Below are positions 1 through 64,000 of a stretch of DNA of 64,000 nt, piece by piece; the stretch's first letter is position 1; every line of letters begins with the position of its first letter. The stretch is from Crossaster papposus (Eukaryota; Echinodermata; Asteroidea; Velatida; Solasteridae). Both the position numbers and the translations under genes were made by a program. The notes under the pieces are model-generated. The model was given only the letters and a program-made list of their open reading frames with translations, was not told the DNA's origin and ran no database searches. The stretch covers positions 485,901-549,900 of the forward strand of contig JBAIAA010000694.1 in NCBI GenBank assembly GCA_037893245.1, in the 5' to 3' direction.

Positions 1-241
1 TCACTTCAATTCGGGCAGTGCACCCCCCTATGAGCCCGCGTTTCGCCGGTGACCGCCATTTGTGTGGCGCGCCCTCTATTGACATGCAATAAGTCGGGTT
101 TTCGGACAATAAATGCGTGGGCTCATAAACCCCGAAAATACAGTTTCCACTTGTTTCTTTGAGCATATGTAAACAGAGCTATTACTCCGGCTTCCCAACC
201 CATTAAGGCACATCGATTTGAATCAATTTCATCTATCTCGT
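1..241 (+). repeat. Unit head, conserved non-coding segment (described in unit 1)
   Basis: This is the most GC-rich part of the unit and precedes the tRNA-like element. It holds a GCAGTGCACCCCCCTA motif at 15-30, related to the poly-C motif near the end of each unit, and a single AscI octamer (GGCGCGCC) at 66-73. An AATAAA at 108-113 is probably chance. I see no gene. Subfamily markers lie here: GTCGGGTTTT (left units) against GTCGGTTTTT (right units), CCCCGAAAA against CCCTGAAAA, and GCATATG against GCTTATG. Confidence 0.8.
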
Positions 242-313
242 GGTAGAATGACCGAGTGTTTAAGAACCTCGACTGCGGTATCCATGGTCCGGGTTCGAGT
301 CCCGGTCCGGCCC
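242..313 (+). pseudogene. tRNA-like element, unit 1 (reference copy), tRNA-Ser-related, degenerate
   Basis: A perfect T-arm lies at 289-305: stem CCGGG/CCCGG around a TTCGAGT loop. It contains GGTTCGAGTCC, a full match to the Pol III B-box consensus, at 292-302. The D-arm stretch TGACCGAGTGTTTAAG from 249 resembles tRNA-Ser (usual form TGGCCGAGTGGTTAAGG) and would serve as a weak A box about 33 bases upstream of the B box. GACTGC...ATCCA at 271-284 also resembles the tRNA-Ser(GCU) anticodon arm. The acceptor strands GGTAGAA and TCCGGCC pair at 5 of 7 positions, counting one G-T. D-stem and anticodon stem do not pair and the usual long variable arm is absent, so charging is unlikely. It could instead be the head of a tRNA-derived SINE. 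A second reading takes GTGGTAGAAT as a tRNA-Gly-type A box. Confidence 0.6.
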
Positions 314-330
314 GAGGCCTTTCGTTTTTT
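309..330 (+). terminator. GC hairpin plus T6, putative Pol III terminator (unit 1)
   Basis: GGCC-CGA-GGCC at 309-319 can form a 4-bp hairpin. It is followed by TTTCG and six T at 325-330. A run of four or more T on the coding strand just after a tRNA-like body is the usual Pol III stop. The same arrangement lies 83-88 bases after the start of the tRNA-like element in every unit; unit 21 has T7. The transcript would be about 90 nt. Confidence 0.5.
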
Positions 331-510
331 CCAGTTCCAACGCACGCTGTTTCGCAATCTTTTCCTTAACATAATTAATTTATCGTCCTCACTCACCAAC
401 CGAGTTTAGCTGACCGGCTTAATTCGTCAGGTTGGGACTGTCCGCGGAGGTTCAGGATCGTGCCTGCAATTTTTTTTAATTTTTTTTTTAAGAACAATAA
501 TCACAATTCC
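331..510 (+). repeat. Spacer with T-rich tracts (described in unit 1)
   Basis: This is non-coding sequence between the putative terminator and the monomer array. It contains T8-AA-T10 at 470-489. In the right subfamily the AA is lost or reduced to one A, giving a near-pure T tract of about 18. The marker GATCGTGCCTGC (units 1-17) against GATCGAGCCTGC (units 19-39, with one further change in unit 34) lies just before this tract. I see no gene. Confidence 0.7.
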
Positions 511-1230
511 GCCAATTTTAATGGAAATACAAGGCTAACCCCTGTTCCCCCTTACAATTGTTCGTTTTTCTAAAAAAAAAATTAAAAAAAAAAAAAGGCA
601 AATAATTGTTGGCCAATGTTGATAGGAATGCAAGAATAACCCCTGGCCACTTTTAATTTCTCCTAAAACCAAAGTCAATTTATGGCGAATTGGAATTGAA
701 ATATAAGACTAACCCCGTACAATGTTTTAATTTGTTTCCAAGAACAATTAAATTTCCGCCAATTTTAATAGAAATGCAAGTATAACCCCTTTCCCCCCTT
801 ACAGTTGTTCGTTTAAAAAAAAACAGCAATTATCAATTAATTTTGGTCCTATTTTGATAAGAATACAAGGTTAACCCCTGGCAACTTTCAATTTCTCCTG
901 AAAGTTAATTTCTGGCGAATTGAAATTTAAATATAAGACTAACCCCATACAATGTTTTTATTTCTCCAAAATGTCATTTTTGTGGCCAATTTTGAAACAG
1001 AATGAAAGGTTATACCCTTGCAGGTTTTGTATTTTCCCAAAAAGTCAGTTTTGGGGATAATTTTAATTTAAACGCGAGGCTAACCTCTCACAATTATTTT
1101 ATTCTAGGCCAATTTTAGACGGACAAAAACAAACCGAGGCTAACTCCTCACAACTGGTCAATTTTCGCAAACAATTATTTGTTGGGGAAATTTTTAATTT
1201 AAATCTCGAGGCTAACTCCTTACAATTATT
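511..1230 (+). repeat. Internal array of about ten ~73-bp monomers (reference, unit 1)
   Basis: Ten diverged copies share a layout: a CCAATTTTAATAGAAA-like start, then an AAGGCTAACCCCTTACAA-like core, then a T-rich end with TTTCTCC. Start landmarks lie near 511, 612, 685, 758, 846, 915, 985, 1054, 1109 and 1196; most spacings are 69-73 bp. Monomers 1-3 and 4-6 match one to one as two copies of a ~240-bp trimer, while 8-10 form a separate subtype with CGAGGCTAACTCCT. An A-rich tract (unit 1: 30 bases with an internal TT) lies between monomers 1 and 2, and a shorter A-run lies at the matching place between 4 and 5. Each full unit carries this array starting about 510 bp after its first base; unit 11 lacks it and unit 13 lacks one monomer. 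Confidence 0.85.
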
Positions 1231-1334
1231 TATTTGCAAGTAAATAACACATGCATTGCCACCCTACTCCCGGGCACCACGAGGCAAGGCTGTCTGTCTG
1301 ATTTTCCGTTGTTTCCTATGTGCGCGTATGTTGT
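1231..1334 (+). repeat. Spacer before the poly-C tract (described in unit 1)
   Basis: This segment joins the last monomer to the poly-C tract. It is conserved in all full units. The marker ACTCCCGGGC (units 1, 2, 4, 5, 6, 8) against ACTCCTGGGC (the rest) lies here. Its right part, from CTGATTTTCCG on, is where unit 11 resumes after its large deletion. Confidence 0.6.
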
Positions 1335-1370
1335 GCAGTGCACCCCCCCCCCCCCCCCCCCACCCCCCTA
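1335..1370 (+). repeat. Poly-C microsatellite inside a duplicated GCAGTGCAC motif (unit 1)
   Basis: GCAGTGCAC is followed by a C run (19 in unit 1), one A, six C and TA. The first C run varies from 7 to 62 between units. The same flanks without the expansion, GCAGTGCACCCCCCTA, occur in the head of the next unit at 1693-1708, so the tract probably grew from a C6 run in a duplicated motif. The complementary strand is G-rich and could form quadruplexes; the C strand could form an i-motif. Confidence 0.85.
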
Positions 1371-1678
1371 CGGGCGCACTAGCCTCATTCAAGCCCTATT
1401 GAAACAAGTGTAAAAACCCAGTCTCGAAATGTTATACTTCCCCAGCCTGCACGCAGGCATTTTACAAGGGGCATCCCTCCACGTTCTCGGGCAATTAGGA
1501 CCCATTTTTCAACCGTAATTTTATCAAGTCTTCCCTCAGATTGAAGTCCCAAAACCAGAGGGGTTGATCCTGGGCTATCATTTATACAATCCCAGCATTG
1601 TTTTTTTACCAAACGGATTTCTTTTTCAAATAGAATTGTGGGGGCACATTTCATGCTAATGAGCTAGCGTAGAAATTC
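1371..1678 (+). repeat. Unit 3' segment, no supported gene (described in unit 1)
   Basis: This segment follows the poly-C tract. An 89-codon minus-strand frame is open here in most units, but it is frameshifted in units 34, 35 and 37, and nearly all differences between copies change the amino acid. I treat it as chance. Markers are CTATCATTT against CTATTATTT and the loss of one C in TTTACCAAACG. Confidence 0.6.
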
Positions 1679-3343
1679 TCACTTCAATTCGGGCAGTGCA
1701 CCCCCCTATGAGCCCGCGTTTCGCCGGTGACCGCCATTTGTGTGGCGCGCCCTCTATTGACATGCAATAAGTCGGGTTTTCGGACAATAAATGCGTGGGC
1801 TCATAAACCCCGAAAATACAGTTTCCACTTGTTTCTTTGAGCATATGTAAACAGAGCTATTACTCCGGCTTCCCAACCCATTAAGGCACATCGATTTGAA
1901 TCAATTTTATCTATCTCGTGGTAGAATGACCGAGTGTTTAAGAACCTCGACTGCGGTATCCATGGTCCGGCTTCGAGTCCCGGTCCGGCCCGAGGCCTTT
2001 CGTTTTTTCCAGTTCCAACGCACGCTGTTTCGCAATCTTTTCCTTAACATAATTAATTTATCGTCCTCACTCACCAACCGAGTTTAGCTGACCGGCTTAA
2101 TTCGTCAGGTTGGGACTGTCCGCGGAGGTTCAGGATCGTGCCTGCAATTTTTTTTAATTTTTTTTTAAGAACAATAATCACAATTCCGCCAATTTTAATG
2201 GAAATACAAGGCTAACCCCTGTTCCCCCTTACAATTGTTCGTTTTTCTAAAAAAAAAAAAAAAAAAAAAAAAAGGCAAATAATTGTTGGCCAATGTTGAT
2301 AGGAATGCAAGAATAACCCCTGGCCACTTTTAATTTCTCCTAAAACCAAAGTCAATTTATGGCGAATTGGAATTGAAATATAAGACTAACCCCGTACAAT
2401 GTTTTAATTTGTTTCCAAGAACAATTAAATTTCCGCCAATTTTAATAGAAATGCAAGTATAACCCCTTTCCCCCCTTACAGTTGTTCGTTTAAAAAAAAC
2501 CAGCAATTATCAATTAATTTTGGTCCTATTTTGATAAGAATACAAGGTTAACCCCTGGCAACTTTCAATTTCTCCTGAAAGTTAATTTCTGGCGAATTGA
2601 AATTTAAATATAAGACTAACCCCATACAATGTTTTTATTTCTCCACAATGTCATTTTTGTGGCCAATTTTGAAACAGAATGAAAGGTTATACCCTTGCAG
2701 GTTTTGTATTTTCCCAAAAAGTCAGTTTTGGGGATAATTTTAATTTAAACGCGAGGCTAACCTCTCACAATTATTTTATTCTAGGCCAATTTTAGACGGA
2801 CAAAAACAAACCGAGGCTAACTCCTCACAACTGGTCAATTTTCGCAAACAATTATTTGTTGGGGAAATTTTTAATTTAAATCTCGAGGCTAACTCCTTAC
2901 AATTATTTATTTGCAAGTAAATAACACATGCATTGCCACCCTACTCCCGGGCACCACGAGGCAAGGCTGTCTGTCTGATTTTCCGTTGTTTCCTATGTGC
3001 GCGTATGTTGTGCAGTGCACCCCCCCACCCCCCTACGGGCGCACTAGCCTCATTCAAGCCCTATTGAAACAAGTGTAAAAACCCAGTCTCGAAATGTTAT
3101 ACTTCCCCAGCCTGCACGCAGGCATTTTACAAGGGGCATCCCTCCACGTTCTCGGGCAATTAGGACCCATTTTTCAACCGTAATTTTATCAAGTCTTCCC
3201 TCAGATTGAAGTCCCAAAACCAGAGGGGTTGATCCTGGGCTATCATTTATACAATCCCAGCATTGTTTTTTTACCAAACGGATTTCTTTTTCAAATAGAA
3301 TTGTGGGGGCACATTTCATGCTAATGAGCTAGCGTAGAAATTC
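1679..3343 (+). repeat. Repeat unit 2 (1665 bp)
   Basis: This unit belongs with units 5 and 6. It has a B-box G-to-C change, TCCACAATG in place of TCCAAAATG, and the shortest C run, 3020-3026 (7). Confidence 0.97.
1920..1991 (+). pseudogene. tRNA-like element, unit 2, B-box variant
   Basis: G-to-C at 1971 turns the B box into GCTTCGAGTCC and removes the last T-stem pair (G53-C61 in tRNA numbering), a nearly invariant pair in tRNAs. Expected to weaken TFIIIC binding. Confidence 0.55.
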
Positions 3344-4684
3344 TCACTTCAATTCGGGCAGTGCACCCCCCTATGAGCCCGCGTTTCGCCGGTGACCGCC
3401 ATTTGTGTGGCGCGCCCTCTATTGACATGCAATAAGTCGGGTTTTCGGACAATAAATGCGTGGGCTCATAAACCCTGAAAATACAGTTTCCACTTGTTTC
3501 TTTGAGCTTATGTAAACAGAGCTATTACTCCGGCTTCCCAACCCATTAAGGCACATCGATTTGAATCAATTTTATCTATCTCGTGGTAGAATGACCGAGT
3601 GTTTAAGAACCTCGACTGCGGTATCCATGGTCCGGGTTCGAGTCCCGGTCCGGCCCGAGGCCTTTCGTTTTTTCCAGTTCCAACGCACGCTGTTTCGCAA
3701 TCTTTTCCTTAACATAATTAATTTATCGTCCTCACTCACCAACCGAGTTTAGCTGACCGGCTTAATTCGTCAGGTTGGGACTGTCCGAGGAGGTTCAGGA
3801 TCGTGCCTGCAATTTTTTTTAATTTTTTTTTTAAGAACAATAATCACAATTCCGCCAATTTTAATGGAAATACAAGGCTAACCCCTGTTCCCCCTTACAA
3901 TTGTTCGTTTTTCTAAAAAAAAAAAAAAAAAAAAAAAAAGGCAAATAATTGTTGGCCAATGTTGATAGGAATGCAAGAATAACCCCTGGCCACTTTTAAT
4001 TTCTCCTAAAACCAAAGTCAATTTATGGCGAATTGGAATTGAAATATAAGACTAACCCCGTACAATGTTTTAATTTGTTTCCAAGAACAATTAAATTTCC
4101 GCCAATTTTAATAGAAATGCAAGTATAACCCCTTTCCCCCCTTACAGTTGTTCGTTTAAAAAAAACCAGCAATTATCAATTAATTTTGGTCCTATTTTGA
4201 TAAGAATACAAGGTTAACCCCTGGCAACTTTCAATTTCTCCTGAAAGTTAATTTCTGGCGAATTGAAATTTAAATATAAGACTAACCCCATACAATGTTT
4301 TTATTTCTCCAAAATGTCATTTTTGTGGCCAATTTTGAAACAGAATGAAAGGTTATACCCTTGCAGGTTTTGTATTTTCCCAAAAAGTCAGTTTTGGGGA
4401 TAATTTTAATTTAAACGCGAGGCTAACCTCTCACAATTATTTTAATCTAGGCCAATTTTAGACGGACAAAAACAAACCGAGGCTAACTCCTCACAACTGG
4501 TCAATTTTCGCAAACAATTATTTGTTGGGGAAATTTTTAATTTAAATCTCGAGGCTAACTCCTTACAATTATTTATTTGCAAGTAAATAACACATGCATT
4601 GCCACCCTACTCCTGGGCACCACGAGGCAAGGCTGTCTGTCTGATTTTCCGTTGTTTCCTATGTGCGCGTATGTTGTGCAGTGC

Positions 4685-4720
<36 letters not shown>

Positions 4721-5037
4721 ACCCCCCTACGGGCGCACTAGCCTCATTCAAGCCCTATTGAAACAAGTGTAAAAACCCAGTCTCGAAATGTTATACTTCC
4801 CCAGCCTGCACGCAGGCATTTTACAAGGGGCATCCCTCCACGTTCTCGGGCAATTAGGACCCATTTTTCAACCGTAATTTTATCAAGTCTTCCCTCAGAT
4901 TGAAGTCCCAAAACCAGAGGGGTTGATCCTGGGCTATCATTTATACAATCCCAGCATTGTTTTTTTACCAAACGGATTTCTTTTTCAAATAGAATTGTGG
5001 GGGCACATTTCATGCTAATGAGCTAGCGTAGAAATTC
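3344..5037 (+). repeat. Repeat unit 3 (1694 bp)
   Basis: Nearly the same as unit 7. Both have GTCCGAGGAGG, TTTTAATCTAGG and GAGCTTATG. C run 4686-4720 (35). Confidence 0.97.
3585..3656 (+). pseudogene. tRNA-like element, unit 3
   Basis: Consensus copy with intact B box. Confidence 0.6.
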
Positions 5038-6378
5038 TCACTTCAATTCGGGCAGTGCACCCCCCTATGAGCCCGCGTTTCGCCGGTGACCGCCATTTGT
5101 GTGGCGCGCCCTCTATTGACATGCAATAAGTCGGGTTTTCGGACAATAAATGCGTGGGCTCATAAACCCCGAAAATACAGTTTCCACTTGTTTCTTTGAG
5201 CATATGTAAACAGAGCTATTACTCCGGCTTCCCAACCCATTAAGGCACATCGATTTGAATCAATTTTATCTATCTCGTGGTAGAATGACCGAGTGTTTAA
5301 GAACCTCGACTGCGGTATCCATGGTCCGGGTTCGAGTCCCGGTCCGGCCCGAGGCCTTTCGTTTTTTCCAGTTCCAACGCACGCTGTTTCGCAATCTTTT
5401 CCTTAACATAATTAATTTATCGCCCTCACTCACCAACCGAGTTTAGCTGACCGGCTTAATTCGTCAGGTTGGGACTGTCCGCGGAGGTTCAGGATCGTGC
5501 CTGCAATTTTTTTTAATTTTTTTGTTAAGAACAATAATCACAATTCCGCCAATTTTAATGGAAATACAAGGCTAACCCCTGTTCCCCCTTACAATTGTTC
5601 GTTTTTCTAAAAAAAAAAAAAAAAAAAAAAAAAGGCAAATAATTGTTGGCCAATGTTGATAGGAATGCAAGAATAACCCCTGGCCACTTTTAATTTCTCC
5701 TAAAACCAAAGTCAATTTATGGCGAATTGGAATTGAAATATAAGACTAACCCCGTACAATGTTTTAATTTGTTTCCAAGAACAATTAAATTTCCGCCAAT
5801 TTTAATAGAAATGCAAGTATAACCCCTTTCCCCCCTTACAGTTGTTCGTTTAAAAAAAACCAGCAATTATCAATTAATTTTGGTCCTATTTTGATAAGAA
5901 TACAAGGTTAACCCCTGGCAACTTTCAATTTCTCCTGAAAGTTAATTTCTGGCGAATTGAAATTTAAATATAAGACTAACCCCATACAATGTTTTTATTT
6001 CTCCAAAATGTCATTTTTGTGGCCAATTTTGAAACAGAATGAAAGGTTATACCCTTGCAGGTTTTGTATTTTCCCAAAAAGTCAGTTTTGGGGATAATTT
6101 TAATTTAAACGCGAGGCTAACCTCTCACAATTATTTTATTCTAGGCCAATTTTAGACGGACAAAAACAAACCGAGGCTAACTCCTCACAACTGGTCAATT
6201 TTCGCAAACAATTATTTGTTGGGGAAATTTTTAATTTAAATCTCGAGGCTAACTCCTTACAATTATTTATTTGCAAGTAAATAACACATGCATTGCCACC
6301 CTACTCCCGGGCACCACGAGGCAAGGCTGTCTGTCTGATTTTCCGTTGTTTCCTATGTGCGCGTATGTTGTGCAGTGC

Positions 6379-6420
<42 letters not shown>

Positions 6421-6737
6421 ACCCCCCTACGGGCGCACTAGCCTCATTCAAGCCCTATTGAAACAAGTGTAAAAACCCAGTCTCGAAATGTTATACTTCC
6501 CCAGCCTGCACGCAGGCATTTTACAAGGGGCATCCCTCCACGTTCTCGGGCAATTAGGACCCATTTTTCAACCGTAATTTTATCAAGTCTTCCCTCAGAT
6601 TGAAGTCCCAAAACCAGAGGGGTTGATCCTGGGCTATCATTTATACAATCCCAGCATTGTTTTTTTACCAAACGGATTTCTTTTTCAAATAGAATTGTGG
6701 GGGCACATTTCATGCTAATGAGCTAGCGTAGAAATTC
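5038..6737 (+). repeat. Repeat unit 4 (1700 bp)
   Basis: Shares TTTTTTTGTTAAG in the T-rich spacer with unit 8 only. Private change CGCCCTCACTC near 5421. C run 6380-6420 (41). Confidence 0.97.
5279..5350 (+). pseudogene. tRNA-like element, unit 4
   Basis: Consensus copy with intact B box. Confidence 0.6.
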
Positions 6738-8403
6738 TCACTTCAATTCGGGCAGTGCACCCCCCTATGAGCCCGCGTTTCGCCGGTGACCGCCATTTGT
6801 GTGGCGCGCCCTCTATTGACATGCAATAAGTCGGGTTTTCGGACAATAAATGCGTGGGCTCATAAACCCCGAAAATACAGTTTCCACTTGTTTCTTTGAG
6901 CATATGTAAACAGAGCTATTACTCCGGCTTCCCAACCCATTAAGGCACATCGATTTGAATCAATTTTATCTATCTCGTGGTAGAATGACCGAGTGTTTAA
7001 GAACCTCGACTGCGGTATCCATGGTCCGGCTTCGAGTCCCGGTCCGGCCCGAGGCCTTTCGTTTTTTCCAGTTCCAACGCACGCTGTTTCGCAATCTTTT
7101 CCTTAACATAATTAATTTATCGTCCTCACTCACCAACCGAGTTTAGCTGACCGGCTTAATTCGTCAGGTTGGGACTGTCCGCGGAGGTTCAGGATCGTGC
7201 CTGCAATTTTTTTTAATTTTTTTTTTAAGAACAATAATCACAATTCCGCCAATTTTAATGGAAATACAAGGCTAACCCCTGTTCCCCCTTACAATTGTTC
7301 GTTTTTCTAAAAAAAAAAAAAAAAAAAAAAAAAGGCAAATAATTGTTGGCCAATGTTGATAGGAATGCAAGAATAACCCCTGGCCACTTTTAATTTCTCC
7401 TAAAACCAAAGTCAATTTATGGCGAATTGGAATTGAAATATAAGACTAACCCCGTACAATGTTTTAATTTGTTTCCAAGAACAATTAAATTTCCGCCAAT
7501 TTTAATAGAAATGCAAGTATAACCCCTTTCCCCCCTTACAGTTGTTCGTTTAAAAAAAACCAGCAATTATCAATTAATTTTGGTCCTATTTTGATAAGAA
7601 TACAAGGTTAACCCCTGGCAACTTTCAATTTCTCCTGAAAGTTAATTTCTGGCGAATTGAAATTTAAATATAAGACTAACCCCATACAATGTTTTTATTT
7701 CTCCACAATGTCATTTTTGTGGCCAATTTTGAAACAGAATGAAAGGTTATACCCTTGCAGGTTTTGTATTTTCCCAAAAAGTCAGTTTTGGGGATAATTT
7801 TAATTTAAACGCGAGGCTAACCTCTCACAATTATTTTATTCTAGGCCAATTTTAGACGGACAAAAACAAACCGAGGCTAACTCCTCACAACTGGTCAATT
7901 TTCGCAAACAATTATTTGTTGGGGAAATTTTTAATTTAAATCTCGAGGCTAACTCCTTACAATTATTTATTTGCAAGTAAATAACACATGCATTGCCACC
8001 CTACTCCCGGGCACCACGAGGCAAGGCTGTCTGTCTGATTTTCCGTTGTTTCCTATGTGCGCGTATGTTGTGCAGTGCACCCCCCCACCCCCCTACGGGC
8101 GCACTAGCCTCATTCAAGCCCTATTGAAACAAGTGTAAAAACCCAGTCTCGAAATGTTATACTTCCCCAGCCTGCACGCAGGCATTTTACAAGGGGCATC
8201 CCTCCACGTTCTCGGGCAATTAGGACCCATTTTTCAACCGTAATTTTATCAAGTCTTCCCTCAGATTGAAGTCCCAAAACCAGAGGGGTTGATCCTGGGC
8301 TATCATTTATACAATCCCAGCATTGTTTTTTTACCAAACGGATTTCTTTTTCAAATAGAATTGTGGGGGCACATTTCATGCTAATGAGCTAGCGTAGAAA
8401 TTC
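6738..8403 (+). repeat. Repeat unit 5 (1666 bp)
   Basis: Sister of units 2 and 6: B-box change, TCCACAATG, C run 8080-8086 (7). Confidence 0.97.
6979..7050 (+). pseudogene. tRNA-like element, unit 5, B-box variant
   Basis: Same B-box G-to-C as unit 2, here at 7030. Confidence 0.55.
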
Positions 8404-10069
8404 TCACTTCAATTCGGGCAGTGCACCCCCCTATGAGCCCGCGTTTCGCCGGTGACCGCCATTTGTGTGGCGCGCCCTCTATTGACATGCAATAAGTCGG
8501 GTTTTCGGACAATAAATGCGTGGGCTCATAAACCCCGAAAATACAGTTTCCACTTGTTTCTTTGAGCATATGTAAACAGAGCTATTACTCCGGCTTCCCA
8601 ACCCATTAAGGCACATCGATTTGAATCAATTTTATCTATCTCGTGGTAGAATGACCGAGTGTTTAAGAACCTCGACTGCGGTATCCATGGTCCGGCTTCG
8701 AGTCCCGGTCCGGCCCGAGGCCTTTCGTTTTTTCCAGTTCCAACGCACGCTGTTTCGCAATCTTTTCCTTAACATAATTAATTTATCGTCCTCACTCACC
8801 AACCGAGTTTAGCTGACCGGCTTAATTCGTCAGGTTGGGACTGTCCGCGGAGGTTCAGGATCGTGCCTGCAATTTTTTTTAATTTTTTTTTTAAGAACAA
8901 TAATCACAATTCCGCCAATTTTAATGGAAATACAAGGCTAACCCCTGTTCCCCCTTACAATTGTTCGTTTTTCTAAAAAAAAAAAAAAAAAAAAAAAAAG
9001 GCAAATAATTGTTGGCCAATGTTGATAGGAATGCAAGAATAACCCCTGGCCACTTTTAATTTCTCCTAAAACCAAAGTCAATTTATGGCGAATTGGAATT
9101 GAAATATAAGACTAACCCCGTACAATGTTTTAATTTGTTTCCAAGAACAATTAAATTTCCGCCAATTTTAATAGAAATGCAAGTATAACCCCTTTCCCCC
9201 CTTACAGTTGTTCGTTTAAAAAAAACCAGCAATTATCAATTAATTTTGGTCCTATTTTGATAAGAATACAAGGTTAACCCCTGGCAACTTTCAATTTCTC
9301 CTGAAAGTTAATTTCTGGCGAATTGAAATTTAAATATAAGACTAACCCCATACAATGTTTTTATTTCTCCACAATGTCATTTTTGTGGCCAATTTTGAAA
9401 CAGAATGAAAGGTTATACCCTTGCAGGTTTTGTATTTTCCCAAAAAGTCAGTTTTGGGGATAATTTTAATTTAAACGCGAGGCTAACCTCTCACAATTAT
9501 TTTATTCTAGGCCAATTTTAGACGGACAAAAACAAACCGAGGCTAACTCCTCACAACTGGTCAATTTTCGCAAACAATTATTTGTTGGGGAAATTTTTAA
9601 TTTAAATCTCGAGGCTAACTCCTTACAATTATTTATTTGCAAGTAAATAACACATGCATTGCCACCCTACTCCCGGGCACCACGAGGCAAGGCTGTCTGT
9701 CTGATTTTCCGTTGTTTCCTATGTGCGCGTATGTTGTGCAGTGCACCCCCCCACCCCCCTACGGGCGCACTAGCCTCATTCAAGCCCTATTGAAACAAGT
9801 GTAAAAACCCAGTCTCGAAATGTTATACTTCCCCAGCCTGCACGCAGGCATTTTACAAGGGGCATCCCTCCACGTTCTCGGGCAATTAGGACCCATTTTT
9901 CAACCGTAATTTTATCAAGTCTTCCCTCAGATTGAAGTCCCAAAACCAGAGGGGTTGATCCTGGGCTATCATTTATACAATCCCAGCATTGTTTTTTTAC
10001 CAAACGGATTTCTTTTTCAAATAGAATTGTGGGGGCACATTTCATGCTAATGAGCTAGCGTAGAAATTC
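8404..10069 (+). repeat. Repeat unit 6 (1666 bp)
   Basis: Apparently the same as its neighbour unit 5 at every marker I checked, including the C run of 7 (9746-9752) and the B-box change. Begins the second copy of the unit 2-4 block. Confidence 0.97.
8645..8716 (+). pseudogene. tRNA-like element, unit 6, B-box variant
   Basis: Same B-box G-to-C as unit 2, here at 8696. Confidence 0.55.
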
Positions 10070-11410
10070 TCACTTCAATTCGGGCAGTGCACCCCCCTAT
10101 GAGCCCGCGTTTCGCCGGTGACCGCCATTTGTGTGGCGCGCCCTCTATTGACATGCAATAAGTCGGGTTTTCGGACAATAAATGCGTGGGCTCATAAACC
10201 CTGAAAATACAGTTTCCACTTGTTTCTTTGAGCTTATGTAAACAGAGCTATTACTCCGGCTTCCCAACCCATTAAGGCACATCGATTTGAATCAATTTTA
10301 TCTATCTCGTGGTAGAATGACCGAGTGTTTAAGAACCTCGACTGCGGTATCCATGGTCCGGGTTCGAGTCCCGGTCCGGCCCGAGGCCTTTCGTTTTTTC
10401 CAGTTCCAACGCACGCTGTTTCGCAATCTTTTCCTTAACATAATTAATTTATCGTCCTCACTCACCAACCGAGTTTAGCTGACCGGCTTAATTCGTCAGG
10501 TTGGGACTGTCCGAGGAGGTTCAGGATCGTGCCTGCAATTTTTTTTAATTTTTTTTTTAAGAACAATAATCACAATTCCGCCAATTTTAATGGAAATACA
10601 AGGCTAACCCCTGTTCCCCCTTACAATTGTTCGTTTTTCTAAAAAAAAAAAAAAAAAAAAAAAAAGGCAAATAATTGTTGGCCAATGTTGATAGGAATGC
10701 AAGAATAACCCCTGGCCACTTTTAATTTCTCCTAAAACCAAAGTCAATTTATGGCGAATTGGAATTGAAATATAAGACTAACCCCGTACAATGTTTTAAT
10801 TTGTTTCCAAGAACAATTAAATTTCCGCCAATTTTAATAGAAATGCAAGTATAACCCCTTTCCCCCCTTACAGTTGTTCGTTTAAAAAAAACCAGCAATT
10901 ATCAATTAATTTTGGTCCTATTTTGATAAGAATACAAGGTTAACCCCTGGCAACTTTCAATTTCTCCTGAAAGTTAATTTCTGGCGAATTGAAATTTAAA
11001 TATAAGACTAACCCCATACAATGTTTTTATTTCTCCAAAATGTCATTTTTGTGGCCAATTTTGAAACAGAATGAAAGGTTATACCCTTGCAGGTTTTGTA
11101 TTTTCCCAAAAAGTCAGTTTTGGGGATAATTTTAATTTAAACGCGAGGCTAACCTCTCACAATTATTTTAATCTAGGCCAATTTTAGACGGACAAAAACA
11201 AACCGAGGCTAACTCCTCACAACTGGTCAATTTTCGCAAACAATTATTTGTTGGGGAAATTTTTAATTTAAATCTCGAGGCTAACTCCTTACAATTATTT
11301 ATTTGCAAGTAAATAACACATGCATTGCCACCCTACTCCTGGGCACCACGAGGCAAGGCTGTCTGTCTGATTTTCCGTTGTTTCCTATGTGCGCGTATGT
11401 TGTGCAGTGC

Positions 11411-11449
<39 letters not shown>

Positions 11450-11766
11450 ACCCCCCTACGGGCGCACTAGCCTCATTCAAGCCCTATTGAAACAAGTGTA
11501 AAAACCCAGTCTCGAAATGTTATACTTCCCCAGCCTGCACGCAGGCATTTTACAAGGGGCATCCCTCCACGTTCTCGGGCAATTAGGACCCATTTTTCAA
11601 CCGTAATTTTATCAAGTCTTCCCTCAGATTGAAGTCCCAAAACCAGAGGGGTTGATCCTGGGCTATCATTTATACAATCCCAGCATTGTTTTTTTACCAA
11701 ACGGATTTCTTTTTCAAATAGAATTGTGGGGGCACATTTCATGCTAATGAGCTAGCGTAGAAATTC
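10070..11766 (+). repeat. Repeat unit 7 (1697 bp)
   Basis: Counterpart of unit 3 (GTCCGAGGAGG, TTTTAATCTAGG). C run 11412-11449 (38). Confidence 0.97.
10311..10382 (+). pseudogene. tRNA-like element, unit 7
   Basis: Consensus copy with intact B box. Confidence 0.6.
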
Positions 11767-13107
11767 TCACTTCAATTCGGGCAGTGCACCCCCCTATGAG
11801 CCCGCGTTTCGCCGGTGACCGCCATTTGTGTGGCGCGCCCTCTATTGACATGCAATAAGTCGGGTTTTCGGACAATAAATGCGTGGGCTCATAAACCCCG
11901 AAAATACAGTTTCCACTTGTTTCTTTGAGCATATGTAAACAGAGCTATTACTCCGGCTTCCCAACCCATTAAGGCACATCGATTTGAATCAATTTTATCT
12001 ATCTCGTGGTAGAATGACCGAGTGTTTAAGAACCTCGACTGCGGTATCCATGGTCCGGGTTCGAGTCCCGGTCCGGCCCGAGGCCTTTCGTTTTTTCCAG
12101 TTCCAACGCACGCTGTTTCGCAATCTTTTCCTTAACATAATTAATTTATCGTCCTCACTCACCAACCGAGTTTAGCTGACCGGCTTAATTCGTCAGGTTG
12201 GGACTGTCCGCGGAGGTTCAGGATCGTGCCTGCAATTTTTTTTAATTTTTTTGTTAAGAACAATAATCACAATTCCGCCAATTTTAATGGAAATACAAGG
12301 CTAACCCCTGTTCCCCCTTACAATTGTTCGTTTTTCTAAAAAAAAAAAAAAAAAAAAAAAAAGGCAAATAATTGTTGGCCAATGTTGATAGGAATGCAAG
12401 AATAACCCCTGGCCACTTTTAATTTCTCCTAAAACCAAAGTCAATTTATGGCGAATTGGAATTGAAATATAAGACTAACCCCGTACAATGTTTTAATTTG
12501 TTTCCAAGAACAATTAAATTTCCGCCAATTTTAATAGAAATGCAAGTATAACCCCTTTCCCCCCTTACAGTTGTTCGTTTAAAAAAAAACAGCAATTATC
12601 AATTAATTTTGGTCCTATTTTGATAAGAATACAAGGTTAACCCCTGGCAACTTTCAATTTCTCCTGAAAGTTAATTTCTGGCGAATTGAAATTTAAATAT
12701 AAGACTAACCCCATACAATGTTTTTATTTCTCCAAAATGTCATTTTTGTGGCCAATTTTGAAACAGAATGAAAGGTTATACCCTTGCAGGTTTTGTATTT
12801 TCCCAAAAAGTCAGTTTTGGGGATAATTTTAATTTAAACGCGAGGCTAACCTCTCACAATTATTTTATTCTAGGCCAATTTTAGACGGACAAAAACAAAC
12901 CGAGGCTAACTCCTCACAACTGGTCAATTTTCGCAAACAATTATTTGTTGGGGAAATTTTTAATTTAAATCTCGAGGCTAACTCCTTACAATTATTTATT
13001 TGCAAGTAAATAACACATGCATTGCCACCCTACTCCCGGGCACCACGAGGCAAGGCTGTCTGTCTGATTTTCCGTTGTTTCCTATGTGCGCGTATGTTGT
13101 GCAGTGC

Positions 13108-13150
<43 letters not shown>

Positions 13151-13467
13151 ACCCCCCTACGGGCGCACTAGCCTCATTCAAGCCCTATTGAAACAAGTGT
13201 AAAAACCCAGTCTCGAAATGTTATACTTCCCCAGCCTGCACACAGGCATTTTACAAGGGGCATCCCTCCACGTTCTCGGGCAATTAGGACCCATTTTTCA
13301 ACCGTAATTTTATCAAGTCTTCCCTCAGATTGAAGTCCCAAAACCAGAGGGGTTGATCCTGGGCTATTATTTATACAATCCCAGCATTGTTTTTTTACCA
13401 AACGGATTTCTTTTTCAAATAGAATTGTGGGGGCACATTTCATGCTAATGAGCTAGCGTAGAAATTC
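11767..13467 (+). repeat. Repeat unit 8 (1701 bp)
   Basis: Counterpart of unit 4 (TTTTTTTGTTAAG) in its front part, but its A-run before CAGCAATTATC is like that of unit 1. Private change CCTGCACACAGG near 13239. C run 13109-13150 (42). Confidence 0.97.
12008..12079 (+). pseudogene. tRNA-like element, unit 8
   Basis: Consensus copy with intact B box. Confidence 0.6.
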
Positions 13468-14809
13468 TCACTTCAATTCGGGCAGTGCACCCCCCTATGA
13501 GCCCGCGTTTCGCCGGTGACCGCCATTTGTGTGGCGCGCCCTCTATTGACATGCAATAAGTCGGGTTTTCGGACAATAAATGCGTGGGCTCATAAACCCT
13601 GAAAATACAGTTTCCACTTGTTTCTTTGAGCTTATGTAAACAGAGCTATTACTCCGGCTTCCCAACCCATTAAGGCACATCGATTTGAATCAATTTTATC
13701 TATCTCGTGGTAGAATGACCGAGTGTTTAAGAACCTCGACTGCGGTATCCATGGTCCGGGTTCGAGTCCCGGTCCGGCCCGAGGCCTTTCGTTTTTTCCA
13801 TTTCCAACGCACGCTGTTTCGCAATCTTTTCCTTAACATAATTAATTTATCGTCCTCACTCACCAACCGAGTTTAGCTGACCGGCTTAATTCGTCAGGTT
13901 GGGACTGTCCGCGGAGGTTCAGGATCGTGCCTGCAATTTTTTTTAATTTTTTTTTTAAGAACAATAATCACAATTCCGCCAATTTTAATGGAAATACAAG
14001 GCTAACCCCTGTTCCCCCTTACAATTGTTCGTTTTTCTAAAAAAAAAAAAAAAAAAAAAAAAAAGGCAAATAATTGTTGGCCAATGTTGATAGGAATGCA
14101 AGAATAACCCCTGGCCACTTTTAATTTCTCCTAAAACCAAAGTCAATTTATGGCGAATTGGAATTGAAATATAAGACTAACCCCGTACAATGTTTTAATT
14201 TGTTTCCAAGAACAATTAAATTTCCGCCAATTTTAATAGAAATGCAAGTATAACCCCTTTCCCCCCTTACAGTTGTTCGTTTAAAAAAAACCAGCAATTA
14301 TCAATTAATTTTGGTCCTATTTTGATAAGAATACAAGGTTAACCCCTGGCAACTTTCAATTTCTCCTGAAAGTTAATTTCTGGCGAATTGAAATTTAAAT
14401 ATAAGACTAACCCCATACAATGTTTTTATTTCTCCAAAATGTCATTTTTGTGGCCAATTTTGAAACAGAATGAAAGGTTATACCCTTGCAGGTTTTGTAT
14501 TTTCCCAAAAAGTCAGTTTTGGGGATAATTTTAATTTAAACGCGAGGCTAACCTCTCACAATTATTTTATTCTAGGCCAATTTTAGACGGACAAAAACAA
14601 ACCGAGGCTAACTCCTCACAACTGGTCAATTTTCGCAAACAATTATTTGTTGGGGAAATTTTTAATTTAAATCTCGAGGCTAACTCCTTACAATTATTTA
14701 TTTGCAAGTAAATAACACATGCATTGCCACCCTACTCCTGGGCACCACGAGGCAAGGCTGTCTGTCTGATTTTCCGTTGTTTCCTATGTGCGCGTATGTT
14801 GTGCAGTGC

Positions 14810-14864
<55 letters not shown>

Positions 14865-15181
14865 ACCCCCCTACGGGCGCACTAGCCTCATTCAAGCCCT
14901 ATTGAAACAAGTGTAAAAACCCAGTCTCGAAATGTTATACTTCCCCAGCCTGCACGCAGGCATTTTACAAGGGGCATCCCTCCACGTTCTCGGGCAATTA
15001 GGACCCATTTTTCAACCGTAATTTTATCAAGTCTTCCCTCAGATTGAAGTCCCAAAACCAGAGGGGTTGATCCTGGGCTATTATTTATACAATCCCAGCA
15101 TTGTTTTTTTACCAAACGGATTTCTTTTTCAAATAGAATTGTGGGGGCACATTTCATGCTAATGAGCTAGCGTAGAAATTC
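13468..15181 (+). repeat. Repeat unit 9 (1714 bp)
   Basis: Sister of unit 10. Only these two have TTCCATTTCCAAC just after the Pol III T-run. C run 14811-14864 (54). Confidence 0.97.
13709..13780 (+). pseudogene. tRNA-like element, unit 9
   Basis: Consensus copy; the sequence just after its T-run differs (CCATTTCC). Confidence 0.6.
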
Positions 15182-16523
15182 TCACTTCAATTCGGGCAGT
15201 GCACCCCCCTATGAGCCCGCGTTTCGCCGGTGACCGCCATTTGTGTGGCGCGCCCTCTATTGACATGCAATAAGTCGGGTTTTCGGACAATAAATGCGTG
15301 GGCTCATAAACCCTGAAAATACAGTTTCCACTTGTTTCTTTGAGCTTATGTAAACAGAGCTATTACTCCGGCTTCCCAACCCATTAAGGCACATCGATTT
15401 GAATCAATTTTATCTATCTCGTGGTAGAATGACCGAGTGTTTAAGAACCTCGACTGCGGTATCCATGGTCCGGGTTCGAGTCCCGGTCCGGCCCGAGGCC
15501 TTTCGTTTTTTCCATTTCCAACGCACGCTGTTTCGCAATCTTTTCCTTAACATAATTAATTTATCGTCCTCACTCACCAACCGAGTTTAGCTGACCGGCT
15601 TAATTCGTCAGGTTGGGACTGTCCGCGGAGGTTCAGGATCGTGCCTGCAATTTTTTTTAATTTTTTTTTTAAGAACAATAATCACAATTCCGCCAATTTT
15701 AATGGAAATACAAGGCTAACCCCTGTTCCCCCTTACAATTGTTCGTTTTTCTAAAAAAAAAAAAAAAAAAAAAAAAAAGGCAAATAATTGTTGGCCAATG
15801 TTGATAGGAATGCAAGAATAACCCCTGGCCACTTTTAATTTCTCCTAAAACCAAAGTCAATTTATGGCGAATTGGAATTGAAATATAAGACTAACCCCGT
15901 ACAATGTTTTAATTTGTTTCCAAGAACAATTAAATTTCCGCCAATTTTAATAGAAATGCAAGTATAACCCCTTTCCCCCCTTACAGTTGTTCGTTTAAAA
16001 AAAACCAGCAATTATCAATTAATTTTGGTCCTATTTTGATAAGAATACAAGGTTAACCCCTGGCAACTTTCAATTTCTCCTGAAAGTTAATTTCTGGCGA
16101 ATTGAAATTTAAATATAAGACTAACCCCATACAATGTTTTTATTTCTCCAAAATGTCATTTTTGTGGCCAATTTTGAAACAGAATGAAAGGTTATACCCT
16201 TGCAGGTTTTGTATTTTCCCAAAAAGTCAGTTTTGGGGATAATTTTAATTTAAACGCGAGGCTAACCTCTCACAATTATTTTATTCTAGGCCAATTTTAG
16301 ACGGACAAAAACAAACCGAGGCTAACTCCTCACAACTGGTCAATTTTCGCAAACAATTATTTGTTGGGGAAATTTTTAATTTAAATCTCGAGGCTAACTC
16401 CTTACAATTATTTATTTGCAAGTAAATAACACATGCATTGCCACCCTACTCCTGGGCACCACGAGGCAAGGCTGTCTGTCTGATTTTCCGTTGTTTCCTA
16501 TGTGCGCGTATGTTGTGCAGTGC

Positions 16524-16567
<44 letters not shown>

Positions 16568-16884
16568 ACCCCCCTACGGGCGCACTAGCCTCATTCAAGC
16601 CCTATTGAAACAAGTGTAAAAACCCAGTCTCGAAATGTTATACTTCCCCAGCCTGCACGCAGGCATTTTACAAGGGGCATCCCTCCACGTTCTCGGGCAA
16701 TTAGGACCCATTTTTCAACCGTAATTTTATCAAGTCTTCCCTCAGATTGAAGTCCCAAAACCAGAGGGGTTGATCCTGGGCTATTATTTATACAATCCCA
16801 GCATTGTTTTTTTACCAAACGGATTTCTTTTTCAAATAGAATTGTGGGGGCACATTTCATGCTAATGAGCTAGCGTAGAAATTC
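15182..16884 (+). repeat. Repeat unit 10 (1703 bp)
   Basis: Sister of unit 9 by TTCCATTTCCAAC and GAGCTTATG. C run 16525-16567 (43), 11 shorter than its sister. Confidence 0.97.
15423..15494 (+). pseudogene. tRNA-like element, unit 10
   Basis: Consensus copy; the same CCATTTCC change after the T-run as unit 9. Confidence 0.6.
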
Positions 16885-17258
16885 TCACTTCAATTCGGGC
16901 AGTGCACCCCCCTATGAGCCCGCGTTTCGCCGGTGACCGCCATTTGTGTGGCGCGCCCTCTATTGACATGCAATAAGTCGGGTTTTCGGACAATAAATGC
17001 GTGGGCTCATAAACCCTGAAAATACAGTTTCCACTTGTTTCTTTGAGCATATGTAAACAGAGCTATTACTCCGGCTTCCCAACCCATTAAGGCACATCGA
17101 TTTGAATCAATTTTATCTATCTCGTGGTAGAATGACCGAGTGTTTAAGAACCTCGACTGCGGTATCCATGGTCCGGGTTCGAGTCCCGGTCCGGCCCGAG
17201 GCCTTTCGTTTTTTCTGATTTTCCGTTGTTTCCTATGTGCGCGTATGTTGTGCAGTGC

Positions 17259-17291
<33 letters not shown>

Positions 17292-17608
17292 ACCCCCCTA
17301 CGGGCGCACTAGCCTCATTCAAGCCCTATTGAAACAAGTGTAAAAACCCAGTCTCGAAATGTTATACTTCCCCAGCCTGCACGCAGGCATTTTACAAGGG
17401 GCATCCCTCCACGTTCTCGGGCAATTAGGACCCATTTTTCAACCGTAATTTTATCAAGTCTTCCCTCAGATTGAAGTCCCAAAACCAGAGGGGTTGATCC
17501 TGGGCTATTATTTATACAATCCCAGCATTGTTTTTTTACCAAACGGATTTCTTTTTCAAATAGAATTGTGGGGGCACATTTCATGCTAATGAGCTAGCGT
17601 AGAAATTC
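16885..17608 (+). repeat. Repeat unit 11, truncated (724 bp)
   Basis: Head and tRNA-like element are intact. At 17209-17216 the T-run passes straight into CTGATTTTCCG, which normally lies about 970 bp further on. The T-rich spacer, the whole internal monomer array and most of the next spacer are missing. The poly-C tract (17260-17291, 32) and the 3' segment follow normally. Confidence 0.97.
17126..17197 (+). pseudogene. tRNA-like element, truncated unit 11
   Basis: Consensus copy. The large deletion of this unit starts immediately after its T6 (17209-17214), so the module and its putative stop are complete. Confidence 0.6.
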
Positions 17609-18948
17609 TCACTTCAATTCGGGCAGTGCACCCCCCTATGAGCCCGCGTTTCGCCGGTGACCGCCATTTGTGTGGCGCGCCCTCTATTGACATGCAATAA
17701 GTCGGGTTTTCGGACAATAAATGCGTGGGCTCATAAACCCTGAAAATACAGTTTCCACTTGTTTCTTTGAGCTTATGTAAACAGAGCTATTACTCCGGCT
17801 TCCCAACCCATTAAGGCACATCGATTTGAATCAATTTTATCTATCTCGTGGTAGAATGACCGAGTGTTTAAGAACCTCGACTGCGGTATCCATGGTCCGG
17901 GTTCGAGTCCCGGTCCGGCCCGAGGCCTTTCGTTTTTTCCAGTTCCAACGCACGCTGTTTCGCAATCTTTTCCTTAACATAATTAATTTATCGTCCTCAC
18001 TCACCAACCGAGTTTAGCTGACCGGCTTAATTCGTCAGGTTGGGACTGTCCGCGGAGGTTCAGGATCGTGCCTGCAATTTTTTTTAATTTTTTTTTTAAG
18101 AACAATAATCACAATTCCGCCAATTTTAATGGAAATACAAGGCTAACCCCTGTTCCCCCTTACAATTGTTCGTTTTTCTAAAAAAAAAAAGAAAAAAAAA
18201 AAAGGCAAATAATTGTTGGCCAATGTTGATAGGAATGCAAGAATAACCCCTGGCCACTTTTAATTTCTCCTAAAACCAAAGTCAATTTATGGCGAATTGG
18301 AATTGAAATATAAGACTAACCCCGTACAATGTTTTAATTTGTTTCCAAGAACAATTAAATTTCCGCCAATTTTAATAGAAATGCAAGTATAACCCCTTTC
18401 CCCCCTTACAGTTGTTCGTTTAAAAAAAACCAGCAATTATCAATTAATTTTGGTCCTATTTTGATAAGAATACAAGGTTAACCCCTGGCAACTTTCAATT
18501 TCTCCTGAAAGTTAATTTCTGGCGAATTGAAATTTAAATATAAGACTAACCCCATACAATGTTTTTATTTCTCCAAAATGTCATTTTTGTGGCCAATTTT
18601 GAAACAGAATGAAAGGTTATACCCTTGCAGGTTTTGTATTTTCCCAAAAAGTCAGTTTTGGGGATAATTTTAATTTAAACGCGAGGCTAACCTCTCACAA
18701 TTATTTTATTCTAGGCCAATTTTAGACGGACAAAAACAAACCGAGGATAACTCCTCACAACTGGTCAATTTTCGCAAACAATTATTTGTTGGGGAAATTT
18801 TTAATTTAAATCTCGAGGCTAACTCCTTACAATTATTTATTTGCAAGTAAATAACACATGCATTGCCACCCTACTCCTGGGCACCACGAGGCAAGGCTGT
18901 CTGTCTGATTTTCCGTTGTTTCCTATGTGCGCGTATGTTGTGCAGTGC

Positions 18949-18984
<36 letters not shown>

Positions 18985-19301
18985 ACCCCCCTACGGGCGC
19001 ACTAGCCTCATTCAAGCCCTATTGAAACAAGTGTAAAAACCCAGTCTCGAAATGTTATACTTCCCCAGCCTGCACGCAGGCATTTTACAAGGGGCATCCC
19101 TCCACGTTCTCGGGCAATTAGGACCCATTTTTCAACCGTAATTTTATCAAGTCTTCCCTCAGATTGAAGTCCCAAAACCAGAGGGGTTGATCCTGGGCTA
19201 TTATTTATACAATCCCAGCATTGTTTTTTTACCAAACGGATTTCTTTTTCAAATAGAATTGTGGGGGCACATTTCATGCTAATGAGCTAGCGTAGAAATT
19301 C
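17609..19301 (+). repeat. Repeat unit 12 (1693 bp)
   Basis: Full-length unit with a G inside the poly-A tract (near 18191) and the private change CCGAGGATAACTCC in monomer 9. C run 18950-18984 (35). Confidence 0.97.
17850..17921 (+). pseudogene. tRNA-like element, unit 12
   Basis: Consensus copy, only 724 bp downstream of the previous one because unit 11 is truncated. Confidence 0.6.
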
Positions 19302-20569
19302 TCACTTCAATTCGGGCAGTGCACCCCCCTATGAGCCCGCGTTTCGCCGGTGACCGCCATTTGTGTGGCGCGCCCTCTATTGACATGCAATAAGTCGGGT
19401 TTTCGGACAATAAATGCGTGGGCTCATAAACCCTGAAAATACAGTTTCCACTTGTTTCTTTGAGCATATGTAAACAGAGCTATTACTCCGGCTTCCCAAC
19501 CCATTAAGGCACATCGATTTGAATCAATTTTATCTATCTCGTGGTAGAATGACCGAGTGTTTAAGAACCTCGACTGCGGTATCCATGGTCCGGGTTCGAG
19601 TCCCGGTCCGGCCCGAGGCCTTTCGTTTTTTCCAGTTCCAACGCACGCTGTTTCGCAATCTTTTCCTTAACATAATTAATTTATCGTCCTCACTCACCAA
19701 CCGAGTTTAGCTGACCGGCTTAATTCGTCAGGTTGGGACTGTCCGCGGAGGTTCAGGATCGTGCCTGCAATTTTTTTTAATTTTTTTTTTAAGAACAATA
19801 ATCACAATTCCGCCAATTTTAATGGAAATACAAGGCTAACCCCTGTTCCCCCTTACAATTGTTCGTTTTTCTAAAAAAAAAAAAAAAAAAAAAAAAAGGC
19901 AAATAATTGTTGGCCAATGTTGATAGGAATGCAAGAATAACCCCTGGCCACTTTTAATTTCTCCTAAAACCAAAGTCAATTTATGGCGAATTTTAATAGA
20001 AATGCAAGTATAACCCCTTTCCCCCCTTACAGTTGTTCGTTTAAAAAAACCCAGCAATTATCAATTAATTTTGGTCCTATTTTGATAAGAATACAAGGTT
20101 AACCCCTGGCAACTTTCAATTTCTCCTGAAAGTTAATTTCTGGCGAATTGAAATTTAAATATAAGACTAACCCCATACAATGTTTTTATTTCTCCAAAAT
20201 GTCATTTTTGTGGCCAATTTTGAAACAGAATGAAAGGTTATACCCTTGCAGGTTTTGTATTTTCCCAAAAAGTCAGTTTTGGGGATAATTTTAATTTAAA
20301 CGCGAGGCTAACCTCTCACAATTATTTTATTCTAGGCCAATTTTAGACGGACAAAAACAAACCGAGGCTAACTCCTCACAACTGGTCAATTTTCGCAAAC
20401 AATTATTTGTTGGGGAAATGTTTAATTTAAATCTCGAGGCTAACTCCTTACAATTATTTATTTGCAAGTAAATAACACATGCATTGCCACCCTACTCCTG
20501 GGCACCACGAGGCAAGGCTGTCTGTCTGATTTTCCGTTGTTTCCTATGTGCGCGTATGTTGTGCAGTGC

Positions 20570-20601
<32 letters not shown>

Positions 20602-20918
20602 ACACCCCTACGGGCGCACTAGCCTCATTCAAGCCCTATTGAAACAAGTGTAAAAACCCAGTCTCGAAATGTTATACTTCCCCAGCCTGCACGCAGGCAT
20701 TTTACAAGGGGCACCCCTCCACGTTCTCGGGCAATTAGGACCCATTTTTCAACCGTAATTTTATCAAGTCTTCCCTCAGATTGAAGTCCCAAAACCAGAG
20801 GGGTTGATCCTGGGCTATTATTTATACAATCCCAGCATTGTTTTTTTACCAAACGGATTTCTTTTTCAAATAGAATTGTGGGGGCACATTTCATGCTAAT
20901 GAGCTAGCGTAGAAATTC
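19302..20918 (+). repeat. Repeat unit 13, one internal monomer missing (1617 bp)
   Basis: GGCGAATT of monomer 3 joins TTAATAG of monomer 4 at about 19990, a deletion of 73 bp, equal to one monomer. C run 20571-20601 (31) is followed by an altered CACACCCC. Other private changes are GGGGAAATGTTT and GGCACCCCTCC. Confidence 0.97.
19543..19614 (+). pseudogene. tRNA-like element, unit 13
   Basis: Consensus copy with intact B box. Confidence 0.6.
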
Positions 20919-22238
20919 TCACTTCAATGAGCCCGCGTTTCGCCGGTGACCGCCATTTGTGTGGCGCGCCCTCTATTGACATGCAATAAGTCGGGTTTTC
21001 GGACAATAAATGCGTGGGCTCATAAACCCTGAAAATACAGTTTCCACTTGTTTCTTTGAGCATATGTAAACAGAGCTATTACTCCGGCTTCCCAACCCAT
21101 TAAGGCACATCGATTTGAATCAATTTTATCTGTCTCGTGGTAGAATGACCGAGTGTTTAAGAACCTCGACTGCGGTATCCATGGTCCGGGTTCGAGTCCC
21201 GGTCCGGCCCGAGGCCTTTCGTTTTTTCCAGTTCCAACGCACGCTGTTTCGCAATCTTTTCCTTAACATAATTAATTTATCGTCCTCACTCACCAACCGA
21301 GTTTAGCTGACCGGCTTAATTCGTCAGGTTGGGACTGTCCGCGGAGGTTCAGGATCGTGCCTGCAATTTTTTTTAATTTTTTTTTTAAGAACAATAATCA
21401 CAATTCCGCCAATTTTAATGGAAATACAAGTCTAACCCCTGTTCCCCCTTACAATTGTTCGTTTTTCTAAAAAAAAAAAAAAAAAAAAAAAAAGGCAAAT
21501 AATTGTTGGCCAATGTTGATAGGAATGCAAGAATAACCCCTGGCCACTTTTAATTTCTCCTAAAACCAAAGTCAATTTATGGCGAATTGGAATTGAAATA
21601 TAAGACTAACCCCGTACAATGTTTTAATTTGTTTCCAAGAACAATTAAATTTCCGCCAATTTTAATAGAAATGCAAGTATAACCCCTTTCCGCCCTTACA
21701 GTTGTTCGTTTAAAAAAAACCAGCAATTATCAATTAATTTTGGTCCTATTTTGATAAGAATACAAGGTTAACCCCTGGCAACTTTCAATTTCTCCTGAAA
21801 GTTAATTTCTGGCGAATTGAAATTTAAATATAAGACTAACCCCATACAATGTTTTTATTTCTCCAAAATGTCATTTTTGTGGCCAATTTTGAAACAGAAT
21901 GAAAGGTTATACCCTTGCAGGTTTTGTATTTTCCCAAAAAGTCAGTTTTGGGGATAATTTTAATTTAAACGCGAGGCTAACCTCTCACAATTATTTTATT
22001 CTAGGCCAATTTTAGACGGACAAAAACAAACCGAGGCTAACTCCTCACAACTGGTCAATTTTCGCAAACAATTATTTGTTGGGGAAATTTTTAATTTAAA
22101 TCTCGAGGCTAACTCCTTACAATTATTTATTTGCAAGTAAATAACACATGCATTGCCACCCTACTCCTGGGCACCACGAGGCAAGGCTGTCTGTCTGATT
22201 TTCCGTTGTTTCCTATGTGCGCGTATGTTGTGCAGTGC

Positions 22239-22277
<39 letters not shown>

Positions 22278-22594
22278 ACCCCCCTACGGGCGCACTAGCC
22301 TCATTCAAGCCCTATTGAAACAAGTGTAAAAACCCAGTCTCGAAATGTTATACTTCCCCAGCCTGCACGCAGGCATTTTACAAGGGGCATCCCTCCACGT
22401 TCTCGGGCAATTAGGACCCATTTTTCAACCGTAATTTTATCAAGTCTTCCCTCAGATTGAAGTCCCAAAACCAGAGGGGTTGATCCTGGGCTATTATTTA
22501 TACAATCCCAGCATTGTTTTTTTACCAAACGGATTTCTTTTTCAAATAGAATTGTGGGGGCACATTTCATGCTAATGAGCTAGCGTAGAAATTC
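20919..22594 (+). repeat. Repeat unit 14, 21-bp deletion in the head (1676 bp)
   Basis: CACTTCAAT joins GAGCCCGCG at about 20927, removing the whole GCAGTGCACCCCCCTA motif of the head. First unit with ACAAGTCTAACC in monomer 1, shared with units 15 and 16. C run 22240-22277 (38). Confidence 0.97.
21139..21210 (+). pseudogene. tRNA-like element, unit 14
   Basis: Consensus body; the leader reads CTGTCTCGTGG instead of CTATCTCGTGG. Confidence 0.6.
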
Positions 22595-23936
22595 TCACTT
22601 CAATTCGGGCAGTGCACCCCCCTATGAGCCCGCGTTTCGCCGGTGACCGCCATTTGTGTGGCGCGCCCTCTATTGACATGCAATAAGTCGGGTTTTCGGA
22701 CAATAAATGCGTGGGCTCATAAACCCTGAAAATACAGTTTCCACTTGTTTCTTTGAGCATATGTAAACAGAGCTATTACTCCGGCTTCCCAACCCATTAA
22801 GGCACATCGATTTGAATCAATTTTATCTATCTCGTGGTAGAATGACCGAGTGTTTAAGAACCTCGACTGCGGTATCCATGGTCCGGGTTCGAGTCCCGGT
22901 CCGGCCCGAGGCCTTTCGTTTTTTCCAGTTCCAACGCACGCTGTTTCGCAATCTTTTCCTTAACATAATTAATTTATCGTCCTCACTCACCAACCGAGTT
23001 TAGCTGACCGGCTTAATTCGTCAGGTTGGGACTGTCCGCGGAGGTTCAGGATCGTGCCTGCAATTTTTTTTAATTTTTTTTTTAAGAACAATAATCACAA
23101 TTCCGCCAATTTTAATGGAAATACAAGTCTAACCCCTGTTCCCCCTTACAATTGTTCGTTTTTCTAAAAAAAAAAAAAAAAAAAAAAAAAAGGCAAATAA
23201 TTGTTGGCCAATGTTGATAGGAATGCAAGAATAACCCCTGGCCACTTTTAATTTCTCCTAAAACCAAAGTCAATTTATGGCGAATTGGAATTGAAATATA
23301 AGACTAACCCCGTACAATGTTTTAATTTGTTTCCAAGAACAATTAAATTTCCGCCAATTTTAATAGAAATGCAAGTATAACCCCTTTCCCCCCTTACAGT
23401 TGTTCGTTTAAAAAAAACCAGCAATTATCAATTAATTTTGGTCCTATTTTGATAAGAATACAAGGTTAACCCCTGGCAACTTTCAATTTCTCCTGAAAGT
23501 TAATTTCTGGCGAATTGAAATTTAAATATAAGACTAACCCCATACAATGTTTTTATTTCTCCAAAATGTCATTTTTGTGGCCAATTTTGAAACAGAATGA
23601 AAGGTTATACCCTTGCAGGTTTTGTATTTTCCCAAAAAGTCAGTTTTGGGGATAATTTTAATTTAAACGCGAGGCTAACCTCTCACAATTATTTTATTCT
23701 AGGCCAATTTTAGACGGACAAAAACAAACCGAGGCTAACTCCTCACAACTGGTCAATTTTCGCAAACAATTATTTGTTGGGGAAATTTTTAATTTAAATC
23801 TCGAGGCTAACTCCTTACAATTATTTATTTGCAAGTAAATAACACATGCATTGCCACCCTACTCCTGGGCACCACGAGGCAAGGCTGTCTGTCTGATTTT
23901 CCGTTGTTTCCTATGTGCGCGTATGTTGTGCAGTGC

Positions 23937-23971
<35 letters not shown>

Positions 23972-24288
23972 ACCCCCCTACGGGCGCACTAGCCTCATTC
24001 AAGCCCTATTGAAACAAGTGTAAAAACCCAGTCTCGAAATGTTATACTTCCCCAGCCTGCACGCAGGCATTTTACAAGGGGCATCCCTCCACGTTCTCGG
24101 GCAATTAGGACCCATTTTTCAACCGTAATTTTATCAAGTCTTCCCTCAGATTGAAGTCCCAAAACCAGAGGGGTTGATCCTGGGCTATTATTTATACAAT
24201 CCCAGCATTGTTTTTTTACCAAACGGATTTCTTTTTCAAATAGAATTGTGGGGGCACATTTCATGCTAATGAGCTAGCGTAGAAATTC
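22595..24288 (+). repeat. Repeat unit 15 (1694 bp)
   Basis: Shares ACAAGTCTAACC with units 14 and 16. C run 23938-23971 (34). Confidence 0.97.
22836..22907 (+). pseudogene. tRNA-like element, unit 15
   Basis: Consensus copy with intact B box. Confidence 0.6.
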
Positions 24289-25628
24289 TCACTTCAATTC
24301 GGGCAGTGCACCCCCCTATGAGCCCGCGTTTCGCCGGTGACCGCCATTTGTGTGGCGCGCCCTCTATTGACATGCAATAAGTCGGGTTTTCGGACAATAA
24401 ATGCGTGGGCTCATAAACCCTGAAAATACAGTTTCCACTTGTTTCTTTGAGCATATGTAAACAGAGCTATTACTCCGGCTTCCCAACCCATTAAGGCACA
24501 TCGATTTGAATCAATTTTATCTATCTCGTGGTAGAATGACCGAGTGTTTAAGAACCTCGACTGCGGTATCCATGGTCCGGGTTCGAGTCCCGGTCCGGCC
24601 CGAGGCCTTTCGTTTTTTCCAGTTCCAACGCACGCTGTTTCGCAATCTTTTCCTTAACATAATTAATTTATCGTCCTCACTCACCAACCGAGTTTAGCTG
24701 ACCGGCTTAATTCGTCAGGTTGGGACTGTCCGCGGAGGTTCAGGATCGTGCCTGCAATTTTTTTTAATTTTTTTTTAAGAACAATAATCACAATTCCGCC
24801 AATTTTAATGGAAATACAAGTCTAACCCCTGTTCCCCCTTACAATTGGTCGTTTTTCTAAAAAAAAAAAAAAAAAAAAAAAAAGGCAAATAATTGTTGGC
24901 CAATGTTGATAGGAATGCAAGAATAACCCCTGGCCACTTTTAATTTCTCCTAAAACCAAAGTCAATTTATGGCGAATTGGAATTGAAATATAAGACTAAC
25001 CCCGTACAATGTTTTAATTTGTTTCCAAGAACAATTAAATTTCCGCCAATTTTAATAGAAATGCAAGTATAACCCCTTTCCCCCCTTACAGTTGTTCGTT
25101 TAAAAAAAACCAGCAATTATCAATTAATTTTGGTCCTATTTTGATAAGAATACAAGGTTAACCCCTGGCAACTTTCAATTTCTCCTGAAAGTTAATTTCT
25201 GGCGAATTGAAATTTAAATATAAGACTAACCCCATACAATGTTTTTATTTCTCCAAAATGTCATTTTTGTGGCCAATTTTGAAACAGAATGAAAGGTTAT
25301 ACCCTTGCAGGTTTTGTATTTTCCCAAAAAGTCAGTTTTGGGGATAATTTTAATTTAAACGCGAGGCTAACCTCTCACAATTATTTTATTCTAGGCCAAT
25401 TTTAGACGGACAAAAACAAACCGAGGCTAACTCCTCACAACTGGTCAATTTTCGCAAACAATTATTTGTTGGGGAAATTTTTAATTTAAATCTCGAGGCT
25501 AACTCCTTACAATTATTTATTTGCAAGTAAATAACACATGCATTGCCACCCTACTCCTGGGCACCACGAGGCAAGGCTGTCTGTCTGATTTTCCGTTGTT
25601 TCCTATGTGCGCGTATGTTGTGCAGTGC

Positions 25629-25662
<34 letters not shown>

Positions 25663-25979
25663 ACCCCCCTACGGGCGCACTAGCCTCATTCAAGCCCTAT
25701 TGAAACAAGTGTAAAAACCCAGTCTCGAAATGTTATACTTCCCCAGCCTGCACGCAGGCATTTTACAAGGGGCATCCCTCCACGTTCTCGGGCAATTAGG
25801 ACCCATTTTTCAACCGTAATTTTATCAAGTCTTCCCTCAGATTGAAGTCCCAAAACCAGAGGGGTTGATCCTGGGCTATTATTTATACAATCCCAGCATT
25901 GTTTTTTTACCAAACGGATTTCTTTTTCAAATAGAATTGTGGGGGCACATTTCATGCTAATGAGCTAGCGTAGAAATTC
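24289..25979 (+). repeat. Repeat unit 16 (1691 bp)
   Basis: Last unit with ACAAGTCTAACC. Private change ACAATTGGTCG near 24841. C run 25630-25662 (33). Confidence 0.97.
24530..24601 (+). pseudogene. tRNA-like element, unit 16
   Basis: Consensus copy with intact B box. Confidence 0.6.
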
Positions 25980-27658
25980 TCACTTCAATTCGGGCAGTGC
26001 ACCCCCCTATGAGCCCGCGTTTCGCCGGTGACCGCCATTTGTGTGGCGCGCCCTCTATTGACATGCAATAAGTCGGGTTTTCGGACAATAAATGCGTGGG
26101 CTCATAAACCCTGAAAATACAGTTTCCACTTGTTTCTTTGAGCATATGTAAACAGAGCTATTACTCCGGCTTCCCAACCCATTAAAGCACATCGATTTGA
26201 ATCAATTTTATCTATCTCGTGGTAGAATGACCGAGTGTTTAAGAACCTCGACTGCGGTATCCATGGTCCGGGTTCGAGTCCCGGTCCGGCCCGAGGCCTT
26301 TCGTTTTTTCCAGTTCCAACGCACGCTGTTTCGCAATCTTTTCCTTAACATAATTAATTTATCGTCCTCACTCACCAACCGAGTTTAGCTGACCGGCTTA
26401 ATTCGTCAGGTTGGGACTGTCCGCGGAGGTTCAGGATCGTGCCTGCAATTTTTTTTAATTTTTTTTTTAAGAACAATAATCACAATTCCGCCAATTTTAA
26501 TGGAAATACAAGGCTAACCCCTGTTCCCCCTTACAATTGTTCGTTTTTCTAAAAAAAAAAAAAAAAAAAAAAAAAGGCAAATAATTGTTGGCCAATGTTG
26601 ATAGGAATGCAAGAATAACCCCTGGCCACTTTTAATTTCTCCTAAAACCAAAGTCAATTTATGGCGAATTGGAATTGAAATATAAGACTAACCCCGTACA
26701 AAGTTTTAATTTGTTTCCAAGAACAATTAAATTTCCGCCAATTTTAATAGAAATGCAAGTATAACCCCTTTCCCCCCTTACAGTTGTTCGTTTAAAAAAA
26801 ACCAGCAATTATCAATTAATTTTGGTCCTATTTTGATAAGAATACAAGGTTAACCCCTGGCAACTTTCAATTTCTCCTGAAAGTTAATTTCTGGCGAATT
26901 GAAATTTAAATATAAGACTAACCCCATACAATGTTTTTATTTCTCCAAAATGTCATTTTTGTGGCCAATTTTGAAACAGAATGAAAGGTTATACCCTTGC
27001 AGGTTTTGTATTTTCCCAAAAAGTCAGTTTTGGGGATAATTTTAATTTAAACGCGAGGCTAACCTCTCACAATTATTTTATTCTAGGCCAATTTTAGACG
27101 GACAAAAACAAACCGAGGCTAACTCCTCACAACTGGTCAATTTTCGCAAACAATTATTTGTTGGGGAAATTTTTAATTTAAATCTCGAGGCTAACTCCTT
27201 ACAATTATTTATTTGCAAGTAAATAACACATGCATTGCCACCCTACTCCTGGGCACCACGAGGCAAGGCTGTCTGTCTGATTTTCCGTTGTTTCCTATGT
27301 GCGCGTATGTTGTGCAGTGCACCCCCCCCCCCCCCCCCCCCACCCCCCTACGGGCGCACTAGCCTCATTCAAGCCCTATTGAAACAAGTGTAAAAACCCA
27401 GTCTCGAAATGTTATACTTCCCCAGCCTGCACGCAGGCATTTTACAAGGGGCATCCCTCCACGTTCTCGGGCAATTAGGACCCATTTTTCAACCGTAATT
27501 TTATCAAGTCTTCCCTCAGATTGAAGTCCCAAAACCAGAGGGGTTGATCCTGGGCTATCATTTATACAATCCCAGCATTGTTTTTTTACCAAACGGATTT
27601 CTTTTTCAAATAGAATTGTGGGGGCACATTTCATGCTAATGAGCTAGCGTAGAAATTC
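25980..27658 (+). repeat. Repeat unit 17 (1679 bp)
   Basis: Shares ATTAAAGCAC with unit 18 only. Carries CTATCATTT, otherwise limited to units 1-7. C run 27322-27341 (20), short for the array. Confidence 0.97.
26221..26292 (+). pseudogene. tRNA-like element, unit 17
   Basis: Consensus copy with intact B box. Confidence 0.6.
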
Positions 27659-28999
27659 TCACTTCAATTCGGGCAGTGCACCCCCCTATGAGCCCGCGTT
27701 TCGCCGGTGACCGCCATTTGTGTGGCGCGCCCTCTATTGACATGCAATAAGTCGGGTTTTCGGACAATAAATGCGTGGGCTCATAAACCCTGAAAATACA
27801 GTTTCCACTTGTTTCTTTGAGCATATGTAAACAGAGCTATTACTCCGGCTTCCCAACCCATTAAAGCACATCGATTTGAATCAATTTTATCTATCTCGTG
27901 GTAGAATGACCGAGTGTTTAAGAACCTCGACTGCGGTATCCATGGTCCGGGTTCGAGTCCCGGTCCGGCCCGAGGCCTTTCGTTTTTTCCAGTTCCAACG
28001 CACGCTGTTTCGCAATCTTTTCCTTAACATAATTAATTTATCGTCCTCACTCACCAACCGAGTTTAGCTGACCGGCTTAATTCGTCAGGTTGGGACTGTC
28101 CGCGGAGGTTCAGGATCGTGCATGCAATTTTTTTAAATTTTTTTTTTAAGAACAATAATCACAATTCCGCCAATTTTAATGGAAATACAAGGCTAACCCC
28201 TGTTCCCCCTTACAATTGTTCGTTTTTCTAAAAAAAAAAAAAAAAAAAAAAAAAGGCAAATAATTGTTGGCCAATGTTGATAGGAATGCAAGAATAACCC
28301 CTGGCCACTTTTAATTTCTCCTAAAACCAAAGTCAATTTATGGCGAATTGGAATTGAAATATAAGACTAACCCCGTACAATGTTTTAATTTGTTTCCAAG
28401 AACAATTAAATTTCCGCCAATTTTAATAGAAATGCAAGTATAACCCTTTTCCCCCCTTACAGTTGTTCGTTTAAAAAAACCCAGCAATTATCAATTAATT
28501 TTGGTCCTATTTTGATAAGAATACAAGGTTAACCTCTGGCAACTTTCAATTTCTCCTGAAAGTTAATTTCTGGCGAATTGAAATTTAAATATAAGACTAA
28601 CCCCATACAATGTTTTTATTTCTCCAAAATGTCATTTTTGTGGCCAATTTTGAAACAGAATGAAAGGTTATACCCTTGCAGGTTTTGTATTTTCCCAAAA
28701 AGTCAGTTTTGGGGATAATTTTAATTTAAACGCGAGGCTAACCTCTCACAATTATTTTATTCTAGGCCAATTTTAGACGGACAAAAACAAACCGAGGCTA
28801 ACTCCTCACAACTGGTCAATTTTCGCAAACAATTATTTGTTGGGGAAATTTTTAATTTAAATCTCGAGGCTAACTCCTTACAATTATTTATTTGCAAGTA
28901 AATAACACATGCATTGCCACCCTACTCCTGGGCACCACGAGGCAAGGCTGTCTGTCTGATTTTCCGTTGTTTCCTATGTGCGCGTATGTTGTGCAGTGC

Positions 29000-29037
<38 letters not shown>

Positions 29038-29355
29038 ACCCCCCCTACGGGCGCACTAGCCTCATTCAAGCCCTATTGAAACAAGTGTAAAAACCCAGTC
29101 TCGAAATGTTATACTTCCCCAGCCTGCACGCAGGCATTTTACAAGGGGCATCCCTCCACGTTCTCGGGCAATTAGGACCCATTTTTCAACCGTAATTTTA
29201 TCAAGTCTTCCCTCAGATTGAAGTCCCAAAACCAGAGGGGTTGATCCTGGGCTATTATTTATACAATCCCAGCATTGTTTTTTTACCAAACGGATTTCTT
29301 TTTCAAATAGAATTGTGGGGGCACATTTCATGCTAATGAGCTAGCGTAGAAATTC
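27659..29355 (+). repeat. Repeat unit 18 (1697 bp), last of the left subfamily
   Basis: Shares ATTAAAGCAC with unit 17. Private changes are GTGCATGC, TAACCCTTTT and AACCTCTGGC. C run 29001-29037 (37); the C run after the A is 7 rather than 6. Confidence 0.97.
27900..27971 (+). pseudogene. tRNA-like element, unit 18
   Basis: Consensus copy with intact B box. Confidence 0.6.
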
Positions 29356-30695
29356 TCACTTCAATTCGGGCAGTGCACCCCCCTATGAGCCCGCGTTTCG
29401 CCGGTGACCGCCATTTGTGTGGCGCGCCCTCTATTGACATGCAATAAGTCGGGTTTTCGGACAATAAATGCGTGGGCTCATAAACCCTGAAAATACAGTT
29501 TCCACTTGTTTCTTTGAGCTTATGTAAACAGAGCTATTACTCCGGCTTCCCAACCCATTAAGGCACATCGATTTGAATCAATTTTATCTATCTCGTGGTA
29601 GAATGACCGAGTGTTTAAGAACCTCGACTGCGGTATCCATGGTCCGGGTTCGAGTCCCGGTCCGGCCCGAGGCCTTTCGTTTTTTCCAGTTCCAACGCAC
29701 GCTGTTTCGCAATCTTTTCCTTAACATAATTAATTTATCGTCCTCACTCACCAACCGAGTTTAGCTGACCGGCTTAATTCGTCAGGTTGGGACTGTCCGC
29801 GGAGGTTCAGGATCGAGCCTGCAATTTTTTTTTTTTTTTTTTTAAAGAACAATAATCACAATTCCGCCAATTTTAATGGAAATACAAGGCTAACCCCTGT
29901 TCCCCCTTACAATTGTTCGTTTTTCTAAAAAAAAAAAAAAAAAAAAAAAAAAGGCAAATAATTGTTGGCCAATGTTGATAGGAATGCAAGAATAACCCCT
30001 GGCCACTTTTAATTTCTCCTAAAACCAAAGTCAATTTATGGCGAATTGGAATTGAAATAAGACTAACCCCGTACAATGTTTTAATTTGTTTCCAAGAACA
30101 ATTAAATTTCCGCCAATTTTAATAGAAATGCAAGTATAACCCCTTTCCCCCCTTACAGTTGTTCTTTTAAAAAAAACCAGCAATTATCAATTAATTTTGG
30201 TCCTATTTTGATAAGAATACAAGGTTAACCCCTGGCAACTTTCAATTTCTCCTGAAAGTTAATTTCTGGCGAATTGAAATTTAAATATAAGACTAACCCC
30301 ATACAATGTTTTTATTTCTCCAAAATGTCATTTTTGTGGCCAATTTTGAAACAGAATGAAAGGTTATACCCTTGCAGGTTTTGTATTTTCCCAAAAAGTC
30401 AGTTTTGGGGATAATTTTAATTTAAACGCGAGGCTAACCTCTCACAATTATTTTATTCTAGGCCAATTTTAGACGGACAAAAACAAACCGAGGCTAACTC
30501 CTCACAACTGGTCAATTTTCGCAAACAATTATTTGTTGGGGAAATTTTTAATTTAAATCTCGAGGCTAACTCCTTACAATTATTTATTTGCAAGTAAATA
30601 ACACATGCATTGCCACCCTACTCCTGGGCACCACGAGGCAAGGCTGTCTGTCTGATTTTCCGTTGTTTCCTATGTGCGCGTATGTTGTGCAGTGC

Positions 30696-30758
<63 letters not shown>

Positions 30759-31075
30759 ACCCCCCTACGGGCGCACTAGCCTCATTCAAGCCCTATTGAA
30801 ACAAGTGTAAAAACCCAGTCTCGAAATGTTATACTTCCCCAGCCTGCACGCAGGCATTTTACAAGGGGCATCCCTCCACGTTCTCGGGCAATTAAGACCC
30901 ATTTTTCAACCGTAATTTTATCAAGTCTTCCCTCAGATTGAAGTCCCAAAACCAGAGGGGTTGATCCTGTGCTATTATTTATACAATCCCAGCATTGTTT
31001 TTTTACCAAACGGATTTCTTTTTCAAATAGAATTGTGGGGGCACATTTCATGCTAATGAGCTAGCGTAGAAATTC
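29356..31075 (+). repeat. Repeat unit 19 (1720 bp), transitional
   Basis: First unit with GATCGAGCC and the near-pure T tract, but still with GTCGGGTTTT. Shares with unit 20 a 2-bp loss (GAAATAAGAC), GTTCTTTTA, ATTAAGACCC and CCTGTGCTA. Has the longest C run in the window, 30697-30758 (62). Confidence 0.97.
29597..29668 (+). pseudogene. tRNA-like element, unit 19
   Basis: Consensus copy with intact B box. Confidence 0.6.
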
Positions 31076-31642
31076 TCACTTCAATTCGGGCAGTGCACCC
31101 CCCTATGAGCCCGCGTTTCGCCGGTGACCGCCATTTGTGTGGCGCGCCCTCTATTGACATGCAATAAGTCGGGTTTTCGGACAATAAATGCGTGGGCTCA
31201 TAAACCCTGAAAATACAGTTTCCACTTGTTTCTTTGAGCTTATGTAAACAGAGCTATTACTCCGGCTTCCCAACCCATTAAGGCACATCGATTTGAATCA
31301 ATTTTATCTATCTCGTGGTAGAATGACCGAGTGTTTAAGAACCTCGACTGCGGTATCCATGGTCCGGGTTCGAGTCCCGGTCCGGCCCGAGGCCTTTCGT
31401 TTTTTCCAGTTCCAACGCACGCTGTTTCGCAATCTTTTCCTTAACATAATTAATTTATCGTCCTCACTCACCAACCGAGTTTAGCTGACCGGCTTAATTC
31501 GTCAGGTTGGGACTGTCCGCGGAGGTTCAGGATCGAGCCTGCAATTTTTTTTTTTTTTTTTTTAAAGAACAATAATCACAATTCCGCCAATTTTAATGGA
31601 AATACAAGGCTAACCCCTGTTCCCCCTTACAATTGTTCGTTT

Positions 31643-31677
<35 letters not shown>

Positions 31678-32416
31678 AATAATTGTTGGCCAATGTTGAT
31701 AGGAATGCAAGAATAACCCCTGGCCACTTTTAATTTCTCCTAAAACCAAAGTCAATTTATGGCGAATTGGAATTGAAATAAGACTAACCCCGTACAATGT
31801 TTTAATTTGTTTCCAAGAACAATTAAATTTCCGCCAATTTTAATAGAAATGCAAGTATAACCCCTTTCCCCCCTTACAGTTGTTCTTTTAAAAAAAACCA
31901 GCAATTATCAATTAATTTTGGTCCTATTTTGATAAGAATACAAGGTTAACCCCTGGCAACTTTCAATTTCTCCTGAAAGTTAATTTCTGGCGAATTGAAA
32001 TTTAAATATAAGACTAACCCCATACAATGTTTTTATTTCTCCAAAATGTCATTTTTGTGGCCAATTTTGAAACAGAATGAAAGGTTATACCCTTGCAGGT
32101 TTTGTATTTTCCCAAAAAGTCAGTTTTGGGGATAATTTTAATTTAAACGCGAGGCTAACCTCTCACAATTATTTTATTCTAGGCCAATTTTAGACGGACA
32201 AAAACAAACCGAGGCTAACTCCTCACAACTGGTCAATTTTCGCAAACAATTATTTGTTGGGGAAATTTTTAATTTAAATCTCGAGGCTAACTCCTTACAA
32301 TTATTTATTTGCAAGTAAATAACACATGCATTGCCACCCTACTCCTGGGCACCACGAGGCAAGGCTGTCTGTCTGATTTTCCGTTGTTTCCTATGTGCGC
32401 GTATGTTGTGCAGTGC

Positions 32417-32470
<54 letters not shown>

Positions 32471-32787
32471 ACCCCCCTACGGGCGCACTAGCCTCATTCA
32501 AGCCCTATTGAAACAAGTGTAAAAACCCAGTCTCGAAATGTTATACTTCCCCAGCCTGCACGCAGGCATTTTACAAGGGGCATCCCTCCACGTTCTCGGG
32601 CAATTAAGACCCATTTTTCAACCGTAATTTTATCAAGTCTTCCCTCAGATTGAAGTCCCAAAACCAGAGGGGTTGATCCTGTGCTATTATTTATACAATC
32701 CCAGCATTGTTTTTTTACCAAACGGATTTCTTTTTCAAATAGAATTGTGGGGGCACATTTCATGCTAATGAGCTAGCGTAGAAATTC
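31076..32787 (+). repeat. Repeat unit 20 (1712 bp), transitional
   Basis: Sister of unit 19 at every private marker; C run 32418-32470 (53). Confidence 0.97.
31317..31388 (+). pseudogene. tRNA-like element, unit 20
   Basis: Consensus copy with intact B box. Confidence 0.6.
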
Positions 32788-34130
32788 TCACTTCAATTCG
32801 GGCAGTGCACCCCCCCTATGAGCCCGCGTTTCGCCGGTGACCGCCATTTGTGTGGCGCGCCCTCTATTGACATGCAATAAGTCGGTTTTTCGGACAATAA
32901 ATGCGTGGGCTCATAAACCCTGAAAATACAGTTTCCACTTGTTTCTTTGAGCATATGCAAACAGAGCTATTACTCCGGCTTCCCAACCCATTAAGGCACA
33001 TCGATTTGAATCAATTTTATCTATCTCGTGGTAGAATGACCGAGTGTTTAAGAACCTCGACTGCGGTATCCATGGTCCGGGTTCGAGTCCCGGTCCGGCC
33101 CGAGGCCTTTCGTTTTTTTCAGTTCCAACGCACGCTGTTTCGCAATCTTTTCCTTAACATAATTAATTTATCGTCCTCACTCACCAACCGAGTTTAGCTG
33201 ACCGGCTTAATTCGTCAGGTTGGGACTGTCCGCGGAGGTTCAGGATCGAGCCTGCAATTTTTTTTTATTTTTTTTTAAAGAACAATAATCACATTTCCGC
33301 CAATTTTAATGGAAATACAAGGCTAACCCCTGTTCCCCCTTACAATAGTTTGTTTTTCTAAAAAAAAAAAAAAAAAAAAAAAAAGGCAAATAATTGTTGG
33401 CCAATGTTGATAGGAATGCAAGAATAACCCCTGGCCACTTTTAATTTCTCCTAAAACCAAAGTCAATTTATGACGAATTGGAATTGAAATATAAGACTAA
33501 CCCCGTACAATGTTTTAATTTGTTTCCAAGAACTAATTAAATTTCCGCCAATTTTAATAGAAAAGCAAGGATAACCCCTTTCCCCCCTTACAGTTGTTCG
33601 TTTAAAAAAAACCAGCAATTATCAATTAATTTTGGTCCTATTTTGATAAGAATACAAGGTTAACCCCTGGCAACTTTCAATTTCTCCTGAAAGTTAATTT
33701 CTGGCGAATTGAAATTTAAATATAAGACTAACCCCATACAATGTTTTTATTTCTCCAAAATGTCATTTTTGTGGCCAATTTTGAAACAGAATGAAAGGTT
33801 ATACCCTTGCAGATTTTGTATTTTCCCAAAAAGTCAGTTTTGGGGATAATTTTAATTTAAACGCGAGGCTAACCTCTCACAATTATTTTATTCTAGGCCA
33901 ATTTTAGACGGACAAAAACAAACCGAGGCTAACTCCTCACAACTGGTCAATTTTCGCAAACAATTATTTGTTGGGGAAATTTTTAATTTAAATCTCGAGG
34001 CTAACTCCTTACAATTATTTATTTGCAAGTAAATAACACATGCATTGCCACCCTACTCCTGGGCACCACGAGGCAAGGCTGTCTGTCTGATTTTCCGTTG
34101 TTTCCTATGTGCGCGTATGTTGTGCAGTGC

Positions 34131-34171
<41 letters not shown>

Positions 34172-34488
34172 ACCCCCCTACGGGCGCACTAGCCTCATTC
34201 AAGCCCTATTGAAACAAGTGTAAAAACCCAGTCTCGAAATGTTATACTTCCCCAGCCTGCACGCAGGCATTTTACAAGGGGCATCCCTCCACGTTCTCGG
34301 GCAATTAGGACCCATTTTTCAACCGTAATTTTATCAAGTCTTCCCTCAGATTGAAGTCCCAAAACCAGAGGGGTTGATCCTGGGCTATTATTTATACAAT
34401 CCCAGCATTGTTTTTTTACCAAACAGATTTCTTTTTCAAATAGAATTGTGGGGGCACATTTCATGCTAATGAGCTAGCGTAGAAATTC
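32788..34488 (+). repeat. Repeat unit 21 (1701 bp), first of the right subfamily
   Basis: First unit with GTCGGTTTTT, TATGCAAAC, TATGACGAATT, GAACTAATT and AAAAGCAAGGATAAC. Many private changes: C7 in the head motif, T7 after the tRNA-like element, ACAATAGTTTG and AAACAGATTT. C run 34132-34171 (40). Confidence 0.97.
33030..33101 (+). pseudogene. tRNA-like element, unit 21
   Basis: Consensus body; the T-run that follows is T7 (33113-33119) instead of T6. Confidence 0.6.
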
Positions 34489-36179
34489 TCACTTCAATTC
34501 GGGCAGTGCACCCCCCTATGAGCCCGCGTTTCGCCGGTGACCGCCATTTGTGTGGCGCGCCCTCTATTGACATGCAATAAGTCGGTTTTTCGGACAATAA
34601 ATGCGTGGGCTCATAAACCCTGAAAATACAGTTTCCACTTGTTTCTTTGAGCATATGCAAACAGAGCTATTACTCCGGCTTCCCAACCCATTAAGGCACA
34701 TCGATTTGAATCAATTTTATCTATCTCGTGGTAGAATGACCGAGTGTTTAAGAACCTCGACTGCGGTATCCATGGTCCGGGTTCGAGTCCCGGTCCGGCC
34801 CGAGGCCTTTCGTTTTTTCCAGTTCCAACGCACGCTGTTTCGCAATCTTTTCCTTAACATAATTAATTTATCGTCCTCACTCACCAACCGAGTTTAGCTG
34901 ACCGGCTTAATTCGTCAGGTTGGGACTGTCCGCGGAGGTTCAGGATCGAGCCTGCAATTTTTTTTTTTTTTTTTTTTAAAGAACAATAATCACAATTCCG
35001 CCAATTTTAATGGAAATACAAGGCTAACCCCTGTTCCCCCTTACAATTGTTCGTTTTTCTAAAAAAAAAAAAAAAAAAAAAAAAAAGGCAAATAATTGTT
35101 GGCCAATGTTGATAGGAATGCAAGAATAACCCCTGGCCACTTTTAATTTCTCCTAAAACCAAAGTCAATTTATGACGAATTGGAATTGAAATATAAGACT
35201 AACCCCGTACAATGTTTTAATTTGTTTCCAAGAACTAATTAAATTTCCGCCAATTTTAATAGAAAAGCAAGGATAACCCCTTTCCCCCCTTACAGTTGTT
35301 CGTTTAAAAAAAACCAGCAATTATCAATTAATTTTGGTCCTATTTTGATAAGAATACAAGGTTAACCCCTGGCAACTTTCAATTTCTCCTGAAAGTTAAT
35401 TTCTGGCGAATTGAAATTTAAATATAAGACTAACCCCATACAATGTTTTTATTTCTCCAAAATGTCATTTTTGTGGCCAATTTTGAAACAGAATGAAAGG
35501 TTATACCCTTGCAGGTTTTGTATTTTCCCAAAAAGTCAGTTTTGGGGATAATTTTAATTTAAACGCGAGGCTAACCTCTCACAATTATTTTATTCTAGGC
35601 CAATTTTAGACGGACAAAAACAAACCGAGGCTAAATCCTCACAACTGGTCAATTTTTGCAAACAATTATTTGTTGGGGAAATTTTTAATTTAAATCTCGA
35701 GGCTAACTCCTTACAATTATTTATTTGCAAGTAAATAACACATGCATTGCCACCCTACTCCTGGGCACCACGAGGCAAGGCTGTCTGTCTGATTTTCCGT
35801 TGTTTCCTATGTGCGCGTATGTTGTGCAGTGCACCCCCCCCCCCCCCCCCCCCCCCCCCCCCACCCCCCTACGGGCGCACTAGCCTCATTCAAGCCCTAT
35901 TGAAACAAGTGTAAAAACCCAGTCTCGAAATGTTATACTTCCCCAGCCTGCACGCAGGCATTTTACAAGGGGCATCCCTCCACGTTCTCGGGCAATTAGG
36001 ACCCATTTTTCAACCGTAATTTTATCAAGTCTTCCCTCAGATTGAAGTCCCAAAACCAGAGGGGTTGATCCTGGGCTATTATTTATACAATCCCAGCATT
36101 GTTTTTTTACCAAACGGATTTCTTTTTCAAATAGAATTGTGGGGGCACATTTCATGCTAATGAGCTAGCGTAGAAATTC
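34489..36179 (+). repeat. Repeat unit 22 (1691 bp)
   Basis: Right subfamily. Private changes GGCTAAATCCTC and AATTTTTGCAAAC. C run 35834-35862 (29). Confidence 0.97.
34730..34801 (+). pseudogene. tRNA-like element, unit 22
   Basis: Consensus copy with intact B box. Confidence 0.6.
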
Positions 36180-37523
36180 TCACTTCAATTCGGGCAGTGC
36201 ACCCCCCCTATGAGCCCGCGTTTCGCCGGTGACCGCCATTTGTGTGGCGCGCCCTCTATTGACATGCAATAAGTCGGTTTTTCGGACAATAAATGCGTGG
36301 GCTCATAAACCCTGAAAATACAGTTTCCACTTGTTTCTTTGAGCATATGCAAACAGAGCTATTACTCCGGCTTCCCAACCCATTAAGGCACATCGATTTG
36401 AATCAATTTTATCTATCTCGTGGTAGAATGACCGAGTGTTTAAGAACCTCGACTGCGGTATCCATGGTCCGGGTTCGAGTCCCGGTCCGGCCCGAGGCCT
36501 TTCGTTTTTTCCAGTTCCAACGCACGCTGTTTCGCAATCTTTTCCTTAACATAATTAATTTATCGTCCTCACTCACCAACCGAGTTTAGCTGACCGGCTT
36601 AATTCGTCAGGTTGGGACTGTCCGCGGAGGTTCAGGATCGAGCCTGCAATTTTTTTTTTTTTTTTTTTAAAGAACAATAATCACAATTTCGCCAATTTTA
36701 ATGGAAATACAAGGCTAACCCCTGTTCCCCCTTACAATTGTTCGTTTTTCTAAAAAAAAAAAAAAAAAAAAAAAAAGGCAAATAATTGTTGGCCAATGTT
36801 GATAGGAATGCAAGAATAACCCCTGGCCACTTTTAATTTCTCCTAAAACCAAAGTCAATTTATGACGAATTGGAATTGAAATATAAGACTAACCCCGTAC
36901 AATGTTTTAATTTGTTTCCAAGAACTAATTAAATTTCCGCCAATTTTAATAGAAAAGCAAGGATAACCCCTTTCCCCCCCTTACAGTTGTTCGTTTAAAA
37001 AAAACCAGCAATTATCAATTAATTTTGGTCCTATTTTGATAAGAATACAAGGTTAACCCCTGGCAACTTTCAATTTCTCCTGAAAGTTAATTTCTGGCGA
37101 ATTGAAATTTAAATATAAGACTAACCCCATACAATGTTTTTATTTCTCCAAAATGTCATTTTTGTGGCCAATTTTGAAACAGAATGAAAGGTTATACCCT
37201 TGCAGGTTTTGTATTTTCCCAAAAAGTCAGTTTTGGGGATAATTTTAATTTAAACGCGAGGCTAACCTCTCACAATTATTTTATTCTAGGCCAATTTTAG
37301 ACGGACAAAAACAAACCGAGGCTAACTCCTCACAACTGGTCAATTTTCGCAAACAATTATTTGTTGGGGACATTTTTTATTTAAATCTCGAGGCTAACTC
37401 CTTACAATTATTTATTTGCAAGTAAATAACACATGCATTGCCACCCTACTCCTGGGCACCACGAGGCAAGGCTGTCTGTCTGATTTTCCGTTGTTTCCTA
37501 TGTGCGCGTATGTTGTGCAGTGC

Positions 37524-37558
<35 letters not shown>

Positions 37559-37875
37559 ACCCCCCTACGGGCGCACTAGCCTCATTCAAGCCCTATTGAA
37601 ACAAGTGTAAAAACCCAGTCTCGAAATGTTATACTTCCCCAGCCTGCACGCAGGCATTTTACAAGGGGCATCCCTCCACGTTCTCGGGCAATTAGGACCC
37701 ATTTTTCAACCGTAATTTTATCAAGTCTTCCCTCAGATTGAAGTCCCAAAACCAGAGGGGTTGATCCTGGGCTATTATTTATACAATCCCAGCATTGTTT
37801 TTTTACCAAACGGATTTCTTTTTCAAATAGAATTGTGGGGGCACATTTCATGCTAATGAGCTAGCGTAGAAATTC
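36180..37875 (+). repeat. Repeat unit 23 (1696 bp)
   Basis: C7 in the head motif as in unit 21. First unit with the TTTTTTATTTAAAT form in monomer 10. C run 37525-37558 (34). Confidence 0.97.
36422..36493 (+). pseudogene. tRNA-like element, unit 23
   Basis: Consensus copy with intact B box. Confidence 0.6.
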
Positions 37876-38442
37876 TCACTTCAATTCGGGCAGTGCACCC
37901 CCCTATGAGCCCGCGTTTCGCCGGTGACCGCCATTTGTGTGGCGCGCCCTCTATTGACATGCAATAAGTCGGTTTTTCGGACAATAAATGCGTGGGCTCA
38001 TAAACCCTGAAAATACAGTTTCCACTTGTTTCTTTGAGCATATGCAAACAGAGCTATTACTCCGGCTTCCCAACCCATTAAGGCACATCGATTTGAATCA
38101 ATTTTATCTATCTCGTGGTAGAATGACCGAGTGTTTAAGAACCTCGACTGCGGTATCCATGGTCCGGGTTCGAGTCCCGGTCCGGCCCGAGGCCTTTCGT
38201 TTTTTCCAGTTCCAACGCACGCTGTTTCGCAATCTTTTCCTTAACATAATTAATTTATCGTCCTCACTCACCAACCGAGTTTAGCTGACCGGCTTAATTC
38301 GTCAGGTTGGGACTGTCCGCGGAGGTTCAGGATCGAGCCTGCAATTTTTTTTTATTTTTTTTTAAAGAACAATAATCACAATTCCGCCAATTTTAATGGA
38401 AATACAAGGCTAACCCCTGTTCCCCCTTACAATTGTTCGTTT

Positions 38443-38477
<35 letters not shown>

Positions 38478-39566
38478 AATAATTGTTGGCCAATGTTGAT
38501 AGGAATGCAAGAATAACCCCTGGCCACTTTTAATTTCTCCTAAAACCAAAGTCAATTTATGACGAATTGGAATTGAAATATAAGACTAACCCCGTACAAT
38601 GTTTTAATTTGTTTCCAAGAACTAATTAAATTTCCGCCAATTTTAATAGAAAAGCAAGGATAACCCCTTTCCCCCCTTACAGTTGTTCGTTTAAAAAAAA
38701 CCAGCAATTATCAATTAATTTTGGTCCTATTTTGATAAGAATACAAGGTTAACCCCTGGCAACTTTCAATTTCTCCTGAAAGTTAATTTCTGGCGAATTG
38801 AAATTTAAATATAAGACTAACCCCATACAATGTTTTTATTTCTCCAAAATGTCATTTTTGTGGCCAATTTTGAAACAGAATGAAAGGTTATACCCTTGCA
38901 GGTTTTGTATTTTCCCAAAAAGTCAGTTTTGGGGATAATTTTAATTTAAACGCGAGGCTAACCTCTCACAATTATTTTATTCTAGGCCAATTTTAGACGG
39001 ACAAAAACAAACCGAGGCTAACTCCTCACAACTGGTCAATTTTCGCAAACAATTATTTGTTGGGGAAATTTTTTATTTAAATCTCGAGGCTAACTCCTTA
39101 CAATTATTTATTTGCAAGTAAATAACACATGCATTGCCACCCTACTCCTGGGCACCACGAGGCAAGGCTGTCTGTCTGATTTTCCGTTGTTTCCTATGTG
39201 CGCGTATGTTGTGCAGTGCACCCCCCCCCCCCCCCCCCCCCCCCCCCCCACCCCCCTACGGGCGCACTAGCCTCATTCAAGCCCTATTGAAACAAGTGTA
39301 AAAACCCAGTCTCGAAATGTTATACTTCCCCAGCCTGCACGCAGGCATTTTACAAGGGGCATCCCTCCACGTTCTCGGGCAATTAGGACCCATTTTTCAA
39401 CCGTAATTTTATCAAGTCTTCCCTCAGATTGAAGTCCCAAAACCAGAGGGGTTGATCCTGGGCTATTATTTATACAATCCCAGCATTGTTTTTTTACCAA
39501 ACGGATTTCTTTTTCAAATAGAATTGTGGGGGCACATTTCATGCTAATGAGCTAGCGTAGAACTTC
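37876..39566 (+). repeat. Repeat unit 24 (1691 bp)
   Basis: T tract interrupted by one A (T9-A-T9 type). Ends in GTAGAACTTCTCAC, shared with the end of unit 25. C run 39221-39249 (29). Confidence 0.97.
38117..38188 (+). pseudogene. tRNA-like element, unit 24
   Basis: Consensus copy with intact B box. Confidence 0.6.
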
Positions 39567-40905
39567 TCACTTCAATTCGGGCAGTGCACCCCCCTATGAG
39601 CCCGCGTTTCGCCGGTGACCGCCATTTGTGTGGCGCGCCCTCTATTGACATGCAATAAGTCGGTTTTTCGGACAATAAATGCGTGGGCTCATAAACCCTG
39701 AAAATACAGTTTCCACTTGTTTCTTTGAGCATATGTAAACAGAGCTATTACTCCGGCTTCCCAACCCATTAAGGCACATCGATTTGAATCAATTTTATCT
39801 ATCTCGTGGTAAAATGACCGAGTGTTTAAGAACCTCGACTGCGGTATCCATGGTCCGGGTTCGAGTCCCGGTCCGGCCCGAGGCCTTTCGTTTTTTCCAG
39901 TTCCAACGCACGCTGTTTCGCAATCTTTTCCTTAACATAATTAATTTATCGTCCTCACTCACCAACCGAGTTTAGCTGACCGGCTTAATTCGTCAGGTTG
40001 GGACTGTCCGCGGAGGTTCAGGATCGAGCCTGCAATTTTTTTTTTATTTTTTTTAAAGAACAATAATCACAATTCCGCCAATTTTAATGGAAATACAAGG
40101 CTAACCCCTGTTCCCCCCTTACAATTGTTCGTTTTTCTAAAAAAAAAAAAAAAAAAAAAAAAAGGCAAATAATTGTTGGCCAATGTTGATAGGAATGCAA
40201 GAATAACCCCTGGCCACTTTTAATTTCTCCTAAAACCAAAGTCAATTTATGACGAATTGGAATTGAAATATAAGACTAACCCCGTACAATGTTTTAATTT
40301 GTTTCCAAGAACTAATTAAATTTCCGCCAATTTTAATAGAAATGCAAGGATAACCCCTTTCCCCCCTTACAGTTGTTCGTTTAAAAAAAAACAGCAATTA
40401 TCAATTAATTTTGGTCCTATTTTGATAAGAATACAAGGTTAACCCCTGGCAACTTTCAATTTCTCCTGAAAGTTAATTTCTGGCGAATTGAAATTTAAAT
40501 ATAAGACTAACCCCATACAATGTTTTTATTTCTCCAAAATGTCATTTTTGTGGCCAATTTTGAAACAGAATGAAAGGTTATACCCTTGCAGGTTTTGTAT
40601 TTTCCCAAAAAGTCAGTTTTGGGGATAATTTTAATTTAAACGCGAGGCTAACCTCTCACAATTATTTTATTCTAGGCCAATTTTAGACGGACAAAAACAA
40701 ACCGAGGCTAACTCCTCACAACTGGTCAATTTTCGCAAACAATTATTTGTTGGGGAAATTTTTAATTTAAATCTCGAGGCTAACTCCTTACAATTATTTA
40801 TTTGCAAGTAAATAACACATGCATTGCCACCCTACTCCTGGGCACCACGAGGCAAGGCTGTCTGTCTGATTTTCCGTTGTTTCCTATGTGCGCGTATGTT
40901 GTGCA

Positions 40906-40953
<48 letters not shown>

Positions 40954-41270
40954 ACCCCCCTACGGGCGCACTAGCCTCATTCAAGCCCTATTGAAACAAG
41001 TGTAAAAACCCAGTCTCGAAATGTTATACTTCCCCAGCCTGCACGCAGGCATTTTACAAGGGGCATCCCTCCACGTTCTCGGGCAATTAGGACCCATTTT
41101 TCAACCGTAATTTTATCAAGTCTTCCCTCAGATTGAAGTCCCAAAACCAGAGGGGTTGATCCTGGGCTATTATTTATACAATCCCAGCATTGTTTTTTTA
41201 CCAAACGGATTTCTTTTTCAAATAGAATTGTGGGGGCACATTTCATGCTAATGAGCTAGCGTAGAACTTC
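39567..41270 (+). repeat. Repeat unit 25 (1704 bp)
   Basis: Sister of unit 26: GGTAAAATG in the tRNA-like element and AAATGCAAGGATAAC. The A of GTGCAC is changed to C, so the C run is unbroken over 40909-40953 (45). Confidence 0.97.
39808..39879 (+). pseudogene. tRNA-like element, unit 25, 5' variant
   Basis: G-to-A at 39812 (GGTAAAA) removes one of the remaining acceptor pairs; the B box is intact. Confidence 0.6.
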
Positions 41271-42959
41271 TCACTTCAATTCGGGCAGTGCACCCCCCTA
41301 TGAGCCCGCGTTTCGCCGGTGACCGCCATTTGTGTGGCGCGCCCTCTATTGACATGCAATAAGTCGGTTTTTCGGACAATAAATGCGTGGGCTCATAAAC
41401 CCTGAAAATACAGTTTCCACTTGTTTCTTTGAGCATATGTAAACAGAGCTATTACTCCGGCTTCCCAACCCATTAAGGCACATCGATTTGAATCAATTTT
41501 ATCTATCTCGTGGTAAAATGACCGAGTGTTTAAGAACCTCGACTGCGGTATCCATGGTCCGGGTTCGAGTCCCGGTCCGGCCCGAGGCCTTTCGTTTTTT
41601 CCAGTTCCAACGCACGCTGTTTCGCAATCTTTTCCTTAACATAATTAATTTATCGTCCTCACTCACCAACCGAGTTTAGCTGACCGGCTTAATTCGTCAG
41701 GTTGGGACTGTCCGCGGAGGTTCAGGATCGAGCCTGCAATTTTTTTTTTATTTTTTTTAAAGAACAATAATCACAATTCCGCCAATTTTAATGGAAATAC
41801 AAGGCTAACCCCTGTTCCCCCTTACAATTGTTCGTTTTTCTAAAAAAAAAAAAAAAAAAAAAAAAAAGGCAAATAATTGTTGGCCAATGTTGATAGGAAT
41901 GCAAGAATAACCCCTGGCCACTTTTAATTTCTCCTAAAACCAAAGTCAATTTATGACGAATTGGAATTGAAATATAAGACTAACCCCGTACAATGTTTTA
42001 ATTTGTTTCCAAGAACTAATTAAATTTCCGCCAATTTTAATAGAAATGCAAGGATAACCCCTTTCCCCCCTTACAGTTGTTCGTTTAAAAAAAACCAGCA
42101 ATTATCAATTAATTTTGGTCCTATTTTGATAAGAATACAAGGTTAACCCCTGGCAACTTTCAATTTCTCCTGAAAGTTAATTTCTGGCGAATTGAAATTT
42201 AAATATAAGACTAACCCCATACAATGTTTTTATTTCTCCAAAATGTCATTTTTGTGGCCAATTTTGAAACAGAATGAAAGGTTATACCCTTGCAGGTTTT
42301 GTATTTTCCCAAAAAGTCAGTTTTGGGGATAATTTTAATTTAAACGCGAGGCTAACCTCTCACAATTATTTTATTCTAGGCCAATTTTAGACGGACAAAA
42401 ACAAACCGAGGCTAACTCCTCACAACTGGTCAATTTTCGCAAACAATTATTTGTTGGGGAAATTTTTAATTTAAATCTCGAGGCTAACTCCTTACAATTA
42501 TTTATTTGCAAGTAAATAACACATGCATTGCCACCCTACTCCTGGGCACCACGAGGCAAGGCTGTCTGTCTGATTTTCCGTTGTTTCCTATGTGCGCGTA
42601 TGTTGTGCAGTGCACCCCCCCCCCCCCCCCCCCCCCCCCCCCACCCCCCTACGGGCGCACTAGCCTCATTCAAGCCCTATTGAAACAAGTGTAAAAACCC
42701 AGTCTCGAAATGTTATACTTCCCCAGCCTGCACGCAGGCATTTTACAAGGGGCATCCCTCCACGTTCTCGGGCAATTAGGACCCATTTTTCAACCGTAAT
42801 TTTATCAAGTCTTCCCTCAGATTGAAGTCCCAAAACCAGAGGGGTTGATCCTGGGCTATTATTTATACAATCCCAGCATTGTTTTTTTACCAAACGGATT
42901 TCTTTTTCAAATAGAATTGTGGGGGCACATTTCATGCTAATGAGCTAGCGTAGAAATTC
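41271..42959 (+). repeat. Repeat unit 26 (1689 bp)
   Basis: Sister of unit 25. C run 42615-42642 (28). Last unit before interrupted C tracts begin. Confidence 0.97.
41512..41583 (+). pseudogene. tRNA-like element, unit 26, 5' variant
   Basis: Same GGTAAAA change as unit 25 (41516). Confidence 0.6.
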
Positions 42960-44664
42960 TCACTTCAATTCGGGCAGTGCACCCCCCTATGAGCCCGCGT
43001 TTCGCCGGTGACCGCCATTTGTGTGGCGCGCCCTCTATTGACATGCAATAAGTCGGTTTTTCGGACAATAAATGCGTGGGCTCATAAACCCTGAAAATAC
43101 AGTTTCCACTTGTTTCTTTGAGCATATGCAAACAGAGCTATTACTCCGGCTTCCCAACCCATTAAGGCACATCGATTTGAATCAATTTTATCTATCTCGT
43201 GGTAGAATGACCGAGTGTTTAAGAACCTCGACTGCGGTATCCATGGTCCGGGTTCGAGTCCCGGTCCGGCCCGAGGCCTTTCGTTTTTTCCAGTTCCAAC
43301 GCACGCTGTTTCGCAATCTTTTCCTTAACATAATTAATTTATCGTCCTCACTCACCAACCGAGTTTAGCTGACCGGCTTAATTCGTCAGGTTGGGACTGT
43401 CCGCGGAGGTTCAGGATCGAGCCTGCAATTTTTTTTTTTTTTTTTTTAAAGAACAATAATCACAATTCCGCCAATTTTAATGGAAATACAAGGCTAACCC
43501 CTGTTCCCCCTTACAATTGTTCGTTTTTCTAAAAAAAAAAAAAAAAAAAAAAAAAAGGCAAATAATTGTTGGCCAATGTTGATAGGAATGCAAGAATAAC
43601 CCCTGGCCACTTTTAATTTCTCCTAAAACCAAAGTCAATTTATGACGAATTGGAATTGAAATATAAGACTAACCCCGTACAATGTTTTAATTTGTTTCCA
43701 AGAACTAATTAAATTTCCGCCAATTTTAATAGAAAAGCAAGGATAACCCCTTTCCCCCCTTACAGTTGTTCGTTTAAAAAAAACCAGCAATTATCAATTA
43801 ATTTTGGTCCTATTTTGATAAGAATACAAGGTTAACCCCTGGCAACTTTCAATTTCTCCTGAAAGTTAATTTCTGGCGAATTGAAATTTAAATATAAGAC
43901 TAACCCCATACAATGTTTTTATTTCTCCAAAATGTCATTTTTGTGGCCAATTTTGAAACAGAATGAAAGGTTATACCCTTGCAGATTTTGTATTTTCCCA
44001 AAAAGTCAGTTTTGGGGATAATTTTAATTTAAACGCGAGGCTAACCTCTCACAATTATTTTATTCTAGGCCAATTTTAGACGGACAAAAACAAACCGAGG
44101 CTAACTCCTCACAACTGGTCAATTTTCGCAAACAATTATTTGTTGGGGAAATTTTTTATTTAAATCTCGAGGCTAACTCCTTACAATTATTTATTTGCAA
44201 GTAAATAACACATGCATTGCCACCCTACTCCTGGGCACCACGAGGCAAGGCTGTCTGTCTGATTTTCCGTTGTTTCCTATGTGCGCGTATGTTGTGCAGT
44301 GCACCCCCCCCCCCCCCCCACCCCCCACCCCCCCCCCCCCCCCCCCCACCCCCCTACGGGCGCACTAGCCTCATTCAAGCCCTATTGAAACAAGTGTAAA
44401 AACCCAGTCTCGAAATGTTATACTTCCCCAGCCTGCACGCAGGCATTTTACAAGGGGCATCCCTCCACGTTCTCGGGCAATTAGGACCCATTTTTCAACC
44501 GTAATTTTATCAAGTCTTCCCTCAGATTGAAGTCCCAAAACCAGAGGGGTTGATCCTGGGCTATTATTTATACAATCCCAGCATTGTTTTTTTACCAAAC
44601 GGATTTCTTTTTCAAATAGAATTGTGGGGGCACATTTCATGCTAATGAGCTAGCGTAGAAATTC
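42960..44664 (+). repeat. Repeat unit 27 (1705 bp)
   Basis: First interrupted C tract: C16-A-C6-A-C20 at 44304-44347. Has GCAGATTTTG in monomer 7. Confidence 0.97.
43201..43272 (+). pseudogene. tRNA-like element, unit 27
   Basis: Consensus copy with intact B box. Confidence 0.6.
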
Positions 44665-46376
44665 TCACTTCAATTCGGGCAGTGCACCCCCTATGAGCCC
44701 GCGTTTCGCCGGTGACCGCCATTTGTGTGGCGCGCCCTCTATTGACATGCAATAAGTCGGTTTTTCGGACAATAAATGCGTGGGCTCATAAACCCTGAAA
44801 ATACAGTTTCCACTTGTTTCTTTGAGCATATGCAAACAGAGCTATTACTCCGGCTTCCCAACCCATTAAGGCACATCGATTTGAATCAATTTTATCTATC
44901 TCGTGGTAGAATGACCGAGTGTTTAAGAACCTCGACTGCGGTATCCATGGTCCGGGTTCGAGTCCCGGTCCGGCCCGAGGCCTTTCGTTTTTTCCAGTTC
45001 CAACGCACGCTGTTTCGCAATCTTTTCCTTAACATAATTAATTTATCGTCCTCACTCACCAACCGAGTTTAGCTGACCGGCTTAATTCGTCAGGTTGGGA
45101 CTGTCCGCGGAGGTTCAGGATCGAGCCTGCAATTTTTTTTTTTTTTTTTTTAAAGAACAATAATCACAATTCCGCCAATTTTAATGGAAATACAAGGCTA
45201 ACCCCTGTTCCCCCTTACAATTGTTCGTTTTTCTAAAAAAAAAAAAAAAAAAAAAAAAAAGGCAAATAATTGTTGGCCAATGTTGATAGGAATGCAAGAA
45301 TAACCCCTGGCCACTTTTAATTTCTCCTAAAACCAAAGTCAATTTATGACGAATTGGAATTGAAATATAAGACTAACCCCGTACAATGTTTTAATTTGTT
45401 TCCAAGAACTAATTAAATTTCCGCCAATTTTAATAGAAAAGCAAGGATAACCCCTTTCCCCCCTTACAGTTGTTCGTTTAAAAAAACCCAGCAATTATCA
45501 ATTAATTTTGGTCCTATTTTGATAAGAATACAAGGTTAACCCCTGGCAACTTTCAATTTCTCCTGAAAGTTAATTTCTGGGGAATTGAAATTTAAATATA
45601 AGACTAACCCCATACAATGTTTTTATTTCTCCAAAATGTCATTTTTGTGGCCAATTTTGAAACAGAATGAAAGGTTATACCCTTGCAGGTTTTGTATTTT
45701 CCCAAAAAGTCAGTTTTGGGGATAATTTTAATTTAAACGCGAGGCTAACCTCTCACAATTATTTTATTCTAGGCCAATTTTAGACGGACAAAAACAAACC
45801 GAGGCTAACTCCTCACAACTGGTCAATTTTCGCAAACAATTATTTGTTGGGGAAATTTTTTATTTAAATCTCGAGGCTAACTCCTTACAATTATTTATTT
45901 GCAAGTAAATAACACATGCATTGCCACCCTACTCCTGGGCACCACGAGGCAAGGCTGTCTGTCTGATTTTCCGTTGTTTCCTATGTGCGCGTATGTTGTG
46001 CAGTGCACCCCCCCCCCCCCCCCCCCCCCCACCCCCCACCCCCCCCCCCCCCCCCCCCCACCCCCCTACGGGCGCACTAGCCTCATTCAAGCCCTATTGA
46101 AACAAGTGTAAAAACCCAGTCTCGAAATGTTATACTTCCCCAGCCTGCACGCAGGCATTTTACAAGGGGCATCCCTCCACGTTCTCGGGCAATTAGGACC
46201 CATTTTTCAACCGTAATTTTATCAAGTCTTCCCTCAGATTGAAGTCCCAAAACCAGAGGGGTTGATCCTGGGCTATTATTTATACAATCCCAGCATTGTT
46301 TTTTTACCAAACGGATTTCTTTTTCAAATAGAATTGTGGGGGCACATTTCATGCTAATGAGCTAGCGTAGAAATTC
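44665..46376 (+). repeat. Repeat unit 28 (1712 bp)
   Basis: Head motif shortened to C5, shared with unit 29 only. CTGGGGAATT in place of CTGGCGAATT. C23-A-C6-A-C21 at 46008-46059. Confidence 0.97.
44905..44976 (+). pseudogene. tRNA-like element, unit 28
   Basis: Consensus copy with intact B box. Confidence 0.6.
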
Positions 46377-46942
46377 TCACTTCAATTCGGGCAGTGCACC
46401 CCCTATGAGCCCGCGTTTCGCCGGTGACCGCCATTTGTGTGGCGCGCCCTCTATTGACATGCAATAAGTCGGTTTTTCGGACAATAAATGCGTGGGCTCA
46501 TAAACCCTGAAAATACAGTTTCCACTTGTTTCTTTGAGCATATGCAAACAGAGCTATTACTCCGGCTTCCCAACCCATTAAGGCACATCGATTTGAATCA
46601 ATTTTATCTATCTCGTGGTAGAATGACCGAGTGTTTAAGAACCTCGACTGCGGTATCCATGGTCCGGGTTCGAGTCCCGGTCCGGCCCGAGGCCTTTCGT
46701 TTTTTCCAGTTCCAACGCACGCTGTTTCGCAATCTTTTCCTTAACATAATTAATTTATCGTCCTCACTCACCAACCGAGTTTAGCTGACCGGCTTAATTC
46801 GTCAGGTTGGGACTGTCCGCGGAGGTTCAGGATCGAGCCTGCAATTTTTTTTTTTTTTTTTTTAAAGAACAATAATCACAATTCCGCCAATTTTAATGGA
46901 AATACAAGGCTAACCCCTGTTCCCCCTTACAATTGTTCGTTT

Positions 46943-46977
<35 letters not shown>

Positions 46978-47734
46978 AATAATTGTTGGCCAATGTTGAT
47001 AGGAATGCAAGAATAACCCCTGGCCACTTTTAATTTCTCCTAAAACCAAAGTCAATTTATGACGAATTGGAATTGAAATATAAGACTAACCCCGTACAAT
47101 GTTTTAATTTGTTTCCAAGAACTAATTAAATTTCCGCCAATTTTAATAGAAAAGCAAGGATAACCCCTTTCCCCCCTTACAGTTGTTCGTTTAAAAAAAC
47201 CCAGCAATTATCAATTAATTTTGGTCCTATTTTGATAAGAATACAAGGTTAACCCCTGGCAACTTTCAATTTCTCCTGAAAGTTAATTTCTGGGGAATTG
47301 AAATTTAAATATAAGACTAACCCCATACAATGTTTTTATTTCTCCAAAATGTCATTTTTGTGGCCAATTTTGAAACAGAATGAAAGGTTATACCCTTGCA
47401 GGTTTTGTATTTTCCCAAAAAGTCAGTTTTGGGGATAATTTTAATTTAAACGCGAGGCTAACCTCTCACAATTATTTTATTCTAGGCCAATTTTAGACGG
47501 ACAAAAACAAACCGAGGCTAACTCCTCACAACTGGTCAATTTTCGCAAACAATTATTTGTTGGGGAAATTTTTTATTTAAATCTCGAGGCTAACTCCTTA
47601 CAATTATTTATTTGCAAGTAAATAACACATGCATTGCCACCCTACTCCTGGGCACCACGAGGCAAGGCTGTCTGTCTGATTTTCCGTTGTTTCCTATGTG
47701 CGCGTATGTTGTGCAGTGCACCCCCCCCCCCCCC

Positions 47735-47767
<33 letters not shown>

Positions 47768-48084
47768 ACCCCCCTACGGGCGCACTAGCCTCATTCAAGC
47801 CCTATTGAAACAAGTGTAAAAACCCAGTCTCGAAATGTTATACTTCCCCAGCCTGCACGCAGGCATTTTACAAGGGGCATCCCTCCACGTTCTCGGGCAA
47901 TTAGGACCCATTTTTCAACCGTAATTTTATCAAGTCTTCCCTCAGATTGAAGTCCCAAAACCAGAGGGGTTGATCCTGGGCTATTATTTATACAATCCCA
48001 GCATTGTTTTTTTACCAAACGGATTTCTTTTTCAAATAGAATTGTGGGGGCACATTTCATGCTAATGAGCTAGCGTAGAAATTC
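46377..48084 (+). repeat. Repeat unit 29 (1708 bp)
   Basis: Sister of unit 28 (C5 head motif, CTGGGGAATT). C14-A-C32 at 47721-47767. Confidence 0.97.
46617..46688 (+). pseudogene. tRNA-like element, unit 29
   Basis: Consensus copy with intact B box. Confidence 0.6.
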
Positions 48085-49450
48085 TCACTTCAATTCGGGC
48101 AGTGCACCCCCCTATGAGCCCGCGTTTCGCCGGTGACCGCCATTTGTGTGGCGCGCCCTCTATTGACATGCAATAAGTCGGTTTTTCGGACAATAAATGC
48201 GTGGGCTCATAAACCCTGAAAATACAGTTTCCACTTGTTTCTTTGAGCATATGCAAACAGAGCTATTACTCCGGCTTCCCAACCCATTAAGGCACATCGA
48301 TTTGAATCAATTTTATCTATCTCGTGGTAGAATGACCGAGTGTTTAAGAACCTCGACTGCGGTATCCATGGTCCGGGTTCGAGTCCCGGTCCGGCCCGAG
48401 GCCTTTCGTTTTTTCCAGTTCCAACGCACGCTGTTTCGCAATCTTTTCCTTAACATAATTAATTTATCGTCCTCACTCACCAACCGAGTTTAGCTGACCG
48501 GCTTAATTCGTCAGGTTGGGACTGTCCGCGGAGGTTCAGGATCGAGCCTGCAATTTTTTTTTTTTTTTTTTTAAAGAACAATAATCACAATTCCGCCAAT
48601 TTTAATGGAAATACAAGGCTAACCCCTGTTCCCCCTTACAATTGTTCGTTTTTCTAAAAAAAAAAAAAAAAAAAAAAAAAAGGCAAATAATTGTTGGCCA
48701 ATGTTGATAGGAATGCAAGAATAACCCCTGGCCACTTTTAATTTCTCCTAAAACCAAAGTCAATTTATGACGAATTGGAATTGAAATATAAGACTAACCC
48801 CGTACAATGTTTTAATTTGTTTCCAAGAACTAATTAAATTTCCGCCAATTTTAATAGAAAAGCAAGGATAACCCCTTTCCCCCCTTACAGTTGTTCGTTT
48901 AAAAAAAACCAGCAATTATCAATTAATTTTGGTCCTATTTTGATAAGAATACAAGGTTAACCCCTGGCAACTTTCAATTTCTCCTGAAAGTTAATTTCTG
49001 GCGAATTGAAATTTAAATATAAGACTAACCCCATACAATGTTTTTTATTTCTCCAAAATGTCATTTTTGTGGCCAATTTTGAAACAGAATGAAAGGTTAT
49101 ACCCTTGCAGGTTTTGTATTTTCCCAAAAAGTCAGTTTTGGGGATAATTTTAATTTAAACGCGAGGCTAACCTCTCACAATTATTTTATTCTAGGCCAAT
49201 TTTAGACGGAAAAAAACAAACCGAGGCTAACTCCTCACAACTGGTCAATTTTCGCAAACAATTATTTGTTGGGGAAATTTTTTATTTAAATCTCGAGGCT
49301 AACTCCTTACAATTATTTATTTGCAAGTAAATAACACATGCATTGCCACCCTACTCCTGGGCACCACGAGGCAAGGCTGTCTGTCTGATTTTCCGTTGTT
49401 TCCTATGTGCGCGTATGTTGTGCAGTGCACCCCCCCCCCCCCCCCCCCCC

Positions 49451-49490
<40 letters not shown>

Positions 49491-49809
49491 CCACCCCCCT
49501 ACGGGCGCACTAGCCTCATTCAAGCCCTATTGAAACAAGTGTAAAAACCCAGTCTCGAAATGTTATACTTCCCCAGCCTGCACGCAGGCATTTTACAAGG
49601 GGCATCCCTCCACGTTCTCGGGCAATTAGGACCCATTTTTCAACCGTAATTTTATCAAGTCTTCCCTCAGATTGAAGTCCCAAAACCAGAGGGGTTGATC
49701 CTGGGCTATTATTTATACAATCCCAGCATTGTTTTTTTACCAAACGGATTTCTTTTTCAAATAGAATTGTGGGGGCACATTTCATGCTAATGAGCTAGCG
49801 TAGAAATTC
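48085..49809 (+). repeat. Repeat unit 30 (1725 bp), longest unit
   Basis: C21-A-C36-T-C4 at 49430-49492, the only tract with a T. Private changes GACGGAAAAAAAC and an extra T in monomer 6. Confidence 0.97.
48326..48397 (+). pseudogene. tRNA-like element, unit 30
   Basis: Consensus copy with intact B box. Confidence 0.6.
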
Positions 49810-51163
49810 TCACTTCAATTCGGGCAGTGCACCCCCCTATGAGCCCGCGTTTCGCCGGTGACCGCCATTTGTGTGGCGCGCCCTCTATTGACATGCAATA
49901 AGTCGGTTTTTCGGACAATAAATGCGTTGGCTCATAAACCCTGAAAATACAGTTTCCACTTGTTTCTTTGAGCATATGTAAACAGAGCTATTACTCCGGC
50001 TTCCCAACCCATTAAGGCACATCGATTTGAATCAATTTTATCTATCTCGTGGTAAAATGACCGAGTGTTTAAGAACCTCGACTGCGGTATCCATGGTCCG
50101 GGTTCGAGTCCCGGTCCGGCCCGAGGCCTTTCGTTTTTTCCAGTTCCAACGCACGCTGTTTCGCAATCTTTTCCTTAACATAATTAATTTATCGTCCTCA
50201 CTCACCAAACGAGTTTAGCTGACCGGCTTAATTCGTCAGGTTGGGACTGTCCGCGGAGGTTCAGGATCGAGCCTGCAATTTTTTTTTTTTTTTTTTTAAA
50301 GAACAATAATCACAATTCCGCCAATTTTAATGGAAATACAAGGCTAACCCCTGTTCCCCCTTACAATTGTTCGTTTTTCTAAAAAAAAAAAAAAAAAAAA
50401 AAAAAAGGCAAATAATTGTTGGCCAATGTTGATAGGAATGCAAGAATAACCCCTGGCCACTTTTAATTTCTCCTAAAACCAAAGTCAATTTATGACGAAT
50501 TGGAATTGAAATATAAGACTAACCCCGTACAATGTTTTAATTTGTTTCCAAGAACTAATTAAATTTCCGCCAATTTTAATAGAAAAGCAAGGATAACCCC
50601 TTTCCACCCTTACAGTTGTTCGTTTAAAAAAAACCAGCAATTATCAATTAATTTTGGTCCTATTTTGATAAGAATACAAGGTTAACCCCTGGCAACTTTC
50701 AATTTCTCCTGAAAGTTAATTTCTGGCGAATTGAAATTTAAATATAAGACTAACCCCATACAATGTTTTTATTTCTCCAAAATGTCATTTTTGTGGCCAA
50801 TTTTGAAACAGAATGAAAGGTTATACCCTTGCAGATTTTGTATTTTCCCAAAAAGTCAGTTTTGGGGATAATTTTAATTTAAACGCGAGGCTAACCTCTC
50901 ACAATTATTTTATTTTAGGCCAATTTTAGACGGACAAAAACAAACCGAGGCTAACTCCTCACAACTGGTCAATTTTCGCAAACAATTATTTGTTGCGGAA
51001 ATTTTTTATTTAAATCTCGAGGCTAACTCCTTACAATTATTTATTTGCAAGTAAATAACACATGCATTGCCACCCTACTCCTGGGCACCACGAGGCAAGG
51101 CTGTCTGTCTGATTTTCCGTTGTTTCCTATGTGCGCGTATGTTGTGCAGTGCACCCCCCCCCC

Positions 51164-51201
<38 letters not shown>

Positions 51202-51518
51202 ACCCCCCTACGGGCGCACTAGCCTCATTCAAGCCCTATTGAAACAAGTGTAAAAACCCAGTCTCGAAATGTTATACTTCCCCAGCCTGCACGCAGGCAT
51301 TTTACAAGGGGCATCCCTCCACGTTCTCGGGCAATTAGGACCCATTTTTCAACCGTAATTTTATCAAGTCTTCCCTCAGATTGAAGTCCCAAAACCAGAG
51401 GGGTTGATCCTGGGCTATTATTTATACAATCCCAGCATTGTTTTTTTACCAAACGGATTTCTTTTTCAAATAGAATTGTGGGGGCACATTTCATGCTAAT
51501 GAGCTAGCGTAGAAATTC
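49810..51518 (+). repeat. Repeat unit 31 (1709 bp)
   Basis: Carries GCGTTGGCTC, GGTAAAATG, TTTCCACCCTT and GCAGATTTTG, a set shared with units 36 and 38. Private changes GTTGCGGAAA and CCAAACGAG. C10-A-C37 at 51154-51201. Confidence 0.97.
50051..50122 (+). pseudogene. tRNA-like element, unit 31, 5' variant
   Basis: GGTAAAA change at 50055; B box intact. Confidence 0.6.
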
Positions 51519-52877
51519 TCACTTCAATTCGGGCAGTGCACCCCCCTATGAGCCCGCGTTTCGCCGGTGACCGCCATTTGTGTGGCGCGCCCTCTATTGA
51601 CATGCAATAAGTCGGTTTTTCGGACAATAAATGCGTTGGCTCATAAACCCTGAAAATACAGTTTCCACTTGTTTCTTTGAGCATATGTAAACAGAGCTAT
51701 TACTCCGGCTTCCCAACCCATTAAGGCACATCGATTTGAATCAATTTTATCTATCTCGTGGTAGAATGACCGAGTGTTTAAGAACCTCGACTGCGGTATC
51801 CATGGTCCGGGTTCGAGTCCCGGTCCGGCCCGAGGCCTTTCGTTTTTTCCAGTTCCAACGCACGCTGTTTCGCAATCTTTTCCTTAACATAATTAATTTA
51901 TCGTCCTCACTCACCAACCGAGTTTAGCTGACCGGCTTAATTCGTCAGGTTGGGACTGTCCGCGGAGGTTCAGGATCGAGCCTGCAATTTTTTTTTTTTT
52001 TTTTTTAAAGAACAATAATCACAATTCCGCCAATTTTAATGGAAATACAAGGCTAACCCCTGTTCCCCCTTACAATTGTTCGTTTTTCTAAAAAAAAAAA
52101 AAAAAAAAAAAAAAAGGCAAATAATTGTTGGCCAATGTTGATAGGAATGCAAGAATAACCCCTGGCCACTTTTAATTTCTCCTAAAACCAAAGTCAATTT
52201 ATGACGAATTGGAATTGAAATATAAGACTAACCCCGTACAATGTTTTAATTTGTTTCCAAGAACTAATTAAATTTCCGCCAATTTTAATAGAAAAGCAAG
52301 GATAACCCCTTTCCACCCTTACAGTTGTTCGTTTAAAAAAAACCAGCAATTATCAATTAATTTTGGTCCTATTTTGATAAGAATACAAGGTTAACCCCTG
52401 GCAACTTTCAATTTCTCCTGAAAGTTAATTTCTGGCGAATTGAAATTTAAATATAAGACTAACCCCATACAATGTTTTTATTTCTCCAAAATGTCATTTT
52501 TGTGGCCAATTTTGAAACAGAATGAAAGGTTATACCCTTGCAGATTTTGTATTTTCCCAAAAAGTCAGTTTTGGGGATAATTTTAATTTAAACGCGAGGC
52601 TAACCTCTCACAATTATTTTATTCTAGGCCAATTTTAGACGGACAAAAACAAACCGAGGCTAACTCCTCACAACTGGTCAATTTTCGCAAACAATTATTT
52701 GTTGGGGAAATTTTTTATTTAAATCTCGAGGCTAACTCCTTACAATTATTTATTTGCAAGTAAATAACACATGCATTGCCACCCTACTCCTGGGCACCAC
52801 GAGGCAAGGCTGTCTGTCTGATTTTCCGTTGTTTCCTATGTGCGCGTATGTTGTGCAGTGCACCCCCCCCCCCCCCC

Positions 52878-52918
<41 letters not shown>

Positions 52919-53235
52919 ACCCCCCTACGGGCGCACTAGCCTCATTCAAGCCCTATTGAAACAAGTGTAAAAACCCAGTCTCGAAATGTTATACTTCCCC
53001 AGCCTGCACGCAGGCATTTTACAAGGGGCATCCCTCCACGTTCTCGGGCAATTAGGACCCATTTTTCAACCGTAATTTTATCAAGTCTTCCCTCAGATTG
53101 AAGTCCCAAAACCAGAGGGGTTGATCCTGGGCTATTATTTATACAATCCCAGCATTGTTTTTTTACCAAACGGATTTCTTTTTCAAATAGAATTGTGGGG
53201 GCACATTTCATGCTAATGAGCTAGCGTAGAAATTC
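51519..53235 (+). repeat. Repeat unit 32 (1717 bp), mosaic head
   Basis: Same body set as unit 31 and GCGTTGGCTC in the head, but GGTAGAATG in the tRNA-like element. C15-A-C40 at 52863-52918. Confidence 0.97.
51760..51831 (+). pseudogene. tRNA-like element, unit 32
   Basis: Consensus GGTAGAA although the head is otherwise of the unit 31 type. Confidence 0.6.
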
Positions 53236-53802
53236 TCACTTCAATTCGGGCAGTGCACCCCCCTATGAGCCCGCGTTTCGCCGGTGACCGCCATTTGTGT
53301 GGCGCGCCCTCTATTGACATGCAATAAGTCGATTTTTCGGACAATAAATGCGTGGGCTCATAAACCCTGAAAATACAGTTTCCACTTGTTTCTTTGAGCA
53401 TATGCAAACAGAGCTATTACTCCGGCTTCCCAACCCATTAAGGCACATCGATTTGAATCAATTTTATCTATCTCGTGGTAGAATGACCGAGTGTTTAAGA
53501 ACCTCGACTGCGGTATCCATGGTCCGGGTTCGAGTCCCGGTCCGGCCCGAGGCCTTTCGTTTTTTCCAGTTCCAACGCACGCTGTTTCGCAATCTTTTCC
53601 TTAACATAATTAATTTATCGTCCTCACTCACCAACCGAGTTTAGCTGACCGGCTTAATTCGTCAGGTTGGGACTGTCCGCGGAGGTTCAGGATCGAGCCT
53701 GCAATTTTTTTTTTTTTTTTTTTAAAGAACAATAATCACAATTCCGCCAATTTTAATGGAAATACAAGGCTAACCCCTGTTCCCCCTTACAATTGTTCGT
53801 TT

Positions 53803-53837
<35 letters not shown>

Positions 53838-54579
53838 AATAATTGTTGGCCAATGTTGATAGGAATGCAAGAATAACCCCTGGCCACTTTTAATTTCTCC
53901 TAAAACCAAAGTCAATTTATGACGAATTGGAATTGAAATATAAGACTAACCCCGTACAATGTTTTAATTTGTTTCCAAGAACTAATTAAATTTCCGCCAA
54001 TTTTAATAGAAAAGCAAGGATAACCCCTTTCCCCCCTTACAGTTGTTCGTTTAAAAAAAACCAGCAATTATCAATTAATTTTGGTCCTATTTTGATAAGA
54101 ATACAAGGTTAACCCCTGGCAACTTTCAATTTCTCCTGAAAGTTAATTTCTGGGGAATTGAAATTTAAATATAAGACTAACCCCATACAATGTTTTTATT
54201 TCTCCAAAATGTCATTTTTGTGGCCAATTTTGAAACAGAATGAAAGGTTATACCCTTGCAGGTTTTGTATTTTCCCAAAAAGTCAGTTTTGGGGATAATT
54301 TTAATTTAAACGCGAGGCTAACCTCTCACAATTATTTTATTCTAGGCCAATTTTAGACGGACAAAAACAAACCGAGGCTAACTCCTCACAACTGGTCAAT
54401 TTTCGCAAACAATTATTTGTTGGGGAAATTTTTTATTTAAATCTCGAGGCTAACTCCTTACAATTATTTATTTGCAAGTAAATAACACATGCATTGCCAC
54501 CCTACTCCTGGGCACCACGAGGCAAGGCTGTCTGTCTGATTTTCCGTTGTTTCCTATGTGCGCGTATGTTGTGCAGTGC

Positions 54580-54615
<36 letters not shown>

Positions 54616-54932
54616 ACCCCCCTACGGGCGCACTAGCCTCATTCAAGCCCTATTGAAACAAGTGTAAAAACCCAGTCTCGAAATGTTATACTTCCCCAGC
54701 CTGCACGCAGGCATTTTACAAGGGGCATCCCTCCACGTTCTCGGGCAATTAGGACCCATTTTTCAACCGTAATTTTATCAAGTCTTCCCTCAGATTGAAG
54801 TCCCAAAACCAGAGGGGTTGATCCTGGGCTATTATTTATACAATCCCAGCATTGTTTTTTTACCAAACGGATTTCTTTTTCAAATAGAATTGTGGGGGCA
54901 CATTTCATGCTAATGAGCTAGCGTAGAAATTC
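53236..54932 (+). repeat. Repeat unit 33 (1697 bp)
   Basis: CTGGGGAATT body and TATGCAAAC head. Private GTCGATTTTTCGG. C run 54581-54615 (35) is uninterrupted, unlike all its neighbours. Confidence 0.97.
53477..53548 (+). pseudogene. tRNA-like element, unit 33
   Basis: Consensus copy with intact B box. Confidence 0.6.
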
Positions 54933-56285
54933 TCACTTCAATTCGGGCAGTGCACCCCCCTATGAGCCCGCGTTTCGCCGGTGACCGCCATTTGTGTGGC
55001 GCGCCCTCTATTGACATGCAATAAGTCGGTTTTTCGGACAATAAATGCGTGGGCTCATAAACCCTGAAAATACAGTTTCCACTTGTTTCTTTGAGCATAT
55101 GCAAACAGAGCTATTACTCCGGCTTCCCAACCCATTAAGGCACATCGATTTGAATCAATTTTATCTATCTCGTGGTAGAATGACCGAGTGTTTAAGAACC
55201 TCGACTGCGGTATCCATGGTCCGGGTTCGAGTCCCGGTCCGGCCCGAGGCCTTTCGTTTTTTCCAGTTCCAACGCACGCTGTTTCGCAATCTTTTCCTTA
55301 ACATAATTAATTTATCGTCCTCACTCACCAACCGAGTTTAGCTGACCGGCTTAATTCGTCAGGTTGGGACTGTCCGCGGAGGTTCAGGATCGAGACTGCA
55401 ATTTTTTTTTTTTTTTTTTTAAAGAACAATAATCACAATTCCGCCAATTTTAATGGAAATACAAGGCTAACCCCTGTTCCCCCTTACAATTGTTCGTTTT
55501 TCTAAAAAAAAAAAAAAAAAAAAAAAAAAGGCAAATAATTGTTGGCCAATGTTGATAGGAATGCAAGAATAACCCCTGGCCACTTTTAATTTCTCCTAAA
55601 ACCAAAGTCAATTTATGACGAATTGGAATTGAAATATAAGACTAACCCCGTACAATGTTTTAATTTGTTTCCAAGAACTAATTAAATTTCCGCCAATTTT
55701 AATAGAAAAGCAAGGATAACCCCTTTCCCCCCTTACAGTTGTTCGTTTAAAAAAAACCAGCAATTATCAATTAATTTTGGTCCTATTTTGATAAGAATAC
55801 AAGGTTAACCCCTGGCAACTTTCAATTTCTCCTGAAAGTTAATTTCTGGGGAATTGAAATTTAAATATAAGACTAACCCCATACAATGTTTTTATTTCTC
55901 CAAAATGTCATTTTTGTGGCCAATTTTGAAACAGAATGAAAGGTTATACCCTTGCAGGTTTTGTATTTTCCCAAAAAGTCAGTTTTGGGGATAATTTTAA
56001 TTTAAACGCGAGGCTAACCTCTCACAATTATTTTATTCTAGGCCAATTTTAGACGGACAAAAACAAACCGAGGCTAACTCCTCACAACTGGTCAATTTTC
56101 GCAAACAATTATTTGTTGGGGAAATTTTTTATTTAAATCTCGAGGCTAACTCCTTACAATTATTTATTTGCAAGTAAATAACACATGCATTGCCACCCTA
56201 CTCCTGGGCACCACGAGGCAAGGCTGTCTGTCTGATTTTCCGTTGTTTCCTATGTGCGCGTATGTTGTGCAGTGCACCCCCCCCC

Positions 56286-56318
<33 letters not shown>

Positions 56319-56634
56319 ACCCCCCTACGGGCGCACTAGCCTCATTCAAGCCCTATTGAAACAAGTGTAAAAACCCAGTCTCGAAATGTTATACTTCCCC
56401 AGCCTGCACGCAGGCATTTTACAAGGGGCATCCCTCCACGTTCTCGGGCAATTAGGACCCATTTTTCAACCGTAATTTTATCAAGTCTTCCCTCAGATTG
56501 AAGTCCCAAAACCAGAGGGGTTGATCCTGGGCTATTATTTATACAATCCCAGCATTGTTTTTTTACAAACGGATTTCTTTTTCAAATAGAATTGTGGGGG
56601 CACATTTCATGCTAATGAGCTAGCGTAGAAATTC
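54933..56634 (+). repeat. Repeat unit 34 (1702 bp)
   Basis: CTGGGGAATT body. Private GATCGAGACTGC. First unit with the 1-bp loss TTTACAAACG in the 3' segment. C9-A-C32 at 56277-56318. Confidence 0.97.
55174..55245 (+). pseudogene. tRNA-like element, unit 34
   Basis: Consensus copy with intact B box. Confidence 0.6.
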
Positions 56635-57991
56635 TCACTTCAATTCGGGCAGTGCACCCCCCTATGAGCCCGCGTTTCGCCGGTGACCGCCATTTGTGTG
56701 GCGCGCCCTCTATTGACATGCAATAAGTCGGTTTTTCGGACAATAAATGCGTTGGCTCATAAACCCTGAAAATACAGTTTCCACTTGTTTCTTTGAGCAT
56801 ATGTAAACAGAGCTATTACTCCGGCTTCCCAACCCATTAAGGCACATCGATTTGAATCAATTTTATCTATCTCGTGGTAAAATGACCGAGTGTTTAAGAA
56901 CCTCGACTGCGGTATCCATGGTCCGGGTTCGAGTCCCGGTCCGGCCCGAGGCCTTTCGTTTTTTCCAGTTCCAACGCACGCTGTTTCGCAATCTTTTCCT
57001 TAACATAATTAATTTATCGTCCTCACTCACCAACCGAGTTTAGCTGACCGGCTTAATTCGTCAGGTTGGGACTGTCCGCGGAGGTTCAGGATCGAGCCTG
57101 CAATTTTTTTTTTTTTTTTTTTAAAGAACAATAATCACAATTCCGCCAATTTTAATGGAAATACAAGGCTAACCCCTGTTCCCCCTTACAATTGTTCGTT
57201 TTTCTAAAAAAAAAAAAAAAAAAAAAAAAAAGCCAAATAATTGTTGGCCAATGTTGATAGGAATGCAAGAATAACCCCTGGCCACTTTTAATTTCTCCTA
57301 AAACCAAAGTCAATTTATGACGAATTGGAATTGAAATATAAGACTAACCCCGTACAATGTTTTAATTTGTTTCCAAGAACTAATTAAATTTCCGCCAATT
57401 TTAATAGAAAAGCAAGGATAACCCCTTTCCCCCCTTACAGTTGTTCGTTTAAAAAAAACCAGCAATTATCAATTAATTTTGGTCCTATTTTGATAAGAAT
57501 ACAAGGTTAACCCCTGGCAACTTTCAATTTCTCCTGAAAGTTAATTTCTGGGGAATTGAAATTTAAATATAAGACTAACCCCATACAATGTTTTTATTTC
57601 TCCAAAATGTCATTTTTGTGGCCAATTTTGAAACAGAATGAAAGGTTATACCCTTGCAGGTTTTGTATTTTCCCAAAAAGTCAGTTTTGGGGATAATTTT
57701 ATTTAAACGCGAGGCTAACCTCTCACAATTATTTTATTCTAGGCCAATTTTAGACGGACAAAAACAAACCGAGGCTAACTCCTCACAACTGGTCAATTTT
57801 CGCAAACAATTATTTGTTGGGGAAATTTTTTATTTAAATCTCGAGGCTAACTCCTTACAATTATTTATTTGCAAGTAAATAACACATGCATTGCCACCCT
57901 ACTCCTGGGCACCACGAGGCAAGGCTGTCTGTCTGATTTTCCGTTGTTTCCTATGTGCGCGTATGTTGTGCAGTGCACCCCCCCCCCCCCC

Positions 57992-58038
<47 letters not shown>

Positions 58039-58354
58039 ACCCCCCTACGGGCGCACTAGCCTCATTCAAGCCCTATTGAAACAAGTGTAAAAACCCAGTC
58101 TCGAAATGTTATACTTCCCCAGCCTGCACGCAGGCATTTTACAAGGGGCATCCCTCCACGTTCTCGGGCAATTAGGACCCATTTTTCAACCGTAATTTTA
58201 TCAAGTCTTCCCTCAGATTGAAGTCCCAAAACCAGAGGGGTTGATCCTGGGCTATTATTTATACAATCCCAGCATTGTTTTTTTACAAACGGATTTCTTT
58301 TTCAAATAGAATTGTGGGGGCACATTTCATGCTAATGAGCTAGCGTAGAAATTC
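56635..58354 (+). repeat. Repeat unit 35 (1720 bp), mosaic
   Basis: Head of the unit 31/36/38 type (GCGTTGG, GGTAAAATG) joined to a body of the unit 33/34 type (CTGGGGAATT, 1-bp loss). AGCCAAATAA and a shortened GATAATTTTATTT are shared only with unit 37. C14-A-C46 at 57978-58038. Confidence 0.97.
56876..56947 (+). pseudogene. tRNA-like element, unit 35, 5' variant
   Basis: GGTAAAA change at 56880; B box intact. Confidence 0.6.
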
Positions 58355-59711
58355 TCACTTCAATTCGGGCAGTGCACCCCCCTATGAGCCCGCGTTTCGC
58401 CGGTGACCGCCATTTGTGTGGCGCGCCCTCTATTGACATGCAATAAGTCGGTTTTTCGGACAATAAATGCGTTGGCTCATAAACCCTGAAAATACAGTTT
58501 CCACTTGTTTCTTTGAGCATATGTAAACAGAGCTATTACTCCGGCTTCCCAACCCATTAAGGCACATCGATTTGAATCAATTTTATCTATCTCGTGGTAA
58601 AATGACCGAGTGTTTAAGAACCTCGACTGCGGTATCCATGGTCCGGGTTCGAGTCCCGGTCCGGCCCGAGGCCTTTCGTTTTTTCCAGTTCCAACGCACG
58701 CTGTTTCGCAATCTTTTCCTTAACATAATTAATTTATCGTCCTCACTCACCAACCGAGTTTAGCTGACCGGCTTAATTCGTCAGGTTGGGACTGTCCGCG
58801 GAGGTTCAGGATCGAGCCTGCAATTTTTTTTTTTTTTTTTTTAAAGAACAATAATCACAATTCCGCCAATTTTAATGGAAATACAAGGCTAACCCCTGTT
58901 CCCCCTTACAATTGTTCGTTTTTCTAAAAAAAAAAAAAAAAAAAAAAAAAGGCAAATAATTGTTGGCCAATGTTGATAGGAATGCAAGAATAACCCCTGG
59001 CCACTTTTAATTTCTCCTAAAACCAAAGTCAATTTATGACGAATTGGAATTGAAATATAAGACTAACCCCGTACAATGTTTTAATTTGTTTCCAAGAACT
59101 AATTAAATTTCCGCCAATTTTAATAGAAAAGCAAGGATAACCCCTTTCCACCCTTACAGTTGTTCGTTTAAAAAAACCCAGCAATTATCAATTAATTTTG
59201 GTCCTATTTTGATAAGAATACAAGGTTAACCCCTGGCAACTTTCAATTTCTCCTGAAAGTTAATTTCTGGCGAATTGAAATTTAAATATAAGACTAACCC
59301 CATACAATGTTTTTATTTCTCCAAAATGTCATTTTTGTGGCCAATTTTGAAACAGAATGAAAGGTTATACCCTTGCAGATTTTGTATTTTCCCAAAAAGT
59401 CAGTTTTGGGGATAATTTTAATTTAAACGCGAGGCTAACCTCTCACAATTATTTTATTCTAGGCCAATTTTAGACGGACAAAAACAAACCGAGGCTAACT
59501 CCTCACAACTGGTCAATTTTCGCAAACAATTATTTGTTGGGGAAATTTTTTATTTAAATCTCGAGGCTAACTCCTTACAATTATTTATTTGCAAGTAAAT
59601 AACACATGCATTGCCACCCTACTCCTGGGCACCACGAGGCAAGGCTGTCTGTCTGATTTTCCGTTGTTTCCTATGTGCGCGTATGTTGTGCAGTGCACCC
59701 CCCCCCCCCCC

Positions 59712-59742
<31 letters not shown>

Positions 59743-60059
59743 ACCCCCCTACGGGCGCACTACCCTCATTCAAGCCCTATTGAAACAAGTGTAAAAACCC
59801 AGTCTCGAAATGTTATACTTCCCCAGCCTGCACGCAGGCATTTTACAAGGGGCATCCCTCCACGTTCTCGGGCAATTAGGACCCATTTTTCAACCGTAAT
59901 TTTATCAAGTCTTCCCTCAGATTGAAGTCCCAAAACCAGAGGGGTTGATCCTGGGCTATTATTTATACAATCCCAGCATTGTTTTTTTACCAAACGGATT
60001 TCTTTTTCAAATAGAATTGTGGGGGCACATTTCATGCTAATGAGCTAGCGTAGAAATTC
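58355..60059 (+). repeat. Repeat unit 36 (1705 bp)
   Basis: Counterpart of unit 38: GCGTTGG, GGTAAAATG, TTTCCACCCTT, GCAGATTTTG and ACTACCCTC after the poly-C tract. C14-A-C30 at 59698-59742. Confidence 0.97.
58596..58667 (+). pseudogene. tRNA-like element, unit 36, 5' variant
   Basis: GGTAAAA change at 58600; B box intact. Confidence 0.6.
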
Positions 60060-61414
60060 TCACTTCAATTCGGGCAGTGCACCCCCCTATGAGCCCGCGT
60101 TTCGCCGGTGACCGCCATTTGTGTGGCGCGCCCTCTATTGACATGCAATAAGTCGGTTTTTCGGACAATAAATGCGTGGGCTCATAAACCCTGAAAATAC
60201 AGTTTCCACTTGTTTCTTTGAGCATATGTAAACAGAGCTATTACTCCGGCTTCCCAACCCATTAAGGCACATCGATTTGAATCAATTTTATCTATCTCGT
60301 GGTAGAATGACCGAGTGTTTAAGAACCTCGACTGCGGTATCCATGGTCCGGGTTCGAGTCCCGGTCCGGCCCGAGGCCTTTCGTTTTTTCCAGTTCCAAC
60401 GCACGCTGTTTCGCAATCTTTTCCTTAACATAATTAATTTATCGTCCTCACTCACCAACCGAGTTTAGCTGACCGGCTTAATTCGTCAGGTTGGGACTGT
60501 CCGCGGAGGTTCAGGATCGAGCCTGCAATTTTTTTTTTTTTTTTTTTAAAGAACAATAATCACAATTCCGCCAATTTTAATGGAAATACAAGGCTAACCC
60601 CTGTTCCCCCTTACAATTGTTCGTTTTTCTAAAAAAAAAAAAAAAAAAAAAAAAAAGCCAAATAATTGTTGGCCAATGTTGATAGGAATGCAAGAATAAC
60701 CCCTGGCCACTTTTAATTTCTCCTAAAACCAAAGTCAATTTATGACGAATTGGAATTGAAATATAAGACTAACCCCGTACAATGTTTTAATTTGTTTCCA
60801 AGAACTAATTAAATTTCCGCCAATTTTAATAGAAAAGCAAGGATAACCCCTTTCCCCCCTTACAGTTGTTCGTTTAAAAAAAACCAGCAATTATCAATTA
60901 ATTTTGGTCCTATTTTGATAAGAATACAAGGTTAACCCCTGGCAACTTTCAATTTCTCCTGAAAGTTAATTTCTGGGGAATTGAAATTTAAATATAAGAC
61001 TAACCCCATACAATGTTTTTATTTCTCCAAAATGTCATTTTTGTGGCCAATTTTGAAACAGAATGAAAGGTTATACCCTTGCAGGTTTTGTATTTTCCCA
61101 AAAAGTCAGTTTTGGGGATAATTTTATTTAAACGCGAGGCTAACCTCTCACAATTATTTTATTCTAGGCCAATTTTAGACGGACAAAAACAAACCGAGGC
61201 TAACTCCTCACAACTGGTCAATTTTCGCAAACAATTATTTGTTGGGGAAATTTTTTATTTAAATCTCGAGGCTAACTCCTTACAATTATTTATTTGCAAG
61301 TAAATAACACATGCATTGCCACCCTACTCCTGGGCACCACGAGGCAAGGCTGTCTGTCTGATTTTCCGTTGTTTCCTATGTGCGCGTATGTTGTGCAGTG
61401 CACCCCCCCCCCCC

Positions 61415-61451
<37 letters not shown>

Positions 61452-61767
61452 ACCCCCCTACGGGCGCACTAGCCTCATTCAAGCCCTATTGAAACAAGTG
61501 TAAAAACCCAGTCTCGAAATGTTATACTTCCCCAGCCTGCACGCAGGCATTTTACAAGGGGCATCCCTCCACGTTCTCGGGCAATTAGGACCCATTTTTC
61601 AACCGTAATTTTATCAAGTCTTCCCTCAGATTGAAGTCCCAAAACCAGAGGGGTTGATCCTGGGCTATTATTTATACAATCCCAGCATTGTTTTTTTACA
61701 AACGGATTTCTTTTTCAAATAGAATTGTGGGGGCACATTTCATGCTAATGAGCTAGCGTAGAAATTC
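60060..61767 (+). repeat. Repeat unit 37 (1708 bp)
   Basis: Body matches unit 35 (AGCCAAATAA, GATAATTTTATTT, 1-bp loss) but the head matches unit 39 (GCGTGGG, GGTAGAATG). C12-A-C36 at 61403-61451. Confidence 0.97.
60301..60372 (+). pseudogene. tRNA-like element, unit 37
   Basis: Consensus copy with intact B box. Confidence 0.6.
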
Positions 61768-63479
61768 TCACTTCAATTCGGGCAGTGCACCCCCCTATGA
61801 GCCCGCGTTTCGCCGGTGACCGCCATTTGTGTGGCGCGCCCTCTATTGACATGCAATAAGTCGGTTTTTCGGACAATAAATGCGTTGGCTCATAAACCCT
61901 GAAAATACAGTTTCCACTTGTTTCTTTGAGCATATGTAAACAGAGCTATTACTCCGGCTTCCCAACCCATTAAGGCACATCGATTTGAATCAATTTTATC
62001 TATCTCGTGGTAAAATGACCGAGTGTTTAAGAACCTCGACTGCGGTATCCATGGTCCGGGTTCGAGTCCCGGTCCGGCCCGAGGCCTTTCGTTTTTTCCA
62101 GTTCCAACGCACGCTGTTTCGCAATCTTTTCCTTAACATAATTAATTTATCGTCCTCACTCACCAACCGAGTTTAGCTGACCGGCTTAATTCGTCAGGTT
62201 GGGACTGTCCGCGGAGGTTCAGGATCGAGCCTGCAATTTTTTTTTTTTTTTTTTTAAAGAACAATAATCACAATTCCGCCAATTTTAATGGAAATACAAG
62301 GCTAACCCCTGTTCCCCCTTACAATTGTTCGTTTTTCTAAAAAAAAAAAAAAAAAAAAAAAAAGGCAAATAATTGTTGGCCAATGTTGATAGGAATGCAA
62401 GAATAACCCCTGGCCACTTTTAATTTCTCCTAAAACCAAAGTCAATTTATGACGAATTGGAATTGAAATATAAGACTAACCCCGTACAATGTTTTAATTT
62501 GTTTCCAAGAACTAATTAAATTTCCGCCAATTTTAATAGAAAAGCAAGGATAACCCCTTTCCACCCTTACAGTTGTTCGTTTAAAAAAAACCAGCAATTA
62601 TCAATTAATTTTGGTCCTATTTTGATAAGAATACAAGGTTAACCCCTGGCAACTTTCAATTTCTCCTGAAAGTTAATTTCTGGCGAATTGAAATTTAAAT
62701 ATAAGACTAACCCCATACAATGTTTTTATTTCTCCAAAATGTCATTTTTGTGGCCAATTTTGAAACAGAATGAAAGGTTATACCCTTGCAGATTTTGTAT
62801 TTTCCCAAAAAGTCAGTTTTGGGGATAATTTTAATTTAAACGCGAGGCTAACCTCTCACAATTATTTTATTCTAGGCCAATTTTAGACGGACAAAAACAA
62901 ACCGAGGCTAACTCCTCACAACTGGTCAATTTTCGCAAACAATTATTTGTTGGGGAAATTTTTTATTTAAATCTCGAGGCTAACTCCTTACAATTATTTA
63001 TTTGCAAGTAAATAACACATGCATTGCCACCCTACTCCTGGGCACCACGAGGCAAGGCTGTCTGTCTGATTTTCCGTTGTTTCCTATGTGCGCGTATGTT
63101 GTGCAGTGCACCCCCCCCCCCCCCCCCCCCCCCACCCCCCCCCCCCCCCCCCCCCCCCCCCCACCCCCCTACGGGCGCACTACCCTCATTCAAGCCCTAT
63201 TGAAACAAGTGTAAAAACCCAGTCTCGAAATGTTATACTTCCCCAGCCTGCACGCAGGCATTTTACAAGGGGCATCCCTCCACGTTCTCGGGCAATTAGG
63301 ACCCATTTTTCAACCGTAATTTTATCAAGTCTTCCCTCAGATTGAAGTCCCAAAACCAGAGGGGTTGATCCTGGGCTATTATTTATACAATCCCAGCATT
63401 GTTTTTTTACCAAACGGATTTCTTTTTCAAATAGAATTGTGGGGGCACATTTCATGCTAATGAGCTAGCGTAGAAATTC
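61768..63479 (+). repeat. Repeat unit 38 (1712 bp)
   Basis: Counterpart of unit 36, including ACTACCCTC. C23-A-C28 at 63111-63162. Confidence 0.97.
62009..62080 (+). pseudogene. tRNA-like element, unit 38, 5' variant
   Basis: GGTAAAA change at 62013; B box intact. Confidence 0.6.
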
Positions 63480-64000
63480 TCACTTCAATTCGGGCAGTGC
63501 ACCCCCCTATGAGCCCGCGTTTCGCCGGTGACCGCCATTTGTGTGGCGCGCCCTCTATTGACATGCAATAAGTCGGTTTTTCGGACAATAAATGCGTGGG
63601 CTCATAAACCCTGAAAATACAGTTTCCACTTGTTTCTTTGAGCATATGTAAACAGAGCTATTACTCCGGCTTCCCAACCCATTAAGGCACATCGATTTGA
63701 ATCAATTTTATCTATCTCGTGGTAGAATGACCGAGTGTTTAAGAACCTCGACTGCGGTATCCATGGTCCGGGTTCGAGTCCCGGTCCGGCCCGAGGCCTT
63801 TCGTTTTTTCCAGTTCCAACGCACGCTGTTTCGCAATCTTTTCCTTAACATAATTAATTTATCGTCCTCACTCACCAACCGAGTTTAGCTGACCGGCTTA
63901 ATTCGTCAGGTTGGGACTGTCCGCGGAGGTTCAGGATCGAGCCTGCAATTTTTTTTTTTTTTTTTTTAAAGAACAATAATCACAATTCCGCCAATTTTAA
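63480..64000 (+). repeat. Repeat unit 39, cut by the window edge (521 bp seen)
   Basis: Head, tRNA-like element and T-rich spacer are present, and the window ends in the first internal monomer. Head is like unit 37. The array clearly continues to the right. Confidence 0.97.
63721..63792 (+). pseudogene. tRNA-like element, unit 39
   Basis: Consensus copy with intact B box in the unit cut by the window edge. Confidence 0.6.

Follow-up and report, generated by a model that had tools for sequence, protein, structure and literature searches.

A tRNA-related module in every unit of a 1.7-kb tandem satellite of Crossaster papposus

The window (the whole stretch of 64 000 nucleotides that was analysed; contig JBAIAA010000694.1, 485901-549900) is a single head-to-tail tandem array from 1 to 64000, made of 39 satellite units that each carry one tRNA-related module (Table 1). 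The module is probably the relic of a captured tRNA, copied passively in the satellite and holding a latent Pol III promoter anatomy. A piece of a tRNA gene, or the tRNA-derived head of a SINE, perhaps of serine type, would have been captured in the ancestor of the 1.7-kb unit, and unequal exchange and the duplication of several units at once would then have multiplied it along with the rest of the unit. Outwardly it still has the layout of a type 2 Pol III promoter (a weak A box, a good B box and T6), and homogenisation of the array, rather than selection, would maintain it. We favour passive copying because the diversity of the module is ordinary, a B-box mutant has been amplified, several units are copied at a time, the predicted fold is ordinary and the cloverleaf has decayed.

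Table 1. Coordinates of the first satellite unit and of the parts of its module (positions in the window)
Feature	Position	Strand	Remarks
First satellite unit of 39	1..1678	+	most units 1.67-1.73 kb
tRNA-related module, first of 39 copies	242..330	+	
A-box-like stretch TGACCGAGTGTT	249..260	+	identical in 39/39 copies
T-arm	289..305	+	stem pairs 5/5
B box GGTTCGAGTCC	292..302	+	exact in 36/39, one mismatch in 3/39
Short GC hairpin GGCC-CGA-GGCC	309..319	+	read from the sequence
T6, terminator-like	325..330	+	earliest run of at least four Ts downstream of the A box

The array and its growth

The contig belongs to an assembly of 1.02 Gb in 1841 contigs, and its end coincides with the end of the window. 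Array sequence is present in all seven stretches of the contig read with starts between 315,901 and 475,901, and is still detected 234 kb from the contig end; it was not found in any of the six stretches read at or left of 296,900, two of which gave matches to the poly-C tract only. An unbroken array would run for 234-253 kb to the contig end, and 125 kb of array sequence (the window included) were read in total. One stretch outside the array (L007:1-1500) resembles, by eye, a decayed pol of Ty3/Gypsy type.

Two independent searches located the modules, one for the A-box word and the other for the B box, in which at most two mismatches were allowed. Each search gave 39 matches, which bears out an earlier count of one module in every unit. 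Unit starts were placed 248 bases upstream of each A-box match; 37 of the units in the window are full, one is 724 bp long (16885-17608) and one is truncated at the window end. The regular 1.7-kb spacing reported in the preliminary description holds for 37 of the 38 module spacings (1596-1725 bp) and breaks at one of 724 bp. In the 724-bp unit the middle is apparently missing, by eye from just past T6 to about unit position 1290.

Much of the variation in unit length is probably owed to a C-rich tract (1335-1375 and its equivalents), the length of which is very variable (14-69 nt among 36 tracts matched by pattern). The AT-rich middle of the unit (484-1231) holds diverged sub-repeats around a TAACCCC/TAACTCC motif. 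Two inverted 30-nt arms, T-rich and A-rich (461-490 and 571-600; TGCC...GGCA), are separated by 80 nt and might come from the insertion of a foldback or MITE-like element. Three ORFs of at least 60 codons overlap 1-1700, the longest complete one having 89.

Several units have recently been copied at a time. Four consecutive units of the window (22595-29355) match four consecutive units of another array stretch (L002:1321-8081; starts at 1321, 3005, 4697 and 6393) with 1, 2, 2 and 2 differences. The pair of window units just ahead of them (19302 and 20898) matches two consecutive units of a third stretch (L003:2171-5463) with 3 and 8 differences. These recurring runs of four and two units are recent multi-unit copying; L002 and L003 lie 10 kb apart on the contig, so the six matching units do not form one contiguous source block. 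The mismatched B boxes all carry a G to C change at the equivalent of 293 (modules at 1918, 6977 and 8643), and the three units that contain them show no differences over 1590 sites outside homopolymers, which means that one mutation has been amplified. High retention is to be expected of any motif in this array, since several units are copied at a time.

Anatomy and ancestry of the module

The module is laid out like a type 2 Pol III promoter, with A and B boxes at a workable spacing followed by a T-run, the A box being imperfect. The start-to-start distance between the two boxes is 43 in all 39 modules of the window, T6 is present in all of them and an earlier T4 between the A box and T6 is found in none. 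The perfect T-arm containing the B box, and the T6 shortly after a short GC hairpin, were both recovered as first described (Table 1). The consensus of the A box is TRGYNNARYGG, and TGACCGAGTGTT differs from it at two fixed places; an alternative candidate for the A box is GTGGTAGAAT at about 233-245, which we take, by eye, to resemble the D-arm of a glycine tRNA. The ratio of observed to expected CpG is 1.27 in the module (240-330) and 0.84 in the whole unit, so that there is no depletion.

The cloverleaf has decayed except for the T-arm and part of the acceptor. The acceptor pairs at five of seven positions at best and the D-stem at two of three at best; a normal anticodon stem is absent, and a shifted stem of five pairs with a 9-nt loop is found at 271-275/285-289, with base 289 common to the T-stem. 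ARAGORN found no tRNA in the window, and the Rfam tRNA family, whose cut-off is 29 bits, scored 15.9 when 111 bases were searched alone (E 0.43 with all families included). Together these results rule out an intact tRNA gene, in agreement with the earlier statement that the module does not fold as a canonical tRNA. Other Rfam RNAs were ruled out as well: no family has a gathering-level match in the window, and the matches that were seen are weak.

It is likely, judging by the sequence, that the module is of tRNA ancestry, because none of 3000 dinucleotide shuffles of one unit placed a B box within a perfect T-arm (13 of the 3000 had a B box at all). Pure chance would be compatible with the lack of gathering-level Rfam and ARAGORN matches, with the E of 0.43 in 111 bases and with an Rfam search of a 3.4-kb stretch to E 10, in which no tRNA match is among those listed. 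It would also be compatible with the finding that 10 of the 3000 shuffles, nearly all of those with any B box, have an A-box-like match (at most three mismatches) upstream of it. Loose A-box matches near a B box are thus not rare in shuffles, and the A box is weak evidence; but the T-arm result, and the scores against ten human tRNA genes, make a chance resemblance scarcely credible. The highest of these scores were obtained with two serine genes (62.1 and 61.6) and a glutamate gene (58.0), against 55.1 for the best of 300 shuffled queries. The serine-type label is nevertheless weak.

A prokaryotic, viral-contig or phage source was rejected: scans for an exact pattern found none in viral_contigs (21 bases) or in genome_contigs (19 bases), and blastn of one unit against phages returned four records with short matches (28-37 bases, E 0.5-6). 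Blastn of the module against stretches outside the array (L007-L009 and L011-L013) gave four 10-base matches only (E 3.5). When exact words of at least 8 nt common to 195-245 and 314-1678 were searched, a single one, 8 nt long, was found; an old, decayed target-site duplication would escape this search. A second tRNA-like piece, spotted by eye at 395-470, was dropped, as its fold is no better than that of shuffles (z -0.22).

Module diversity and Pol III potential

Diversity was compared over alignment windows with at least 75 usable columns, in which homopolymer runs of at least 7 were masked and the module took up 91 columns; the comparison covered complete units of 1550-1800 bp. Among the 37 full units of the window, the module has a pi of 0.0048, at the 49th percentile of 1344 windows, and 2 of its 91 sites are variable as compared with 66 of 1499 elsewhere (Fisher p 0.43); an unmasked count with 89-column windows places it at the 43rd percentile. 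When 26 full units from stretches L001-L006 are added to these 37, making 63, it falls at the 33rd percentile of 1345 windows, with 3 of 91 sites variable as compared with 98 of 1500 elsewhere (p 0.27). Conservation of the module significantly above that of the unit remainder was therefore rejected, both counts leaning nominally, and non-significantly, to fewer changes in the module. The variable-site count of the flank is raised by 11 sites (unit positions 11-29) that look like the product of a misplaced boundary or an alignment artefact: they vary in two units, both located directly after a short unit (window 20898 and L003 3768), and a single site among them varies in L001 1494 as well. The units of the window differ from each other at 9.6 sites on average (over at most 1591 sites) and neighbours at 5.1, and the conservation tests have little power because the array is so uniform and is young.

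The window and L001-L006 hold 74 complete modules. Of these, 64 are identical to the reference and 71 retain the B box; the changes in the others are G to A at 246 (six modules), G to C at 293 (three) and C to A at module position 79 (one). Neither T6 nor the A-box stretch has been lost in any of the 39 copies in the window. The T-arm is the best-kept part of the ancestral tRNA, a pattern that promoter selection before or after the capture would leave, and we count it against passive retention.

The preliminary description proposed that the array could make a uniform RNA of ∼90 nt or serve as a TFIIIC insulator, and held that a module as diverse as its flanks across many arrays would speak against such roles. 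In this single array, the diversity of the module is close to that of the remaining unit (49th and 33rd percentiles), which points toward refutation, and a functional role of either kind is not supported by these comparisons.

One such role would be that of an OAX-like Pol III satellite, each unit of which would yield a short non-tRNA RNA from its internal A/B-box promoter, ending at T6. The constant spacing of 43 agrees with this, lying within the 30-60 bp called optimal for the distance between A and B boxes in the available text of PMC11346459, as does the T6 in all copies with no T4 before it. There are also precedents: the newt PolIII/TAN repeat can be transcribed in vitro, a tRNA-derived segment is part of Xenopus OAX (both from the available text of PMC10702118), and PMC2220036 cites a satellite of schistosomes whose Pol III promoter is functional. 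However, the A box departs twice from its consensus, the excess of conservation is not significant and a mutant B box has been amplified. The predicted RNA structure is no better than that of shuffles either (z -0.45 for 240-330, with 63 of 200 shuffles folding as well, and z -0.35 for 242-314). Folds so ordinary give no indication of a structured RNA, and a structured small RNA was rejected. We regard transcription of the OAX kind as rather unlikely.

Alternatively, the B boxes might bind TFIIIC without Pol III and so make up a regular insulator or clustering array, in the manner of the ETC sites without TFIIIB and Pol III that are described in the available text of PMC11346459. In favour of this, 36 of the 39 units carry the B box unchanged, ∼1.7 kb apart, but tandem copying alone suffices for regular spacing, the pattern is broken by the 724-bp unit and by the B-box-mutant lineage, and here too the excess of conservation is not significant; we consider this very improbable. 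The broader proposition, that a satellite of ∼234-253 kb with well over a hundred near-identical B-box modules (by extrapolation) makes one short non-tRNA Pol III RNA or acts as a TFIIIC-loaded domain, seems to us improbable.

Passive tRNA-derived sequence, kept as a fallback in the preliminary description, fits best, given the ordinary diversity and the amplified B-box mutant. Weak TFIIIC binding or low-level transcription of the module may still occur. If it is transcribed, this would be a further satellite carrying its own Pol III promoter, with a bearing on satellite transcription and on tRNA-derived modules as aids to array spread; if it is silent, it would show how the homogenisation of an array is enough to give a motif the look of conservation.

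Comparison with known tandem repeats

Tandem satellites with tRNA-related modules are a known kind. A literature search (by topic, not by sequence) found no report of the Crossaster repeat, and nothing was found on Meta-SINE in molluscs. Pol III transcribes Xenopus OAX, the unit of which is ∼0.74 kb long. The available text of PMC10702118 names Xenopus OAX ('satellite I'), newt PolIII/TAN, Rana/polIII and Hy/polIII as tandem families and doubts their origin from SINEs, whereas Xenopus satellite 1 and Hy/Pol III are tabulated in the available part of PMC9659126 as derived from tRNA-related regions of SINE-like elements.

Like the Crossaster array, Xenopus OAX consists of tandem units with a tRNA-derived segment, which is central in OAX; the likeness drawn here is one of unit make-up (PMC10702118, available text). 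The same text describes PolIII/TAN of the newt Cynops pyrrhogaster as tandem and tRNA-like, as here, with a unit of ∼360 nt instead of 1.7 kb. Rana/polIII and Hydromantes Hy/polIII are also tandem, with claimed similarity to tRNA and units of ∼250 and 200 nt, and box B, present in the Crossaster module, is absent from Hy/polIII according to the available text of PMC10702118. Squamates have satellites derived from SINEs (sSats), and in snakes the unit takes in the 3' portion of a SINE head, box B included; sSats units are 67-215 nt long among those given in that text, as compared with 1.7 kb here, where SINE parentage is a candidate.

The preliminary description had contrasted this array with known tandem tRNA gene arrays, which carry foldable tRNAs. 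The contrast holds for Entamoeba: its arrays likewise repeat tRNA sequence in tandem and are largely uniform in any one isolate, but they consist of tRNA genes, clear evidence for pseudogene copies being absent from the available text of PMC2652664, and the Crossaster module is no tRNA. It does not extend to the published tandem repeats whose tRNA-related segment is something other than a tRNA gene (PMC10702118, available text). As a tandem array with a tRNA-related segment in all 39 units of the window, and in 74 complete modules when L001-L006 are included, the Crossaster satellite is of the OAX kind in its layout.
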